From positions 1,860,001 to 1,924,000 of the forward strand of contig AP009389.1 in NCBI GenBank assembly GCA_000010565.1: a DNA stretch of 64,000 bases, read 5' to 3'. Below, in pieces: positions 1 to 64,000 of this stretch (within the stretch, counting starts at the first letter, position 1; each line of letters begins with the position of its first letter). The translations under genes and the position numbers were made by a program. The DNA comes from Pelotomaculum thermopropionicum SI (GTDB lineage Bacteria; Bacillota; Desulfotomaculia; Desulfotomaculales; Pelotomaculaceae). The notes under the pieces are model-generated. The model did not search any database and was not told the DNA's origin. It saw only the letters and a list, made by a program, of their open reading frames with translations.

Positions 1-70
1 ACGCTCAACGGTAAGCTTTAAGCCGGTTTATTCGGAGGGCTTCCGTTTTGCCGTTTCCCCCAAATTTTTC

Positions 71-484
71 TCAAATTTTATGCTTCGTTGAAATAAGGCT
101 CAAAACATATTCCAATAATTCTGCTGTAAGATGCTCGATATCGGAATTCAGCCTGTTCCTTTCCGAAATCAGTTGGTTCAGGCGCTCCTGCATTTCTTTG
201 ATAACTTTATACTGGCTGGACTCGGCCAGGTAATCGCGGGCCGCGGCAACAGAGTTCACAAACACGCCGGCACCCGGCACCACTTTTACCACTTCAGCCT
301 CCTGGAGCAGGGAGAGGGCCCGCCGGATGGTTTCCGGAGAAACGTTGTAAAGCCCGGCCAGCGTGGAGCGGCCCGAAATCTTCTGTCCTTCTTTATATTC
401 ACCCTGGGCTATCCTTTCAGCCAGATCCATTGCAATGGTTATGTAGCGCGCAATATGTATTGAAGAATGGCCGTTGCTCTCCAT
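71..484 (-). CDS. GntR-family transcriptional regulator, short form
   Basis: A 137-residue DNA-binding regulator. Residues about 12-78 form a GntR-type winged helix-turn-helix: IAQGEYKEGQKISGRSTLAG leads into the recognition-helix segment VSPETIRRALSLLQ, and the wing is VVKVVPGAGVFV. The last 55 residues are predicted coiled coil (EMQERLNQLISERNRLNSDIE), probably for dimerisation. The DNA-binding part resembles the GntR domain that many Firmicutes fuse to a TrkA-C ligand domain; here no ligand domain follows. The start is ATG after a weak GGTGCGGG. It lies downstream of, and on the same strand as, the kinase-phosphatase gene, 142 bases away. Its target cannot be inferred. The family call is secure; the role is unknown. 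Confidence 0.8.
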   Translation of the reverse strand: MESNGHSSIHIARYITIAMDLAERIAQGEYKEGQKISGRSTLAGLYNVSPETIRRALSLLQEAEVVKVVPGAGVFVNSVAAARDYLAESSQYKVIKEMQERLNQLISERNRLNSDIEHLTAELLEYVLSLISTKHKI

Positions 485-626
485 AAACCCGCACCTTTTT
501 ATAAAAAATTCTTTAGTACATTATAACATTTATTTTTTGGTAAAAAACAGTCAAAATTGCGAGTTCACAAAAAGCGCGAAGGAAAACGCCTGCCTTCATC
601 AGAACTGGCACCGGCTTTTCCGGGCT

Positions 627-1898
627 TCAATACAAATCCATCCGCAATTCCGCCCTGCTACAAGCTGTCAGCGAAGGAACCTGTACAATCTCCCTTTCCG
701 GGTAGCGCAGCGCCGTAAGGCTTCCTCCTATTGCACAGCCCCGGTCAAGGCTTATGGTATTGTTTATAAACCCTGCCTTTGAAACAGGATTATGGCCGCA
801 TACAACCAGCGCCTCTCCCCTGTATTCTCCAACCCAGTGCGGAATGGCCGGAAGTCCTTGTTCAGTTGTTTCCCCCCTGGTTTCCCCGAAGAGGCAAAAG
901 TTTTCTACCTGCTCCGTAACCTTTCCGGTCATGTCCGCCCGGATCCCGGCGTGGGAAACTACCAGCCTCCCCCTGTCCAGAATCAGGTATGGCGGGGCGT
1001 TGCGGATAAGCCGGAGAAATTCCTCCCTGAAATACGACCTTTTGTCTTCAGGCAGTGCTTCCACCTCGTCCAGTATCTTTTCCAGTCCCTGCCTGTTCCC
1101 GCCTTCTTTCCCCGCCAGGTAACGGCAGAGCCTCCGGCAGTAGTCGCCGGGAACGTAGAAGGCGTTTCCCGAGTCTACCATTGCTTTTGCCAGCCAGAAA
1201 CTGTCAATGCTGCGCGGCCCCGGGCCGGCAATGTCACCCAGAAACACAACCTTTCTGCCAGACGGATGGGCATGGTAGTTGAACTGCCTGCGGTAGCCCA
1301 ACCTGGCCAGGAGCAAGACCAGTTCACCGTAACAGCCGTGAACATCCCCGATGATGTCAAACGGCCCCGGCAAGGTTAACACGTGCCTTAAGATTTCTAT
1401 TTTGAAGAAGGGGTCATTCAGGTCTTCATCTGTAACGACATAAACATCATCAAAGCCCTCACTGAAAGCACCATCGATAATGTGCCGGAGCTTTTTACTG
1501 GCCTTGATTATAACCGGCCTGATTACCCGGCGCTCCCGCCCGGTGTTACGCTCAAGGCATACATCCAGGGGGATATTGAAAACCAGGAGGGTAACATTAA
1601 AGCCGTATTTTCTGCCGATGCGGAGCAGTTCGCGGCGGGCCTGTCTGGCAATGGCGGTGGAATCGGCTACCGTAAAGCGGCCAAGGGACAGGCGGCGCTC
1701 GATCGTGTAGTGAAAAAGCCTGAATGCTTCCCTGGAAGCCGCCATATTTTCTTCATAATCGCTCACCAGGGCGCGGCAACGGTCGGAAGAGACTATCATT
1801 GTATCCTTGAAATACCGCAAAGCAAAGGTGGACTTGCCGCATCCCGGCGGGCCGCATAAAACCAGCAGCGTCGTTCCCGGCAAGGAGATTTTTTTCAT
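627..1898 (-). CDS. Pnkp-like polynucleotide 5'-kinase with a degenerate calcineurin-like phosphatase domain
   Basis: A 423-residue two-domain protein. Residues 1-160 are a P-loop kinase of the bacterial Pnkp type: GPPGCGKST at 16-24, then VSSDRCRALVSD, VADSTAIARQARRELL and CLERN. Such kinases phosphorylate 5'-OH ends of RNA or DNA. Residues 180-423 match the Pnkp metallophosphatase: intact GDVHG (D185, H187), SHAGI, CGHNP and a C-terminal LDRGCAIGG-LTALRYP. However GDxxDRG is GDIAGPG (221-227) and GNHD is GDYC (251-254), so metal and catalytic ligands are missing and the phosphatase is probably inactive. The ligase domain of full Pnkp is absent and no hen1 is nearby. The start was chosen at the ATG preceded by GGAGGT 9 bases upstream; a longer frame to 1964 lacks a good ribosome site. 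Confidence 0.8.
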   Translation of the reverse strand: MKKISLPGTTLLVLCGPPGCGKSTFALRYFKDTMIVSSDRCRALVSDYEENMAASREAFRLFHYTIERRLSLGRFTVADSTAIARQARRELLRIGRKYGFNVTLLVFNIPLDVCLERNTGRERRVIRPVIIKASKKLRHIIDGAFSEGFDDVYVVTDEDLNDPFFKIEILRHVLTLPGPFDIIGDVHGCYGELVLLLARLGYRRQFNYHAHPSGRKVVFLGDIAGPGPRSIDSFWLAKAMVDSGNAFYVPGDYCRRLCRYLAGKEGGNRQGLEKILDEVEALPEDKRSYFREEFLRLIRNAPPYLILDRGRLVVSHAGIRADMTGKVTEQVENFCLFGETRGETTEQGLPAIPHWVGEYRGEALVVCGHNPVSKAGFINNTISLDRGCAIGGSLTALRYPEREIVQVPSLTACSRAELRMDLY

Positions 1899-2096
1899 AC
1901 ACTTGTTACCTCCGGCAGGTGTAACCGTTATACTTTTTAAGTCTGGCCTGTTCGGCAGCGCCATATCCGCCGTTTGTTAAAAAAGAAATCTTCTGTCGTT
2001 AGCCACGAAACATGATCATATGTTTTTATTCGAGATTTGTCGTTATTTGTTGGAAAATTATGAAAAAATATGGATTATTTCAGAAGGATCCGACCC

Positions 2097-2134
2097 GTTA
2101 TTTGCAGAAACAGTCTTTTGTTACAGCAAATAAC
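2097..2134. promoter_or_regulatory. Inverted repeat upstream of the agr-like operon
   Basis: Perfect 9-base arms GTTATTTGC (2097-2105) and GCAAATAAC (2126-2134) flank 20 bases, ending 19 bases before the first start codon of the agr-like operon. It could be a dimeric operator or a leader hairpin in the mRNA. A possible -35 TTGTTG (2047-2052) with a poor -10 lies just upstream; that promoter call is weak. Confidence 0.45.
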
Positions 2135-2153
2135 AAGAAAAGCGGGGACTGGT

Positions 2154-2615
2154 ATGGTTAAAGCTCTCTTGTTTTTATTACAGGGCATTCCCGAAATGAT
2201 GGGGATTTTGGCCTTCAGCCTGGCATTTGCCGGCGTCCCCCTCCGCTGGGGGGTTATAGCGGCCGTCGGAACGGTGCTGGCCGTAATTATTTATATAATC
2301 AGATCCCTCCCCCTGGCCTTTGGCCTTCATACAGCAGCAGCCCTACTCCTGGTAACCATTATTATCGCCAAAACAACCTGTGTTCCACCGAGCAAAAGTT
2401 TTATTTCAGTTTTTGCCAGTTTCTCCATCTTAGTAACACTAGAACTGATTATCCACGAATTTTTCTTTTTCCTAACCAAACAGGACCCCCAGGCCGTCAT
2501 TTCAAACTATCTCTTGTGGAAGCTGATCGGACTGCCCCAGGCTTTTCTAATGATTATCCTGGCCCTCTTGATTGCCAGGCTTAAAACGCCCGTTGAAGGT
2601 GCGTGGAAAATATGA
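2154..2615 (+). CDS. Small polytopic membrane protein of the agr-like operon
   Basis: A 153-residue very hydrophobic protein with about five predicted membrane helices and no soluble domain. I do not recognise a named family. Its size, topology and place just before agrB recall the membrane-sensor half of AgrC/GHKL-type kinases cut loose from a kinase domain, but this is inference. The start is ATG at 2154 with GGGG about 6 bases upstream; the frame stays open back to 2070 but without a ribosome site. The stop overlaps the agrB start (ATGA), so the two are translationally coupled. A role in pheromone export, processing or sensing fits the context. Confidence 0.65.
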   Translation: MVKALLFLLQGIPEMMGILAFSLAFAGVPLRWGVIAAVGTVLAVIIYIIRSLPLAFGLHTAAALLLVTIIIAKTTCVPPSKSFISVFASFSILVTLELIIHEFFFFLTKQDPQAVISNYLLWKLIGLPQAFLMIILALLIARLKTPVEGAWKI

Positions 2616-3238
2616 GCTATCTTCCCTTCAGCAGGCGCTGGGCTGGTTATCTGGCCGCCGCCGCCGGCCTTCCCCCGGGCAAAGAAGCCGTTCTGGCTTA
2701 TGCCGTTGAAGTGCTGGCAATAAATTTAATCAACGTCCTCCTTGCCCTTGCCCTTGGCCTGCTGCTGGGCGTCCTGCCGGGCACGGCCGCCTGCCTGGTT
2801 GCGGCTGCTTTATTTAGGCACACCGCCGGAGGGGCCCACTCCAGCTCGCCCTGGCGCTGCGGGGCAATTACCGTCTCCGTATTCCCTTTAATGACCCTGG
2901 CGGCAGCCTCCCTCCCGCCGTTAAAAGAGCCGTTTGACGATATTCTGCCGGCCGCGGCCCTTTTAGCCGGATTTACGGCAATTATCCGCCTGGCGCCCGT
3001 AGACTGCCCTGCCGCGCCGGTCGTATCGCCTTTCAGGCGGAAAAAGCTGAAATCCCTTTCCCTGGCCGTCCTAACGATCCTGGCCGTTATACTGGTCTTG
3101 TTGCGCCGGAGCAACTGGACCGCCGCCCGGCAGGTCCGGTTCGGCCTGGTTTTCAGCATTTTTTGGGTCAGCTTTATGCTTACTGGACCAGGGCACCGGT
3201 TAATCTCGTTAATAGACGGGATAAAAAATAAAAAATAA
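2612..3238 (+). CDS. agrB: AgrB-like pheromone-processing membrane endopeptidase
   Basis: A 208-residue integral membrane cysteine peptidase that trims the C-terminus of AgrD and forms the thiolactone ring. The family signature is plain: R69-H-T-A-G-G-A-H76 followed by C83, the same His-x6-Cys spacing as the catalytic pair of staphylococcal AgrB. About five to six membrane helices surround it. The start at ATG 2612 overlaps the stop of the upstream gene by ATGA and has AAGGTG 11 bases upstream; an in-frame GTG at 2603 is possible. The substrate gene lies 26 bases after the stop. Assignment to the family is strong. Confidence 0.9.
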   Translation: MSYLPFSRRWAGYLAAAAGLPPGKEAVLAYAVEVLAINLINVLLALALGLLLGVLPGTAACLVAAALFRHTAGGAHSSSPWRCGAITVSVFPLMTLAAASLPPLKEPFDDILPAAALLAGFTAIIRLAPVDCPAAPVVSPFRRKKLKSLSLAVLTILAVILVLLRRSNWTAARQVRFGLVFSIFWVSFMLTGPGHRLISLIDGIKNKK

Positions 3239-3264
3239 AAAAACTAGGGAGGTGAAAACCGGTT

Positions 3265-3387
3265 ATGAAATACAAACTTATCGGATTTCTGGCTACTCTG
3301 CTTCTGTTGCTGGCAAATCTCACATCGGCCTCGGCATGTTCTCTATCACAATATCAACCTGAAGTTCCGGAATCGCTCAGGAGGTAG
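3265..3387 (+). CDS. agrD: AgrD-like cyclic lactone autoinducer peptide precursor
   Basis: A 40-residue peptide, too short for most gene callers, with a strong ribosome site (GGGAGGTG) and ATG at 3265. It has a hydrophobic, amphipathic N-terminal helix (residues 5-19), a short Ala/Ser stretch, a single Cys (C25) and the acidic tail PEVPESLRR. The tail aligns with the conserved EVPKEL recognition tail of AgrD proteins. By that alignment the AgrB cut falls after Q29, giving a five-residue ring C-S-L-S-Q; the exact cut is inferred. It lies directly after agrB and before a terminator, the standard B-D order. It should be secreted as a quorum-sensing signal. Confidence 0.88.
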   Translation: MKYKLIGFLATLLLLLANLTSASACSLSQYQPEVPESLRR

Positions 3388-3391
3388 AGGG

Positions 3392-3416
3392 GGAGGTGGT
3401 TATCCACCTCCTTTTT
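3392..3416 (+). terminator. Rho-independent terminator after agrD
   Basis: Perfect 8-bp stem GGAGGTGG / CCACCTCC with loop TTAT and five Ts. It starts 4 bases after the agrD stop and lies before the histidine kinase gene, so kinase expression probably depends on readthrough or its own promoter. Confidence 0.85.
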
Positions 3417-3445
3417 GTATAAACCGTCCTGCTGGGGGTATACAG

Positions 3446-5086
3446 GTGGGTTTAGAAAAGGAAACTCAAAGAAAAAGCGAATTATACGAGTACTTAACAA
3501 CAACCCATATGCTATGCATTTTCATTCTGATATTGGATATGATATTGAGCAAAAATGTATTCAAAAGTATATATCCCGCAATTAACTTTCGCCTTTTTGT
3601 ATTAATAAATTTGATAGGTTTTGGCGTTGTCTTCCTGTATAACACCAAAAACCAGTTGGATCGACAGAACCCCAAGCTGCACACCTGTATAGACATGGCT
3701 TATGTAACTTTGCCACTGTTTATGGCAATAATAAATTTTTATATCTTTAAAACCAGCCTCTATTACGCTAAAACAATTCTTTTCTTGCCCGTTTTAATTG
3801 CGTCCTCGGTCAAGGGAAAAGATACCGGCCTGACCATGTCTACTGTCTGTGCTGCAATTCTGGTATTCTACAAAGTTGCCGGGGAAAGAAGGCCCTTTCT
3901 GCAGGCCCTGGAGTCAGAACTGGTTTTCATCAGCATGTTATACGTCGTGGGCTGGTTCACCGGCGGGCTGACAGATATTGAAAGCCAGCACCGCAAACAG
4001 CTTAACGCCAATTTACAGGACCTGCGGGAAGAAGTGGCCAGGCGGGAGCAGGCCGAGGAACAGCTCAGAAAGCTGTCCAGCGCGCTCGAGCAAAGCCCCA
4101 GCATTGTTGTCATTGCCGACACCGGCGGCAGGATTGAGTACGTAAACCAGAAGTATACCCAGGTTACCGGTTACCTGCCCGAAGAAACAATCGGGGGAAA
4201 TCTTTTTGCCGCTCAGGAATGCCAGCACCCCGAAATACACGCATTATGGAGTGCCGTCAATTCCGGCAGGGAATGGCGGGGAGAACTTCTCAGCCAGAAA
4301 AAAAACGGTGAATTTTACTGGGAATATGCCCTGATTTCACCTTTTAGAAACAGTGACGGAGTCATCACCCACCTGCTCAAAGTGGCTGAAGACGTAACCG
4401 GACGCAAGCAGATGGAAAAAGAAATGGCCCGCCTGGAACAGTTGAACCTGATCGGTGAAATGGCGGCCGGCATCGGCCACGAAATAAGGAACCCGATGAC
4501 CACGGTACGCGGCTTTTTGCAGTTGCTTTGCGGCAAAAAGGAGTTCAGCAAGTACAGGGAATATTTCAGCCTGATGATAGACGAGCTGGACAGGGCAAAT
4601 TCAATAATTACGGAATACCTGTCCATGGCCAAAAACAAACCGGTAGATAAAAAAATGCAAAGCCTAAACCAGCTTCTGAGCGCCATGGCGCCTTTAATTG
4701 AAGCAGACGCAATTAAAAACAATAATTACATCAAAATGGAGCTTTCGGATATTCCGGACCTGCTCCTGGATGAAAAAGAAATCCGCCAGCTCGTTCTAAA
4801 CCTTGTCCGCAACGGGCTGGAAGCAATGCCTCCTGGTCAAAATCTTATAATAAAAACATATATGGAGGATAATGAAGTAATTTTATCGGTCAAAGATCAG
4901 GGCCACGGAATAGAACCCGGCGTGCTTGAAAAAATAGGCACTCCTTTTTTCACCACCAAGGACAACGGCACCGGTCTGGGGCTGGCGGTTTGTTACAGCA
5001 TAGCTGCCCGCCACAACGCCTCGATTAAAGTGGAAACTTCCCCGAAGGGAACTACTTTTTACATCAAATTCAAAGTTCCGGCTTAA
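3446..5086 (+). CDS. Membrane PAS-domain sensor histidine kinase next to agrBD
   Basis: A 546-residue kinase. About six membrane helices fill residues 18-175, then a short coiled coil (REEVARREQAEEQL). A PAS domain with PAC follows (about 205-320: IVVIADTGGRIEYVNQKYTQ). HisKA has the phospho-His in GIGHEIRNPMTT, and HATPase_c shows the N box (LVLNLVRNGLEAMP) and G boxes (DQGHGI, GTGLGLAV). This is the soluble layout of Spo0-phosphorelay kinases such as KinB/KinC, not the GHKL type of classical AgrC. The start is GTG with GGGGG 7 bases upstream. No response regulator is adjacent, so it may feed Spo0F/Spo0A or a distant regulator. A link to the AgrD signal is inferred from position only. Confidence 0.88.
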   Translation: MGLEKETQRKSELYEYLTTTHMLCIFILILDMILSKNVFKSIYPAINFRLFVLINLIGFGVVFLYNTKNQLDRQNPKLHTCIDMAYVTLPLFMAIINFYIFKTSLYYAKTILFLPVLIASSVKGKDTGLTMSTVCAAILVFYKVAGERRPFLQALESELVFISMLYVVGWFTGGLTDIESQHRKQLNANLQDLREEVARREQAEEQLRKLSSALEQSPSIVVIADTGGRIEYVNQKYTQVTGYLPEETIGGNLFAAQECQHPEIHALWSAVNSGREWRGELLSQKKNGEFYWEYALISPFRNSDGVITHLLKVAEDVTGRKQMEKEMARLEQLNLIGEMAAGIGHEIRNPMTTVRGFLQLLCGKKEFSKYREYFSLMIDELDRANSIITEYLSMAKNKPVDKKMQSLNQLLSAMAPLIEADAIKNNNYIKMELSDIPDLLLDEKEIRQLVLNLVRNGLEAMPPGQNLIIKTYMEDNEVILSVKDQGHGIEPGVLEKIGTPFFTTKDNGTGLGLAVCYSIAARHNASIKVETSPKGTTFYIKFKVPA

Positions 5087-5104
5087 CTTCCTTAAACGAA
5101 AATT

Positions 5105-5779
5105 TTAAGAATCATTAAGCCTGACCCGCATTGCTGCAGTTCTGAGTTGTGCGATGGCCGAAGGTATGTCGCCGGAGCCGAATACTGCCGAACCGGCCAC
5201 CAGCACGGTAGCGCCGGCTTCCACGGCGGCCGCCGCGGTACTGGCGTTAATGCCGCCGTCCACCTGAATCTCCGCCTTAATGCCGCGCTCGTCCAGCATA
5301 TTCCTGACCTGACGGATTTTTGGAAGCACTTCCGGAATAAACTGCTGGCCGCCAAACCCCGGATTGACGGTCATCAAAAGCACCAGGTCAGCCATGGGCA
5401 GAATGCATTCGATCAGGCGCGGTGAAGTAGCGGGGTTTAAGGCCACGCCTGCCTTAGCGCCTTTTTCTTTAATGGTGGACAGAGTGCGGTGCAGGTGCCT
5501 GCATGCCTCCGCGTGCACCGTAACCAGGTCTGCCCCGGCGGCTATAAACCGGTCGATAAAAACGTCGGGATTTTCTATCATCAGGTGAACATCCAAACAC
5601 ATCCGGCACCTGCCCTTCAGCGCTTCAACCACCAGGGGGCCTACCGTAAGATTGGGTACAAAATGGCCGTCCATAACATCTATATGGAGGTACTCCGCCC
5701 CGGCTTCCTCTGCCTTAAGAACGTCTTCCAGCAGGGCAGCAAAATTTGCCGACAAGATGGAAGGGGCCAGCTTTATCAT
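5105..5779 (-). CDS. rpe: Ribulose-phosphate 3-epimerase
   Basis: A 224-residue TIM-barrel enzyme that interconverts D-ribulose 5-phosphate and D-xylulose 5-phosphate in the pentose phosphate pathway, in the cytosol. Typical motifs: IKLAPSILSANFA at the start, HIDVMDGHFVPN (metal-binding His, catalytic Asp), DVHLMIENP, MTVNPGFGGQ and the second catalytic Asp in QVDGGIN. Full family length. Its ribosome site GGAGGT lies inside the last codons of rsgA, giving tight coupling; the prkC-rsgA-rpe order is common in Firmicutes. Confidence 0.97.
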   Translation of the reverse strand: MIKLAPSILSANFAALLEDVLKAEEAGAEYLHIDVMDGHFVPNLTVGPLVVEALKGRCRMCLDVHLMIENPDVFIDRFIAAGADLVTVHAEACRHLHRTLSTIKEKGAKAGVALNPATSPRLIECILPMADLVLLMTVNPGFGGQQFIPEVLPKIRQVRNMLDERGIKAEIQVDGGINASTAAAAVEAGATVLVAGSAVFGSGDIPSAIAQLRTAAMRVRLNDS

Positions 5780-5784
5780 CGGCG

Positions 5785-6669
5785 TCAGTACCTCCTCCGG
5801 TCCATTAATTCTTCAACAAACTCCACGTACTGCCGGTAGCGCGATTCTTCTATCAGGCCTTTTCCCACGGCTTCTTTCACCGCACAGCGCGGTTCCCTGT
5901 AATGAAGGCAGCCGGCAAAGTAACAGCCCTCCTGATAAGCCTCTATTTCCGGAAAGCATCCGGCCAGTTCCTCCGGCTTTAAATCCGGCAGGTCCAGGCT
6001 GGAGAAACCAGGAGTGTCGGCCACCAGCCCGCCTTCGGGGAGGGCAACCAGCTCCACGTGGCGGGTGGTATGCCTGCCTCTTTTAAGCTTTGCGCTTATT
6101 TCCCCGGTTTTTAAGTTCAATCCGGGCAGGATGGCATTTAAAATGGTGGACTTGCCCACTCCAGAAGGGCCGGCAAAAACGGAAACCCTGCCCCGCAGCG
6201 ACTCCCGCAGCAGGCTCAAGCCTTCCCCGCTTCTGGCGCTGGTCGCCACCACCCGGTATCTTTCCCGGTACCTGGATATAAGCTCAATCCGGCCGCTTTC
6301 GGCCAGATCCACCTTGTTAAAGCAGATTAACGGCTCTATTTTATTCATGTGCACCACCACCAGGAAACGGTCCAGCAGCCTTGGGCTGGGGTCGGGGTCC
6401 TTGACGGCAAAAACGATGACTGCCTGGTCCACGTTTGCAACCGGCGGGCGTACCAGCACCGTGCGGCGCGGCAGCACCTCTTCGATCACTCCTGCCCGGC
6501 CGTGCCTTGGCTTCAAATAAACGCGATCACCCACCAGGACCTGCCTGTTCTCGTAGCGAAACCGCCCTCTCAGCAGGCACTCCCACTCCTGACGGCCGTC
6601 GAAAACGTAGTAATAACCGCCGTAAGCCCTGATCACAATTCCCTCTATCAGGCTACCATTGCTATTCAA
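5785..6669 (-). CDS. rsgA: Ribosome small subunit-dependent GTPase A
   Basis: A 294-residue circularly permuted GTPase that matures the 30S subunit. Order seen: N-terminal OB fold (EGIVIRAYGGYYYV), G4 NKVDL, G5 TSARSGEG, G1 GPSGVGKST, switch region, G3 DTPGF, then the C-terminal zinc segment with Cys and His in GCYFAGCLHYREPRC. The frame opens at TTG 6684, but TTG 6669 is favoured because GGTGAG sits 7 bases before it. That start overlaps the end of prkC by 8 bases, so translation is coupled to the kinase, which is known in Bacillus to phosphorylate this GTPase. Confidence 0.96.
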   Translation of the reverse strand: MNSNGSLIEGIVIRAYGGYYYVFDGRQEWECLLRGRFRYENRQVLVGDRVYLKPRHGRAGVIEEVLPRRTVLVRPPVANVDQAVIVFAVKDPDPSPRLLDRFLVVVHMNKIEPLICFNKVDLAESGRIELISRYRERYRVVATSARSGEGLSLLRESLRGRVSVFAGPSGVGKSTILNAILPGLNLKTGEISAKLKRGRHTTRHVELVALPEGGLVADTPGFSSLDLPDLKPEELAGCFPEIEAYQEGCYFAGCLHYREPRCAVKEAVGKGLIEESRYRQYVEFVEELMDRRRY

Positions 6670-8524
6670 CGGATTTCTCACCAACCAGTTTTTTGTCTAT
6701 ATATACCTGTATTACCGCTTTACCGTAATAGGGCACTTCCTTAATCACCGTCTCACCCGGCGGATGGGTGTTGATGTAAGCTTCGCTGCTTCCCTGGACA
6801 TCTTTGACCACTATTCTCAGCTCATGCTCTTTTTTATCATCCGGGATCTTTGCCTCAACCCTGGCCAGGCGCCTTGCCGGTCCGGGGCCGTTGCTGATGG
6901 TCACCTGTACCGAGGAACCTTCCTGCACTTCCATTCCCTTGGCCGGGTTCTGGCTGATTACCTGCCCGGGCAGGTAATCGGTACTGGTGGCCCTGCCCAC
7001 GTTCTCATCCAGCTTCAGTTTTACTCTTTCCAGTTCTGCCCTGGCCCTGTCCAGGGTCAGGCCAGTCAGGTCCGGCACCTGGCAGGTTACAGGCTGCTGT
7101 CCCTTGCTGACGTACAAAATCACTCCGGAACCCTTTGAAAGCCTGGCCCCGGGCTTGGGATCCTGATCCAGCACCTCCCCCTGCAACCGGTCGCTGAACC
7201 TTTCCTGAACATCGGCCACGTTTAACTCGCTCTGGCTTATTTTTATCCTGGCATCTTTAAGCTGCAAGCCAATTACATCCGGCACGGTGCGGTATTCCGG
7301 CCCCTGGCTGACGGAAAGGGCAATGGTGCGGGTAACCTTAACTTTGGTCTCGGGAGGAGGGTCCTGGGAAATCACCCGGCCCTGAGGAACGCTCGGGTGA
7401 TAGCTCCTGGTCACCTGGATGTTTTTAAAGCCTTGCTTTTGAAGAATTCCTTGCGCCTCTTCCAAAGTCATTCCTTCTACGTCCGGCACGGTTGTTTCGG
7501 GCACATTGACGTAGTACTGGAAGGCTGCCAGGCTTACGCCCACAAGGCACAAAACTATCAGTGCCGCCCACAGCCAGCCCGGCCGGCGCCTTTTTACCCT
7601 TCTTCCTCCGGCTTGTGTCTTTATTTCCTCCTCAGCCGGCCTGACGGGGGAAATTACCCTGGTTGCAAACTCGTCAACTGGAACGGCCCTGTTAATCTCC
7701 CCCGCCACTGTGGCGTACAGAGATTCGAGATCCGCCGCCATATCCCCGGCGCTCTGGTAACGCTCATGCGGCACCTTGGCCATGGCCCGGCAGATAATCT
7801 TTTCCAGGCCGGGTGGCACCGACGGGTTCACAAAGGAGGGACGGGCCGGTTCCTCCTGGATGTGCTTTAAGGCCACTGCGATGGGGGTTTCTCCCTGGAA
7901 GGGCAGTACTCCTGTTACCATTTCGTACAGTACAACACCCAGGGAATAAATATCCGACTGCGGCCCGGCGGTTTCACCCCGCGCCTGCTCGGGAGAAAGG
8001 TAGTGCACCGATCCAAGCACCGTATCGGTTTGGGTAAGAGTAGCCGCCGTTGCTTCCCTGGCAATTCCAAAATCGGTAAGCTTCGCCCGCCCCCACCTGG
8101 TAATCAGAATATTTTGCGGTTTGACGTCGCGGTGCACAATCTGGTTTTCATGAGCATGCTGCAGCGCCTCGCTGATCTGGCGGGCAATTTCTACGGCCCG
8201 CCCGGGCTGCAGGCGCCCCTGCCCCCTGATCAAGTTTTTCAAATTGTCCCCTTCTACATACTCCATCACCAGGTAATGGGTTTTATCTTCCCGCCCAACG
8301 TCGTAAATGCTGACAATATTGGGATGGGAGAGGCTGGCAACGGCCTGGGCCTCCCTGCGAAAGCGCCTGACGAAATCTTCATCGCAGGTAAACTCGGGGC
8401 GGAGAACCTTGACAGTGACCAGCCGGTTTAAAAAGGTGTCTCGCCCTTTGTAAATAATGGCCATGCCACCGCCGCCTAGCTGTTCCAGTATTTCATAACG
8501 GTTACCCAACAGTTTTCCAATCAA
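6662..8524 (-). CDS. prkC: PASTA-domain Ser/Thr protein kinase
   Basis: A 620-residue membrane kinase that senses muropeptides and controls growth and spore germination. The kinase domain (1-270) has the Gly loop GGGGMAIIYKG, Lys in VTVKVL, HRDVKPQN and DFGIAR. A cytoplasmic linker with basic residues precedes one membrane helix (about 315-337, WLWAALIVLCLVGVSLAAF). Outside are three PASTA repeats (VPDVEGMTLEEA, VPDVIGLQLKDA, VPDLTGLTLDRA) and a C-terminal beta-rich tail. TTG start with AGGGGTG upstream. The partner PP2C phosphatase lies 3 kb upstream on the same strand, with ftsW and a PBP between them. Confidence 0.96.
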   Translation of the reverse strand: MIGKLLGNRYEILEQLGGGGMAIIYKGRDTFLNRLVTVKVLRPEFTCDEDFVRRFRREAQAVASLSHPNIVSIYDVGREDKTHYLVMEYVEGDNLKNLIRGQGRLQPGRAVEIARQISEALQHAHENQIVHRDVKPQNILITRWGRAKLTDFGIAREATAATLTQTDTVLGSVHYLSPEQARGETAGPQSDIYSLGVVLYEMVTGVLPFQGETPIAVALKHIQEEPARPSFVNPSVPPGLEKIICRAMAKVPHERYQSAGDMAADLESLYATVAGEINRAVPVDEFATRVISPVRPAEEEIKTQAGGRRVKRRRPGWLWAALIVLCLVGVSLAAFQYYVNVPETTVPDVEGMTLEEAQGILQKQGFKNIQVTRSYHPSVPQGRVISQDPPPETKVKVTRTIALSVSQGPEYRTVPDVIGLQLKDARIKISQSELNVADVQERFSDRLQGEVLDQDPKPGARLSKGSGVILYVSKGQQPVTCQVPDLTGLTLDRARAELERVKLKLDENVGRATSTDYLPGQVISQNPAKGMEVQEGSSVQVTISNGPGPARRLARVEAKIPDDKKEHELRIVVKDVQGSSEAYINTHPPGETVIKEVPYYGKAVIQVYIDKKLVGEKSVE

Positions 8525-8630
8525 AAACTTTCACCCCTAATCTATTTTAAGCAATGCGGCAATTTCTATAAGAATCGCAAAAAATCCAAGAGGGTGCTGC
8601 CTGTCCGGGCTTCTTTCGCCTTAAATCCTG

Positions 8631-10025
8631 TTAATATCCCCTGGCCGCGGCAGCAGCCAGAAGCCTGCCGGCAACGGGAGCGGCTACCCGCCCGCCGGAC
8701 CCGGCGTTTTCCAGAACCACCGCCACCGCCAGCCTGGGTGCTTCCGCCGGGGCAAAGCCGATAAACCAGGCGTGGGTCTGGCCGCCGGGATTCTGAGCAG
8801 AGCCCGTTTTGCCGGCCACCTGCAGTCCGGATACTTCAGCCGCACTCGCCGTGCCGGAGCGCACCGCCTCCAGCATGCCTTTCTTAATCGTCCCGGCAAT
8901 TTCTGGAGTGGTTGCGATAAGCCAGATCTTGTGCGCTGCTTTATAAACGGCCCTTCCCATGGAGTCCCGTACTGTTTCCACCAGATACGGGTGCATGATT
9001 ACCCCCCCGTTTGCTATGCCCGCCGCAACCAAGGCCATATGCAGCGGGCTTACCAGCACCTCACCCTGACCGATGGCGCTGCTGGCCAGTTCGGCCGGGG
9101 TCAATCTTGCAACTGGGGCCATCGTCCCGGGCCGCACCGGAATGCCGGGAGCAGGGTCCTGGTCAAGGCCAAAAGCCCTTACGGTGCGGTAAAAATCGTC
9201 CGCTCCAAGATTTAAGCCCATTTGGGCAAAAGCGGTATTGCAGGAAACGGCCAGGGCTTTAACCAGGTCCACTTCACCGTGAGCGGCCAAATCGTCAAGC
9301 CTGTAACCGTCCACCATCAAGTAGCCCGGACAACTGAACTTCGCACCGGCCAGGCTTGCATTTTTAGCCAGGGCGCCGGCTGCTGTAACCACTTTAAAGG
9401 CCGAACCGGGCGGGTAGGCCCCCTGGACGGCGCGATTCAAGAGGGGCGCCGCACCGTCCTGCACCAGATGCGGCCACAATTCTTCCAGACGGTTGGGATC
9501 ATAGCCCGGACTGGAGGCCATGACCAGCACGGCACCGGTCCTGACATCCAGCAGGACGGCGGCTCCCCGCCTTTCCCCCAGCAAATCCGCGGCCAGCGAC
9601 TGCAGATAAGAATCGATGGTAAGGATAACGTCACCGCCTGCCTGTTCCCGGCCGGCCAGCCTGTTTACCAGGTTTCTGACCCGGTCGGGACCCTCCATTC
9701 CCAGGAGATACCGGTCATAAGCCGATTCAATGCCGGTTCTTCCATAACGGTCTGAAATATATCCTACAACATGCACGGTATCGGCCCCCAGGGGATAAAC
9801 CCGCCTGCCTTTGCCGTCGGAAAGCTCTGTCCTGGCCAGTTCGATGCCCCTGCTGTCGTAAACGGTTCCCCGCCGGATACGCGCCTCTTGCTCTTGAAAG
9901 CGCCGATTGTACGGATTTGCGGCCAGAACCGGGCCCTTCACCACCTGAAGATAGGAAAGATATAATATTAGTATTGAAAACAGCCCTAGCAGAAGGTAGC
10001 CAAGTTTTAAAATATTATTCTTCAT
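8631..10025 (-). CDS. Penicillin-binding protein transpeptidase (PbpA/FtsI class)
   Basis: A 464-residue class B-type penicillin-binding protein that crosslinks peptidoglycan. An N-terminal signal anchor (8-27, LGYLLLGLFSILILYLSYLQ) is followed by a short dimerisation domain and the transpeptidase domain. The three active-site motifs are intact: SxxK in PPGSAFK, SxN in AVSCNTAF and KTG in VAGKTGSAQ. It is short and has no PASTA repeat, like mycobacterial PbpA. It overlaps the 3' end of the FtsW/RodA-like gene by 11 bases, matching the usual pairing of a SEDS glycosyltransferase with its transpeptidase. Confidence 0.93.
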   Translation of the reverse strand: MKNNILKLGYLLLGLFSILILYLSYLQVVKGPVLAANPYNRRFQEQEARIRRGTVYDSRGIELARTELSDGKGRRVYPLGADTVHVVGYISDRYGRTGIESAYDRYLLGMEGPDRVRNLVNRLAGREQAGGDVILTIDSYLQSLAADLLGERRGAAVLLDVRTGAVLVMASSPGYDPNRLEELWPHLVQDGAAPLLNRAVQGAYPPGSAFKVVTAAGALAKNASLAGAKFSCPGYLMVDGYRLDDLAAHGEVDLVKALAVSCNTAFAQMGLNLGADDFYRTVRAFGLDQDPAPGIPVRPGTMAPVARLTPAELASSAIGQGEVLVSPLHMALVAAGIANGGVIMHPYLVETVRDSMGRAVYKAAHKIWLIATTPEIAGTIKKGMLEAVRSGTASAAEVSGLQVAGKTGSAQNPGGQTHAWFIGFAPAEAPRLAVAVVLENAGSGGRVAAPVAGRLLAAAAARGY

Positions 10026-11340
10026 AGCTGCTTTCTGCCTCGCCCGATATATTCAGCAACAGTCCCAGTAAAATAAAATTTGCCACCAGGGAGCTGCCGC
10101 CGTAACTCATAAAAGGGAGCGTAACCCCGGTCAGCGGCAAAAGCTTGGTAACCCCGGCAATGATGATGAAAGCCTGCAGCCCCAGAAGAGCTGTGAACCC
10201 GGCGGCGGCCAGCGCTTCGAAATCGCCGCCGGCCCTGATGGCAATCCTTATTCCGCGATAAATGAACAGCATAAATAAAATCATAACTCCGGCGCCGCCC
10301 GTAAATCCCATTTCCTCGCAGATGGCGGAGAATATGAAGTCAGTGTGCACGGCCGGAATAAACCCCGGATAACCCTCTCCCAGGCCGGTCCCTAGAATTC
10401 CGCCCGATCCTATGGCAAACAGGGACTGAACCACCTGGTAACCGGCGGCATCTATATGCGGCCAGGGGTTCAGCCATATTTCCACCCTGCTCCGGACATG
10501 GTCAAAAAGGCAGTAACTTGCCGCTGCCCCCGCCAGAAAAAGCCCCAGGCCGAAAAGCGTATAAAAAAAACGCGAGGTGGCGGCATAAACCATGGCCAGA
10601 AAAGTGCTGAAATAAATTAAAGCGGTGCCGAGATCCTTCTGGAAAATGAGAAGTATCAGGGACACACCCCACATTGCCACAAGAGGCCCCCACTCCTGAG
10701 GGCCGGGAACCATCAGCCAGCCCAATCGCCTGGTGCCGGCGGTCAAAACCACCTTGTTCTCCGCCAGGAAGCTGGCCAAAAAAAGCACCACCAGAATTTT
10801 GACAAACTCTGAGGGCTGAAATTGAAACAGCCCGAAATCCAGCCAGCTTTTTGCGCCTCCCTGCTCTTTGCCGAAGAAAATTGGCAAGATTAAAGCCACC
10901 AGTCCCGCCAGGGCATACAAGTATTTATAGTCGCCGAGAGAACGCAAGTTTGTCAGCAGTGCGGTGGTCGCGGCCAGCGCCAGAAGCCCCGTTAACAGCC
11001 AGGCCAACTGGCGGATTCCGTAAGCCGGCTCCAGCCTGAACAAAAAAACCAGCCCCGTAGCCGAAAGAGCAGCCGTTATGGGCAGTAAAAAGCGGTCTCC
11101 CCTGTATCCGCCATAACTCCAGTACAGATTGACCAGGAGGAAGGCACCTGTGGCAACCAGCCCGGCAAAAAGGGCCCGCCTTCCCGCCGCTCCGGGCACA
11201 CCCAGGTAAAGCACCATCATACCTGCAATGGTATAAATCCCGCTTAAAAAAAGTAGGTTGCGCTCTGCCGCCCGGTCGCGGACAGCCTTTCCGGACAGTA
11301 TTTTCCGGTAGCTTTTCCGCCTTGCCCTGCCTGAATCCAT
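10015..11340 (-). CDS. SEDS-family peptidoglycan glycosyltransferase (FtsW/RodA/SpoVE)
   Basis: A 441-residue protein with about ten to twelve membrane helices. SEDS proteins polymerise lipid II into glycan strands. Family signatures: the GAKSWLDFGLFQFQPSEFVK segment, FQKDLGTALIYF, GLGEGYPGFIPAVHTDFIFS and the C-terminal LPLTGVTLPFMSYGGSS. ATG start with GGAGG 7 bases upstream. It overlaps the transpeptidase gene. Whether it serves elongation, division or spore cortex cannot be told from sequence; the PrkC/PP2C context recalls the actinobacterial pstP-rodA-pbpA-pknB order. Confidence 0.94.
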   Translation of the reverse strand: MDSGRARRKSYRKILSGKAVRDRAAERNLLFLSGIYTIAGMMVLYLGVPGAAGRRALFAGLVATGAFLLVNLYWSYGGYRGDRFLLPITAALSATGLVFLFRLEPAYGIRQLAWLLTGLLALAATTALLTNLRSLGDYKYLYALAGLVALILPIFFGKEQGGAKSWLDFGLFQFQPSEFVKILVVLFLASFLAENKVVLTAGTRRLGWLMVPGPQEWGPLVAMWGVSLILLIFQKDLGTALIYFSTFLAMVYAATSRFFYTLFGLGLFLAGAAASYCLFDHVRSRVEIWLNPWPHIDAAGYQVVQSLFAIGSGGILGTGLGEGYPGFIPAVHTDFIFSAICEEMGFTGGAGVMILFMLFIYRGIRIAIRAGGDFEALAAAGFTALLGLQAFIIIAGVTKLLPLTGVTLPFMSYGGSSLVANFILLGLLLNISGEAESSYEE

Positions 11341-11440
11341 TCACAAGCCTCCATAAAGTATAAATACGTATGCAGTCAAGCAAATTGCGGGGTGACTCTA
11401 CACTGCACCGACCAAACTGTACCATCACAAAACAAGGATG

Positions 11441-11466
11441 AAAAAAGCAGGAATACTGCTTTTTTA
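11441..11466 (-). terminator. Rho-independent terminator after the PP2C gene
   Basis: Stem AAAAAAGCAG / CTGCTTTTTT with loop GAATA; read on the minus strand it ends in a T run. It lies about 110 bases beyond the PP2C stop and before the SEDS gene, separating the upstream operon from ftsW-pbp-prkC-rsgA-rpe. The symmetric A/T flanks mean it could work both ways. Confidence 0.75.
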
Positions 11467-11574
11467 TTTATGAACATACCCTTTGCAGCGGCGCTGGTCC
11501 AGTCCGAAGCAATCCGCGGCAATGCGAGCACCGGACTGAACGGCAGCAATGTGCGGCCCTCAAGAATTCTCCCG

Positions 11575-12288
11575 CTAAAGCTCCACCAGAATGATCGTAA
11601 CGTTATCCGTGCCGCCATACTGGAATGCCTTTAACAAAAGGGTTTGAACCGCCGCTTCGAGCCCCGGCGAAGTAAAAACGGTAGACATAATCTCTTCCGC
11701 CCGCAGGTACCCGGAGAGCCCGTCGGTGCAAAGCAGAAGCAGGTCACCTGGCTTAATGCCTACTCTTTTAAGATCAACTTCGAGAAAGGGACTGGTTCCT
11801 AATGCTCTGGTAAGTACGTTACGGTGCGGGTGGGAAAGCGCCTGCTCTTCTGTAATGCCGCCGTTTTTCACCAGTTCCTGGACAAGCGAATGGTCCTCGG
11901 TCAGCCTGACTATCAATCCGTCCCGCAGCAGGTAGGCACGGCTGTCTCCCACCTGGGCCACCAGTATTTCATTTAAGCACCTCAGACAGGCTGTTACGGT
12001 CGTACCCATTCCGGCCAGTCGCGGATTCCGGAGGGCCAGTTCGTAAATCGAACGGTTGGCTTCTTTTACCGAGTCAATCAGGGCATTTTCCGGCCTCTCC
12101 CCATTTCCAAGCCTTTTTTTAAGTTCACGTTCCATTAGCACCAGCGCCATGCTGCTGGCTACCTCCCCGGCCTGGTGGCCGCCCATTCCGTCAGCCACAG
12201 CAAACAGGCCTATTTCAGGCGACACAATCAGGCTGTCTTCATTTGCGGCCCTGACCGGCCCGGTATCAGTTACCTGAGCCCACCTCAT
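11575..12288 (-). CDS. prpC: PP2C-family Ser/Thr protein phosphatase
   Basis: A 237-residue metal-dependent phosphatase, the usual antagonist of PrkC. Metal-binding motifs: NEDSLIV, VADGMGGHQAGEVAS, LCTDGLSGYL and the C-terminal GGTDNVTIILVEL. The length is typical of bacterial minimal PP2C enzymes. It overlaps the FHA gene upstream by 23 bases. The kinase, phosphatase and two phosphothreonine-reading FHA proteins within 7 kb form one signalling module. Confidence 0.95.
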   Translation of the reverse strand: MRWAQVTDTGPVRAANEDSLIVSPEIGLFAVADGMGGHQAGEVASSMALVLMERELKKRLGNGERPENALIDSVKEANRSIYELALRNPRLAGMGTTVTACLRCLNEILVAQVGDSRAYLLRDGLIVRLTEDHSLVQELVKNGGITEEQALSHPHRNVLTRALGTSPFLEVDLKRVGIKPGDLLLLCTDGLSGYLRAEEIMSTVFTSPGLEAAVQTLLLKAFQYGGTDNVTIILVEL

Positions 12289-12751
12289 ACCCCCACCTCA
12301 CAAACTGAAAAGTCACGCCCCCGATTCTTAACCTGTCCCCGTCGGCCAGGACGGTAGGCTGGCCGACCTGCAGCCCGTTTAAAAAGGTGCCGTTGGTGCT
12401 CTTTAAGTCCTCCAGCCAGTACTGGCCCTCTTTAAAATAAATGCGGGCATGCCGGGTTGAAGTGTACGAATCCCTGATTCTGATATCGCTGCCTGCACCC
12501 CTGCCGATAATAATTTCCCTCCCTATCGCAAACGATTCCCCGGGCAGGAGTTCCAGCAGGCTGCTTTCAACAACCGTAATTCTGCCGCCTCCGGTTTTTC
12601 CCCCGCCGGATGTCCGGACCGGCAGAAGCCCGGCCTGCATCCCTGCGGTGCCCCGGAGATCGCCAACCATCCACTTAACCAGCTTAAATATAAAGATAAA
12701 CAAAAGCAGCAAAAAAATGTATCTCAAAAGCGTTAGCGCTGCTAGAATCAC
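12266..12751 (-). CDS. Membrane-anchored FHA-domain protein (FhaB type)
   Basis: A 161-residue protein with one N-terminal membrane helix (residues 4-23), a linker, then a C-terminal forkhead-associated domain that binds phosphothreonine peptides: IIIGRGAGSDIRI, STRHARI and STNGTFLNG. GTG start with GGTGGAG before it; the upstream FHA gene ends 2 bases away. In actinobacteria the equivalent FhaB/FipA links PknB signalling to the division and wall machinery. That role here is by analogy. Confidence 0.88.
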   Translation of the reverse strand: MILAALTLLRYIFLLLLFIFIFKLVKWMVGDLRGTAGMQAGLLPVRTSGGGKTGGGRITVVESSLLELLPGESFAIGREIIIGRGAGSDIRIRDSYTSTRHARIYFKEGQYWLEDLKSTNGTFLNGLQVGQPTVLADGDRLRIGGVTFQFVRWGYEVGSGN

Positions 12752-12753
12752 AT

Positions 12754-13512
12754 TTACTCCACCTTGAATATAAATACTGTCGTTCCCAGGGTTATAACAT
12801 CGCCGGGCTCAAGCGCCTTGCTGTTAATTCTTACACCGTTGACCATGGTTCCGTTCGTGCTGCCGAGGTCTGTAATTGTATACCGGCCGCGATGCAGCTC
12901 AAGGCGGGCATGGCGGCGCGATACGCTGCTGTCATTAAGCACTATGTCGCAGCCCTCCCGGCGCCCTATAATCATTGAAATATCGCCCAGCTTAAAAACT
13001 TTTCCCCGGTCCGGGCCTGCCTTAACCTGAAGGTAACCGTGAACAGGAGCCGGTGCTTCCATCCGGAAAGAGTCCCTGACTGAAACAAACCGCTGGGTGT
13101 TTTCTATAGATTCTCCTGCCTCCAAGCCGCCCTCCCCAGAGGGAATCGCGCCGAACTCCGATTCCACCTTCATGCCGCCTGAAGGCACAGTTTCATCCCG
13201 GCTGAATTTTACGTCAGGCGGTCCCGCCAGAGTGTATTTTTTTTCTTCAGCCTTTTGCCTGATGTATTCCTGCAGTTCCCCGGACAGCAGGGAGGCGAAC
13301 TGAGAAATGTTTTCCCAGTCAGAAGGGTGCAGGTGGACATTATACCGGTTTGGCACATAAATGTTGCTGATGCTGACCCTTCTGGCATCTCTCATTTCCC
13401 TGGCCAGCTTCTTGGCTATTTCCACCGGCTGAATGCGGCCGCCGAATTTGTCCTTAAAAAACCCTTCTATGTATTTTTCCAGGCTTCCCTCTAAATCGGA
13501 AAACAGACGCAT
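12754..13512 (-). CDS. DUF3662 plus FHA-domain protein (FhaA type)
   Basis: A 252-residue soluble protein. Residues 1-115 match the DUF3662/FhaA N-terminal domain (FSDLEGSLEKYIEGFFKDKF, PNRYNVHL), followed by a flexible linker. A FHA domain fills about 160-250 (MIIGRREGCDIVLND, SVSRRHARL, GSTNGTMVNG). It probably reads Thr phosphorylation set by PrkC. ATG start, 6 bases after the rlmN-side reading frame, in one run with rsmB and rlmN. Confidence 0.9.
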   Translation of the reverse strand: MRLFSDLEGSLEKYIEGFFKDKFGGRIQPVEIAKKLAREMRDARRVSISNIYVPNRYNVHLHPSDWENISQFASLLSGELQEYIRQKAEEKKYTLAGPPDVKFSRDETVPSGGMKVESEFGAIPSGEGGLEAGESIENTQRFVSVRDSFRMEAPAPVHGYLQVKAGPDRGKVFKLGDISMIIGRREGCDIVLNDSSVSRRHARLELHRGRYTITDLGSTNGTMVNGVRINSKALEPGDVITLGTTVFIFKVE

Positions 13513-13518
13513 TCATAC

Positions 13519-14625
13519 TCACCCTCTGGTATTCAGTCTTTCCCCCATCACCGCTATTTTTCTCCTCAATTGCCCGCAGGCAGCATCAATGTCGGCACCC
13601 AGTCCGCGCCTGACGGTCACGGCCAGACCGTGCCTTTCCAGAATCTTTTTAAAAAGTTCTACCTGCAGCCTGGAGGGAGTTTTAACGCCCCTCTCAGGTA
13701 CCGGATTGGCCGGGATCAGGTTTACATGACACGGCATTTTTCCCTTCAACAGCCTTACCAGTTCCTCCGCATGTTCTTTCCTGTCATTTACTCCTGCCAG
13801 AAGAGCATACTCAAAGGTAACCCGCCTGCCCGTCTCCTGGGCATAATCGCGGCAGGCAGCCATCAGTTCTGTTAAGGGGTATTTTCTATTTACAGGAACC
13901 AGAATGTCCCTGAGCCGGTCGTTTGGCGCATGCAGCGACACGGCCAGGGTCAATGCCAGCTTTTCCCGGGCCAGCCGCCTGATGCCGGGAACCAGGCCAC
14001 AGGTTGACACGGTAATGTGGCGGCACCCTATATGCAGCCCGTACGGCGCGGTAACATTTTTAATAAAAGTCAGAGTCGCATCATAGTTATCCAGAGGCTC
14101 ACCGGAACCCATCAAAACCACGCTGCTTATACGCTCCCCGGTATCCCGCCGAATGCCCAGCACCTGATCGTAAATTTCGCCGGGGCTTAAGTTCCGCGTC
14201 AGCCCACCCAGGGCGGAGGCGCAAAAGCGGCAACCCATGCGGCACCCCGCCTGGGTTGATACACAAACAGAATTGCCGTAGGCGTGCTTCATAAAAACGC
14301 TTTCCACCGCCTGGCCGTCAGGCAGGCCAAAGAGATATTTTACTGCGTCTTTTTTTGAGGAAACCTTTTTAGCCAGAATTTCCGGCCGGCTGATAACGGC
14401 CGCGGCATCCAGCTTTTCTCTTAAATTTGCAGGAAGATTTGTCATTTCCCGAAAAGATTCTGCGCCTTTCTGGAACACCCATATTGCTACCTGTCCGGCC
14501 CGGTACCTCTCGGCTCCCATTCCGGTCAAAAGCCTTTCCAGGCCGGCCAGAGTAAGATCCTTTACATTTATCCTGTCACCGACCACGGGCGAGCCTTCCT
14601 TCTTACAGAAACTATTCTCCACCAT
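13519..14625 (-). CDS. rlmN: 23S rRNA (adenine-C2)-methyltransferase RlmN
   Basis: A 368-residue radical SAM enzyme that methylates C2 of A2503 in 23S rRNA and A37 in some tRNAs. The radical SAM cluster motif CRMGCRFC is present, with TQAG before it, SVVLMGSGEPLDN, and the two catalytic Cys (the C-terminal one in DIDAACGQL). Start ATG directly after the rsmB stop. Full length for the family. Confidence 0.96.
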   Translation of the reverse strand: MVENSFCKKEGSPVVGDRINVKDLTLAGLERLLTGMGAERYRAGQVAIWVFQKGAESFREMTNLPANLREKLDAAAVISRPEILAKKVSSKKDAVKYLFGLPDGQAVESVFMKHAYGNSVCVSTQAGCRMGCRFCASALGGLTRNLSPGEIYDQVLGIRRDTGERISSVVLMGSGEPLDNYDATLTFIKNVTAPYGLHIGCRHITVSTCGLVPGIRRLAREKLALTLAVSLHAPNDRLRDILVPVNRKYPLTELMAACRDYAQETGRRVTFEYALLAGVNDRKEHAEELVRLLKGKMPCHVNLIPANPVPERGVKTPSRLQVELFKKILERHGLAVTVRRGLGADIDAACGQLRRKIAVMGERLNTRG

Positions 14626-14626
14626 T

Positions 14627-15997
14627 TTACCCGATTCCTTTTTTTCTCATCCTGGCTATAAAAAAGCCGTCCATACCATGCCGATATGGCAATACCTGTA
14701 AAAAACCGCCCTTCAGCGTCCCTTCAAAATCCAGGCCTGCCGGCAAAAACGGCGAGAGGTCCTCCAGAACAAACTGCGGGTGCTTATCCAAAAACCATTC
14801 CACCTGCCTGAGGTTTTCTTCCCGGGTAATGGTACAGGTGCTGTATACTATTACGCCGTTTTTTTTCAAACATCGGGCGACACCTTCCAGAATCTCCCTT
14901 TGCAACTGGATTATGGCTGGCAGTTGGCCGGGCTCTTTGCGCCAACGGGCATCAGGCCGCCTCCTTAAAACACCCAGGCCGGAACAGGGAGCATCCACCA
15001 GGATAAAATCGGCCTTGTTATAGAGATTTTCCGGCAATTCCCTGGCATCGCCGGCAAGCCCCTCAACGATATTAATGCCAAGGCGGGAGCAGTTTTCTTT
15101 TATTAACACCAGCTTATGGGGATGTATATCCACGGCCAGGATCCTGCCCCGGTTTTCCATCAACTGCGCCAGGTGGGTAGTTTTTCCCCCAGGCGCGCTG
15201 CAGGCATCGATTACAAAGGCGCCGGGAGCCGGCATTAAGGCCCTGCCGGCCAGCATAGAGCTCTCATCCTGAATTTGAAACAGCCCTTCTTTAAATGACT
15301 GAAGCGAGCCGATGGAAAAAAAGCCGTCAATCTTCAATCCTTCAGGCGCAAATTCGGTTTCCGACACGGTCAACCCCTCATTTCTTAATCTTTCGGCCAG
15401 GCCATCCCTGGTAATCTTGAGGGTGTTGGTACGCACCGTATTCGGAGCAGGCCCGTTGTTGGCCCGGCACAGGGCAACGGTGTGATCCAGGCCGAACTCT
15501 TTTAACCAGCGCTTCACCATCCATACCGGGTGGGAGTAGCGCAGGGATATATGTTTTACAGGGTCATCCTCCAGAGCGGGGAAACTTATTTCATTAAGCC
15601 GGCGGGAGATATTGCGCAGCACGCCGTTAACAAACTTAACGGTTCCGGCATGCCCGTATTTTCGCGCCAACTCGGCCCCTTCGTTGCAGACCGCCGAAGG
15701 CGGCACCCGGTCCATAAACATCAACTGGTAGACGCCGAGCCTGAGAATGTTAAGCACCGTCCGGCTTTGCGAACTTAAGGGCTGTTTGATAAACTGCTCC
15801 AGCACCCAGTCCAGGGTATTAAGCGAGCGCAAGGTGCCATAGGCCAGTTCGGTAGCAAAAGCCCGGTCAAGTTTGCCGGGCCGGTGTTTTTCCAGAACCT
15901 GGTTTAAGGCCAGGTTGGCGTATGCACCTTCTTCCTCGACTGCATTGACCACCTTAAGAGCCAGTTCCCTGGCGGACAACCCGGTCAACCTGTTCAC
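14627..15997 (-). CDS. rsmB: 16S rRNA (cytosine-967-C5)-methyltransferase RsmB
   Basis: A 456-residue methyltransferase. An N-terminal NusB-like domain (about 1-140) binds RNA, then a Rossmann SAM-binding domain with IDACSAPGGKTTHLAQL, LVDAPCSGLGVLRRRPD (motif IV Cys) and YSTCTITREENL (catalytic Cys). GTG start with AGGGAAAGG just upstream. It overlaps the 3' end of the DUF116 gene by 44 bases and belongs to the def-fmt-DUF116-rsmB-rlmN group that is common in Clostridia. Confidence 0.96.
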   Translation of the reverse strand: MNRLTGLSARELALKVVNAVEEEGAYANLALNQVLEKHRPGKLDRAFATELAYGTLRSLNTLDWVLEQFIKQPLSSQSRTVLNILRLGVYQLMFMDRVPPSAVCNEGAELARKYGHAGTVKFVNGVLRNISRRLNEISFPALEDDPVKHISLRYSHPVWMVKRWLKEFGLDHTVALCRANNGPAPNTVRTNTLKITRDGLAERLRNEGLTVSETEFAPEGLKIDGFFSIGSLQSFKEGLFQIQDESSMLAGRALMPAPGAFVIDACSAPGGKTTHLAQLMENRGRILAVDIHPHKLVLIKENCSRLGINIVEGLAGDARELPENLYNKADFILVDAPCSGLGVLRRRPDARWRKEPGQLPAIIQLQREILEGVARCLKKNGVIVYSTCTITREENLRQVEWFLDKHPQFVLEDLSPFLPAGLDFEGTLKGGFLQVLPYRHGMDGFFIARMRKKGIG

Positions 15998-16772
15998 CCT
16001 TTCCCTGTGGCATGATAAAAAAACGAATTGCTTCCTCCACAGCCGGCACCCTTACCTGAGTATTGAAGCATGGGCCGAAAGGCCGTTCGTTGGTTACGCC
16101 CAGCACCGGGATGGGATTTGAATCCTGGATGCCGCTGGTAAGATCGCGCTCGCATGCTATGGCGACAATGGCGCGAGGATGATATTCCTGGACAAACTTC
16201 CGCGCCAGGGTGCCTCCTGTAGCAATGCCGACTTTTATTCCGTACCTGTCCCGTAAATCAAGGAGTTTGCTGATCACGCACCTGCCGCAGCGGCGGCAGT
16301 TGTCAATATTTACCGTAATCTTGTGGGGGCAGTCGCTGTTCTGCAGGCAGTGCGGCACCAGCAGTAAAACCTGGGCGGGCAGCAAACTGAACAGCTTTGA
16401 CCGGACCAGGCCGTTATTGACCTCGATAAACGAACTTTTTATTCTGTCCTTGTCAATTTTAAAAATCCTGCCTATAAACAGGGCAATTGGAAAGAAAATA
16501 TTCACAGCAACCCGCATAGGCCCATGCAGGACTGTGATATCCCTGGCGTAAAGAATGGTCAGAACTATCCCTCCGATGCCAAAAGCCGCCACAACCATGC
16601 CGCCCACCAGCAGTCCTGCCAGCGCCAAAAGCAGAACCTGGTCGAAAATGGTCTTCGACGGGCTTAAGGCAAGGTACCATATAACTGCCAGAACGGTTCC
16701 GGCACCCAGTAAGCTGACGCTTAAGAGGCCGATAAAAAGTCTCTTGCGCGCCGTAAAGTTTTTCGATTCCAC
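15954..16772 (-). CDS. DUF116 family membrane protein with Cys-rich domain
   Basis: A 272-residue protein of unknown function. Two to three membrane helices lie in residues 8-100 (GLLSVSLLGAGTVLAVIWYL; LLLALAGLLVGGMVVAAFGIGG). The soluble C-terminal half has clustered cysteines in HCLQNSDCPHK and DNCRRCGRC, followed by GIATGGTLARKF and ERDL, consistent with a metal or Fe-S site. The start was set at GTG 16772, which has GGAGG 9 bases upstream; the frame opens at 16841. It sits between fmt and rsmB, where DUF116 is a frequent neighbour in Clostridia. The biochemical role is unknown. Confidence 0.85.
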   Translation of the reverse strand: MESKNFTARKRLFIGLLSVSLLGAGTVLAVIWYLALSPSKTIFDQVLLLALAGLLVGGMVVAAFGIGGIVLTILYARDITVLHGPMRVAVNIFFPIALFIGRIFKIDKDRIKSSFIEVNNGLVRSKLFSLLPAQVLLLVPHCLQNSDCPHKITVNIDNCRRCGRCVISKLLDLRDRYGIKVGIATGGTLARKFVQEYHPRAIVAIACERDLTSGIQDSNPIPVLGVTNERPFGPCFNTQVRVPAVEEAIRFFIMPQGKGEQVDRVVRQGTGS

Positions 16773-16872
16773 CTTGATTTTCCTCCGGCGGCAAGGATTA
16801 GCCGCAATACCGCACTTTGTATTTGATGAATGTATTTTCATGCCTTTCCGTGATGCATGCCTTCATACAAAA

Positions 16873-17814
16873 TTACGAACAAGCCTCGCCCAGAACAATT
16901 CCTTCGGGCATTGGTGTCCCCCTCAAAAAATCGCCGGCGCTCAGACGCCTTGCCCCCTGCAATTGAAGCTCGGTGACGGCAATCCGCCCCCTGCCTGTGC
17001 CTACAACAATCGCATTGCGGCCGGCAGACATCACTTGACCCGGCTTTAACGCTGCCCCTTCTTCTTCCACAACAGCAGCGCGCCAGATTTTTAGCACCTT
17101 GCCGGAAAAATACGTCCTTGCCCCGGGCCAGGGGTTCATCCCCCTGATCTGGTTAAAAATGTCACGGGCAGTCCTGTCCCACCTGATCAGCTCGTCTTCG
17201 GTCTTGAGCGGCGGTGCATAAGAGGGAATACCCTGCTGCGGCACTCGCGGAGCCATGCCCTGCCCGACCAACTCAAGGGTCTGCACCAGCAGCCGCGCCC
17301 CTAAAACGGCCAGTGCATCGTGAACGGTACCGGCTGTATCTTCCTCCGTAATGGCGACGGCTTCCTGAAGAATCATATCGCCGGTATCCAGTCCTTCATC
17401 CATGAACATGGTGGTAATACCGGTCTCTTTTTCCCCGTTGATAACAGCCCAGTGAATCGGGGCAGCACCCCGGTATTTGGGCAGCAAAGAAGCATGAACA
17501 TTTATGCAGCCATATTTTGGAATGGTTAATATGTCCGGCGGAATGATCCGGCCGTAGGCAACCACCGCTATCACCTGGGGTGACAGCTTTTTTAACAGGG
17601 CAGTGAAATCCGCATCCTTTATTTTTAAAGGCTGAAAAACCGGTATGTTCAAAGCATGTGCTGCTTGTTTCACCGGAGGCGGCGTTTCCTTTCTGCCCCT
17701 GCCCCTGGGGCGGTCGGGCTGGGTCACCACAGCAAGCACATCATGTCCTGCCTCCACCAGAGCCTTTAGTGACGGCACCGCAAAATCCGGCGTACCCATA
17801 AACACTACCCGCAT
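16873..17814 (-). CDS. fmt: Methionyl-tRNA formyltransferase
   Basis: A 313-residue enzyme that formylates Met-tRNAi for translation initiation. It starts MRVVFMGTPDFAVPSL. The catalytic region is INVHASLLPKYRGAAPIHW, with ETGITTMFMDEGLDTGDM after it and a C-terminal OB domain. ATG start with GGGTGAG upstream. It follows def 48 bases away, the classic deformylase-formyltransferase pair. Confidence 0.97.
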   Translation of the reverse strand: MRVVFMGTPDFAVPSLKALVEAGHDVLAVVTQPDRPRGRGRKETPPPVKQAAHALNIPVFQPLKIKDADFTALLKKLSPQVIAVVAYGRIIPPDILTIPKYGCINVHASLLPKYRGAAPIHWAVINGEKETGITTMFMDEGLDTGDMILQEAVAITEEDTAGTVHDALAVLGARLLVQTLELVGQGMAPRVPQQGIPSYAPPLKTEDELIRWDRTARDIFNQIRGMNPWPGARTYFSGKVLKIWRAAVVEEEGAALKPGQVMSAGRNAIVVGTGRGRIAVTELQLQGARRLSAGDFLRGTPMPEGIVLGEACS

Positions 17815-17862
17815 ATCTCACCCTGCCTTAATTATCACAATAAATCATAAAAACAGAAAGGC

Positions 17863-18330
17863 TTAATCCTCTTTTGGTACCAGTTTTCTAATATTTTTGG
17901 CCTTTTCAATAAACAAAATACCGTCCAGGTGGTCTATCTCATGCTGAAGCGCCCTGGCCAGGTAGCCTTTGGCTTTTACTTCAAGCGGCTTGCCGCGGCG
18001 ATCCAGCCCTTTTACTTCAATAACGGAGGCCCGGGTTACATCGCCCACAATCCCGGGTATGCTCAGACAGCCTTCAGAATCGGTTTCATGCCCGGCGCAG
18101 CTGGTAATTACCGGGTTGATCATCTCCAGCAGCCCCTCCCCGACATCAACCACAATCACCCGCTTTGATACGCCGATTTGCGGGGCTGCCAGGCCCACAC
18201 CTCTGGCATGGTACATCGTCTCGGCCATATTGTCCAACAGCTTTATTATGTTCTGGTTAATCTTCGGCACCTCTTTTGCTCTTTCCTTGAGAATGCGGTC
18301 TCCCAGCTCGACTATCTTGTAAACCGCCAA
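17863..18330 (-). CDS. def: Peptide deformylase
   Basis: A 155-residue metalloenzyme that removes the N-formyl group from new proteins. All three motifs are present: [18 protein letters not shown] and QHEIDHLDG (two metal His plus catalytic Glu). The length fits type I enzymes. Start TTG at 18330 with GGAGG 8 bases upstream; no ATG is available nearby. Confidence 0.97.
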
Positions 18331-18360
18331 AGCCTTTGCCTCCTTAAAAATTATTATACC

Positions 18361-20601
18361 TTAAAACATCCCCTGGGGGTTAATATCAACATTAACAGCT
18401 ACCTTAAAGCGCCGGTCTCTTTCTAACTCGGCCAGCCCTTCCCTGATAATTTCCTTTATATTTTCGCGCCGCCTGCCTTTTAAAACCAGCTGCCAGCGGA
18501 AATGGCCCTTGATTTTGCTCAGCGGCGCCGGAGCCGGGCCCAGGATTTCAACCCGACAGTTTCGTCCGGATACCAGCCTGTCAAGCAGTTCTTTGGACTT
18601 TTCGGCTCCTTTCCTGACTTCCTCTTCATCTTCATGGGTGAACAGGAGCCTGGCCAGGTGGCTGAAAGGCGGATAGCCGAGCACACGCCTGACAGCCATT
18701 TCGCTCCGGTAAAACCCCTCGTAGTCGTGCGCTGCCGCCGCCGATATACTGTAGTGTTCGGGGCTGTAAGTCTGAATCAGCACTTCGCCGGGCAAGCCGC
18801 CGCGCCCCGCCCTGCCCGCTACCTGGGTCAACAACTGAAAGGTGCGTTCTGCCGCCCTGAAGTCCGGCATGTGCAGGGCGGTGTCGGCGTTTATTACTCC
18901 CACCAGGGTTACTCCCGGCAAATCCAGTCCCTTGGCAATCATTTGAGTGCCGATTAAAATATCATACAGCCCGTCCCGGAAGGCATCCAAAATCTTCTGG
19001 TGAGAGCCTTTTTGCGCGGTCGAGTCGCTGTCCATGCGCACTATCCGCGCTTTGGGGAAAATCTTTCGCGCTTCTTCCTCCACCTTCTGGGTACCTGCTC
19101 CAAAATGGCGGATGTAACGGCTCCCGCAACCGGGGCACAGGCCAGGCAGGACGGCCAGGTGGTTGCAGTAATGACAGCGCAGCCGCCCCTCCAGGTGGTA
19201 GGTAAGGGATATGTCGCATCTGGGGCATTTTAAGACCAAGCCGCACTCCCGGCATACCACTACGGTTGAATATCCCCTCCGGTTTAAAAAAAGGATTGCC
19301 TGCCCGCCTCTCTCCAGGCACCCGTTTAAAGCATAAAGCAGGGGGCGGCTGAAAATTCCCCTATTTCCTTCCCTTATTTCCTGCCGCAGGTCTATCACCC
19401 TTACCCGCGGCAAAGGGCGTTCGTCCACCCGGCGGGGCAGCTTTAAAAGTTTATACGGGCCGCCAGAAACAGCCCTGGAAAAAGACTCCAGGGAAGGAGT
19501 AGCGCTTCCTAGCACAACTACCGCACCGGCAAGCTGGGCCCTCTTCAAAGCAATCTCCCGGGCATGGTAGCGCATATGATCATCTTGTTTGTATGACGGT
19601 TCGTGCTCTTCGTCGATGATAAAAAGCCCCGGCCTGGGACAGGGCGCAAAAACGGCCGACCTGGTCCCCAGAACCACAGACGCCTGACCTTCCTTCACCC
19701 GCCGCCACTCCTGATACCTTTCCCCGCCTGAAAGCGCGCTGTGTAATACCGCCACCTGCCCGCCGAACCGCCCGCGAAATAGTTCCACCATCTGCGGGGT
19801 CAGCGATATTTCCGGAACCAGGGCAACAGCCTGGCGCCCCGTTTCCAGCGCAGCGGCAATAGCCCGGAGGTAAACTTCGGTCTTGCCGCTGCCGGTTATT
19901 CCATGCAGGAGAAATACGTCAAACCTGCCCCGGTCCAGGGAAGCCGAGATCTCTCTCAAAGCCGCCTCCTGATCCTGGTTCAGCGTCAGGCTGCCGGTTT
20001 TTATCATATCTCCTGGAGCGTCCTGGAGATAAGCAGGCATCACGGCGGATACTTTCAGCAGGCCCTTTTTGAGCAGTGCATCCACCGTTTTTGACGATGT
20101 CATGGCAGCGGCAGCCAGTTCACTTTTAGTCAACCCGGGGCAGCCGGCAGCTTTTTGCAGGACCGCTAACTGCTTGGGAGAACGTCCAAGCAAACTCAAA
20201 GCTTTTTCCATCTCCGCTCCGGCAAGCGCCGGGTATACCAGCACATCTGCCCGGCGGGAAGCCTTTACCTGCAGCCTGGGCGAGAGGATGCGGGCAAAAG
20301 CCTCGGCGGTGCTGCAAAGATAATTTTCCGCCATCCAGCGGGCCAGTTCCAGCAGTTCAGGCGTAAATACCGGTCCTTCGTCAATAACCCCGGCAATTTC
20401 CTTGATCCTCACTTCGCCTGGGGGAATCCCGAAACCCACCACATAGCCGGTTAGATGCCTGTTGCCGAACGGCACCGTTACCATTGAACCAACTGCAATT
20501 TTATCCCTGTAATCAGGGGGGATGGCATAGTGAAATACCCGATCTGTATTCCGGGAACTGAGATCAACTATGACTTCGGCAAAAGAGACGGTTTCTCCCA
20601 T
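18361..20601 (-). CDS. priA: Primosomal protein N' (replication restart helicase)
   Basis: A 746-residue superfamily 2 helicase that reloads the replisome at stalled forks. The N-terminal DNA-binding domain is followed by Walker A GITGSGKTEVYLR, DEEH box (IIDEEHEPSYKQ) and GSATPS. A zinc-binding insert carries paired Cys (CRECGLVLKCPRCD, CHYCNH, CPGCGS), and the distal helicase motif GTQMIAKGLDLPGVTLVG follows. The start was set at ATG 20601 with GGAGG 5 bases upstream; the frame opens 19 codons earlier without such a site. Confidence 0.97.
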   Translation of the reverse strand: MGETVSFAEVIVDLSSRNTDRVFHYAIPPDYRDKIAVGSMVTVPFGNRHLTGYVVGFGIPPGEVRIKEIAGVIDEGPVFTPELLELARWMAENYLCSTAEAFARILSPRLQVKASRRADVLVYPALAGAEMEKALSLLGRSPKQLAVLQKAAGCPGLTKSELAAAAMTSSKTVDALLKKGLLKVSAVMPAYLQDAPGDMIKTGSLTLNQDQEAALREISASLDRGRFDVFLLHGITGSGKTEVYLRAIAAALETGRQAVALVPEISLTPQMVELFRGRFGGQVAVLHSALSGGERYQEWRRVKEGQASVVLGTRSAVFAPCPRPGLFIIDEEHEPSYKQDDHMRYHAREIALKRAQLAGAVVVLGSATPSLESFSRAVSGGPYKLLKLPRRVDERPLPRVRVIDLRQEIREGNRGIFSRPLLYALNGCLERGGQAILFLNRRGYSTVVVCRECGLVLKCPRCDISLTYHLEGRLRCHYCNHLAVLPGLCPGCGSRYIRHFGAGTQKVEEEARKIFPKARIVRMDSDSTAQKGSHQKILDAFRDGLYDILIGTQMIAKGLDLPGVTLVGVINADTALHMPDFRAAERTFQLLTQVAGRAGRGGLPGEVLIQTYSPEHYSISAAAAHDYEGFYRSEMAVRRVLGYPPFSHLARLLFTHEDEEEVRKGAEKSKELLDRLVSGRNCRVEILGPAPAPLSKIKGHFRWQLVLKGRRRENIKEIIREGLAELERDRRFKVAVNVDINPQGMF

Positions 20602-20698
20602 TGTATCCTCCAGAAAATATTTAAAAAACTGCATCTTAATAGCAGAATCAAAACCCAATCTTTTTAAAACCGGGGGAAGCTGTCAAGCGGGCATATAC

Positions 20699-20719
20699 TA
20701 AAATCCCGCCGGGCGGGAT
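20699..20719 (-). terminator. Hairpin after coaBC
   Basis: Read on the minus strand: stem ATCCCGC / GCGGGAT with a 3-base loop, followed by TTTTAGT. It lies 20 bases past the coaBC stop and before priA. The short T tract makes termination likely but not certain. Confidence 0.6.
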
Positions 20720-20738
20720 CTTAGTCTTTTCAGCAAAA

Positions 20739-21938
20739 TTACTGCTGCACCTTGCGCAATGCCTGCACCTCGTCGAGAATGCGGTGGGCCAGTAAAAGTT
20801 TATCCATTTTTGGAAGAGGCACGGTCCTTCCGCCGGGATATACTAATCTGGCAATATTTGTATCTGAACCAAAACCGGCTCCCGGCTGGGTCACATCGTT
20901 TGCCACCAGAAGGTCAAGATTTTTGCTCTCCAACTTCTGCCGGGCGTTTGTTTCCAGTTCTTCGGTTTCAGCCGCAAAACCAACCAGAATCTGATGCTTT
21001 TTCCTCCTGCCCAATTCCGCCAAGATATCCGGGTTCTTCTCCAGCTCGATGGTAAGATCCCGGCCGTGCTTCTTAATTTTTTGGGGGGACACTGCCTTTG
21101 GCCTGTAGTCGGCTACGGCGGCCGATTTCACCACTACATCTGCGCCGGGGAAGTGTTCCATGACCGCATCGTACATCTGCAACGCCGTCTCCACCCTGAT
21201 TAACTCCACCCCGTGCGGAGGTTTCAAAGAGGTGGGCCCGCTGATAAGAATTACCCTGGCCCCCCTGCGGGCCGCGGCGCAAGCCATGGCATAACCCATT
21301 TTGCCTGAACTGCGGTTTGAAAGGTAGCGCACAGGATCAATCGGCTCCACCGTGGGGCCGGCAGTTACAATAACGGTCAAGCCGCTCAGATCTTTCTCAG
21401 GAACAAGGAGAGTTATAATCTTTTCCATTATGTCATCCAATTCGGCCAGCCTGCCCTGCCCTTCGGCGCCGCACGCCAGCCTGCCTGTTTCCGGTTCAAC
21501 AAAGTGGTACCCGAGCTCTTTTAGCATATCCATATTCCGCCGGACCACCCTGTTCCTGTACATATTAACATTCATTGCCGGGCAAAACAGCACGGGACAG
21601 GTGGCGGCCATAATGACGGTGGAGAGAAGGTCGTCTGCAATGCCGCAGGCCACCTTTCCAATAATATTGGCGGTGGCGGGGGCAACCACAATTAAATCGG
21701 GACGGGTGGCCAGTTCTATATGCTGCACGCCGCCCTGCGCCGCCTCGAACAGTTCTGTGCGAACCCGGTTGCCGGAAAGGGTCTGAAAAGTAAGCTGTCC
21801 TACAAATTCCCGGGCCGATCGGGTCATTATCACCTGTACTGACGCCCCGCCAGCCTTAAGATTGCTTACCAGTTGCGCGGCCTTAAAAGCGGCAATGCCG
21901 CCGGTAACGCCTACAGTTATGCTTTTTCCAGCCAGCAT
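20739..21938 (-). CDS. coaBC: Bifunctional phosphopantothenoylcysteine decarboxylase / phosphopantothenate-cysteine ligase
   Basis: A 399-residue two-domain enzyme of coenzyme A synthesis. The N-terminal flavoprotein CoaC (1-185) has GVTGGIAAFKA, the catalytic His in GVQHIELA, and the flavin and substrate motifs CPAMNVNMY and GRLACGAEGQGRL. The C-terminal CoaB (190-399) has VTAGPTVEPIDPVRYLSNRSSGKMG and KSAAVADYRPK. Start ATG 21938 has GGAGG upstream; the longer frame to 21977 lacks one. Confidence 0.96.
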   Translation of the reverse strand: MLAGKSITVGVTGGIAAFKAAQLVSNLKAGGASVQVIMTRSAREFVGQLTFQTLSGNRVRTELFEAAQGGVQHIELATRPDLIVVAPATANIIGKVACGIADDLLSTVIMAATCPVLFCPAMNVNMYRNRVVRRNMDMLKELGYHFVEPETGRLACGAEGQGRLAELDDIMEKIITLLVPEKDLSGLTVIVTAGPTVEPIDPVRYLSNRSSGKMGYAMACAAARRGARVILISGPTSLKPPHGVELIRVETALQMYDAVMEHFPGADVVVKSAAVADYRPKAVSPQKIKKHGRDLTIELEKNPDILAELGRRKKHQILVGFAAETEELETNARQKLESKNLDLLVANDVTQPGAGFGSDTNIARLVYPGGRTVPLPKMDKLLLAHRILDEVQALRKVQQ

Positions 21939-22047
21939 GATTTTCCTCCAGCAAGAAAAGGACACCTTCTTAAACATGGTTGTTCGAAGGTGTTGCTCCT
22001 TAAGTTTTTACACGCTGTCCATCTTCCTTAAAATATCCGATGCCGCA

Positions 22048-22257
22048 CTATTTAATGCCTGACCTGGTCCTTTTGTATCCCACCTTGTTCTGGGCAATTT
22101 CCATTAGGGCGGCTGTTACCGGCTTCATGACAGCCGCCCCGTCAGCCTTGGTTTTTCCCCTCTCGGTGAGTTCCCTGGCCCGTTTGGCAGCTACCACAAC
22201 CAGGGTGTACCGGCTGTCAACCTTTTCTAAAAGCTCATCGAGAGACGGTTGGTTCAT
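22048..22257 (-). CDS. rpoZ: RNA polymerase omega subunit
   Basis: A 69-residue subunit that helps assemble RNA polymerase. It shows the family core [21 protein letters not shown] and the later block [15 protein letters not shown]. The start was moved to ATG 22257, which has GGAGGG 6 bases upstream. The order gmk-rpoZ-coaBC-priA is the standard Firmicutes arrangement. Confidence 0.95.
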
Positions 22258-22294
22258 AGCTACCCTCCAATTGCAGTTTTTAAAAGTTGTAACT

Positions 22295-22900
22295 CTATCT
22301 GAGAAACTGCTCAAAGAACCGTTTAAAATAACGCGGGCGGGATTTTTCAGCCATTATTATGGCCTCAACCTTGCCCGCCGCACGTCCAATATCGTCATTA
22401 ACCACGATATAGTCATACCGTTCGGCCAGTTTAATTTCATCTGCACTACAATTCAAGCGTTTTTCAATTTCTTCGGGCAAGTCCAGACCGCGTGAAACAA
22501 GGCGTAACGACAGTTCGCTCCTGGACGGCGGGATAAGAAAAACCAGCACGGCTTCGGGAATTTTTTCCTTTACCTGAAGGGCGCCTTGAATATCAATCTC
22601 GAGAATTACATCCTCTCCCCGGCCCAGCGCCTCCTGCACAAAACGGCGGGGAGTGCCGTAGTAGTTGCCGTACACCTCTGCCCACTCGAGGAACTGCCCT
22701 TCTTCTATCATTTTCTTGAAGGTTTCTTTTTCTAAAAAATAATAATGGACGCCGTCTTCCTCACCTTCCCGGGGCGGCCTGGTGGTAGCGGAAACAGACA
22801 ATACCATTGAAGGATTATTCTGCAGGAGGGCCCTGCAGACCGTTCCCTTTCCCGCCCCCGACGGGCCCGATAAGACCAGCAGCAAGCCTTTATTTTCCAC
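22295..22900 (-). CDS. gmk: Guanylate kinase
   Basis: A 201-residue kinase converting GMP to GDP. P-loop [13 protein letters not shown]-binding region [20 protein letters not shown]; then [15 protein letters not shown] and [18 protein letters not shown] start (VENKGLL) with AAGGTG upstream. It lies 15 bases after remA. Confidence 0.97.
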
Positions 22901-22915
22901 GGCAACTGCACCTTT

Positions 22916-23191
22916 TTAATCGGCAGATTCCTCAGCCTGGGCAGGCGCCTCCTTCGACACCAGGCGGTGGGCCACAGTTTCCGGCTGCACGGCAGAAAGG
23001 ATGACGTGATCGCTGTCGGTAATGATCACGGCCCTTGTGCGCCGCCCATAGGTAGCGTCAATCAACATGCCCCTGTCCCGGGCTTCGGTAATTATCCTTT
23101 TAATGGGGGCAGATTCCGGGCTAACTATGGCAATTATCCGGTTGGCCGAAACAATGTTGCCGAAACCTATATTTATTAACTTGATCTCCAT
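22916..23191 (-). CDS. remA: RemA-like extracellular matrix regulator (DUF370)
   Basis: A 91-residue small DNA-binding regulator; in Bacillus RemA activates matrix and osmoprotection genes. The conserved N-terminal [20 protein letters not shown] is followed by [21 protein letters not shown] and [16 protein letters not shown] start with AAGGGGG. The yicC-remA-gmk-rpoZ order is conserved in Firmicutes. The acidic C-terminal tail is extra. Confidence 0.93.
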
Positions 23192-23213
23192 TTTGCTTCC
23201 CCCTTCTTAACTG

Positions 23214-24092
23214 CTATTCTATATTTTGCACCTGTTCCCTTATTTTTTCCAGCTCGCTCTTTACTTCCACCACCCAGCGGCTGATTTCCAAATCATTGGC
23301 CTTAGAAGCAATGGTGTTTATTTCCCTGTTCATCTCCTGGATCAAAAATTCCATCTTTCTTCCTACCGGCTCATCTGCGCCAAGGCAGGCCAGCATTTGC
23401 CTTACGTGACTTTCCAGCCGCACGGTTTCCTCGTTAATATTCGAACGCTCGGCAAAAAGTGCCGCTTCTGCGGCAAGCCGGTCGGCATCCAGGATTCCGT
23501 TTTTAAAAAAATCGTTCAGGCGGGCCTTTAACCTTTCTCTGTGCTCTTCTACCACTGCGGGCGCCCTGCCTTTAATTCGCTCGTTTAGTAAAGCAACGTG
23601 CTGCACCCTTTTCAGAATGTCACCGGCCAGTTGTCTGCCTTCCTCCGCCCTCATCTGAATCAAATTCTCAAGCGCATTGTCCATTGCCTCCTGAACGGCC
23701 GGCCACCATTTCTCCACATCCTCAGCAGTCTCCTCTATAACAAGCACACCCGGCAGGGCGGCCAGGTGCTTCACTTTGACCTTGCCCTCAATGCCAAGAC
23801 TTTCCTGCAGCTCTTTCATTGCCTTATAATACGCTTCCGCCAAAGCTTTGTCAACTTTTACCGCATCGGTTCTACCCTCGCAGCACTCCATTCCTAAAAA
23901 ACAGTCAATGCGCCCCCGTGCCAGCCGGGACAGTATTTTACGCCTGAGCCTGTCTTCCAGGGATGAAAGGGAGCGGGGCAGCCTTAAAACCACTTCATTA
24001 AAGCGGTGGTTTACTGCCTTAAGTTCAACGGTAAACTTTCTTCCCTGCGCGCTGGCCTCGCCCCGGCCGTAGCCGGTCATGCTTTTTAGCAA
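23214..24092 (-). CDS. YicC/YloC family endoribonuclease-like protein
   Basis: A 292-residue protein. It begins LKSMTGYGRGEA and ends with the DUF1732-type block FLIQEMNREINTIASKAND, both hallmarks of the family. E. coli YicC is linked to RNA decay. The TTG start at 24092 fits the MxxSMTGYG family start; GGGTGG lies 7 bases before it. First gene of the yicC-remA-gmk-rpoZ-coaBC run. Confidence 0.92.
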   Translation of the reverse strand: MLKSMTGYGRGEASAQGRKFTVELKAVNHRFNEVVLRLPRSLSSLEDRLRRKILSRLARGRIDCFLGMECCEGRTDAVKVDKALAEAYYKAMKELQESLGIEGKVKVKHLAALPGVLVIEETAEDVEKWWPAVQEAMDNALENLIQMRAEEGRQLAGDILKRVQHVALLNERIKGRAPAVVEEHRERLKARLNDFFKNGILDADRLAAEAALFAERSNINEETVRLESHVRQMLACLGADEPVGRKMEFLIQEMNREINTIASKANDLEISRWVVEVKSELEKIREQVQNIE

Positions 24093-24181
24093 TTCCTCAC
24101 CACCCGTACCTTTCCGCTGCTATTAGTATTGGGCTTTTACCATAAAATTATTTTTTCTACCTAAAAAAAGAAAATCCTCTT

Positions 24182-24234
24182 AAAGAAAAAGAATAGTGCA
24201 GCATTTAATCAAAAACAACCTTGTCTGCACTATT
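24182..24234 (-). terminator. Terminator after the aspartate aminotransferase gene
   Basis: Read on the minus strand: 10-bp stem AATAGTGCAG / CTGCACTATT around a 23-base loop, then CTTTTTCTTT. It begins about 12 bases after the aminotransferase stop and separates it from yicC. Confidence 0.8.
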
Positions 24235-24245
24235 TTTGCCGGTTT

Positions 24246-25440
24246 TTATTTTATTTGTGCCATTAAACCGGCTATCCGGTCAAGCCCCTCTTTTATTTTA
24301 TCCACAGAACAGGCGTAAGAAAGGCGGAAGTAATTATCGTTCCCGAAGGCTATGCCCGGCACCACCGCCACCTGGACCTCTTCCAGGATAATAGAGGCAA
24401 GATCAGAGGCATTGTTAATTACTCTGCCTTTATAGGCCCTGCCGAAATAACTTTTTACGTTCGGGAAAAGGTAGAAGGCCCCTCCCGGCCTGACGCAGGA
24501 TACGCCCGGAATATCCAGCAACCGCTTCAGCATGTATTCCCTCCGCCTGGCAAACTCGGCGACCATAAGCTCCACCTGCTTCTGGTCGCCGTTTAAAGCG
24601 GCCACGCTGGCTTCCTGGGCAATAGAAGTCGGATTTGAGGTGGTATGGCTCTGTAAATCCGCAATAGCCTTTGCCACCGGGTAAGATGCAGCCGCATAGC
24701 CGATCCGCCAGCCGGTCATGGCATACGCCTTGGAAACCCCGTTAATAACCACCGTCCGTTCCTTTAACTCCGGCGAAAGAGAGGCAATGCTTACATGCCT
24801 TAACCCGTCGTATATAATCTTTTCATATATTTCGTCGGAGATAACCATCAGGTCGTGCTTTAAAATTAGCTCTCCCAGCGCCTCCAGTTCCTCCTGCGTG
24901 TAAACGGCACCGGTAGGATTGGCCGGGCTGTTCAGGATTAAAAGCCTGGTGCGCGGGTTTATTGCTTCCGCAAGTTCGGCAGGCGTCAGCTTAAACCCGT
25001 TTTCCTCCCTGGTTTCCACTATCCGCGCCCGGGCTCCGGCCAGCTTTATCTGTTCCAGGTAACTGACCCAGAAAGGGGCGGGCAGTATAACTTCATCCCC
25101 CGCCTGAACCAGCACCTGCATTGTGTTGTAAAGGGAGTGTTTTGCTCCTGCTGAAACCACGATCTGTTCAAGCTTGTATTTCAGTCCTTGATCGACTTCG
25201 AACTTTCTGCAAATGGCTTCCTTTAACACCTGGATTCCCGCAACAGGCGTGTACTTGGTCTTGCCGGCCCGGATGGCAGCTATAGCCGCCTCCTTAATGT
25301 GGCCGGGGGTATCAAAGTCCGGCTCACCTGCTCCAAAACTAACCACCTTCAGTGCCGTTGGCCATCATCTGTTTGGCCTCTGCATCTATGGCCAGTGTGG
25401 GAGAGGGGCTGATATTTAGCACCCGGTCAGCTAACTTCAA
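24246..25440 (-). pseudogene. Aspartate/aromatic aminotransferase, interrupted by a +1 frameshift
   Basis: A class I PLP-dependent aminotransferase, about 397 residues once repaired. The true start is TTG 25440 with AGGAGGT 9 bases upstream, encoding LKLADRVLNISPSPTLAID. The frame meets a stop after about 33 codons at GAAGGTGGTTAG; removing one G at 25346-25347 restores GTEVVSFGAGEPDFDTPG and continues to 24246. The downstream frame (open from GTG 25346) keeps the rest: SPANPTGA, the PLP Lys in GVSKAYAMTGWRIGY, and FRLSYACS near the end. It would transfer the amino group of aspartate or glutamate. A single extra base may be a sequencing error; if real, the protein lacks its first 32 residues. 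Confidence 0.88.
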
Positions 25441-25625
25441 CGAGTATCTACCTCCTTCTTTGGAAGACCGGCCAGTGCTCCTTTGCACAATTCAAACTTC
25501 TGGCCCGCCGGGATGCTGTTAAAATATATTTAATTGCTGCGTTCTTAACCAGGCGCTAAATCCGGATACAACTACATCCGGCTAAAAAGTCGCCTTAAAC
25601 CTGCCTTAATAACACTTTTTTCAAG

Positions 25626-26816
25626 CTACACTTCTACTTCTCCTATATATTCCTTTATCCTGCTTATGGCTTCCAGAATCCGTTCCTTTTCCACAGTTAA
25701 AGCCATGCGGAAATAGCCGGCGCCGTTTTTTCCGTAACCCGTGCCAGGCGTAATTACCACGCCGGCCTTATCCAGCACCAGTTCCGCAAAAGATTCAGAA
25801 GTATGGCCTTTTGGCACCGGTGCCCAGACGTAAAAGGTGGCCTTGGGTTTGGCCAGGTTCCACCCCAGATTGTTCAGACCGTCCACAAGAATATCGCGGC
25901 GCTCCTGGTAAATGGCATTTTGTCTTTCCACCACGTCCTGCGGGCCGGTCAGCCCTGCGGCAGCAGCATGCTGAATAGCCTGGAAGACACCGGAGTCGAT
26001 ATTCGACTTGAGGCGGCCCAGAGCTTCAACCGCCGCCGGATTGCCTGCAGCCCAGCCGATGCGCCAGCCGGTCATGTTATAAGTCTTGGAAACCGAATGA
26101 AACTCGATGCCCACTTCCTTGGCGCCGGGAAACTGGAGGAAACTGGGGGGCTTATAACCTTCATAGGCCACGTCGGAATAAGCCGCATCGTGACAGATAA
26201 GGATTTCGTATTCCCTGGCAAAATCGATGGCCTTCCGGTAAAATGCTTCGTCGGCCACTGCACCGGTGGGGTTGTTCGGGTAATTGATAAACATCATTTT
26301 AGCCTTTCTGGCTATATCTGCAGGAATAGAGTCAAAATCGATCAGGTAACCGTCGCCCGGGTACACGGGAACGAAATAAGGTTTTGCACCGGCCAGAATT
26401 GCCCCTCCTGAATATACCGGGTAGCCGGGATCAGGAACAATAACGACATCCCCCGGATCGAGGTAGCACCAGGATATGTGTGCAATGCCCTCTTTTGAAC
26501 CGAGCAGGGAGACGATTTCGGTTTCCGGGTCGAGCTCAACGCCAAAGCGGCCTTTGTACCACTGCGCCACCGCCCTGCGGTAGCTCAGCATGCCCACAGA
26601 AGTGGGGTACTGGTGGTTGGCAGGATTCCTGACCTCTCTTATCAGCTCTTCAACAATATGATCCGGCGTCGGCCGGTCCGGGTCACCTATGCCCAAGCTG
26701 ATTACATCCACTCCTGCCGCCCGTTTCTCGTCAATCAGCCTTTCAATCCGGGCAAAAAGGTACGGCGGCAGATTGCGAATGCGCTGCGCTTCCGTGAATT
26801 TCAACCTCAATTTCAT
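25626..26816 (-). CDS. dapL: LL-diaminopimelate aminotransferase
   Basis: A 396-residue PLP enzyme that makes LL-2,6-diaminopimelate directly from tetrahydrodipicolinate, bypassing the succinyl/acetyl route to lysine and peptidoglycan. Family traits: [50 protein letters not shown] Lys in [16 protein letters not shown], and [20 protein letters not shown] 26816 lies right after AAAGGA, so TTG 26810 may be the real start. dapF, the next enzyme, lies 280 bases upstream, which supports DapL over a generic aminotransferase. Confidence 0.93.
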
Positions 26817-26897
26817 TCCTTTCTTTATGTGTTATGCAGGACGTTCCGGCAAAGTCTCTATCTTATACATTTTATCACTGCGTCGAAAATCTGCAAT

Positions 26898-26926
26898 ATC
26901 TTTCAACATGTATACACTATTGTCAA
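26898..26926 (-). promoter_or_regulatory. Possible promoter for dapL
   Basis: A perfect -35 TTGACA (26921-26926, minus strand), a 17-base spacer and a poor -10 AAAGAT (26898-26903). It lies in the AT-rich gap between the dapF terminator and dapL. Confidence 0.35.
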
Positions 26927-27029
26927 TTAAAATCACTTCATTCATTATATTTCAAATTTTCAAACCAAAAATAATTAAATCTTGGACTTTCATCTGCGGC
27001 CAAAAAATCGACGGCGGAAGGGCACCGAC

Positions 27030-27066
27030 AAAAAAAGCTCATACCCGTGTACAACCGGAGATGAGC
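27030..27066 (-). terminator. Terminator after dapF
   Basis: Minus-strand stem GCTCAT / ATGAGC with an inner CCG/CGG pair and 18-base loop, followed by seven Ts (27030-27036). It starts about 30 bases past the dapF stop, so dapL is probably transcribed from its own promoter. Confidence 0.8.
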
Positions 27067-27094
27067 ATTCTCATCACTATCTGGTTTTTGGCAA

Positions 27095-27937
27095 TTATGT
27101 ACGGTACGGATACTCCCCGCTGAAAACCTCCTCGGCCGGGCCGCTCATATACACATGTTTGCCCTCGGGCCACTCTATGAAAAGGTCTCCGGCTTTCAGA
27201 TGAACGGTTACCCGCCGCCCGGTATAGCCGTTCAATACGCCGGCCACCACGGCAGCACAGGCTCCCGTTCCGCAAGCCATGGTTTCCCCGGCCCCCCTTT
27301 CCCATACCCTCATTTTTATTTCCTCCGGCGTTAAAACCTGGATGAATTCTACGTTGGTCCTGCGTGGAAAGGCCGGGTGAGTTTCAATAAGCGGACCGGC
27401 TGTTTGAAAGGGCACCGCGTCCAAATCCTGGACAAAGATTACGCAGTGCGGATTGCCCATTGAAACGGCGGTTATGCGGTAAACTGCCCCGCCGGTTTCA
27501 AGCGGCTCGCCCAGAACCCGCCCGGGCGGTCCTTCCATAGGTATCTCTGAACGCTCCAGGCGCGGTTCACCCATATCGACCCGCACCAGCCTGACGCGGC
27601 CTTCTTCTACAAGAAGTTCCGGGATCATCACTCCGGCCAGCGTTTCAACCCTGATTCTGTCTGCTTTAACCATACCTCGCTCATAAAGGTATTTGGCCAC
27701 GCAGCGGATGGCGTTGCCGCACATTTCCGCCTCACTGCCGTCGGGATTGAAAATGCGCATGCTGACGTCGGCCGAAGGCGAGGGCAAAAGCAGCACCAGG
27801 CCGTCCGCACCGACCCCGAAGTGACGGTCGCACATCTTTACGGCCAGGCCGGGAAAGTCTTCGGGATTTACTTTTTCTTTAAAACAGTCTACCAGAATAA
27901 AATCGTTGCCGAGACCGTGAGCCTTAGTAAAATGCAT
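27095..27937 (-). CDS. dapF: Diaminopimelate epimerase
   Basis: A 280-residue PLP-independent racemase converting LL- to meso-diaminopimelate. It starts [17 protein letters not shown]. The first catalytic Cys is in [10 protein letters not shown] and the second in [12 protein letters not shown], with [11 protein letters not shown] between them. The start was set at ATG 27937 with GGAGGG 9 bases upstream; the frame opens 25 codons earlier. Works with DapL in lysine and cell-wall precursor synthesis. Confidence 0.96.
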
Positions 27938-28022
27938 TAATAAAAACCCTCCATTGCCCGCAGGCGGCGCCTTTACTGCCGCACCTGCCCGTCTTAATCT
28001 TCCCTTCTTCATTTTAATCTAA

Positions 28023-30767
28023 TTATACCTTTAGGTACATAACTTTTTTCCCGGCCCTGTCAACCAGATGCCGGAACGCGGTACCCAGGACGGCGGGTGT
28101 CGCGGAAACCGCCAAAATTACGGCCCACTGCAGGCCGTTTAAGGGCACGGTGTTGAAGACCGGCTGCAAAAAAGGCACGCAGTTCACCGCCAGTTGCAAG
28201 ACTGCCGAACTCAGCACTGCCCAGACCAGGTATGGATTGGAAAACAATCCAACTTCAAGGATAGTATGGAACTCCGACCGGCAGGTAAACACGTAAAAAA
28301 GCTGGAAAAAGACTATTGCATTGAAGGCCATGGTGCGGGCCAGGGCGACATCACCCATGGAAAGCCCGATCCAGAAAACCAGCAGCGTGCCCAGCCCGAT
28401 TGCCGCTCCGCTGAAGGCAATCCGCCAGGCCAGGCCGTGAGAAAAAACGCTTTCCCTGGGGTGGCGCGGCGGGCGCATCATAATGTCGCGGTCGTATGGA
28501 TCCACCCCCAGGGCCATGGCCGGAAGGCAGTCGGTAGCCAGGTTCATCCACAGGATCTGGATAGGCGTCAGGGGCAGCGGCAATCCCGTCAGGACGGCAA
28601 GAAACATGGTCAGCACTTCTCCAACGTTGCATGAAAGAAGGTAGCGGATAAATTTCCGGATGTTGTCGTAAATGCCCCGCCCTTCTTCCACTGCAGCCAC
28701 AATGCTGCTGAAATCGTCGTCCGCCAGGACCATAGCGGAGGCCTCCTTGGTTACATCGGTACCGTTAATACCCATGGAAATCCCGATATCCGACTCCTTT
28801 ACCGCCGGCGCATCATTTACCCCGTCGCCGGTCATGGCCACCACATGACCCGCCTGCTTTAAAGCCCTCACTATCTGCAGCTTGTGCTTTGGCGAAACCC
28901 TGGCATAAACCGAAACCCGGCCGGCCTCTTTCCGGAGTTGCTCAGGAGACATGCGGTCCAGTTCGCGTCCGGTAAGAATCCTTTCCCCCCTGGACAATAT
29001 GCCCAGTTCCCTGCCGACGGCGCAGGCCGTTAGCTGGTGATCACCGGTAATCATCACCACCTTTATTCCTGCCCGGCGGCAGGTTTGCACCGCCTTCACG
29101 GCGGCCGGCCTGGGAGGATCGATCATTCCTGCCATCCCAAGAAAGACCAGTTGCTGCTCAACCGCCTCTTTTGAAAAGTCTTCAGTATTTCCAGGCAGCT
29201 CCCGGCAGGCAAAAGCCAGCACCCGCAGCGCCTTCCCGGCCAGTTCTGAATTTTGCCTGAGAATTTCTTCCCTGTCCCGGTACGACAGGGGAACAACCCT
29301 TCCGCCCTTAAAAACATGGGTACAGAGATCCAGGATTACGTCAGGCGCGCCCTTCACATAGGCCGCCAGCGCCCCGGAAGGCTGCCTGCAAACAACGGTC
29401 ATACGCTTTCGCTCAGAATCAAAAGGAAGCTCCACCACCCGCGGCTCCTTCTTTTCCAGCTTCTCCCTCCAAAAACCGGCCTTGGCGGCCATGACCAGAA
29501 GGGCTCCCTCGGTGGGATCGCCCATGATAGACCATTCTCTGTTCGGCTGTTTGCGGACCAAATCCCGGAACAGCCCGGTTATGCTGACTCCTCCGCGTTC
29601 CAGCACGGCATTGTTGCACAATGCCGCCGCTTTCATCAGCAAAATGAATTGCCGCCCCTGCCTGTCCCCTCTTCCGATAAATTCACCTTTAGGATCGCAG
29701 CCTTCACCCGTTACAATTAATTTATCTTCTCCCAGAACGACCTCGCGCACAGTCATTTCGTTCTGGGTAAGAGTGCCCGTTTTATCCGAACAGATCACCG
29801 TGGCACAGCCCAGGGTTTCTACCGCCGGAAGCTTGCGGATGATTGCGTTGCGCCTGATCATCCGCTGCACCCCGATGGCCAGGGCCACGGTAACAATGGC
29901 CGGAAGCCCTTCCGGAATTGCCGCCACGGCCAGGCTTACCCCGGCCAAAAACATCTGGTAGGCCTCCTCGCCTCTGATGATCCCTACCGCCACCACCAAG
30001 GCGCATATAAAAAGGCAGAAGCTCACCAGCACCTTGCCAAGCTGGGCCAGCCTGCGCTGAAGAGGTGTTTCTTCCTGTCCCGCCTCCTGGATCATACCGG
30101 CAATGCGGCCCATTTCTGTAGCCATTCCGGTATTGACCGCTATGCCGCGCCCCCGTCCCCTGGTGACCACGGTTCCCAGGTAAGCCATGTTGCGGATATC
30201 CCCCAGGGTTATGTCCCCTTCCGGCATGGCTGTTTCCTGCTTTTTTACCGGTGCCGACTCCCCGGTTAGCGCCGATTCCTCAATTTCCAGGTTAACCGCC
30301 TTCAGCAGGCGCAGGTCGGCCGGCACCCTGTCCCCTTCCTCGAGGATAACTATATCCCCCGGCACCAGTTCGGCCGCAGGGATCTTGCGCTCCCTGCCGC
30401 TGCGAACCACCCTGGCTTCCGGTGCGGCAAGCCGTTTTAACGCCTCTATGGACCGCTCGGCGCGGTATTCCTGAATAAAACCCAGGATGGCGTTAAGCAG
30501 CACAATAATCATTATGGTTACGGCGTCGGCATATTCACCCAAAAAGCACGATACGGCGGTGGCCGCAAGAAGCACCAGGACCATGAAATCCCCGAACTGT
30601 TTAAAGAAAAGCTGCCAGGCAGGGGCCTTAGAGCCCCTGGCCAGTTCGTTCGGACCGTATCTGGCTGCCCTTTCCCTGGCCTCTTTTTCAGAAAGGCCCT
30701 TTACGGCATCGGATTTTAAGTATCCAACAACTTCCTGTTGCGTCAAGGCGTGCCAATTCCCGCCCAT
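28023..30767 (-). CDS. Calcium-translocating P-type ATPase (SERCA/PMCA type)
   Basis: A 914-residue P2-type ATPase that pumps Ca2+ (possibly Mn2+) out of the cytosol. The N-terminal cation-ATPase domain (LSEKEARERAARYGPNEL) is followed by the actuator TGES, the phosphorylation site CSDKTGTLTQNEM, KGAPDVIL, MITGDHQLTA and TGDGVNDAPA. The Ca-site helix shows AAIPEGLPA and the later helices show LWMNLATDCLPAMALGVDP. About ten membrane helices. ATG 30767 is preceded by AAGGGGTGA; a GTG three bases earlier is also possible. Specificity for Ca2+ is by family resemblance. Confidence 0.93.
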   Translation of the reverse strand: MGGNWHALTQQEVVGYLKSDAVKGLSEKEARERAARYGPNELARGSKAPAWQLFFKQFGDFMVLVLLAATAVSCFLGEYADAVTIMIIVLLNAILGFIQEYRAERSIEALKRLAAPEARVVRSGRERKIPAAELVPGDIVILEEGDRVPADLRLLKAVNLEIEESALTGESAPVKKQETAMPEGDITLGDIRNMAYLGTVVTRGRGRGIAVNTGMATEMGRIAGMIQEAGQEETPLQRRLAQLGKVLVSFCLFICALVVAVGIIRGEEAYQMFLAGVSLAVAAIPEGLPAIVTVALAIGVQRMIRRNAIIRKLPAVETLGCATVICSDKTGTLTQNEMTVREVVLGEDKLIVTGEGCDPKGEFIGRGDRQGRQFILLMKAAALCNNAVLERGGVSITGLFRDLVRKQPNREWSIMGDPTEGALLVMAAKAGFWREKLEKKEPRVVELPFDSERKRMTVVCRQPSGALAAYVKGAPDVILDLCTHVFKGGRVVPLSYRDREEILRQNSELAGKALRVLAFACRELPGNTEDFSKEAVEQQLVFLGMAGMIDPPRPAAVKAVQTCRRAGIKVVMITGDHQLTACAVGRELGILSRGERILTGRELDRMSPEQLRKEAGRVSVYARVSPKHKLQIVRALKQAGHVVAMTGDGVNDAPAVKESDIGISMGINGTDVTKEASAMVLADDDFSSIVAAVEEGRGIYDNIRKFIRYLLSCNVGEVLTMFLAVLTGLPLPLTPIQILWMNLATDCLPAMALGVDPYDRDIMMRPPRHPRESVFSHGLAWRIAFSGAAIGLGTLLVFWIGLSMGDVALARTMAFNAIVFFQLFYVFTCRSEFHTILEVGLFSNPYLVWAVLSSAVLQLAVNCVPFLQPVFNTVPLNGLQWAVILAVSATPAVLGTAFRHLVDRAGKKVMYLKV

Positions 30768-30952
30768 CACCGGTCACCCCTTGTCCGTATTTTAATGATT
30801 ATTCCTAACATATTCCCGGTGTTGGAAAAAAATTACCTTTTTTGCTCCGGTCCTTTTACAGCAGCTTAAAATGAAGCACATACGGTAAAATCATTAGCAA
30901 CAACTGTTGGTGTTAATAATAAGGCCGGTACGGGACAGGCCGGAGGAAAACC

Positions 30953-30981
30953 GTGACAGGCCGGCCCGGCTGTAATATAAT
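30953..30981 (+). promoter_or_regulatory. Sigma-A-type promoter for rqcH
   Basis: -35 GTGACA (30953-30958), 17-base spacer, perfect -10 TATAAT (30976-30981), 49 bases before the rqcH start. The 260-base gap also carries the short palindrome CAACAACTGTTG (about 30898-30909) on the Ca-ATPase side, of unknown meaning. Confidence 0.75.
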
Positions 30982-31030
30982 GAAAAGGCAACCGGTAAGA
31001 AGCTAATTTCCCTGTCTTCGGAGGTAAGCC

Positions 31031-32194
31031 ATGCCATTTGACGGGCTTGTTCTGGCTGCAGTGCGGAAAGAACTCGAACACAAACTGACCGGCGGCAGAA
31101 TCGAGCGGATTTATCAGCCACAGCAGGAAGAGCTGGTTCTCTCAGTGCACCGGCCAGGCGCCAGGTACCGTCTGCTCATCTCGGCCAGTTCCCAGAACGC
31201 GCGGGTCCATCTCACCACTGCAACCAGAGAAAACCCCGCCGCCCCTCCCCTTTATTGCATGGTCCTGCGCAAACACCTGGAAGGCGGGCGGATCGCCGGC
31301 TTTGAGCAGGCCGGACTGGAAAGGGTGCTGGTGATGAAGGTCGAATCCAGGGACGAACTGGGCCGGGCGTCGGAAAAACACCTGGTTTGTGAAATAATGG
31401 GAAAACACAGCAACATCATTTTGATGGATCCTTCCACGGGAACCATTATTGACGGCATTAAACGTTATTCCCATGCCGTTAGCCGGTACCGGGAGGTGCT
31501 GCCAGGAAAACCGTATGTATTCCCGCCTTCCCAGGGAAAGCTCGACCCCTTTTCGGTTAACGAAGAGCAATTTAGCCTTGCCTGTCTGGAATCGCCGCTG
31601 GAAACCGCCCTTCCGCAACTTTTGCAAAAACGCTTTGAAGGGCTCTCCACCGTTACCTGCCGGGAGATCGTTTACAGGGCCGGACTTCCTCTAGAAACCC
31701 TGCTGGATCAGTGCGGCGAATACGAGCTCAGGGTGCTCTGGCAGTCATTTAGCAGTTTTATGGCCAAAGCCGCGCAAGGCTCCTTTGAGCCCTGTCTGAC
31801 GGCAGGCAAAAAAGGGGAGTTTCTGGACTTTGCAGCCGTTAATTTAACCCATACCGGAGAAAAAATAATGGGCGGGGAAATGAACACCCTCCTCAACCTC
31901 TTTTATACGGCACGGGAGCAACTGGAAAAATTAAACAAAACCAGAAATTCTGTTATATCGCTTTTAAACAAAGAAATGGCCAGGCTCGAAAAGAAACTGG
32001 ACCTGTATGCGAAAAGCCTTGACGAAACCGCCGGCGCCGAAAAGTTCAGGCTTTACGGGGAATTGCTGACAGCCAATCTTTATCGTTTGGAAAAGGGCTG
32101 CCCGGAAGCGGTTCTGGAAAACTGGTATGACGCTTTTAAACAAAGAAATGGCCAGGCTCGAAAAGAAACTGGACCTGTATGCGAAAAGCCTTGA
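31031..32194 (+). CDS. rqcH: RqcH (NFACT family), N-terminal part, frame broken by a duplication
   Basis: First part of the ribosome quality-control factor RqcH (YloA/FbpA family), which adds Ala tails to stalled nascent chains on 50S subunits. This part holds the NFACT-N domain (MPFDGLVLAAVRKELE, GRIERIYQPQQEELVL, VCEIMGKHSNIILMD) and the start of the coiled coil (LLNKEMARLEKKLDLYAK). A 172-bp tandem duplication shifts the frame after about residue 366; the last 21 codons are out of frame and end at 32194. ATG with GGAGGT upstream. The rest of the protein lies in the frame 32127-32999. An intact gene would encode about 598 residues. Confidence 0.9.
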   Translation: MPFDGLVLAAVRKELEHKLTGGRIERIYQPQQEELVLSVHRPGARYRLLISASSQNARVHLTTATRENPAAPPLYCMVLRKHLEGGRIAGFEQAGLERVLVMKVESRDELGRASEKHLVCEIMGKHSNIILMDPSTGTIIDGIKRYSHAVSRYREVLPGKPYVFPPSQGKLDPFSVNEEQFSLACLESPLETALPQLLQKRFEGLSTVTCREIVYRAGLPLETLLDQCGEYELRVLWQSFSSFMAKAAQGSFEPCLTAGKKGEFLDFAAVNLTHTGEKIMGGEMNTLLNLFYTAREQLEKLNKTRNSVISLLNKEMARLEKKLDLYAKSLDETAGAEKFRLYGELLTANLYRLEKGCPEAVLENWYDAFKQRNGQARKETGPVCEKP

Positions 32195-32302
32195 CGAAAC
32201 CGCCGGCGCCGAAAAGTTCAGGCTTTACGGGGAATTGCTGACAGCCAATCTTTATCGTTTGGAAAAGGGCTGCCCGGAAGCGGTTCTGGAAAACTATTAT
32301 GA
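31959..32302 (+). repeat. 172-bp tandem duplication inside rqcH
   Basis: Unit 1 is 31959-32130 and unit 2 is 32131-32302. They are identical except for two adjacent bases near the end (GG in unit 1, AT in unit 2). As 172 is not a multiple of three, the second copy shifts the frame by one. Deleting one unit restores a continuous NFACT protein. Confidence 0.95.
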
Positions 32303-32999
32303 CGAGCGGCGTTCCCGCATTTCGATCCCGCTGGACCCGCAGCTCACCCCCGCAGAAAACGCCCAGGCTTATTTTAAGAAATACTCAAAAGCAAAAAACA
32401 CCAGACAGGCGTTAGAAGCACTGGCTGCCAGGGCCCGCGAGGAACTGGCCTACCTGGAGGAAGTCAAAACAGCAGTAGAGATGGCCGCCGGAATATCCGA
32501 ACTGGACGAAATAAAACAGGAACTTGCCGAGCAGGGGTACTTAAAACAACCCGCCCCCGAACCCGGAGCGCGAAAAACTAAAAAGGAAAGGCAGGTGCCC
32601 AGCCCCCTTTCCTTTGTCTCGACGGACGGGTTTCAGATATTTATCGGAAGGAACAACAAACAAAACGACTACCTTACCCAGAAGATAGCCCGTGATAATG
32701 ACATCTGGCTGCACGCCAGGGACATTCCCGGCGCTCACGTAATCATCAAGACGGAGGGAAAAGAAGTGCCTCCGGCCACCCTGGAAGAAGCTGCAGGTCT
32801 GGCGGCCTATTTCAGCAAGGGCAGGAACTCGAAAATCGTTCCGGTAGACTACACTTTTAAAAAACACGTCCGCAAGCCCAAAGGAGCCAGGCCGGGAATG
32901 GTTGTTTACGACCATCAGAAAACAATAATGGCCGCCCCTGCCGGGGAGGCGGCAGAAAGGCTTAACTTCCAGCAGCCGGGCGGCAATGACACCGGGTAA
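32127..32999 (+). CDS. rqcH: RqcH (NFACT family), C-terminal part
   Basis: Second part of the broken rqcH gene, 290 residues. It repeats the coiled-coil segment (residues 3-57) and continues into the second coiled-coil arm (KYSKAKNTRQALEALAAR) and the NFACT-R RNA-binding domain (DNDIWLHARDIPGAHVIIK, PVDYTFKKHVRKPKGARPGMV). The ATG at 32127 was created at the duplication junction and has no clear ribosome site, so separate translation is doubtful. It ends 21 bases short of the convergent pyrE stop. Confidence 0.88.
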   Translation: MTLLNKEMARLEKKLDLYAKSLDETAGAEKFRLYGELLTANLYRLEKGCPEAVLENYYDERRSRISIPLDPQLTPAENAQAYFKKYSKAKNTRQALEALAARAREELAYLEEVKTAVEMAAGISELDEIKQELAEQGYLKQPAPEPGARKTKKERQVPSPLSFVSTDGFQIFIGRNNKQNDYLTQKIARDNDIWLHARDIPGAHVIIKTEGKEVPPATLEEAAGLAAYFSKGRNSKIVPVDYTFKKHVRKPKGARPGMVVYDHQKTIMAAPAGEAAERLNFQQPGGNDTG

Positions 33000-33019
33000 A
33001 AAATTAAGGTTTAAAAGGG

Positions 33020-33592
33020 CTAAATTTTCCTGCTCCCCGGCTTCACCGCCGGAATGCCCTGCTTGCAAAAGGGACAGTCTTCCGGTGCATAGGATACCAC
33101 TTCGGCAGTCAGGAGCGCCTCCGTGCGAACGCCCAGGTCTACCGCACCGTTGCTGCGGTCCACCAGAACGCCCGCCCCTGCCACCGTGCCGCCCGATTTC
33201 CGGACCGCTTCCATGACTTCGCGCACCGAGCCGCCGGTGGTGATCACGTCCTCCACCACCAGCACCCTTTCACCGGGTTCAATGGAAAAACCCCGCCGCA
33301 AGGTCATGACGCCGTTTTCCCGCTCGGCAAACAGACCGCGCACACCCAGCGCCCGCGCCACCTCGTAGGACACAATAATGCCGCCCATGGCCGGGCCGAT
33401 TACCACCGAAATGCCGTCCCCGGCAAAACGCGCTGCCAGCTCGCGGCACAAAAGCTCAGAATAATCCGGGTGCTGCAGCACCAGGGCGCACTGGAAGTAG
33501 CGGTTGCTGTGCCGTCCGGAAGTCAGCCGGAAGTGCCCGGAAAGCATAGCCCCCGTCTTCTGAAAAATTGCCACAATCTCATCCCTGGTCAA
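33020..33592 (-). CDS. pyrE: Orotate phosphoribosyltransferase
   Basis: A 190-residue enzyme that joins orotate to PRPP to give OMP. The PRPP loop VLVVEDVITTGGSVREVMEA is plain, as are GHFRLTSGRHSNRYFQCA and VVIGPAMGGIIV. The last residues carry a CxxC pair (CPFCKQG). The start was set at TTG 33592 (LTRDEIVAIFQKTGA), with GAGGAGA 9 bases upstream; the frame opens at 33616. Last gene of the pyr operon. Confidence 0.95.
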   Translation of the reverse strand: MTRDEIVAIFQKTGAMLSGHFRLTSGRHSNRYFQCALVLQHPDYSELLCRELAARFAGDGISVVIGPAMGGIIVSYEVARALGVRGLFAERENGVMTLRRGFSIEPGERVLVVEDVITTGGSVREVMEAVRKSGGTVAGAGVLVDRSNGAVDLGVRTEALLTAEVVSYAPEDCPFCKQGIPAVKPGSRKI

Positions 33593-33709
33593 TTTATGTA
33601 CTCTCCTCGTAAACAAATTTCTTTTCCTAAAAAGCTTAACATAGATCGGTTTGTTGACAAAAGTATGCCGGCGGCTTTACATGGCAGTAAGCCTTCAGCC
33701 TGCATAAAT

Positions 33710-34450
33710 TTAATTTATCTGTTTTATATCATCTAAAATGTCTTTTATTGCTTTAACCGGGTCGGCTGCTGCGGTAACCGGCCGGCCCACCACCAGCCAG
33801 TTGGCGCCCAGGGCAATTGCTTCACGGGGGGTCATGGTCCTTTTCTGATCATCCCGCGCCGCACCGGACGGGCGGATGCCGGGAGTAATGATCACAAAAC
33901 CGGGGCCGCAGGCTTTTCTGACGACCTCTATCTCCCTGGGGGAAGCCACCACCCCGTCCAGCCCGGCCTCCCTTGCCAGCAGAGACCAGGCCGCTACCCG
34001 GTCGCAAATCGGCCCGGCCATGCCGGCTTCCTTATTAAACATTTCCTGATCCATGCTGGTCAACACGGTCACCGCAACCACCAGGGGGCGGTTTATTCCC
34101 GCCTTTTCGGCCTCTTCCCGGGCAGCCTCCGCTGCCGCCTGCATCATGGCCCTCCCCCCCGCCGCATGCACGTTCAGGATGGACACCCCAAGCCTGGCCA
34201 GCGCCCGCGCAGCCGCGGCGGCGGTGTTGGGAATGTCGTGCAGTTTCAGGTCCAAAAAAACAGGGGCTTTTTTTTCTCTAAGCCTGCGAACCGCCTCAGG
34301 GCCGGCACTGTAAAAAAGCTGCATGCCGACCTTGAAGCCGCCGGCGTAAGGCCCCAGCCTGCCGGCCAGACAAACAGCCTCCTCCGCCGTATCAACGTCC
34401 AGGGCTATAATTAGCGGATTTTTAAATGGTTTCAAGGCACTACTACTCAT
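33710..34450 (-). CDS. pyrF: Orotidine 5'-phosphate decarboxylase
   Basis: A 246-residue TIM-barrel enzyme forming UMP. Signatures: [25 protein letters not shown], catalytic [10 protein letters not shown], and [11 protein letters not shown] start with AGGAG 9 bases upstream; it overlaps pyrD by 8 bases. The 93-117 base gap to pyrE shows no terminator. Confidence 0.96.
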
Positions 34451-35366
34451 TATGAGCAGCTCCTACCAGTTCATTTATATCCCTGATGCCGTTTTCCTCC
34501 AGGTACCTTTCAATGCCCTCGGCAATTTCCACGGTAGCGCGCGGGTTGACAAAATTAGCGGTGCCGACTGCCACGGCCGTGGCCCCGGCCAGGATGAACT
34601 CAATGGCATCCCCGGCGCACGTGATTCCGCCCATCCCGATGATGGGCAGATCCACCTCCCGGTACACCTCCCAGACCGCCCGCACCGCCACGGGCCTGAC
34701 GGCCGGCCCGGAAAGGCCGCCCGTCACATTGCCCAGCAGCGGACGCCTTTTCCTGATGTCGACGGCCATGCCCAGGAGGGTGTTGATCATGGACAGGGCG
34801 TCTGCTCCCGCCTCCGCCACCTTCCTGGCCACGGCGACAATGCTGGTGACATTGGGGGAAAGCTTGACAATTACCGGCTTGCCCGTACTTGCCCGGACGG
34901 CGCGGGTAACCTCGGCCGCCATGGCCGGGTCGCTGCCAAACTGCATCCCGCCCTTCTTTACGTTCGGGCAGGAAATGTTTACCTCAATCCCGGCCACAGC
35001 CTGCACCCGGTCCAGCCTGCCTGCCAGCAAGGCATACTCTTCTACGGTCTCGCCCGCAATATTGACGATTACGGGCAGATCGTAACCAGCCAGGCCGGGC
35101 AGCACTTCTTCTATGAATTTTTCCACCCCGGGGTTCTGCAGGCCGATGGAGTTCAGCACGCCTGCCGGCGTCTCCGCCAGCCTGGGAACAGGATTTCCCG
35201 CCCGGGGCGCCAGGGTTACCCCTTTAACCACAACGGCGCCGAGCCTGTTGAGGTCGACGAAAGGCGCGTATTCCAGCCCGCAGCCGAAAGTCCCCGAAGC
35301 GGTGGTGACGGGATTTTTCATCTGGATGCCGCCCACGTTGACGGTCAGGTTTACCTTCACTGCCAC
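34443..35366 (-). CDS. pyrD: Dihydroorotate dehydrogenase B, catalytic subunit
   Basis: A 307-residue FMN enzyme that oxidises dihydroorotate. Class 1B traits: [30 protein letters not shown] with the active-site Cys, [24 protein letters not shown] and [19 protein letters not shown]. It partners with PyrK, which overlaps it by 10 bases. GTG start at 35366 or two codons later (GAGGTG 8 bases before that one). Confidence 0.96.
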
Positions 35367-36193
35367 ACCACCTCTCCGGCCGGGAAAACGGGCCCTTCCG
35401 CGCAGACCCTGCGGTAACGGTAACCGCCTTCGCCGTGCCGGGTTTTGCAGGCGCAGGACAGGCAGGCCCCGACACCGCAGCCCATCCTTTCTTCAAGTGA
35501 AACCTCACCCGGTATGCCCCATTTCTCGATAATTTCACACAGCCTGGCCAGCATGCCGCGGGGACCGCAGCCGTAAACCCGCCCGGGCGGAAAGAAACCT
35601 TCCGGCAGGCATGCCCCGGCTGCGCCGCCGCGGCCGGGGCAACTGCCGGCGGCATAAAAAAGATCGGTAACGGCCCCGTGGAAGCCCTCCGAACCGTCAT
35701 CTGTAGAAAGCAGGACAGCATGACCCAAATCGCTTATTTCCCGGACCAACAAAAGGGACCCTTTCGTAGCCGCCCCCAGGAAAACGGCGGCATGAATGCC
35801 CGTTTCTTTCAATTCCTGCAGGAGGAAAAAAAGCGGGGCAATACCTATTCCGCCGGCCACGGCGGAAACCCGCTCGCCGTTTCGGGGCATTGAAAAGCCG
35901 TTGCCGAGGGGCCCCAGCAGGCTCACCGCCTCGCCTTCTCTCCTGCCCGCCAGCAGGGCCGTACCCCTGCCTGCAACCCGGTACATGACGGCGACTTCCC
36001 CTTTCTCCCTGTCCACCGCGTTAATGCTGATGGGCCGGCGCAGAAGCGGATCAAGCGTATTGCCGCAACGGACGTGCAGAAACTGGCCGGGCCTGGCCGC
36101 CGCCGCCACCCCCGGTGCGGCCAGGGTCAGCCGGCGGCAACCCGGCATAATTTCCTCATGCTTTAAAATTTCTGCCTCCACAAGCAAAGACAC
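35357..36193 (-). CDS. pyrK: Dihydroorotate dehydrogenase B, electron transfer subunit
   Basis: A 278-residue FAD/[2Fe-2S] subunit that passes electrons from PyrD to NAD+. FAD-binding [19 protein letters not shown] region [20 protein letters not shown]-terminal iron-sulfur Cys in [17 protein letters not shown] and a final Cys in [10 protein letters not shown] Gly-rich insert (residues about 170-195, [19 protein letters not shown]) is longer than in many homologues. GTG start with a weak ribosome site. Confidence 0.95.
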
Positions 36194-36218
36194 CGTTCAT
36201 CAACCGCTTTCTGCTGAA

Positions 36219-36902
36219 TTACTTGAGGTACTCTTGCAGCGGGGTGATGTTAAAATCTTCCCTTTCTTTATTTTCCGCCAGCACGTCCAGGATGGCCCTG
36301 GTGGTGTCCAGCGAGGTCAGGCAGGGAACGCCGTACTCAACCGCCGCCCGGCGGATCTGAAAGCCGTCCCGTTCCGGCGCCTTGCCTTTAGTGAGGGTAT
36401 TTATAACCAGGTTAATTTTATTTGCCCGGATCAGGTCGACAATATGCGGCGATCCTTCATGCACCTTTCTCACCTGTTCAACCTGCAGCCCGGCCGCCCT
36501 CAGCATCGCCGCAGTGCCCGTGGTGGCACATATTTCATAGCCCAGGCCGGCCAAACCTTTTATTACCGGAACGGCTTCCTCCTTATCCCGGTCGGCTATG
36601 GTGGCCAGTACCGTTCCCTTCTTTGGAAACATGCTTCCCGCCGCCACCATGGCCTTATAAAGGGCCACCTTGTAATCGCGGTCCACGCCCATAACCTCGC
36701 CGGTGGACTTCATTTCCGGCCCCAGAGAAATGTCGACCTGGTGTAGCTTGGCAAATGAGAAAACCGGCGCCTTCACCCCCACTACCCTGCCTTCAGGATA
36801 GAGCCCTCCCTTGTACCCCATTTCCTTCAAACTCCTGCCCATAATCACCTTCGTGGCCAGGTTGACCATTGGTATGCCGGTAATTTTGCTTAAATAAGGC
36901 AC
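36219..36902 (-). CDS. carB: Carbamoyl-phosphate synthase large subunit, C-terminal fragment
   Basis: The last 227 residues of CarB. It starts in what should be SRTVPYLSKITGIPMVNLATKVIMG, the end of the second ATP-grasp domain, and contains the MGS-like allosteric domain (AGLGYEICATTGTAAMLRAAG, INTLTKGKAPERDGFQIRRAAVE). It is separated from the N-terminal fragment by about 110 bases of scrambled coding sequence. Codons VNPRSSR can be read in the same frame just upstream (about 36903-36925), so this is one gene with a lesion, not a natural split. pyrK begins 25 bases downstream. Confidence 0.9.
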   Translation of the reverse strand: MPYLSKITGIPMVNLATKVIMGRSLKEMGYKGGLYPEGRVVGVKAPVFSFAKLHQVDISLGPEMKSTGEVMGVDRDYKVALYKAMVAAGSMFPKKGTVLATIADRDKEEAVPVIKGLAGLGYEICATTGTAAMLRAAGLQVEQVRKVHEGSPHIVDLIRANKINLVINTLTKGKAPERDGFQIRRAAVEYGVPCLTSLDTTRAILDVLAENKEREDFNITPLQEYLK

Positions 36903-36979
36903 GGTCCGGCTGGAACGGGGGTTGACTCCAGAACGTAATCCGCGTCGTGCGACATACTGATATGATCAGGCCCTTAACC

Positions 36980-39409
36980 TTATGCTGGCAGCTGGTATAT
37001 AGTCACACCGATCCTTACGCCGGCTACACGGGGCGGATAAACGGCGGTGCTGTCGCCGGAGTGTACCCCGGCCCGCTCGATATGCTCCATTATGCCCGGA
37101 ATCAGGATGTCCGCCCCGTCAGAAATGGCGTCCACTTCCAGTTCCTTCCCGTAAATATATTTATCCACCAGGACGGGGTATTCCGGAGATACCTTAACGG
37201 CGCTGGACATGTAGTCAAAAAGCTCTTTGTTGTTATATACGATTTCCATGGCCCGTCCACCCAGCACGTAGGAGGGGCGCACCAAAACCGGGAAACCTAT
37301 TTCGGAAGCAATTGCATAGGCCTCCTCCACTGAAAAGGCGGTCCGGCCGGGCGGTTTGGGTATACCCAGCTCGATCAGGAGTTTGTCGAACCTCTCCCGG
37401 TCTTCGGCCCGGTCTATATCTTCCACCGAAGTGCCCAAAATATTTACCCCGGCCCGGGCCAGGGGCTTGGCCAGGTTTATGGCAGTCTGGCCGCCGAACT
37501 GGACGATAACACCATCAGGCTTTTCCCTGTCAATAATATTTAAAACGTTTTCGGCAACCAAAGGCTCGAAATAAAGCCTGTCGGCCGTGTCAAAGTCGGT
37601 GCTGACCGTTTCCGGGTTATTGTTGATAATGATGGCCTCATAGCCTTCCTCCCGCAGCGCCCATACGGAATGGACAGAGCAATAGTCAAACTCAATGCCC
37701 TGGCCGATGCGGATGGGCCCGGAGCCCAGGACTATCACCTTGCGGCGGCCGGTGACCTCCGCCTCGTCTTCCCTGTCGTAGGAAGAATAGTAATAAGGCG
37801 TTTCTGCTTCGAACTCGGCGGCGCAGGTATCCACCATTTTAAAAGCGGGCAGGATGCCGCAGGCTTTGCGCCTGGCCCTGATCTCCTGCTCGCTCAGTCC
37901 GGTCTGCCTGGCCAGAAAGGCATCCGAAAAGCCAAATTTTTTGGCCTGCTCCAGCAACTGAGAGGTTAAACCGTTTTTCTCCGAGGCAAGGCGGATTTGC
38001 TCCTCCAGCCGGAGAATGCCCTGAATTTTACCAAGGAAGAAACGGTCAATCTTTGTAATCTCATATATCCGCTCAACCGTCATGCCGCGGCGCAATCCTT
38101 CCGCCACCAGAAAGAGCCGCTCGTCGTCGGCGTTTTCAAGCCTGCTTTCCAGTTCCTCCTGGCTTAAGCTCTCCGCCTCCGGCAGGGCCAGGTGGTCCAG
38201 GCCGATTTCCAGGGAGCGGACGGCCTTTAAAAGTGCCCCTTCAAAAGTCCGGTTGATGGCCATGACCTCTCCCGTAGCCTTCATCTGGGTACCCAGGGCG
38301 CGGTCCCCCTTGGCAAACTTGTCAAAGGGCCAGCGGGGATACTTGATTACCACGTAGTCCAGGGAAGGCTCGAAACAGGCATACGTCTTGCCGGTAACGG
38401 CATTTTTAATTTCATCAAGGGTCAGGCCTACGGCAATTTTCGCCGCCACCTTGGCAATGGGGTAGCCGGTGGCCTTGGAAGCCAGGGCGGAGGAACGGGA
38501 CACCCGGGGGTTGACCTCGATGACATAATACTGAAAACTGCCCGGGTCCAGGGCAAACTGAATATTGCAGCCGCCTTCAATGCCCAGGGCCCGGATTATT
38601 TTCAGCGAGGCGTTCCGCAGCATGTGATATTCCCTGTCGCTCAAGGTCTGCGAGGGCGCCACGACTATGCTGTCCCCGGTATGAATGCCCATGGGATCGA
38701 TGTTTTCCATATTGCACACGGTAATGCAGTTGTCGGCGCCGTCGCGCATTACCTCGTACTCTATTTCCTTCCAGCCCACCACACAGCGCTCCAGCAGCAC
38801 CTGGCCGATTATGCTGTGCTTAAGCCCCCTGGTAACCGTAGCGCGCAGGTCGTCCATGGTATAGGCGATGCCTCCGCCGGTGCCCCCCAGAGTATATGCC
38901 GGCCTTATTATCAGGGGCAGGCCGATTCTTTCAGCAAAAATTTCTGCCTCCTCCAGGGTGGAGGCAATGGTGCTTTCCGGAATGGGCTCTTTAATCGCCT
39001 GCATCATTTCCTTGAACATTTCCCGGTCCTCGGCCCGCTTGATGGCCTCCAGGGGAGTACCCAGAAGCTGCACGCCGTGTTCTTCCAGCACACCCGACTC
39101 GGCCAGTTGCAGGGCCAGGTTCAGGCCTACCTGTCCTCCCAGGGTCGGCAGCAGGCCGTCCGGCCTTTCGGCGCGAATTACCCTGGTGACAAATTCAGGT
39201 GTAAGCGGTTCGATGTAAACCCGGTCAGCCATATTTGAATCGGTCATGATGGTGGCCGGATTGGAATTAATCAGCACCACCTCCAGGCCTTCCTCCCGCA
39301 GCGAGCGGCAGGCCTGCGTTCCGGCATAGTCGAATTCGGCAGCCTGTCCGATGATAATAGGACCGGAGCCGATCACCATTACTTTCCTGATTCCTTTTTT
39401 TAGCGGCAT
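36980..39409 (-). CDS. carB: Carbamoyl-phosphate synthase large subunit, N-terminal fragment
   Basis: The first 809 codons of CarB, which makes carbamoyl phosphate from bicarbonate, ammonia and two ATP. Seen: [30 protein letters not shown], first ATP-grasp ([37 protein letters not shown]), the oligomerisation domain, and the second half ([48 protein letters not shown]). The frame fails just after [13 protein letters not shown], where roughly 45 residues should lead to the C-terminal fragment; only about 107 bases with several small deletions are present. It begins one base after carA. Confidence 0.92.
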
Positions 39410-39410
39410 G

Positions 39411-40490
39411 TTACCTCCCCTTCCCGGCCATCATTTCAATGAACTGGTCGAATATATACTCCGAATCCTTCGGTCCCGGCGAGGCCTCGGGATGGTACTG
39501 CACCGAAAATACCGGGAGGAATTTATGCTTTATGCCTTCCACCGTGCCGTCGTTCAGGTTGCGGTGGGAGACGTAAATATCCAGGCCTTTCAAGGACTCT
39601 TCGTCGACGGAAAAACCGTGGTTATGAGAGGAAATGTATACCCGGCCGGTTTCCAGGTCCTTTACCGGGTGATTTGCCCCCCGGTGGCCGAACTTCATTT
39701 TATAAGTTCTGGCCCCCATGGCCAGGGCCAGAATCTGGTGCCCCAGGCAGATTCCCAGGATGGGCCTGGCCCCGACAAGCTTGCGCACGGTTGCAATGGC
39801 GTACGGCACATCCACCGGGTCTCCCGGCCCGTTTGAGAGCACAATTCCATCCGGTGCCAGGGCCAGAATGTCCTCAGCAGCAGTCTTGGGCGGCACCACC
39901 ACCACTTCACAGTCCCGCTCCCTAAGGCAGCGGATGATATTCAGCTTGGCGCCGAAGTCCATCAGCACCACCCGGTAACTGCCGCCCGGCAGCGTGTATT
40001 TTTCGGTAACGGCGACAATGGGCACCAGTTCCTGCCCGGTCAGATGCGGGCAGTTTTTCGCCCGCTCCACAAGCTCCAGCGCATCTGCTGTACCGGTGCT
40101 GATCACGCCGCGCATGGTTCCGAAGTTGCGGAGGTGCCTGGTCAGAGCGCGGGTATCGATACCGGCAAGACCAATTACGTCTTCCTTTTTTAAAAAGCTG
40201 TCAATGGTCTCAGCCAGGCGCCAGTTGCTGGGCCTTTTGCACTCTTCGTGCACGACAAAGCCGCGCACGTAGCACCGCTTGGATTCATAATCCTCCTTCA
40301 TGATGCCGTAATTGCCGATTAAGGGGTAGGTCATCACCACTATCTGCCCGCAGTAAGAGGGGTCGGTAAGCACCTCCTGATAACCGGTCATGCCGGTGTT
40401 GAAAACTACCTCCCCCCATCTTTCCCCCGTCGCGCCGAAAGCCTCGCCGGCAAATACGGTTCCGTCTTCAAGGGCCAGAATTGCTTGCAT
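39411..40490 (-). CDS. carA: Carbamoyl-phosphate synthase small subunit
   Basis: A 359-residue glutaminase subunit that supplies ammonia to CarB. The N-terminal domain ([38 protein letters not shown]) is followed by class I amidotransferase motifs: SNGPGDP, the nucleophile Cys in [13 protein letters not shown], and the His/Glu pair in [14 protein letters not shown] with CGGAGGTG upstream. It sits between pyrC and carB. Confidence 0.97.
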
Positions 40491-40525
40491 GAGAACACCT
40501 CCGCGATCAGTTAGAATTCCTGTTT

Positions 40526-41809
40526 TTATCGAATAACCCGGTCTTGCATAACCACCCTGCCGCCGACAATTGTCGCCCAGGGCAGGCCTTTCAGCAGGCG
40601 CCCCCTGAAAGGGGTGTTCCGCCCTTTGCTGGCAAACCGGGCTGGGTCAACCGGCTCGGAAAGATCCGGGTCGATAATGGTAATGTCGGCGTCAGCACCT
40701 GGTTCAAGAGTCCCTTTGGGGATTCCCAGCACCCTGGCCGGGTTCAGGGTCATTTTTACCACCGCCTGCAGCGGCGTGAGCACGCCGGCAGCTACCAGTT
40801 CGGTCCAGACCAGTCCCACCGCCGTCTCCAGGCCCACCATTCCAAAAGGCGCCAAGTCATATTCTACGTCCTTTTCCTCTTCGGTGTGGGGAGCGTGATC
40901 GGTGGCAATGACATCGATCGTCCCGTCGGCCAGGCCCTCTCTTACTGCCGCCACATCGCCTGCCGAACGCAGCGGCGGGTTGACCTTGGTGGAGGTATCA
41001 TAGCCCAAAACGGCTTCATCGGTTAATGTAAAGTGATGAGGCGCCACCTCGGCGGTAACCCGTACCCCCCTGGCTTTGGCCTCCCTGATCAGGCGCACCG
41101 ATCCGGCCGTGCTGACGTGGGCAATGTGCACCCGGCTTCCGGTTTCTTCGGCCAGCAAAATATCGCGGGCCACCATAACTTCTTCCGCCGAAGCGGGTAT
41201 GCCCTTTAAGCCCAGCATTGTAGACACATATCCTTCATGCATTACTCCCCCGGCGGACAGGTTTTTGTCTTCGCAATGGGAGATAACAACCATGCCGAGC
41301 ATCCCGGCGTACTGCAGGGCCCTTCGCATCAGGCCGGCGTTCATCACCGGCATTCCATCGTCGGAAAAGGCGACGGCGCCGGCCTCCTTCATATCGCCCA
41401 TCTCGGCCAGTTCTTCTCCCTTGCTGCCGCGGGTGATGGCCCCAATGGGGTAGACATTCACAGCCCCTTTCAAGCCGCAAGCTTTAATAAACGATATTAC
41501 GGCACCGTTATCCGCCACCGGGCTGGTGTTTGGCATGCAGGCTACAGAAGTAAAGCCGCCCCGGGCTGCAGCGCGAGTCCCGGTATAGATGGTTTCCCTG
41601 GCCTCAAACCCCGGTTCACGCAGGTGTACATGCATATCGATCAGGCCGGGAACAACCAGCTTGCCTGAAGCATCCAGCACTTCGGCGCCGGCAGTGTTCA
41701 CATGCGCTCCGGCCCTGGCTATTTTGCCGTCAACTATAAAAACATCCTTTTCTTCAATTTTGCCGGCAACCGGATCTACAACAGTACCGCCTTTAATGAG
41801 CAACTTCAT
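40526..41809 (-). CDS. pyrC: Dihydroorotase
   Basis: A 427-residue class I amidohydrolase that cyclises carbamoyl-aspartate. Metal site [16 protein letters not shown], then [20 protein letters not shown] and [12 protein letters not shown]. It ends with a typical [19 protein letters not shown] beta segment. The start overlaps the pyrB stop by 4 bases. Confidence 0.96.
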
Positions 41810-42735
41810 TTACGGCACCCCCCCCCGGTCAACAGGTAGAGCAGGGCCATGCGCACAGCCACCCCGTTGTTAACCTGCTCGTTAATTGCCGATTGAAGGC
41901 CGTCGGCCACCTCGGGTGAAATTTCAATGCCCCGGTTCATCGGGCCTGGATGCATGACCACGGCACCGGGCGCGGCCAGCCTCAGCCTCTCCCGGTTGAT
42001 GCCGAACAGCCTGGCGTACTCCCGGAGGCCCGGGAACAGGCCCTGCTGCTGTCTTTCCAGCTGGATTCTGAGGACAATAACCACATCAGCATCCATAAGA
42101 GCCTCTTCAACGCTGCTGCAAACGCGGGCTCCCATTTTTTCCAGGCCGGGCGGCAGCAATGTGGCCGGACCCGCCAGACGCACCTCCGCCCCCATCCTGG
42201 TAAAACCCCATATGTCGGAGCGGGCCACCCGGCTGTGCATGATGTCGCCGATAATGGCCACCTTCAGTCCTTCCAGCCTGCCTTTCTTTTCCCTCACAGT
42301 AAAAAGGTCCAGCAAAGCCTGGCTAGGATGTTCGTGGGCGCCGTCCCCGGCGTTAATTACTGCAGCGTCAACCGTGCGGGCCAGCAATTCCGCCGCTCCA
42401 GCCATGGGGTGGCGCAACACTACCGCATCCGCACCCATCGCCGCAATGGTGCGGGCAGTATCCTTAAGGCTTTCCCCTTTGCTCACACTGCTGGCAGCTG
42501 CTGCTATGGTTACCGTATCGGCGCTCAAATATTTGGCCGCCAGCTCAAAGGAGGTTCTGGTGCGGGTGCTGGCCTCGTAAAAGACCGTAACTACCGTCCG
42601 CCCCCGCAAGGTAGGCACCTTCTTTATCTGCCTTCTGATTATTTCTTTCATTGGCACCGCCGTATCCAGAATCAGCTTGATTCTTTCTGCCGGCATGTCG
42701 CGCAAGCCTATCAGGTCCTTGCCGATGAGGCCCAT
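41806..42735 (-). CDS. pyrB: Aspartate carbamoyltransferase
   Basis: A 309-residue catalytic subunit that commits carbamoyl phosphate to pyrimidines. Carbamoyl-phosphate loop [16 protein letters not shown] in [42 protein letters not shown] with GGAGGG upstream. No pyrI regulatory subunit is present; control is by the PyrR attenuator just upstream. Confidence 0.97.
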
Positions 42736-42754
42736 TTGCTTCCCTCCTGGTTCA

Positions 42755-42839
42755 AAAATAAAGGCCCCGCCCGTTTTGCGGGCCGAGGCCTGAAAGGGAA
42801 ATATCCGCCGGGCCCTCCCTTTCCGGCCTCACAGGACCG
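42755..42839 (-). promoter_or_regulatory. PyrR-dependent attenuator between pyrR and pyrB
   Basis: On the minus strand: a PyrR-binding loop GGTCCTGTGAGGCC (42823-42839), then a GC-rich terminator (42761-42790, AGGCCTCGGCCCG pairing with CGGGCGGGGCCT) and a T-rich run. GGCCGGAAAGGGA (42816-42828) can pair with TCCCTTTCAGGCC (42787-42799), an antiterminator that would block the terminator arm. PyrR with UMP binding the loop should favour termination. Confidence 0.88.
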
Positions 42840-42937
42840 TTCTTTAAAGGTGGAACCGAAACCGTGGCCAGAAGCCGTCAGCTCAAACAGGACTCGCAGC
42901 GGTATTTTCCGAGCCCGGCTGACGTCCGGCATCTAAC

Positions 42938-43661
<724 letters not shown>

Positions 43662-43694
43662 CCAAAAAACTGTATTTCCGGTATTTTCTTTGCT

Positions 43695-45527
43695 TTAGCT
43701 AATGATCAAATCGCCCGTTTCATCGAGCTCGGCCCTGATGTTGTGCTGTAGCGAGGTAATATTGGCCTTGCGGCTGCCAATTTGGATCTGCACACCCTCA
43801 TATGCTTTCTTAATGAAAACTTTTTTCCCTTCGCCGGTTTTAATTAAGGTTCTTGCGCCTATTTCCGAACCGGTCTCGTTCAGGATGACATCGCCCCCGG
43901 CGGCAATCTCCCCGCCGCGAAACACCCCCTTTACCCTCACGTTTCCCCCGGCGCGGATAACGGTGTTGATGCAACCGCCGCCGCTGACGCTTACATCGCC
44001 GGAAGCCTCGATTGTACTGTTTTCCGAATAGCTGAAGGTGATGCTGGCCTTATCCCCGGCCATGCCGTCGATAATTTGCCGCACCTGGCCTATTTCAGAA
44101 AGAAAGCTGCCGAATTCCTCGACGGTTTTAACTTTCATCAAATTTAACCCGAGCAGGTTCTTTTCAATTTTTTCCAAAAGATGAACCATTTCTCTGGGAA
44201 GGATAAAGGAGTTCTGGCTGGACAACCTGACCATTTCGGAAATCAGGCCGGGTATTCCGGGATACTTCCTGTCGATTAAAAGCTGCACCAGTTGCCCGGC
44301 ATTAACGTTTTTTAGTTTCGGGTGCTCCGCCAGGGCGGGCACCATTTTTAGCAGCTCGGAAAAACCGGCCTGCAGTTTAGCAAGAATTTTGTTGACCTCT
44401 CTAAAAAATATATTATTGCCCCCGGCAACGATATGGCTGCCGGCAACATTCTGCCCGACACTTATATTCCCCTGGGCGGCAATGCGGGCCCCGAAAACCA
44501 TGCCCGTAATATTTATCCTGCCGGCCGCCTGCACCGTCATTCCTTCACAAACATTGCCGTGAACGACCACATCCCCTTTAAAGCGAATGTTTCCCGATGA
44601 TATGTCGACATCGCCTTTCTTATGTAGAACCGGGTCAACATCAATGACATATTTATTCCCCAGCTTTTTGGCTACCGGCCGGCCGCCGATCCGGGCATAA
44701 ACCTTGCTGCCGTCTGCCAATACCTCTGCGCCCTTTCCGGCTATAAGCTCGAAGACAACAGGTTTTCTGGGCGGAATAATCTCTCCGGTTACCGTCTTCC
44801 CCGGAGCCCCGGGAGCGCCGGGCAGTTTAACGGCAAGCAGGGCTCCCGGTTCTACTGAAGGTATTTCAACTAAATCACGGAAGTCTATTCTGTCCTTGCC
44901 GGTTACGGCACCGGCCTTCGGCTCTTCCCGGCCTGCGGCAAACTTCAGTTCCACCCTCTCATCCACGCTTTCGCCGGGAGGGTCGCCCCGGGCAATTACA
45001 TAAAGGCCGTCTTCCGGCCTGTCAAGAATGGCCCGAATTTCATCGTGTCTGATGCCGTAAACGATGTTTTTGCCGGCAATTTCACGCATTATCCCGGCAA
45101 GATCGAAAGGGCATTTTTTTTCAATTATTTTTACGGCACTTAAAACCAAATCTTTCCTGGGGCCGCAATCCTGAACAGAGTAGGTGGAAACCGTTCCTGT
45201 CCGCAGTTCCAGCACGGCTTCCAAGCCGCCCGGGGCAATCTTTATCTTGTACGCTCCCGGCTCCTCGTGCAAATGGGGCTTGATTATGATTTCATCATTT
45301 TCGCCGACAGAGGTTTTTTCTTCCACCTTATTGCCGTTGACAAAGAGATCTACACCGGCGCAGGGGGTAATGGTAGGGGCCCTGCCGTTTTCAGACGGCA
45401 CACCAACGCACACCTTGCCGTTCTCCACCCATACCTTGCCGGAAAAATCTTGCAGGCTTTTTTCATTTGGCCCGCTACCAGACACAGCTTCTTTTCCCCC
45501 CCAACCGTTTAATAAAGATTTCTCCAT
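43695..45527 (-). CDS. FapA family (DUF342) polymer-forming protein
   Basis: A 610-residue protein. The N-terminal FapA part (about 20-260, with ITPCAGVDLFVNGNKV and VYGIRHDEIRAIL) leads to a central IPSVEPGALLAVKLPGAPG stretch. A right-handed beta-helix follows with short repeats such as GDVDISSGNIRFKGDVVVHGNV and ISVGQNVAGSHIVAGGN, broken by a coiled-coil insert (about 390-500). The family is named for a Vibrio flagellar-assembly protein, and DUF342 proteins are common in Clostridia; the function here is unknown. The start was set at ATG 45527 behind AGGACAGGG; the frame opens at 45650. The gene lies just past the pyr promoter on the same strand. Confidence 0.85.
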   Translation of the reverse strand: MEKSLLNGWGGKEAVSGSGPNEKSLQDFSGKVWVENGKVCVGVPSENGRAPTITPCAGVDLFVNGNKVEEKTSVGENDEIIIKPHLHEEPGAYKIKIAPGGLEAVLELRTGTVSTYSVQDCGPRKDLVLSAVKIIEKKCPFDLAGIMREIAGKNIVYGIRHDEIRAILDRPEDGLYVIARGDPPGESVDERVELKFAAGREEPKAGAVTGKDRIDFRDLVEIPSVEPGALLAVKLPGAPGAPGKTVTGEIIPPRKPVVFELIAGKGAEVLADGSKVYARIGGRPVAKKLGNKYVIDVDPVLHKKGDVDISSGNIRFKGDVVVHGNVCEGMTVQAAGRINITGMVFGARIAAQGNISVGQNVAGSHIVAGGNNIFFREVNKILAKLQAGFSELLKMVPALAEHPKLKNVNAGQLVQLLIDRKYPGIPGLISEMVRLSSQNSFILPREMVHLLEKIEKNLLGLNLMKVKTVEEFGSFLSEIGQVRQIIDGMAGDKASITFSYSENSTIEASGDVSVSGGGCINTVIRAGGNVRVKGVFRGGEIAAGGDVILNETGSEIGARTLIKTGEGKKVFIKKAYEGVQIQIGSRKANITSLQHNIRAELDETGDLIIS

Positions 45528-45646
45528 ACAAAAACCCTGTCCTGCTTTGTAACCTAACTTTCCCATACTGCGGCCCGGTCTAAAGCAAGCCCCCGCCTTT
45601 TGCCTGTACCGGCGGTGTAAAAAGGCCGGCCTGAAAACACTTTTTC

Positions 45647-45922
45647 TCAAATTCTACTAATTCCGATGAAGATTAAGACAACTCCGGCCAGAATTACCAC
45701 CATGCCGGCCGGCGAAACTTTTCCGGCCAGCCCGGCCAGGCCAAGGCTGGTAACGGTAAGCAGTACGGCCGGCCCCACCAGCGCCAGCACAGAATTAATT
45801 TTGAAAGCAGTTTCAACCCTGCCTGACTTCAGCATTAACATGGCTGCAGTAAACTCTATTGCAGCCGAAAGCAGCCTTACGCCTGCCATGCCTGCTACTA
45901 TTTTATCGGCTAAAAAAATCAT
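45647..45922 (-). CDS. YqhV family small membrane protein (DUF2619)
   Basis: A 91-residue protein with three membrane helices, matching YqhV/DUF2619 (KIVAGMAGVRLLSAAIEFTA, RVETAFKINSVLALVGP). In Bacillus yqhV lies near spoIIIA; function unknown. ATG 45922 has GGGGTG 7 bases upstream; GTG 45931 is the longer option. It sits 120 bases before the FapA gene. Confidence 0.8.
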   Translation of the reverse strand: MIFLADKIVAGMAGVRLLSAAIEFTAAMLMLKSGRVETAFKINSVLALVGPAVLLTVTSLGLAGLAGKVSPAGMVVILAGVVLIFIGISRI

Positions 45923-46113
45923 GTCATTCACCCCGCCCCAGTTTTTTTCTTAAATTCTTTATGCGTGCCGGCGGGAATAAATGAGCAGATCAGGTTACCC
46001 TTTTATTTTTTCATGAATACTTTAATTAAAAGCATATATTCCCGGCCGGCGCAAAAGGCGGGTGTCCGGCACACCGGCAGGCACCGGGAAATAGCGGGGA
46101 AGGAGCAAAAACA

Positions 46114-46938
46114 ATGAGCGGACAAGTATCTCCCAGTATTTTACTTAATATCATTTATTTTCCACTGGAAGGGCGCAGCCAGAAACCCAGGGAACAGGGG
46201 CTAACCATGGTAATAGATAAAGGAATGGGCCCCGTTCAAACGGCCGACCTTTTAAGAACTTCGGGAAAGTACATTGATTTTTTGAAGCTCGGGTTCGGCA
46301 CTTCGGCCCTTTACACCGGGAAAATATTAGATGAAAAAATAAACCTGGCCAGAAGCTACGGCGTGGACATATACCCTGGCGGAACTTTCCTGGAAATAGC
46401 AGTTTTACAGGGGAAGCTAAAAGAATACCTGGCGTTCGTAAAGCAAGCAGGCTTTACGGCGGTGGAGGTTTCCGACGGAACCGTCAGCATCCCGCCGGAA
46501 GTAAGGGAAAAGGCTATCTGTACCGCCGCCGAAATGGGCTTGAAGGTCCTGACCGAGGTGGGCAAAAAAGACCCCCGGGACAAAACCGGTATTGACTTCT
46601 ACATCGGGCAAATCCAGAGCGATCTCAGAAACGGCGCCTTCAGGGTAATTATTGAAGGCAGGGAATCGGGCAAAAATGCCGGCTTTTACGACCGCGAGGG
46701 ACGGTTCATTCCCGGGGAGGCAGAGAAAATACTGTCATCTGTAACAGATCCGCGGCTATTGATCTGGGAGGCGCCCTTAAAGGAACAGCAGCAGGAATTA
46801 ATTTTAAGGTTCGGTCCGGATGTAAACCTCGGAAATGTATCCCCCTTTGATGTGCTTGCGCTGGAAGCCCTCCGGGTCGGACTGCGGGGTGACACCCTGC
46901 GCAAGGCCTATCTTGCCACAAAACCGCAAGACAGGTAA
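46114..46938 (+). CDS. comA: Phosphosulfolactate synthase
   Basis: A 274-residue TIM-barrel enzyme joining phosphoenolpyruvate and sulfite to give (2R)-phospho-3-sulfolactate. Methanogens use it for coenzyme M; Bacillus YitD uses it for spore sulfolactate. Family traits: TMVIDKGMGP, DFLKLGFGTSALY, DIYPGGTFLEIA, GFTAVEVSDGTVSIP, LTEVGKKDPRD and IIEGRESGKNAGFYD. ATG with GGAAGGAG upstream. No other sulfolactate or coenzyme M gene is adjacent. The 180-base region upstream is AT-rich around 46010-46040 and may hold its promoter. Confidence 0.93.
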   Translation: MSGQVSPSILLNIIYFPLEGRSQKPREQGLTMVIDKGMGPVQTADLLRTSGKYIDFLKLGFGTSALYTGKILDEKINLARSYGVDIYPGGTFLEIAVLQGKLKEYLAFVKQAGFTAVEVSDGTVSIPPEVREKAICTAAEMGLKVLTEVGKKDPRDKTGIDFYIGQIQSDLRNGAFRVIIEGRESGKNAGFYDREGRFIPGEAEKILSSVTDPRLLIWEAPLKEQQQELILRFGPDVNLGNVSPFDVLALEALRVGLRGDTLRKAYLATKPQDR

Positions 46939-47000
46939 TGGCAGCCGGCAGGCCTGCATATATTTTAAAAATACCTTGCAAGGCAAGGCAGGTAGGCCCG

Positions 47001-47456
47001 ATGTCAGGAGTAAATATGCTGGTGGTGCTGCTCCTGATCGGTATGGCGGCCCATTCAAGCCTTATTGTTATTGCAGCCTGCATCCTGTTAATCTTAAAAC
47101 TTACAAATGTGAATTTTATATTTTCCCTTCTTGAAAGGCGGGGGCTGGAAATGGGCCTAACATTCCTGCTCCTTTCCATTTTGGTTCCCCTGGCCAGCGG
47201 AAAGGCATCTTGGCAGGAAATTATATCCAGCCTCGCCTCTTTCTCCGGTCTCCTGGCAGTAGCCGGAGGGGCACTGGCCACCAGTTTAAATACCAGGGGC
47301 CTTAATTTGCTTAAAGCAGATCCTGAGATTGTCTTTGGACTGCTGCTCGGTTCCATTCTTGGGATAGTTTTTCTGCACGGAATACCCGTCGGCCCGCTAA
47401 TGGCAGCGGGAATCACCGCTTTACTCATGCAGCTTGCCCGGATTTTCAAGCCTTAA
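47001..47456 (+). CDS. DUF441 family membrane protein
   Basis: A 151-residue protein with four or five membrane helices, matching DUF441 (YtwI/YeaL type): VNMLVVLLLIGMAAHSSLIV, KLTNVNFIFSLLERRGLEMG, GSILGIVFLHGIPVGPLMAAGI. Function unknown. The start was placed at ATG 47001 behind GGCAGGT, matching the usual family length; the frame opens at 46938 overlapping the comA stop. Its 3' end overlaps the convergent rluD end by 36 bases. Confidence 0.85.
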   Translation: MSGVNMLVVLLLIGMAAHSSLIVIAACILLILKLTNVNFIFSLLERRGLEMGLTFLLLSILVPLASGKASWQEIISSLASFSGLLAVAGGALATSLNTRGLNLLKADPEIVFGLLLGSILGIVFLHGIPVGPLMAAGITALLMQLARIFKP

Positions 47457-48359
47457 CTTTTCTAAAACTGCCTTTAAAACATCGGGCAGGGGGGCCTCAA
47501 ACTGGAGGTATTCCCCCGTGCGCGGATGATGGAAACCAAGCACCGCCGCGTGAAGAAACTGGCCCTCCAGGCCGAAGTGAGGGCGGGAAGGACCGTATTT
47601 GAGGTCGCCCACCACCGGGTGCCCGATATAGGACATATGCACCCTGATCTGGTGGGTGCGGCCGGTTTCCAGCATCAACTCGATGTATGTATAACCTTTG
47701 AAACGTTCCAGCACGCGGTATCTGGTAACCGCCTGCTTTGCATTTTTCTGTAGCACTGCCATCTTTTTCCGGTCACGCGGATCCCGCCCGATGGGCGCAT
47801 CCACCATGCCAGATTGCTCCTTTAGCAGGCCGTGGACCAGGGCCAGGTAGCGGCGGGTAATCTGCCTTTCCTTTAATTGCCGGGCAAGGCTTAAGTGAGC
47901 AGTGTCGTTTTTGGCGACCATAATCAGCCCGGAAGTGTCCTTATCAAGCCGGTGGACTATACCCGGACGCATTACCCCGTTTATACCGGAAAGATCGCTG
48001 CAGTGGTAAAGAAGGGCGTTTACCAGCGTGCCGGAATAGTTGCCGTCAGCCGGGTGGACCACCATTCCGCGCGGCTTGTTAATCACAATTACATCGGCAT
48101 CTTCATAGTACACCTCGAGGGGAATGGGCTCTTTTTTAATTTCCAGGCCTTCCGGCTCGGGAACCTGCAAAACGACCACGTCCCCGGGCTTTACCCGGTA
48201 ACTGGCCCGGCCCCGCTGCCCGTTGACCGAAGCCATTCCCTCCGCAATCAATTTCTGGACATAAGTGCGGGTGAGGCCCTCCATCTCGCCGGCCAGAAAG
48301 AGGTCCAGCCTTTTCCCGGCGTCCTCTTCGCCTACCTGGAAGGAATTCACCGTAAGCAT
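47421..48359 (-). CDS. RluD-family pseudouridine synthase
   Basis: A 312-residue RluA/RluD-type enzyme modifying 23S rRNA. The N-terminal S4 RNA-binding domain (RLDLFLAGEMEGLTRTYVQKLI) is followed by the catalytic core with Asp in VHRLDKDTSGLIMVAK, then RRYLALVHG and ETGRTHQIRVHMSYIGHPVVGD. ATG start, directly after lspA, the common lspA-rluD pair. The exact uridine targets are not certain. Confidence 0.94.
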   Translation of the reverse strand: MLTVNSFQVGEEDAGKRLDLFLAGEMEGLTRTYVQKLIAEGMASVNGQRGRASYRVKPGDVVVLQVPEPEGLEIKKEPIPLEVYYEDADVIVINKPRGMVVHPADGNYSGTLVNALLYHCSDLSGINGVMRPGIVHRLDKDTSGLIMVAKNDTAHLSLARQLKERQITRRYLALVHGLLKEQSGMVDAPIGRDPRDRKKMAVLQKNAKQAVTRYRVLERFKGYTYIELMLETGRTHQIRVHMSYIGHPVVGDLKYGPSRPHFGLEGQFLHAAVLGFHHPRTGEYLQFEAPLPDVLKAVLEKLRLENPGKLHE

Positions 48360-48361
48360 GG

Positions 48362-48820
48362 CTATTTGCGTTCCTTTTTTGAACTTTTATCTGAATCATT
48401 CAACAGCGCCCAGGCCAGCAGGAAGGCCCCGGTCACAATAGCCGTGTCGGCCAGGTTAAATACAGGCCAGATCCGGAAATCCAAAAAATCCACCACCAGC
48501 CCGTAGCGGAGCCGGTCTGCCAGGTTGCCCAGCGCACCGCCTGCCACCAGGCCCAACCCGTAATCCAGGACGGGTTTCCTGGGCCTTATTTTAAAATACC
48601 CAACCAACACCCCGGCTATAATTATAACCGTCACCGTCACAAACAGCATCTTCTTATGGGGCAGAAGCCCAAAAGCAGCGCCTGGATTCATAATGTAGGT
48701 GAGGTAAAATGCAGGCGGCACCACCGGAATTGATTCTCCCTGGCACATCAGCATCTGCACAGCGGCCTTTGTCGCCTGATCCACCAGTAAAACAACTGCT
48801 ATTATTATAAATAAAAACAT
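48362..48820 (-). CDS. lspA: Lipoprotein signal peptidase
   Basis: A 152-residue four-helix membrane aspartic peptidase that cleaves prolipoproteins. Conserved MNPGAAFGLLP, then the catalytic pair: Asp in GNLADRLRYG and Asp in VFNLADTAIV, with VVDFLDF between. A basic tail (KSSKKERK) is cytosolic. Between ileS and rluD. Confidence 0.96.
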   Translation of the reverse strand: MFLFIIIAVVLLVDQATKAAVQMLMCQGESIPVVPPAFYLTYIMNPGAAFGLLPHKKMLFVTVTVIIIAGVLVGYFKIRPRKPVLDYGLGLVAGGALGNLADRLRYGLVVDFLDFRIWPVFNLADTAIVTGAFLLAWALLNDSDKSSKKERK

Positions 48821-48870
48821 GGCCGTACCACCATTGCAAAGGGGTAATTACCCTTTATGGTAATTATTGT

Positions 48871-51660
48871 TTAGTCAAGTCCTTTTAATACCTCCGCGCA
48901 GCGCGGGCATACGGCGGGATGTCCGCTATCGATACCCACACCTTCGTGATACATCCAGCAGCGCTCGCACTTCTTTCCTTTTGCCTGGCGCACGAAGATT
49001 GCCAGTTCCGGTATAGAATCGCTCTTCCAGGCAGCTTCCGGCGCCCCGTCCAAACGGCCCAGGACCACTTCTGAAACGATAAAAACGGTGGCCAGTTCAG
49101 CGGCCATGGATTCCAGGAAGTTATGCAGCTCTTCACCGGCGTAAAGCTCGACGGCTGCTTCCAGGGAGTTGCCAATCAGCTTTTCCCGCCGGGCCGCTTC
49201 GAGGGCCCGGGTTACCTCCCCCCTTACCGCCAAAAGCCGCTCCCACCGCTCTTCCAGTTCATCATCCAGAAACTCTTCTTTAACTTCAGGCATGTCGGTA
49301 AGCTGAACACTGATTGCTCCCCCTTTGTCCCCGGGCACATACTGCCATATTTCTTCAGAAGTAAAGGCCAGCACGGGAGCTATCAGGCGAACCAGGGCAA
49401 CAAGCACTTCGTAAAGAACGGTCTGAGCGGCCCTGCGGGCGGTTGACCTGGCCGGCGCCGTGTAGAGCCGGTCTTTAATAATATCCAGGTACAGGGCACT
49501 CATGTCAACCACGCAAAAGCCGTGGACGGCGTGATAAACCACATGGTATTCGTAGTTGCGGTAGGCAGCAATTACCTTCTGGATCAGTTTTTGCAGCCTG
49601 ACCAGTGCCCAGCGGTCAACCTCGTGCATCTGCCCGTATTCTACCCTGTCCCCGGCCGGATCGAAGTCGTAAAGGTTGCCCAGCAAAAAACGGCAGGTGT
49701 TTCTAATCTTCCGGTAGGACTCGGTCATTTGCTTGAGAATGTTCTGGGAAACTGCCAAATCGCCCCTGTAATCGGCCGAGCTGACCCACAGGCGCAGAAT
49801 ATCTGCGCCCATCTGCTTGATCACCTTGGCCGGGTCAATCACGTTTCCCAGCGACTTTGACATCTTGCGGCCCTGCTCATCTACCACGAAACCGTGGGTT
49901 AGCACCATCCGGTAAGGGGCCTGGCCCGTAACGGCTACAGAAGTGGAAAGGGACGAGTTAAACCAGCCCCGGTGCTGATCGCTGCCCTCCAGATAGAGGT
50001 CGGCCGGCCAGCGCAGGTCAGGCCAGATTGACGGCTCATCGAGCACGCCCATATGGCTGGTGCCGGAGTCGAACCAGACGTCCATGATGTCGGTTTCCTT
50101 AACAAACTCCCCGCCCCCGCACCGCCGGCAGGTAACGCCGGGCGGCAGCAGATCAGCAGCTTCCCTGGCAAACCATACATCTGATCCGTGTTTTCTAAAC
50201 AGCTTTTGCAAGTAACCGATGGTTTCGCTGCTGATCAATATTTCACCGCAGTTCTTGCAGTAAAAAATCGGAATCGGCACGCCCCAGCTGCGCTGGCGGG
50301 ATATACACCAGTCGCCCCGGCCGGCAACCATGTTGTAGATGCGCTCCTCGCCCCATTCAGGAATCCAGCGCACCTTGCGGATGGCATCCAGTGCGGCCTG
50401 GCGGAAGCCGTCGATGGAGGCAAACCATTGCTCGGTTGCCCGGAAAAACACCGGCTTTTTGCACCTCCAGCAATGAGGGTACTGATGCAGGATGGTAGAG
50501 CACTTCATCAGGTGGCCGCGGCGGTCCAGTTCCTCAATTATGGACCGGTTGGCATCCAGGTAAAACTGCCCGGCAAATATGCCGCCCTCCCCGGTAAACC
50601 GGCCCTTCCCATCCACCGGCGAAATAACCGGCAAACCGTATTGCCGGCCAACAATAAAATCCTCCATGCCGTGGCCCGGCGCGGTATGGACGCAACCCGT
50701 ACCCTGATCCAGGGTGACGTGCTCGCCAAGAATCAACAGCGAAATCCTGTCCATAAAGGGATGCCCGCATTCCACCCTTTCCAGTTCAAACCCTTTATAT
50801 TCCCCTACCGTTTCGGCGCCGCTCATGCCTACGGCTTCCAGGAAGTTATCCAGCAAATCCCCGGCTACCAGGTATTTTTCCCCGCCCGACCGGATCAGGA
50901 CGTATTTAAAGTCCGGGTGGAGGGAAATGGCCACATTGGCCGGCAGGGTCCAGGGAGTGGTAGTCCAGATCACCACATAAGTATTTTCCTCCGGCAAAAT
51001 CCCTTTACCATCCTTTACGGGAAAGCGGACGTATATAGAAGCCGACTGTTTGTCGCCGTATTCCACCTCGGCCTCGGCCAGGGCGGTTTCACAAGCGGCG
51101 CACCAGTAAACCGGCTTCAAACCTTTGTAAATATACCCTTTTCTGGCCATTTCGCCGAAAACGCCGATCTGGCGGGCCTCATAATGAGGCATCAGGGTCA
51201 GGTAGGGCTTATCCCACTGGCCGCGCACGCCAAGCCGCTTGAACTCTTCCCGCTGTATATCCACAAATTTTAAGGCAAACTCCTTGCACTTGCGCCTGAA
51301 CTCCACCGGGTGGATATCGTGACGGTTTAAACCGAACGCCTTTATGGCCTGCTGCTCAATAGGCAGTCCATGGGTATCCCAGCCGGGCACATAGGGCGCA
51401 TCATACCCGTCCATGGAATGGAATTTGACTATGATATCTTTTAAAATCTTGTTCAGAGCGGTACCCAGGTGGATATGCCCGTTGGCGTAAGGCGGCCCGT
51501 CGTGCAGGATAAACTTTGGCCGCCCTTTGTTTTTCTCCTGAACCTTTTTATAAATATCAATTTCATCCCAGAATTTTAAAATTTCCGGCTCACGTTCGGG
51601 CAGGTTGGCCCGCATGGGGAAGTTGGTCCTGGGCAGATTTAAAGTCTTGCTGTAGTCCAT
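48871..51660 (-). CDS. ileS: Isoleucyl-tRNA synthetase
   Basis: A 929-residue class I synthetase. HIGH-type motif in [11 protein letters not shown]; an editing (CP1) domain with [18 protein letters not shown] in [10 protein letters not shown]; and the C-terminal zinc finger [10 protein letters not shown] with CPRC. The start was set at ATG 51660 behind AAGGTG; a GTG three codons earlier is also open. Controlled by the T-box leader upstream. The [10 protein letters not shown]-terminus is typical of bacterial type 1 enzymes. Confidence 0.97.
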
Positions 51661-51762
51661 TTTTTCCACCTTGCCTTTTCACCCCTGGTTCAAGCGTCAT
51701 TTTTTTGATTATGGCCGGCCGGTTCCCGGCGCGGTTCGGGCCGGGTTACCACGGTGCGCAAA

Positions 51763-52054
51763 GAAAAACCCGCCCCTTAAGGGACGGGATGCAAGGCCCG
51801 CGGTACCACCCTCACTGCCGGCCCGTCAAAACGGCAAAAATAACGAACGCGCCGGCCACTTTTGTCGCCACTTAACGGCGGCGAACCGGCCTGGCTTACT
51901 CCCTTTAAAGGTTTCGGCAGGCACCTCCCGGGTGATTTTCAACGGCCTCCCGCACCCGGCTCCCACCAAAACCCGGGCTCTCTTAACCGGTTCAGCCGTT
52001 TACTCTTCCCGTTCATGGGCGGTTACATATTTTAACACGACAATATTATTATAT
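51763..52054 (-). promoter_or_regulatory. T-box riboswitch in the ileS leader
   Basis: A leader of about 290 bases on the minus strand. The T-box core AGGGTGGTACCGCGG (51798-51812) is followed by the terminator CCCGTCCCTTAAGGGGCGGG plus TTTTTC (51763-51789). The specifier codon is ATC (51934-51936) in GAAAATCACC, matching isoleucine. The stem I and AG-bulge region lies between about 51900 and 52020. Uncharged tRNA-Ile should pair with the specifier and the T-box and allow readthrough into ileS. Confidence 0.93.
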
Positions 52055-52060
52055 AGAAAA

Positions 52061-52089
52061 ATTATATAGAAAAGCCCTGACCCAGTCAA
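52061..52089 (-). promoter_or_regulatory. Strong sigma-A promoter of ileS
   Basis: Minus-strand -35 TTGACT (52084-52089), 17-base spacer, perfect -10 TATAAT (52061-52066). The start of transcription would be near 52054. The stretch 52090-52214 beyond it holds no gene I can see. Confidence 0.88.
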
Positions 52090-52214
52090 CCGGCGGCCGG
52101 CAAAAGGTAAGCGCCAAGCGCATTACGAAAAACCCGTGCAAGGCCGCAATTGCAAATGCGGACTTATTTTCACCAAAAATATACCCACTGTCCTGACACT
52201 TTATTTATCCAAAA

Positions 52215-52502
52215 TTAGAGCCCGAAAGCCCTGCGCACTTTTTCGGCACCGACTCCTGCTATTTTAACCACCTTGGTGCGGCTTGCGTGGCCGGAAACAA
52301 TTTCCACTTTGGAAGGTGGCAACGACAGGGAGTCTGCCAGAAAGGCCCGGCAGGCCTCATTGGCCTCACCGTCCACCGGAGGCGCCGTCAGGCGAATCTT
52401 AAGGGCATCCTCGTAAAGGCCGGCCACCTGGTTTCTGGCCGCCCTCGGCTGAACCCTGACCTTAAGCAGTACCCCGTCCTTTTCTTCTTTAAGAAATAAC
52501 AT
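52215..52502 (-). CDS. YggU/DUF167 family protein
   Basis: A 95-residue protein of the DUF167/YggU family: LLKVRVQPRAARNQVAGLYE, then LKIRLTAPPVDGEANEA and SKVEIVSGHASRTKVVKIAG. Function unknown; often found near yggT and proC, as here. ATG start with GGGAG 6 bases upstream, overlapping the end of the preceding small ORF. Confidence 0.92.
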   Translation of the reverse strand: MLFLKEEKDGVLLKVRVQPRAARNQVAGLYEDALKIRLTAPPVDGEANEACRAFLADSLSLPPSKVEIVSGHASRTKVVKIAGVGAEKVRRAFGL

Positions 52503-52694
52503 TTAACTCTCCCTGCCCATCCGTGCGGATAATGACCGGGCAACTTCAACCGACCGGCCAGATCGCTTGCCAATAATCAGCCTTCCAGCCGCTTCCACCT
52601 CCTTCCTGAGCAGGGTCGTTTCGGCAAGCAAATCCCCGGCGGGCATGCCCCTGACTGAACAAAACCAATTCCTTTGATAAACCACTTCCAGCAA
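52503..52694 (-). CDS. Small protein, possibly Spo0E-like
   Basis: A 63-residue frame with TTG start behind GGGGGTG, ending where yggU begins, so it looks translated and coupled. The segment LLRKEVEAAGRLI followed by SVEVARSLSARM weakly recalls the two-helix Spo0E family (LR-E... then LS--LD), but the SQxLD core is not matched. I do not recognise it with confidence. It could also be a chance frame in a GC-rich region. Confidence 0.4.
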   Translation of the reverse strand: MLEVVYQRNWFCSVRGMPAGDLLAETTLLRKEVEAAGRLIIGKRSGRSVEVARSLSARMGRES

Positions 52695-52745
52695 AAAATC
52701 ACCCCCGTCATTTCATCGCCAGGATACGTTAGCCGCGAACCCGGC

Positions 52746-53378
52746 TCACCCGGCTGCATGATCTGATAAACACAGGGAAATAAAGTTGTGAAGAATTCTG
52801 GCAGTCACTCCCCAGATGAAATAATCGCCGTACTCGTAAAAGTAAACGGTAAAAGTCCACCTTGCCTGCCAGCCCTCTTTATAATATAAAGACGGCACCC
52901 TGTGATACGGAAAATCCCGGGCATAGCGCGTCGCAACTTCAACCTTGCTGGTAAACGGAGGATTCCTGAAAAAATGCTCAAGCGGAGCCAGAAAAATTTT
53001 TTCTACTTCTTCCGGATTCGGATTAACGCCTTTATACTCTTCAATCAATCCGACATAAGGGTAAATCAATGTGCCGGGCGGGGTAACCAGGTAATCCAGG
53101 GGGCCCAATAACACAACCTGCTCCCTGCTTATTCCCAGTTCCTCTACGGCCTCACGGATGGCGGTGTCCTGGGGGCTGGCAAGCTCGCCCTGCTCCACCC
53201 TGCCCCCCGGAAAACATATCTCGCCCGGCTGTCTTTGCAGATGGTTGGATCTGACCTCAAAAAGAAGATGAAGCTTTCCGGCGGTTTCAACAAGGGGCAC
53301 CAGCACGGCTGAAACAAAATACTCTTCTTCATCCTGAACCCTCGGCTGCCGCCCTGCAAGCCTTCTCAAAATTTTCAC
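52746..53378 (-). CDS. Nudix hydrolase, CoA pyrophosphatase type
   Basis: A 210-residue Nudix enzyme. The Nudix box runs from GGRVEQGELASPQDTAIREA into VEELGI. Just before it, LLFEVRSNHLQRQPGEICFPGG matches the NuCoA signature of CoA and acyl-CoA pyrophosphatases. It would hydrolyse CoA to phosphopantetheine and 3',5'-ADP. GTG start with AAGGAG 9 bases upstream, 15 bases after divIVA. Confidence 0.9.
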   Translation of the reverse strand: MKILRRLAGRQPRVQDEEEYFVSAVLVPLVETAGKLHLLFEVRSNHLQRQPGEICFPGGRVEQGELASPQDTAIREAVEELGISREQVVLLGPLDYLVTPPGTLIYPYVGLIEEYKGVNPNPEEVEKIFLAPLEHFFRNPPFTSKVEVATRYARDFPYHRVPSLYYKEGWQARWTFTVYFYEYGDYFIWGVTARILHNFISLCLSDHAAG

Positions 53379-53392
53379 AAAAAGCAGCTCCT

Positions 53393-53935
53393 TTAAGCAT
53401 CTTCGTCTTCCCGCCCCGGGGAAAAGCCCTGCTCCTCGCTGTCCAAAAGCTTTATCTGCGCCTCCAGAAAAGAACGCAACCGCATTCTGAACACCTGCGC
53501 CTCTTTTTCATAACGGTGGCATTCTTCCATTGCCTGCTTAAGCTTTTTTTCCGCTCCGGCTAAAATTTCAGAAGCCTTTTGCTCTGCATCCCGGATTAGC
53601 GCCTCGGCTTCCTGCTCCGCCTCCCGGGTCAGCCGCTCCGCCTCAATTCTGGCCCTGTCCAGCATCAGACTGGTTTCTTTTTCCGTATTCTGCCGCAGAT
53701 CATCAGCATTTTTCTGGGCCATGACCATGGTATTTTTAAGCACTTCCTCTATTTCGCGGTAACGGGCCAGGTTCCGGTCGGCCTGGGCCAGTTTCTCCTT
53801 CAGCTCCTGGTTTTCCCGGTATAGATTTTCATAGTCCTGGATAACCTGGTCCAGAAAGGAATCTACCTCTTCTTCGCTATATCCCCGGAAGGCCCGGCGA
53901 AATTCCTTCTTTTGAATATCCAGCGGCGTCAGCAA
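53393..53935 (-). CDS. divIVA: DivIVA-domain cell division protein
   Basis: A 180-residue membrane-curvature protein that marks poles and septa. The N-terminal lipid-binding domain LTPLDIQKKEFRRAFRGYSEEEVDSFLDQV is followed by a long coiled coil (NLYRENQELKEKLAQADRN and onward to about residue 150) and an acidic tail. The start was set at TTG 53935, giving the usual LTPLDI beginning with GAGGTG 6 bases upstream; a GTG at 53944 would overlap that ribosome site. Grouped with sepF and yggT, as in most Firmicutes dcw clusters. Confidence 0.95.
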   Translation of the reverse strand: MLTPLDIQKKEFRRAFRGYSEEEVDSFLDQVIQDYENLYRENQELKEKLAQADRNLARYREIEEVLKNTMVMAQKNADDLRQNTEKETSLMLDRARIEAERLTREAEQEAEALIRDAEQKASEILAGAEKKLKQAMEECHRYEKEAQVFRMRLRSFLEAQIKLLDSEEQGFSPGREDEDA

Positions 53936-53948
53936 TTTTTTCACCTCG

Positions 53949-53977
53949 GACTAAAGTTTCAATGACTAAAGTTTCAA
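53949..53977. repeat. Short tandem direct repeat upstream of divIVA
   Basis: Two copies of GACTAAAGTTTCAA (53949-53962 and 53964-53977) with a period of 15 bases, just before the divIVA start. It may be a regulatory site or a local slippage product. Confidence 0.6.
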
Positions 53978-54073
53978 CATCTTTACAATAAAAAGTCTTT
54001 CGCCACAGTTTAAAGATGCCTTTTTCAAAGCAGGCCGAAAATTATGCAGAAACGGCTAGCGCGCATAAACGAC

Positions 54074-54092
54074 AAAACCCGCTTGAACGGGC
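54074..54092 (-). terminator. Possible weak terminator after yggT
   Basis: Minus-strand GCCCG / CGGG hairpin with loop TTCAAG followed by TTTTG, 17 bases past the yggT stop. The stem is short (4-5 bp), so this is tentative. It would separate the proC-yggT run from divIVA. Confidence 0.4.
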
Positions 54093-54108
54093 TGCCCTAA
54101 ACCGGTAT

Positions 54109-54372
54109 CTATAGAAAGTGCCTCAAAAAGCTGATGAGTACCTGCCTTATTAAATGCAAAACAAAAAAAGCTACAATAGGGGAAAAATCAACAGGCCCGA
54201 CGGGCGGAACAATTCTTCTGAAAAGGCTTAAAAACGGCTCCGTAACCTCGTAAATAAACCTGATTACCGGCTGATACGGATTGTGCCTTACCCACGACAG
54301 AAGGATCCGGACGATTAAAAGCCAGGTATACACCTGAAAGGCTACATCCAGCGACGTAATAATAATATTCAT
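54109..54372 (-). CDS. YggT family membrane protein
   Basis: An 87-residue protein with two membrane helices: VYTWLLIVRILLSWVRHNPYQP and the second near FSPIVAFFVLHLIRQVLI, with FIYEVTEPFLSLFRRIVPP between. This is the standard YggT/YlmG layout; homologues affect division and nucleoid shape. The start was set at ATG 54372 behind GAGGTG. Confidence 0.92.
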   Translation of the reverse strand: MNIIITSLDVAFQVYTWLLIVRILLSWVRHNPYQPVIRFIYEVTEPFLSLFRRIVPPVGPVDFSPIVAFFVLHLIRQVLISFLRHFL

Positions 54373-54387
54373 GTTACACCTCATTCT

Positions 54388-55209
54388 TTATATTAAGCCG
54401 GACAACTGGCGCGAACGTTCGGCAGCGGCTTCAACTGCCTTCATTAACAAAGCCCGCACAGCCCCTTCCTCCAGGGCAAACAGACCGGCTATGGTGGTAC
54501 CGCCCGGCGTGGTCACCATATCCTTCAGCCGGGCGGGGTGCTCACCGGTTTCAAGCACCATCTTGGCCGCCCCCAGCATGGTCTGGGCGGCCAGCAGCCT
54601 GGCCTGGTCCCTGGGCAGGCCGAGGCGTACCGCCCCGTCGATGAGCCCCTCCAGAATCACATACATGTAGGCGGGGCCGCTGCCGCTCAGGCCGGTTACG
54701 CAGTCCAACAGGCGCTCCGGCACTTCCACCGCTTTTCCCGCCGCGCTGAAAATGGCCAGGGCTTTCTCCATGTTTTCCCTGCCGGCGTATTTGCCGGCGC
54801 TGACAGCACTGGCGCCTTCGCCTACCAGGCAGGGTGTATTGGGCATCACCCGCACCACCGGTACGGGGCTGTTTAAAAAGGACTCAATAAAAGCAGACGT
54901 CACCCCGGCGGCAATTGATATAAGGGTTTGCCCCGGCCTGAGCAGGGGAGCAATTTCCTTCATCAGGTGAGCGACTGCATCCGGCTTAACTGCCATTACA
55001 ATAATATCGGCTTTTCTCACAACAGCTTCATTTTTCGGATGGGTTTCCACTCCCAGCTTTTTCCCCAGGTACTCCAACCGCCCGGAGTTGACATCGCTTA
55101 CACAAATTGCAGGCGGGTTCACCAGACCTGTTCGGAGCAAACCTGTCATAAGGGCTTCACCCATGGCCCCTCCGCCAAGGAAGCCTATTTTCTGCCCCTT
55201 CAAAGGCAT
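54388..55209 (-). CDS. proC: Pyrroline-5-carboxylate reductase
   Basis: A 273-residue enzyme making proline from pyrroline-5-carboxylate with NAD(P)H. Rossmann start IGFLGGGAMGEALM; AVKPDAV; VVRVMPNTPCLVGEGAS; and the C-terminal signature VTGLSGSGPAYMYVILEGLIDG with TTPGGTT. ATG with GGGAGGT upstream. In many Firmicutes proC sits between sepF and yggT, as here. Confidence 0.96.
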   Translation of the reverse strand: MPLKGQKIGFLGGGAMGEALMTGLLRTGLVNPPAICVSDVNSGRLEYLGKKLGVETHPKNEAVVRKADIIVMAVKPDAVAHLMKEIAPLLRPGQTLISIAAGVTSAFIESFLNSPVPVVRVMPNTPCLVGEGASAVSAGKYAGRENMEKALAIFSAAGKAVEVPERLLDCVTGLSGSGPAYMYVILEGLIDGAVRLGLPRDQARLLAAQTMLGAAKMVLETGEHPARLKDMVTTPGGTTIAGLFALEEGAVRALLMKAVEAAAERSRQLSGLI

Positions 55210-55228
55210 ACAGCTACCTCCCTGCCGT

Positions 55229-55678
55229 TCACGAACGCATCCACGTGAATATTCCCTTTTCCTTCTGCGGGTCCTTTAAATCGCTGGCAATGTCCATGTT
55301 GTTCGGGACAAAAAGGAAAATACCGCTGCCCACTTTTTGCAGGCTGCCGTTTAAGGCATAGGTGGCCCCGCTGATGAAGTCTACAATCCGCTTGGCCAGG
55401 TCCGGTTCGGCCTGTTCCAGGTTGACAATAACTGGACGCCTGTTTTTTAAATTGTCGGCAATGCCCTGCACCTCATCAAAAGCCCTGGGTTCGACAACAA
55501 CCACCCGCACCTGGCGCTGGGCATGCAGGCTTAAAACGGCCCCCCTGTCCTTTTCTTTTTTCCTCTGCCAGGGCTGTTCTTCAACTATCTCGTCACGGGC
55601 ACGCTTTTCCTCTTCTTCCACAACCTCCTCTTCAAAGCCCATGAAGCTCAATACTTTATCCACTAATTTAAAGGCCAC
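55229..55678 (-). CDS. sepF: Cell division protein SepF
   Basis: A 149-residue FtsZ anchor. It begins with the amphipathic membrane-binding helix region VAFKLVDKVLSFMGFEEE, followed by an acidic/basic linker. The SepF core is VVVVEPRAFDEVQGIADNLK, RRPVIVNLEQAEPDLAKRIVDFISGATYALNG and FLFVPNNMDIAS. The start was set at GTG 55678, 11 bases after AAGGAGGT; the frame opens much earlier. Confidence 0.95.
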   Translation of the reverse strand: MAFKLVDKVLSFMGFEEEVVEEEEKRARDEIVEEQPWQRKKEKDRGAVLSLHAQRQVRVVVVEPRAFDEVQGIADNLKNRRPVIVNLEQAEPDLAKRIVDFISGATYALNGSLQKVGSGIFLFVPNNMDIASDLKDPQKEKGIFTWMRS

Positions 55679-55760
55679 GACCGCTTTTAACCTCCTTCTC
55701 TTTATTTGTATTTTCTTACATCCCGTCCGGAGCAAAGCAAACCGGCCCAAAAAGCAAAAT

Positions 55761-56441
55761 CTAGCTGCGCCCGCCAAATATGGCCGACCCTACCCGGACA
55801 ATATTGGCACCTTCCTCGACGGCAACCTCAAAATCACCGCTCATGCCCATGGAAAGATAATCCATTTTAACGCCCTCAAGGCCGGTCAGCTTCCCGGCAA
55901 GCTCTTTTAACTGCCTGAAAACCGGCCGCACTTCCTCTGCGTTTTCGCACCAGGGAGCTATGGTCATCAGCCCCATTACCTCCAGCCCGGGCAGCCGTGC
56001 GGCCTCGGCCACAAATTGCGGTGTCTCGGACGGCAAAAGGCCGTATTTGGTTTTTTCACCTGCTATGTTCACCTGAACCAGTACCCTGGCCGCCGTACCG
56101 GCCTCACAGGCCGCTCTGCTCAACGCTTCCGCCAGCGACCAGCGGTCCAGCGAATGAATCAGGCTTACCTTGCCGATAATTTTTTTTACCTTATTGGTCT
56201 GAAGATGTCCGATAAAGTGCCATTCCACGCCGGCAGGCAACTGGCCGTATTTTTGCAGGAACTCCTGAACCCTGCTTTCACCCAGACAGCAAACCCCGCC
56301 GGAAAGCACCTCCCTGATGGTTTCCACGGCAACCGTCTTAGTAACCGCCACCAGCTTTATTTCTTCCGGATTCCGGCCGGCCCGGCCGGCTGCAGCATCA
56401 ATGCGGCGCCGTACCCGGTTCAGGTTTTCCAGTACACTCAA
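55761..56441 (-). CDS. YggS family pyridoxal phosphate homeostasis protein
   Basis: A 226-residue PLP-binding protein of alanine-racemase fold without the C-terminal domain. PLP Lys in LVAVTKTVAVETIREV; WHFIGHLQTNKVKKI; VQVNIAGEKTKYGL; GLMTIAPW; and LSMGMSGDFEVAVEEGANIVRVGSAIFG. Balances free PLP. TTG start behind AAGGTGGG. Next to sepF, as in most Firmicutes. Confidence 0.95.
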   Translation of the reverse strand: MSVLENLNRVRRRIDAAAGRAGRNPEEIKLVAVTKTVAVETIREVLSGGVCCLGESRVQEFLQKYGQLPAGVEWHFIGHLQTNKVKKIIGKVSLIHSLDRWSLAEALSRAACEAGTAARVLVQVNIAGEKTKYGLLPSETPQFVAEAARLPGLEVMGLMTIAPWCENAEEVRPVFRQLKELAGKLTGLEGVKMDYLSMGMSGDFEVAVEEGANIVRVGSAIFGGRS

Positions 56442-56456
56442 GCAAACCCACCTTCT

Positions 56457-57410
56457 TCACTCCACCGGCCATCCCTCCCTGACCAGAACGGGGTTTTTCA
56501 CATAACGGGTATTTTCATCCAGACCCTGGCCAGTTATGGCCACCTTACCGGCAAGCTCCCCCTCTATTTTAACTTTCGTCCACCTGGCCTTTTTCTTAAC
56601 CGCCAGATAAATACCGGGACTGCCGTCGCGGTAGACGATAGCCCGGCGCGGTACTAACAACCCGCAAAGGCTTGCGGTTGTAACGTCGATTTCAATCCAA
56701 CGGTTATGAACAATATTTTCAGGGTAAGCCGGAAGAATAAAAAGTCCCTTCCACCCGTCCCCCCCCTCGACCACCCGGTAAGGTCTTATCGAAAGGGGCA
56801 GCCCGTTCCATGCACCATGCAGAATATCCCCGCTCATTCCAGAGGGAAAGGCTTCTCCGGGTATTTCAGCATAAAAATAAACAGGGGATAAATTGTCAAC
56901 AATTTTAAAGACCGGCTGTCCTTTTTCCACTTTCTCACCGCCGGAAACTGTCCTGACCGCTATTTTATCAAATTTAGACAAATCCAATACATCAAGGTTG
57001 CCGGGAGACAGTATGCTTTCCAGACCGTCCAGGTGGGTGCATAAAATTCCCGCCACCGGGGCATAAACCACGCACTCCGTACCGCCGGAGTCCTGCCCGG
57101 CGGCCACTAGCGCCGCGGCAGCGCCCTTTTCCAGCCGCCTTCCTTCGTCCTCTGTAAAAGTAACCCTGCCTGTGGCTGGAGAACTTACCACTGTTTCCTC
57201 TTTAATCAGCATGCCTGCCACCTTGACGGTTTGGACCGCCTCCTGCACGGAAAGCAGTTGCACATCTGACAGGGCCGGAGGAATAAACTGCCTTGCCAAT
57301 AAAATTGCAGCCAGAACAGCCGTAGCACCGGCCAAAAACCTTAAAAACCGGCCTTTTGCCTTCCGCCTCCTTCCCGGTGAAGTCCTGGTAACCGCTGCTT
57401 CTTTATTCAT
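56457..57410 (-). CDS. HlyD-like membrane-anchored barrel-sandwich protein
   Basis: A 317-residue protein with a basic N-terminus, one membrane helix (about 24-45, FLRFLAGATAVLAAILLARQF) and an outer region resembling membrane-fusion adaptors: KEETVVSSPATGRVTFTEDEG and a second lipoyl-like half with GGEKVEKGQPVFKIVDNLSP. No transporter partner is adjacent. Such genes occur next to yggS-sepF in Clostridia. Its role is unknown; the context suggests cell envelope or division. ATG behind AAGGTC. Confidence 0.78.
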   Translation of the reverse strand: MNKEAAVTRTSPGRRRKAKGRFLRFLAGATAVLAAILLARQFIPPALSDVQLLSVQEAVQTVKVAGMLIKEETVVSSPATGRVTFTEDEGRRLEKGAAAALVAAGQDSGGTECVVYAPVAGILCTHLDGLESILSPGNLDVLDLSKFDKIAVRTVSGGEKVEKGQPVFKIVDNLSPVYFYAEIPGEAFPSGMSGDILHGAWNGLPLSIRPYRVVEGGDGWKGLFILPAYPENIVHNRWIEIDVTTASLCGLLVPRRAIVYRDGSPGIYLAVKKKARWTKVKIEGELAGKVAITGQGLDENTRYVKNPVLVREGWPVE

Positions 57411-57503
57411 TGTAGACCTTCACCCGGCCTGCTGCCTTCCAGAGGAAATTTATTCGACGGTATGCAGTCATTTCCTGCGTATAAAAGCGCTGCAGGCACT
57501 TTT

Positions 57504-58907
57504 TTAAGAAAAATCTTCCGATGCGGCCTGGTGTTCTAAAGGTATTACAAAAGAGAAGGTGCTGCCAATGCCAACCTTGCTTTCAACCTGAACGCTTCCG
57601 CGGTGGGCGTCGATAATGTGCTTTACAATGGAAAGGCCCAGGCCGGTACCTCCCTGTTCCCGGGAGCGGGCCTTATCAACGCGGTAAAAGCGTTCAAAAA
57701 CGCGGGAAAGGCTTTCAGGCGGGATTCCAATGCCGTTGTCCTTTACGTCCACCTTCATCTCGTCCTGGGTGGCTGCAGCACTAATGCTGACCTCTCCGCC
57801 GGCCTGGGTATAAACAACGGCATTTTCAATCAGGTTAAGCAGAACCTGGCTGAGCATGTCCGGGTCGCCCTGTACCACAGGCAGATCTTCGGGCAAATTA
57901 ATTTTTATGGCCAGGTTTTTTTCAACAGCGCGAGGCTGCAGTATTGCCACAGCCCTTTTTATCAGCTCGCCCATGTTAACCGGCTGCCTTTTTGGCACCC
58001 ACTTGTGGCTTTCCAGCCTGGACAGGTTCAAAAGCTCGTCAATCAGCCTGGAAAGCCTTTCGGTCTCACTGTTGATTATTTCAAGAAACCTCCTGGCCGT
58101 GTCCGGCTCCTCCAGGGCGCCGTCCAGCAAAGTTTCTGCAAAGCCCCTGATTGAAGTTAAGGGAGTCCTCAGCTCATGAGAGACATTGGCCACAAATTCG
58201 CTGCGCATTTCCTGCAGTATTTTTCGCTCGGTGATATCCCTCAGCAAGGCCACCACACCGCCCCGCTCCGCGCCGGAGTTCTGCAGGGGGATTACATGCA
58301 CCTGGAACACGCGCGGTTCCGGGGCCAGAATCTGGATTTGCTTTTGCATGCAGCGGCCGGTTTCAAGTGCCTGGTTCAAAAGCTTTTCCAGATCGTAGTT
58401 GCGAATAACCCGGAGGATGTTCTTTCCTCTGCTGGCCGCCATGGTTATCCGGAAAAGCTCCTCCACCACCGGGTTAATCAAAATCATTCTGCCCCAGGCG
58501 TCCATGGCAATGACTCCGTCGGACATACTGGAAAGGATGGCTTTAATCCGGTTTTTTTCGGCGATGACATCTTCTATGTTGTTCTTAAGCTGCCTGGCCA
58601 GGTAGTTTATCGAACGGGCCAGATCGCCTATTTCGTCCTGGGAGGAAATGCGGATTTCCTGATCGAGGTTTCCCCTGGCCATGTCCTGCGCTACAGACGC
58701 CACTTCTTCCAGGGGGGCAATTATCCGCGAGTACATAATCCAGGCCAGCAATGCGGAGCAGGAAAATGCCAGCGCCCCGGCGCCCCAGATATTCAGGCTG
58801 TTAAGGGAATAAAGCTGGACCAGGATAAAAAACACCAGAAACAGTAAAAAGTAGCTGGCTACCGGCCTCCAGCCGACATTCCGTAAAAACCTTACTATAT
58901 TTACCAA
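57504..58907 (-). CDS. PhoR/WalK-like sensor histidine kinase with minimal sensor region
   Basis: A 467-residue kinase. Two N-terminal helices (about 15-35 and 40-60) are separated by only a few residues, so almost no outer sensor domain exists. HAMP (about 60-112), PAS (about 120-230, AILSSMSDGVIAMDAWGRMI), HisKA with the phospho-His in FVANVSHELRTPLTSI, and HATPase_c (NLIENAVVYTQ, DNGIGIP, GTGLGLSI). The start overlaps the response regulator stop by 7 bases, so the two form a pair. A phosphate (PhoR) role is plausible by likeness but no pst genes are near. Confidence 0.92.
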   Translation of the reverse strand: MVNIVRFLRNVGWRPVASYFLLFLVFFILVQLYSLNSLNIWGAGALAFSCSALLAWIMYSRIIAPLEEVASVAQDMARGNLDQEIRISSQDEIGDLARSINYLARQLKNNIEDVIAEKNRIKAILSSMSDGVIAMDAWGRMILINPVVEELFRITMAASRGKNILRVIRNYDLEKLLNQALETGRCMQKQIQILAPEPRVFQVHVIPLQNSGAERGGVVALLRDITERKILQEMRSEFVANVSHELRTPLTSIRGFAETLLDGALEEPDTARRFLEIINSETERLSRLIDELLNLSRLESHKWVPKRQPVNMGELIKRAVAILQPRAVEKNLAIKINLPEDLPVVQGDPDMLSQVLLNLIENAVVYTQAGGEVSISAAATQDEMKVDVKDNGIGIPPESLSRVFERFYRVDKARSREQGGTGLGLSIVKHIIDAHRGSVQVESKVGIGSTFSFVIPLEHQAASEDFS

Positions 58908-59620
58908 ACTATGCGCACCTCCCTAAAGCAGTATCCAACCCCGCGCACCGTCTCAATGGGCTGGTCGCTCTCGGAAAGGCGCCCGAGTTTCTGCCTGATG
59001 TGCCTGATGTGAACGTCAACCGTACGGGAGTCGCCTGCATAATCATAACCCCAGACCTGTTCCAAAAGCTGCTCCCGCGAAAATACCCTGCCGGGCTGGC
59101 GGGCCAGGAAACGCAGCAGTTCGAATTCTTTTGGGGTAAGGTCCACCTTCACCCCGTCCACATAAACGGCAAACTTTTCCTCGTCAATAACCAGCCGGCC
59201 GAAGTCCAGGCGCCCCCCGGGCACGGCTTCCCTTTCCCGTCCTTCCTCTTTTTGGATCCGGCGCAGTCTGGCCTTAATCCTGGCCACCAATTCCCGCGGG
59301 CTGAAAGGCTTGGTGATGTAATCATCGGCACCCATTTCCAGCCCCAGAACCCGGTCCAGTTCTTCTGCCCGGGCGCTCAGCATAATCACCGGAATATTTT
59401 TGGTTGCAGCATCCCGGTGCATTTCGCGGCAGACCTCAAGGCCGTTCATGCCTGGCAGCATGACGTCAAGAACGATCAAATCCGGCCTCTCTGCCCGGGC
59501 AAGCTCAAGCCCCTGGGGGCCGTCCAGGGCGGTCAGCACCTGGTAGCCCTCCCGCTCCAGGTTAAAACGGACCAGCTCTAGGATGTTCTTTTCATCGTCC
59601 ACTACAAGTATCTTGGGCAT
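58901..59620 (-). CDS. OmpR/PhoB-family response regulator
   Basis: A 239-residue regulator. The receiver domain (1-120) has the acidic pair in LVVDDEKNI, the phospho-Asp in LIVLDVMLPGMNG, and K in GADDYITKPFSPREL. The winged-helix DNA-binding domain (about 140-235) has LTPKEFELLRFLARQPG, FSREQLLEQVWGYDY, SRTVDVHIRHIRQK and the closing IETVRGVGYCF. The start was set at ATG 59620 with GGAGGGG 8 bases upstream; a GTG at 59629 is open. Upstream neighbour is pgeF. Confidence 0.95.
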   Translation of the reverse strand: MPKILVVDDEKNILELVRFNLEREGYQVLTALDGPQGLELARAERPDLIVLDVMLPGMNGLEVCREMHRDAATKNIPVIMLSARAEELDRVLGLEMGADDYITKPFSPRELVARIKARLRRIQKEEGREREAVPGGRLDFGRLVIDEEKFAVYVDGVKVDLTPKEFELLRFLARQPGRVFSREQLLEQVWGYDYAGDSRTVDVHIRHIRQKLGRLSESDQPIETVRGVGYCFREVRIVW

Positions 59621-59625
59621 TTCGT

Positions 59626-60450
59626 TCACCCCTCCTGCTGCTTAAGCATTATTAATGCCGCCATCCTGCCGGCCGTGCCGCCCTGGGCACGGTACGAAAA
59701 AAACAGGTCGTTGCGGCAGGAGGTGCAAATGCGGGCCACCTTTATGTTTTCGGACTTGAGTCCGGCATACAAAAGAGTGCGGCGGTTGGCCTCCCACAAA
59801 TTGAGTTTCCACCTTCCGGCCGGAGCCTCAACGGCTATTTCGCCTATATCAGGAAAGGCCTTTCTGAAAGGAATCATCACCCGGTCATCCACCTCGTAGC
59901 AGCAAGGGCCGACCGACGGACCGATGCCGGCCAGGCAGTCCTGCGGATTGGAGCCAAAAATCCGCGACATCTTTTCCACCGTCTTCAGCCCTATCTTCAA
60001 GGCCGTACCTTTCCATCCGGCATGAGCCAGGGCAACTGCCCTTTTAACGGGATCCAGGAGAAAAACCGGAACGCAGTCGGCAAAATAGGCCGACAGGGGC
60101 AGTTGCGGAACTCCGGTAACGAGGGCGTCGGTGTCCGGCAAGGAATCTTCATCGGAAAACGCCCCCCTCCCCCGGTCCTGCCGTTCCACCGCTCTCACCA
60201 CGTCCCCGTGCACCTGTTTTCCCGCAACCAGTCCGGCCGGATCTATCCCCAGCGCCCGGCAGGCCAGGGCCCGGTTGGCCCTTACGTTTTCAGCGCTGTC
60301 CCCGACGTGAAAGGCGGTGTTCAAGCTGGAATAAGGCCCGCTGCTGACGCCCCCGCAGCGCGTGGTAAAGCAATGCACGACTATGCCGGTGGCATCAAGG
60401 TGCGGAAATGTATAAAATTTTATATCACCTTTTACACCGGTTGTAAACAC
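59626..60450 (-). CDS. pgeF: Purine nucleoside phosphorylase PgeF (YfiH/laccase-domain)
   Basis: A 274-residue enzyme of the YfiH family, which acts on purine nucleosides and corrects cell-wall precursor errors in E. coli. Metal-binding His and Cys: FTTRCGGVSSGPYSSLN, AGKQVHG, SAYFADCVPVFLLD, VALAHAGWKGTALKI, and GIGPSVGPCCYEVD. GTG start behind AAGGGG 8 bases upstream. It ends within the response-regulator start region, so all three are co-transcribed. Confidence 0.93.
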   Translation of the reverse strand: MFTTGVKGDIKFYTFPHLDATGIVVHCFTTRCGGVSSGPYSSLNTAFHVGDSAENVRANRALACRALGIDPAGLVAGKQVHGDVVRAVERQDRGRGAFSDEDSLPDTDALVTGVPQLPLSAYFADCVPVFLLDPVKRAVALAHAGWKGTALKIGLKTVEKMSRIFGSNPQDCLAGIGPSVGPCCYEVDDRVMIPFRKAFPDIGEIAVEAPAGRWKLNLWEANRRTLLYAGLKSENIKVARICTSCRNDLFFSYRAQGGTAGRMAALIMLKQQEG

Positions 60451-60520
60451 CCTTTATACCCCTTTTAAAAAAATCGGTGAAGGTAAAAAATTCTTTTATA
60501 GGACAGGCTGTAATGCAACA

Positions 60521-62071
60521 TCACGGCCGGTTAACAAGCTCGTTCAATTCGTCAAGGAGGTGAAGGAGTTTCTCCCTGTACCCCTGTTCCAGATCCTCCA
60601 GTTTAAGCTCGTTGATTTTTGCCGCCAGAGCGGCGGCAGCCTGCTTGACCGGATCCTCTTCCCTCTTCTCTGCCTCGGGCGGAAGAAGTTCCACCGATTG
60701 TTGCCAGGCCGGAACGGTAACTTTCAGGCCCAGTCCGGATCTCAGCAAACCTGCCAGCACTTCCGCTGATTCGGGCTCGCCGTGTACCACAAACACTTCC
60801 TGAGGGGGCTTTTTAATTTTTTTAACCCAGTTGACCAGGCCGACCTGGTCGGCATGGGCCGAATAACAGTCAATAGATCTTATATCGGCCTTCACCGCTA
60901 TTTCATCACCGAAAATCCGCACCGTTTTTTCCCCGTCAAGGATTTGACGGCCCAAGGTGCCTTGCGGCTGATAGCCGACAAACAGCACCGTGCTTTCCGG
61001 CCGCCACAGGTTGTACTTGAGATGGTGCCTGATCCGGCCGGCCTCGCACATGCCGCTGGTGGAAATGATAATGGCCCGGTCAATATTGTTCAAAGCCCTG
61101 GACTCTTCCGTGGACTGGGTAAATTTTACCCCGGGCAGGTAAAGGGGATCCCCTCCCTTTTTAATAACCTCGCTCGCCTCCCGATCGAAAACCTCCCGGT
61201 GCTTGTGGAAAACAGCGGTAGCCGCGGCAGCAAGCGGGCTGTCGATATATACGGTCATCGGGGGCATCCTTTTGGTTTCCATCAGTATACCCAAATGATA
61301 AAGCAGGTCCTGGGTGCGCTCAACCGCAAAGGCGGGGATAATCAGGTTGCCTCCTTTTCTGTACGTTTCCCAGATCGCAGCGTGCAACAGCTCAACTTCC
61401 TTTTCGCAGTGCTCATGCAGGCGCGCCCCGTAGGTGGACTCCATGACCACGTAATCTGCTTCGGCAATGTCGGAAGGATCTTTGATGATAGGGCGGTCCC
61501 TGTTGCCGATGTCGCCTGAAAAAACAATTTTTACCTCCCGGCCGCCCTCCGCGGCCCAGAGCTCGATCATGGCCGAGCCGAGAATATGGCCGGCGTCCAA
61601 AAAGCGCGCCCTGATGCCGGGAGCAATCTGGATTACCTCATCATAACCGACCGGCCTGAAGTAGGCAAGGCTTTCATAGGCCTCATCGACGGTGTATATT
61701 GGTTCGATCAGCGGCCTTCCGGCGCGGCGGTTTTTACGGTTCTTACGCTCAACCTCCATTTCCTGGATATGCCCGCTGTCAGGCAGCAGCACCGCACACA
61801 GTTCAACAGTAGGCGCCGTTGCAAAAATCCTGCCTTTAAAACCGTGCCTGATGATTTTCGGTATAAGGCCGCTGTGATCAATGTGGGCGTGAGTAAGCAA
61901 AATATAATCCACGCTGCGGGGCGGTACGAGGAATCTGCCGTAGTTGCGCTCCCTGACTTCCTTAGGTCCTTGGAACATGCCGCAGTCAATCATTAGCCTG
62001 GTATTTCCGGCATCCAGAAGAAAGCAGGAACCTGTCACGGTACCGGCAGCCCCCAGAAACTGCAGCCGCAT
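60521..62071 (-). CDS. MBL-fold beta-CASP ribonuclease (CPSF-like)
   Basis: A 516-residue metallo-beta-lactamase RNase. It starts MRLQFLGAAGTVTGSCFLLD. The metal site is LTHAHIDHSGLIPKI, with DAGHILGSAMIEL and FSGDIGNRDRPI. The beta-CASP domain has VMESTYGARLHE and ISTSGMCEAGRIRHHL, and the RMMBL end has SAHADQVGLVNWV and VFVVHGE. RNA processing or decay is the likely role. The start was set at ATG 62071 behind GGGAGGGA; the frame opens at 62155. Confidence 0.93.
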   Translation of the reverse strand: MRLQFLGAAGTVTGSCFLLDAGNTRLMIDCGMFQGPKEVRERNYGRFLVPPRSVDYILLTHAHIDHSGLIPKIIRHGFKGRIFATAPTVELCAVLLPDSGHIQEMEVERKNRKNRRAGRPLIEPIYTVDEAYESLAYFRPVGYDEVIQIAPGIRARFLDAGHILGSAMIELWAAEGGREVKIVFSGDIGNRDRPIIKDPSDIAEADYVVMESTYGARLHEHCEKEVELLHAAIWETYRKGGNLIIPAFAVERTQDLLYHLGILMETKRMPPMTVYIDSPLAAAATAVFHKHREVFDREASEVIKKGGDPLYLPGVKFTQSTEESRALNNIDRAIIISTSGMCEAGRIRHHLKYNLWRPESTVLFVGYQPQGTLGRQILDGEKTVRIFGDEIAVKADIRSIDCYSAHADQVGLVNWVKKIKKPPQEVFVVHGEPESAEVLAGLLRSGLGLKVTVPAWQQSVELLPPEAEKREEDPVKQAAAALAAKINELKLEDLEQGYREKLLHLLDELNELVNRP

Positions 62072-62178
62072 TGGCCATCCCTCCCGTAAATACAGTTTAT
62101 TCAGAGCATTCCCTCTTGAGTAATTTCCCTTTATCGCGGCGAAACCCTTTTTCAATCAAAAACAAATATAGCTCCGCC

Positions 62179-62207
62179 TTGACACGGCAGGCAGGAAGCC
62201 TTAAGCT
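62179..62207 (+). promoter_or_regulatory. Likely promoter of the FmdB-type gene
   Basis: -35 TTGACA (62179-62184), 17-base spacer, -10 TAAGCT (62202-62207), 54 bases before the zinc-ribbon start. The -10 is imperfect. Confidence 0.5.
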
Positions 62208-62260
62208 GAAAAGTACCAGCAAAGTTCTCCGGGGTACGCAGAAAGGAGGAAAAATATCTC

Positions 62261-62479
62261 ATGCCGGTATATGAGTTCCGCTGCGCCGGGTGCGGCCGGC
62301 GTTTTGAAAAATTATGCCCAATGGGAGAAAGCGGGGAAAATTTGAAGTGTCCCGAGTGCGGCGCCCCGTCTCCCAGGCGGGTAATGTCTTCATTTTCTGC
62401 CGCCGGGGCCGGCGGAGGAAAAGGCGGTGGTTCGTGCAGCGCCTGCAGTTCCCGGAACTGCGGCAGTTGCGGGCTGTAG
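62261..62479 (+). CDS. FmdB-family zinc ribbon protein
   Basis: A 72-residue protein. MPVYEFRCAGCGRRFE with a second CPECG pair gives a CxxC-CxxC zinc ribbon of the FmdB/CxxC_CxxC_SSSS type; then a Ser/Gly-rich linker and a Cys-rich tail (SCSACSSRNCGSCGL). Function unknown, sometimes said to be regulatory. ATG with AAGGAGG upstream. Single-gene unit. Confidence 0.9.
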   Translation: MPVYEFRCAGCGRRFEKLCPMGESGENLKCPECGAPSPRRVMSSFSAAGAGGGKGGGSCSACSSRNCGSCGL

Positions 62480-62552
62480 TCAGCTTTAACCTTTCCTTTA
62501 AAAAGCTGTTCAAAGCCCCTTTGTCCTTTTTCGCAGCAAATTGCAAAAAAAA

Positions 62553-62587
62553 AGAATCATACGGGACCCCGTGATTCTCCCTTTTTT
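62553..62587. terminator. Bidirectional terminator between convergent genes
   Basis: Stem GAATCA-CGGG / CCCG-TGATTC with a two-base bulge, flanked by A9 on the left and T6 on the right. It lies between the zinc-ribbon gene (+) and the LysM gene (-), so it can end both transcripts. Confidence 0.8.
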
Positions 62588-62633
62588 AATGCAACAAATT
62601 TTTAATTAATGTAACAAATCCGCACGGATGCTT

Positions 62634-63731
62634 TCATTGCAGGCAACGTAATCTTACATCGTCGATTTTTACCGTATTGTCGTTTTGCCCCGACGGTTCA
62701 AAGGTAAACCTTACCTCGGCGATTCTGGCCCCTGCCGGAACGCGGCCAGTAGACAGGCTGTACTGCCGGTAAGCGTTATCCGGTATGTTTTCCTGGGAAA
62801 ACCTGGGTTCGGTTCTTCCGACAAAATTACCCTGCCGGTCAAAGTAAAAGATTTCTACAAACAAAACGTACCTGGCCACGCGGCCCGGCTGAATATTTTC
62901 CCTGGCCCACCAGCTCAAATCGTAAATCCTTCCCGGCTCGATTTCCACCCTCTGGGCAAGCAGCGCCCTTTCGTTGTGAACGGCCCCCAGTTCGGCAGCA
63001 AAGTTCCCTGAACGGGAAAGGGTTGTGCGGAACAGGTTGCTTCCCGTCCAGCCTCTTGGCGGGGAGGCGGGGTCGGACCAGTTCTCGAAGCCCGGGTTGG
63101 CCAGGATGTTCACATCCGGGCAGGGGGTGGCGGTCGGCGCCGGTGCCGGAACGGCACCCGGTCTTATTCTTAGCGTGGTCGAAACGCTCCTGTCCTCATA
63201 ACCCCTGGCGACGTTAAACCCTTCAATTGCAAAAGTGCCGGCCGTCACCTGCTCGCCGCGGTTATTGCGCTGGTCCCAGGTTACCCGGAAAACCTGGTTT
63301 TCACCGGGCCGCAGGCTTACTGCCGATGCCGTCTGGGCAAAAGAACGGCCGCGGGACCAGCGCCAGACTTCCCGCTGCTCCTCTCCGCGCCTGATCACAA
63401 AGTCATAGCGCTGAGCGGTAGGATAGCGGAGTGTAATGCTGCTGCCGGTTATATTCGTTTTCACCAGGGTTATTGATACATCTTCCCCCCGGCTGTATAC
63501 GGCTTTGTCGGTGGAAATGGTATAAAGAAGCCCTCCAATCCGGCGGGAGGCCTCTTTGCCGGCCGCTTCACCTGTTTTCCCCTCCTCCGGAATGATCAGC
63601 ACCTGGCCGGCATTGATCAGGTCCGGGTCGGCAATATTATTTGCCTGCACCAGCCTTTCCACAGTGGTGCCAAACCGCCGGGCTATTAAAAACAGCGTGT
63701 CACCGGGCTGTACCGTATATGTTCTGGCCAT
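62634..63731 (-). CDS. LysM protein with BsuPI-like and carbohydrate-binding-like domains
   Basis: A 365-residue protein with no signal peptide at its start. Residues 3-48 are a LysM peptidoglycan-binding domain (TYTVQPGDTLFLIARRFGTT, AGQVLIIP). Residues about 65-190 match the BsuPI intracellular proteinase-inhibitor fold (RYPTAQRYDFVIRRGEEQREVWRWS). After a Pro/Ala linker, residues about 205-365 look like a carbohydrate-binding beta sandwich (ILANPGFENWSDPASPPRGW). A spore-coat or surface role is plausible but unproved, since LysM proteins without signals often lie in spores. ATG behind GGAAGGG. Confidence 0.85.
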   Translation of the reverse strand: MARTYTVQPGDTLFLIARRFGTTVERLVQANNIADPDLINAGQVLIIPEEGKTGEAAGKEASRRIGGLLYTISTDKAVYSRGEDVSITLVKTNITGSSITLRYPTAQRYDFVIRRGEEQREVWRWSRGRSFAQTASAVSLRPGENQVFRVTWDQRNNRGEQVTAGTFAIEGFNVARGYEDRSVSTTLRIRPGAVPAPAPTATPCPDVNILANPGFENWSDPASPPRGWTGSNLFRTTLSRSGNFAAELGAVHNERALLAQRVEIEPGRIYDLSWWARENIQPGRVARYVLFVEIFYFDRQGNFVGRTEPRFSQENIPDNAYRQYSLSTGRVPAGARIAEVRFTFEPSGQNDNTVKIDDVRLRCLQ

Positions 63732-63820
63732 CCTTTTCCCTTCCTTTTCAGCTTTTAAAAATTAGCTTTTTTTATTTTATGCTTACAGAAAGGAAAAGGT
63801 CACCTGGTTTCCCGCCTGCG

Positions 63821-64000
63821 CTACTCCAGCAATTCCGCCAAAGGCCGGAAAAGGGCTGCAACAGCTTCTGACGGGTTGGGCAAAACCACCCCGAACGCCT
63901 GCGGCATGATCAAGGCCATGCCTATAAGCAGCAAAACCGAAAAGGCCGCCAGTTCCCGCCACATTTTCTTTTTTACCAGGCCCGGCACCTCGAGCAGAAT
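63821..64000 (-). CDS. Membrane protein, C-terminal part (cut by the window end)
   Basis: The last 59 codons of a gene that enters from beyond the window. It encodes a short basic segment, one membrane helix (about LAAFSVLLLIGMALIMPQAF) and the tail VVLPNPSEAVAALFRPLAEL. I do not recognise the family. It ends 89 bases before the LysM gene start, on the same strand. Confidence 0.6.
   Translation of the reverse strand: MLLEVPGLVKKKMWRELAAFSVLLLIGMALIMPQAFGVVLPNPSEAVAALFRPLAELLE

What the first reader, a model, noticed from the sequence alone, without database searches (positions are those of the whole stretch)
2154..5086. Agr-like quorum-sensing cassette with an extra membrane protein and a non-GHKL kinase
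AgrB (His76-x6-Cys83) and AgrD are clear. The gene before agrB is an unassigned 153-residue membrane protein coupled by ATGA, and the kinase after the terminator has PAS, HisKA and HATPase domains rather than the GHKL module of AgrC. No response regulator follows. This suggests the peptide may feed a Spo0-type phosphorelay or be sensed by the small membrane protein. The wiring is inferred; the parts are seen.
Basis: partly seen in the sequence, partly recalled or inferred. Interest (0 to 1): 0.65.

Follow-up and report, generated by a model that had tools for sequence, protein, structure and literature searches.

The report
Split agr receptor with swappable outputs
A bacterial peptide "census" system of the agr type has had its receptor broken in two, a small membrane sensor and a separate membrane signalling protein whose output can be a sporulation-type kinase or a cyclic-di-GMP enzyme, which suggests how agr peptides could control sporulation and lifestyle in this group.

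Summary
AgrB (His76/Cys83), AgrD, a 153-aa membrane protein (P1) joined to agrB by ATGA, and a PAS-HisKA-HATPase kinase are present, with no response regulator beside them. P1 is not an unknown extra. It is homologous to the N-terminal sensor (about five TM helices) of AgrC-type SPOB_a/GHKL kinases that sit next to agrB in relatives. P1 is found fused to such a kinase, as a separate gene beside one, and, as here, beside a kinase with its own TM domain ("kinN"). The order P1-agrB-agrD-kinN recurs across the order. Twenty kinN loci outside the order, picked by kinN alone, all have P1, and 19 have agrB. The part behind kinN is exchanged: a kinase, or GGDEF-HD-GYP (this genome's second agr locus). 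The window kinase carries TTGFQL, the specificity residues of Dtox_1918, a kinase shown to phosphorylate Spo0F. The genome has Spo0F and Spo0B candidates, and no AgrC/AgrA pair was found. Best reading: P1 senses the peptide and acts in trans on kinN, feeding Spo0F here. Homology and gene order are shown. Peptide binding, P1-kinN contact and phosphotransfer are inferred. One coevolution test did not favour P1-kinN over P1-AgrB.

The parts
2154..2615 (+). P1, 153-aa membrane protein: stand-alone homologue of the N-terminal sensor (about 5 TM) of AgrC-type SPOB_a/GHKL kinases
   Evidence: No Pfam/NCBIfam hit alone; matches residues about 1-150 of SPOB_a+HATPase_c_5 kinases next to agrB; conserved PE, R50, FGxH, E97, P128
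2612..3238 (+). AgrB, peptide-processing membrane protease (His76, Cys83)
   Evidence: PF04647 E 5e-34; catalytic residues read from sequence
3265..3387 (+). AgrD precursor; predicted ring Cys-Ser-Leu-Ser-Gln, recognition tail YQPEVPESLRR
   Evidence: TIGR04223 above cut-off; CxxxxYQPEVPxSLRK pattern in relatives
3392..3416 (+). Hairpin with T-run between agrD and the kinase (terminator/attenuator-like)
   Evidence: dG -16 to -20 kcal/mol; a comparable hairpin in 49 of 51 loci, with compensatory pair changes
3446..4015 (+). kinN: about 190-aa multi-TM N-terminal domain of the kinase, agr-linked, shared with GGDEF-HD-GYP proteins
   Evidence: only sub-threshold DUF4118-like matches in Pfam
4016..5086 (+). 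PAS-HisKA-HATPase_c output; HEIRNPMTTVRGFLQLL gives specificity residues TTGFQL (Spo0F type)
   Evidence: Pfam; specificity residues by the scheme of PMC6136694

Best explanation
This is an agr-type quorum-sensing locus whose receptor is split in two proteins. AgrB cleaves and cyclises AgrD to a small thiolactone peptide (ring probably CSLSQ). P1, a detached AgrC-type sensor domain, recognises the exported peptide in the membrane and acts in trans on the multi-TM kinN domain of the adjacent protein. kinN then switches the attached output: here a PAS-HisKA-HATPase kinase that passes phosphate to Spo0F, then Spo0B and Spo0A; at the sister locus of this genome, a GGDEF-HD-GYP enzyme that changes c-di-GMP. 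Shown here: gene content, homology of P1 to AgrC-type sensors, recurrent gene order, exchange of outputs, Spo0F-type specificity residues, presence of Spo0B and Spo0F candidates. Inferred: peptide structure, peptide binding by P1, P1-kinN contact, phosphotransfer, control of sporulation.
For: P1 aligns with residues about 1-150 of 448-526-aa kinases with SPOB_a (PF14689) and GHKL HATPase_c_5 (PF14501), most of them directly upstream of agrB in relatives. In other relatives P1 and a 276-314-aa SPOB_a/GHKL-type kinase keeping about two TM helices are separate adjacent genes (L064, L076-L082), i.e. a split AgrC; such a kinase matches staphylococcal AgrC from profile position 146 (NF046015; below its curated cut-off). 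P1-agrB-agrD-kinN order in dozens of loci. Of 20 kinN loci outside the order chosen by kinN alone, 20 have P1 and 19 agrB. Four loci lack agrB but keep P1-agrD-kinase (L037, L042, L048, L050), so P1 goes with peptide and kinase rather than only with AgrB. The window kinase has TTGFQL, as Dtox_1918, shown in vitro to phosphorylate Spo0F (PMC6136694); all 36 kinN kinases examined have similar residues, while among 13 readable HisKA domains of this genome only three read xxGFQL. Spo0B candidate beside ObgE with D. acetoxidans-type residues (QVGLQL) and Spo0F candidate. No AgrC/AgrA pair found.
Against: Mirror-tree partial correlations are higher for P1-AgrB given kinN (0.58) than P1-kinN given AgrB (0.27), and ring sequence does not single out a receptor. 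Some kinN proteins stand without P1 (10 of 104 with no agr gene near), so kinN can work alone or with distant partners. P1 and kinN show no homology, so kinN could itself be the peptide sensor. The hairpin after agrD may uncouple kinase expression. No structure of P1 could be modelled with confidence (pLDDT 54). TTGFQL is conserved among homologues, so the 36 kinases are not independent evidence.
Confidence: 0.57

Rival explanations
1. The kinN domain is the peptide receptor. P1 is an accessory of AgrB/AgrD (export, processing or tuning) that descends from an AgrC-type sensor but no longer transmits signal.
For: P1 overlaps agrB by ATGA and tracks AgrB best in partial correlations; a few agrD-kinN loci have no P1 seen (L143; L153, though its contig ends just upstream; L150 is also at a contig end); kinN is strongly agr-linked (78 of 96).
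Against: P1 is homologous to the sensor end of AgrC-type kinases; it persists in P1-agrD-kinase loci without agrB; kinN is absent from the fused and split GHKL loci, where P1 alone accompanies the kinase.
Confidence: 0.25
2. The kinase is an unrelated orphan Spo0-type kinase that happens to lie beyond a terminator; the agr locus signals elsewhere or is only a peptide secretion unit.
For: A terminator-like hairpin separates agrD and the kinase in the window; kinN kinases occur alone in G001, G002 and G004.
Against: Order conserved over many families, and blind kinN loci carry P1/agrB in 20/20 and 19/20; both kinN proteins of this genome are at its two agrB loci; the hairpin recurs in linked loci, so it is part of the unit.
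Confidence: 0.08
3. P1 is a decoy or dominant modulator that inhibits AgrC-like receptors or titrates peptide (tandem P1 copies as dose).
For: Two to three tandem P1 copies in L036, L085, L087, L089, L092, L096, L111.
Against: No AgrC-type kinase found in this genome to inhibit; P1 is present in nearly every system rather than occasional.
Confidence: 0.1

Closest known systems
agr quorum sensing (AgrBDCA) of Staphylococcus and clostridia
   Same: AgrB protease family with His/Cys pair, AgrD precursor with Cys ring and EVPxxL tail, AgrC-type sensor homology in P1
   Different: No GHKL AgrC and no LytTR AgrA at the locus; sensor is a separate protein; output is a HisKA kinase of Spo0 type or GGDEF-HD-GYP
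Spo0 phosphorelay orphan kinases of Peptococcaceae (Dtox_1918 and other candidates, PMC6136694)
   Same: PAS-HisKA-HATPase orphan kinase with TTGFQL specificity residues, Spo0F and Spo0B candidates in the genome
   Different: Here the kinase has the agr-linked kinN membrane domain and sits beside agrBD; that paper's main text does not mention agr
orphan agrBD loci such as C. difficile agr1
   Same: agrBD without adjacent AgrC/AgrA; the agr1 peptide promotes early sporulation by an unknown pathway (PMC11210211)
   Different: C. difficile is not described as having P1 or a kinN kinase beside agr1 in the passages read; its locus was not examined here

Membership tests
agr peptide production (AgrB/AgrD) | AgrB family protease with conserved His and Cys | tested here: met
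   PF04647 E 5e-34, His76/Cys83
agr peptide production (AgrB/AgrD) | AgrD with Cys ring and C-terminal recognition tail | tested here: met
   TIGR04223 40.6 bits over cut-off 19; CSLSQ-YQPEVPESLRR
complete agr (AgrBDCA) | AgrC sensor kinase with GHKL catalytic domain and AgrA LytTR regulator | tested here: not met
   Kinase is HisKA; PF14501 hits elsewhere are DcuS/CitA-like and HAMP-HisKA kinases; the only LytTR gene is a LytS/LytR-type pair
AgrC-type sensor domain | Homology to N-terminal TM domain of agr-linked SPOB_a/GHKL kinases | tested here: met
   the fused kinases are not equivalogs of staphylococcal AgrC (below NF046015 cut-off)
AgrC-type sensor domain | Binds autoinducing peptide | not testable with these tools
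   Needs a binding assay
Spo0F-directed sporulation kinase | Orphan HisKA kinase, PAS, Spo0-type specificity residues | tested here: met
   TTGFQL, PAS, no adjacent regulator
Spo0F-directed sporulation kinase | Spo0F and Spo0B present in the genome | tested here: met
   L133 Spo0B-like beside ObgE; L135 Spo0F-like, 46% identity to B. subtilis Spo0F
Spo0F-directed sporulation kinase | Phosphotransfer to Spo0F | not testable with these tools
   Needs purified proteins

The most novel reading that the evidence does not exclude
A two-protein peptide receptor: P1 (detached AgrC-type sensor) binds the cyclic peptide and switches a kinN membrane transducer in trans. Evolution has plugged different catalytic ends behind kinN (Spo0F kinase with or without PAS or GAF, hybrid kinase, GGDEF-HD-GYP), so one agr logic drives either a sporulation phosphorelay or c-di-GMP, and one locus (L160) appears to drive both.
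Probability: 0.55. Interest if true: 0.75.

Novelty: new variant of a known kind. Interest (0 to 1): 0.63.

Why it matters
How agr peptides reach sporulation is an open question in clostridia (PMC11210211 calls the AgrD1 route unknown). This locus joins an agr peptide to a kinase with the specificity residues of a kinase shown to phosphorylate Spo0F, and to a recognisable stand-alone sensor, so the route becomes directly testable. It also shows agr outputs exchanged between phosphorelay and c-di-GMP with the sensing unit kept, which would be a natural module set for synthetic receptors. Ten full-text searches of the open-access library found no description of it.

Tried and rejected
AlphaFold of P1 with a two-row alignment gave pLDDT 54, so no fold search was made. 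Profile comparison of P1 with kinN gave no homology. P1 against solved structures gave nothing useful. Rfam on the region gave only a sub-threshold chance match. Mirror-tree correlations did not decide the partner of P1. Full-length searches of phage and plasmid collections with a fused kinase matched only its C-terminal part in the rows listed. The generic terminator scan did not report the hairpin after agrD although folding shows it. A covariation count on the hairpin alignment was not completed with the tool (wrong length of structure string) and was replaced by a script. Considered and rejected: P1 as a chance ORF (its profile matches in 93 of 113 genomes).

Full report
WHAT IS THERE. At 2154-5086 on the plus strand are P1 (153 aa), agrB (208 aa, ATGA overlap), agrD (40 aa), a hairpin with T-run, and a 546-aa kinase with PAS, HisKA and HATPase_c. 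AgrB has His76 and Cys83. The next gene, on the minus strand, is ribulose-phosphate 3-epimerase.

WHAT P1 IS. P1 alone matches nothing in Pfam or NCBIfam. In 25 genomes of the same family it is found in 21, and several matches lie in open frames of 455-536 aa. Four of these longer proteins were scanned and all are SPOB_a (PF14689) plus GHKL HATPase_c_5 (PF14501) kinases, the AgrC class; most lie directly upstream of agrB. An alignment of stand-alone and fused copies keeps E14, G57 and H59 in all rows, and P13, R50, E97 and P128 in at least 90%. In a further set (L064, L076-L082, and a shorter one in L083) P1 is a separate gene followed by a 276-314-aa SPOB_a/GHKL-type kinase with about two TM helices and then agrB (hydropathy). 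One such kinase aligns with staphylococcal AgrC from profile position 146, and a fused one from position 40 (both far below the curated cut-off), which places P1 at the first part of an AgrC-like sensor. So P1 is a detached AgrC-type sensor domain. This is homology; peptide binding was not tested.

GENE ORDER. In 113 genomes of the order, the P1 profile hits 93 and AgrB hits 93. Of 110 listed stand-alone P1 copies, 68 lie within 150 bp upstream of agrB, 30 within 151-1500 bp (tandem P1 or a split kinase between) and 12 have none listed. The kinase's N-terminal 190 residues (kinN) hit 78 of 113 genomes. Of 96 strong matches, 78 lie within 3.5 kb of a listed agrB on the same strand. In this genome kinN occurs only at the two agrB loci. 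As a blind check, 20 loci outside the order were chosen by kinN alone: all 20 have P1 nearby on the same strand and 19 have agrB. One of these, L170, is the same contig as L116 by length. Loci were chosen partly by P1, so their counts are not independent.

OUTPUTS ARE EXCHANGED. Behind kinN stand PAS-HisKA-HATPase (window), HisKA without PAS (L040, L041, L043, L045, L047, L049), GAF-PAS-HisKA (L099), a hybrid kinase with receiver (L186), or GGDEF-HD-GYP (L003, the second agr locus of this genome, and many others). A kinN tree needs at least six changes between kinase and GGDEF by parsimony, although strongly supported branches force only one. In L084 two proteins of one locus with sister kinN domains (support 94) carry different outputs. 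In L160, from a 4,545,624-bp genome that fits Desulfotomaculum acetoxidans DSM 771 by size (my knowledge), one agrD is followed by both a kinN kinase and a kinN GGDEF-HD-GYP protein.

WHERE THE SIGNAL GOES. Davidson et al. (PMC6136694) showed in vitro that Dtox_1918 phosphorylates Spo0F, with specificity residues TTGFQL. By the same scheme the window kinase reads TTGFQL, and all 36 kinN kinases examined read T[TS]G[FYL]Q[LMIY]. Of 16 HisKA matches in this genome, 13 could be read; only this kinase and two others read xxGFQL. The genome has a Spo0B-like protein beside ObgE with residues QVGLQL, as in D. acetoxidans, and a Spo0F-like 135-aa receiver. The D. acetoxidans candidates Dtox_3081 (TTGFQF) and Dtox_3426 (TTGFQL) in that paper fit the kinases of L160 and L094 by residues (identification inferred); the paper's main text does not mention agr. 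No AgrC-type kinase or AgrA was found in this genome. Spo0A was not searched for.

WHICH PARTNER DOES P1 SERVE. For a receptor role: its AgrC-type homology, and four loci that keep P1-agrD-kinase without agrB (L187 also has P1-kinN without agrB). Against or neutral: partial correlations of distances favour P1-AgrB (0.58) over P1-kinN (0.27), ring residues do not discriminate, and some agrD-kinN loci have no P1 seen (L143, L153). I therefore hold the split-receptor mechanism at 0.57 and P1 as AgrC-type sensor homologue at about 0.9.

PEPTIDES. Of 78 agrD-like genes beside kinN, 75 have Cys plus four residues before the tail. The window ring reads CSLSQ and the second locus CAGAW. Rings beside kinases look richer in small polar residues and those beside GGDEF proteins in aromatics, with overlap; this was not tested statistically. 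The ring boundary is inferred from the staphylococcal tail (EVPxxL).

HAIRPIN. In 49 of 51 loci a hairpin below -10 kcal/mol lies between agrD and the output gene, often GAGGTGG...CCACCTC. Pair positions change together between loci, but those sequences were picked as hairpins. Only 14 of 51 have a T-rich tail, so attenuation or processing is as likely as termination.

LIMITS. All function is inferred. Organism names rest on genome sizes. The literature check covers only the open-access library (10 searches, none describing this system).

Noticed in passing
L003:6198-9225: Second agr locus of the same genome: P1 homologue, AgrB, AgrD (ring CAGAW) and a kinN GGDEF-HD-GYP protein, suggesting two separate peptide signals with different outputs.
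   Followed up: yes
window 3392-3416 and relatives: Hairpin with conserved GAGGTGG/CCACCTC stem between agrD and the output gene, usually without a clear T-run in relatives; role in expression ratio unknown.
   Followed up: partly
L036, L085, L087, L089, L092, L096, L111, L113: Two or three tandem P1 genes upstream of agrB; possible mixed receptors.
   Followed up: no
L037, L042, L048, L050: P1-agrD-kinase loci that lack agrB; the precursor would have to be processed by an AgrB encoded elsewhere.
   Followed up: partly
L160 (3133-7965): One agrD followed by both a kinN kinase (TTGFQF) and a kinN GGDEF-HD-GYP protein.
   Followed up: partly
window 627-1964 (minus): Fusion of an AAA_33 P-loop kinase-like domain and a calcineurin-like phosphoesterase, resembling a polynucleotide kinase-phosphatase arrangement.
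   Followed up: no
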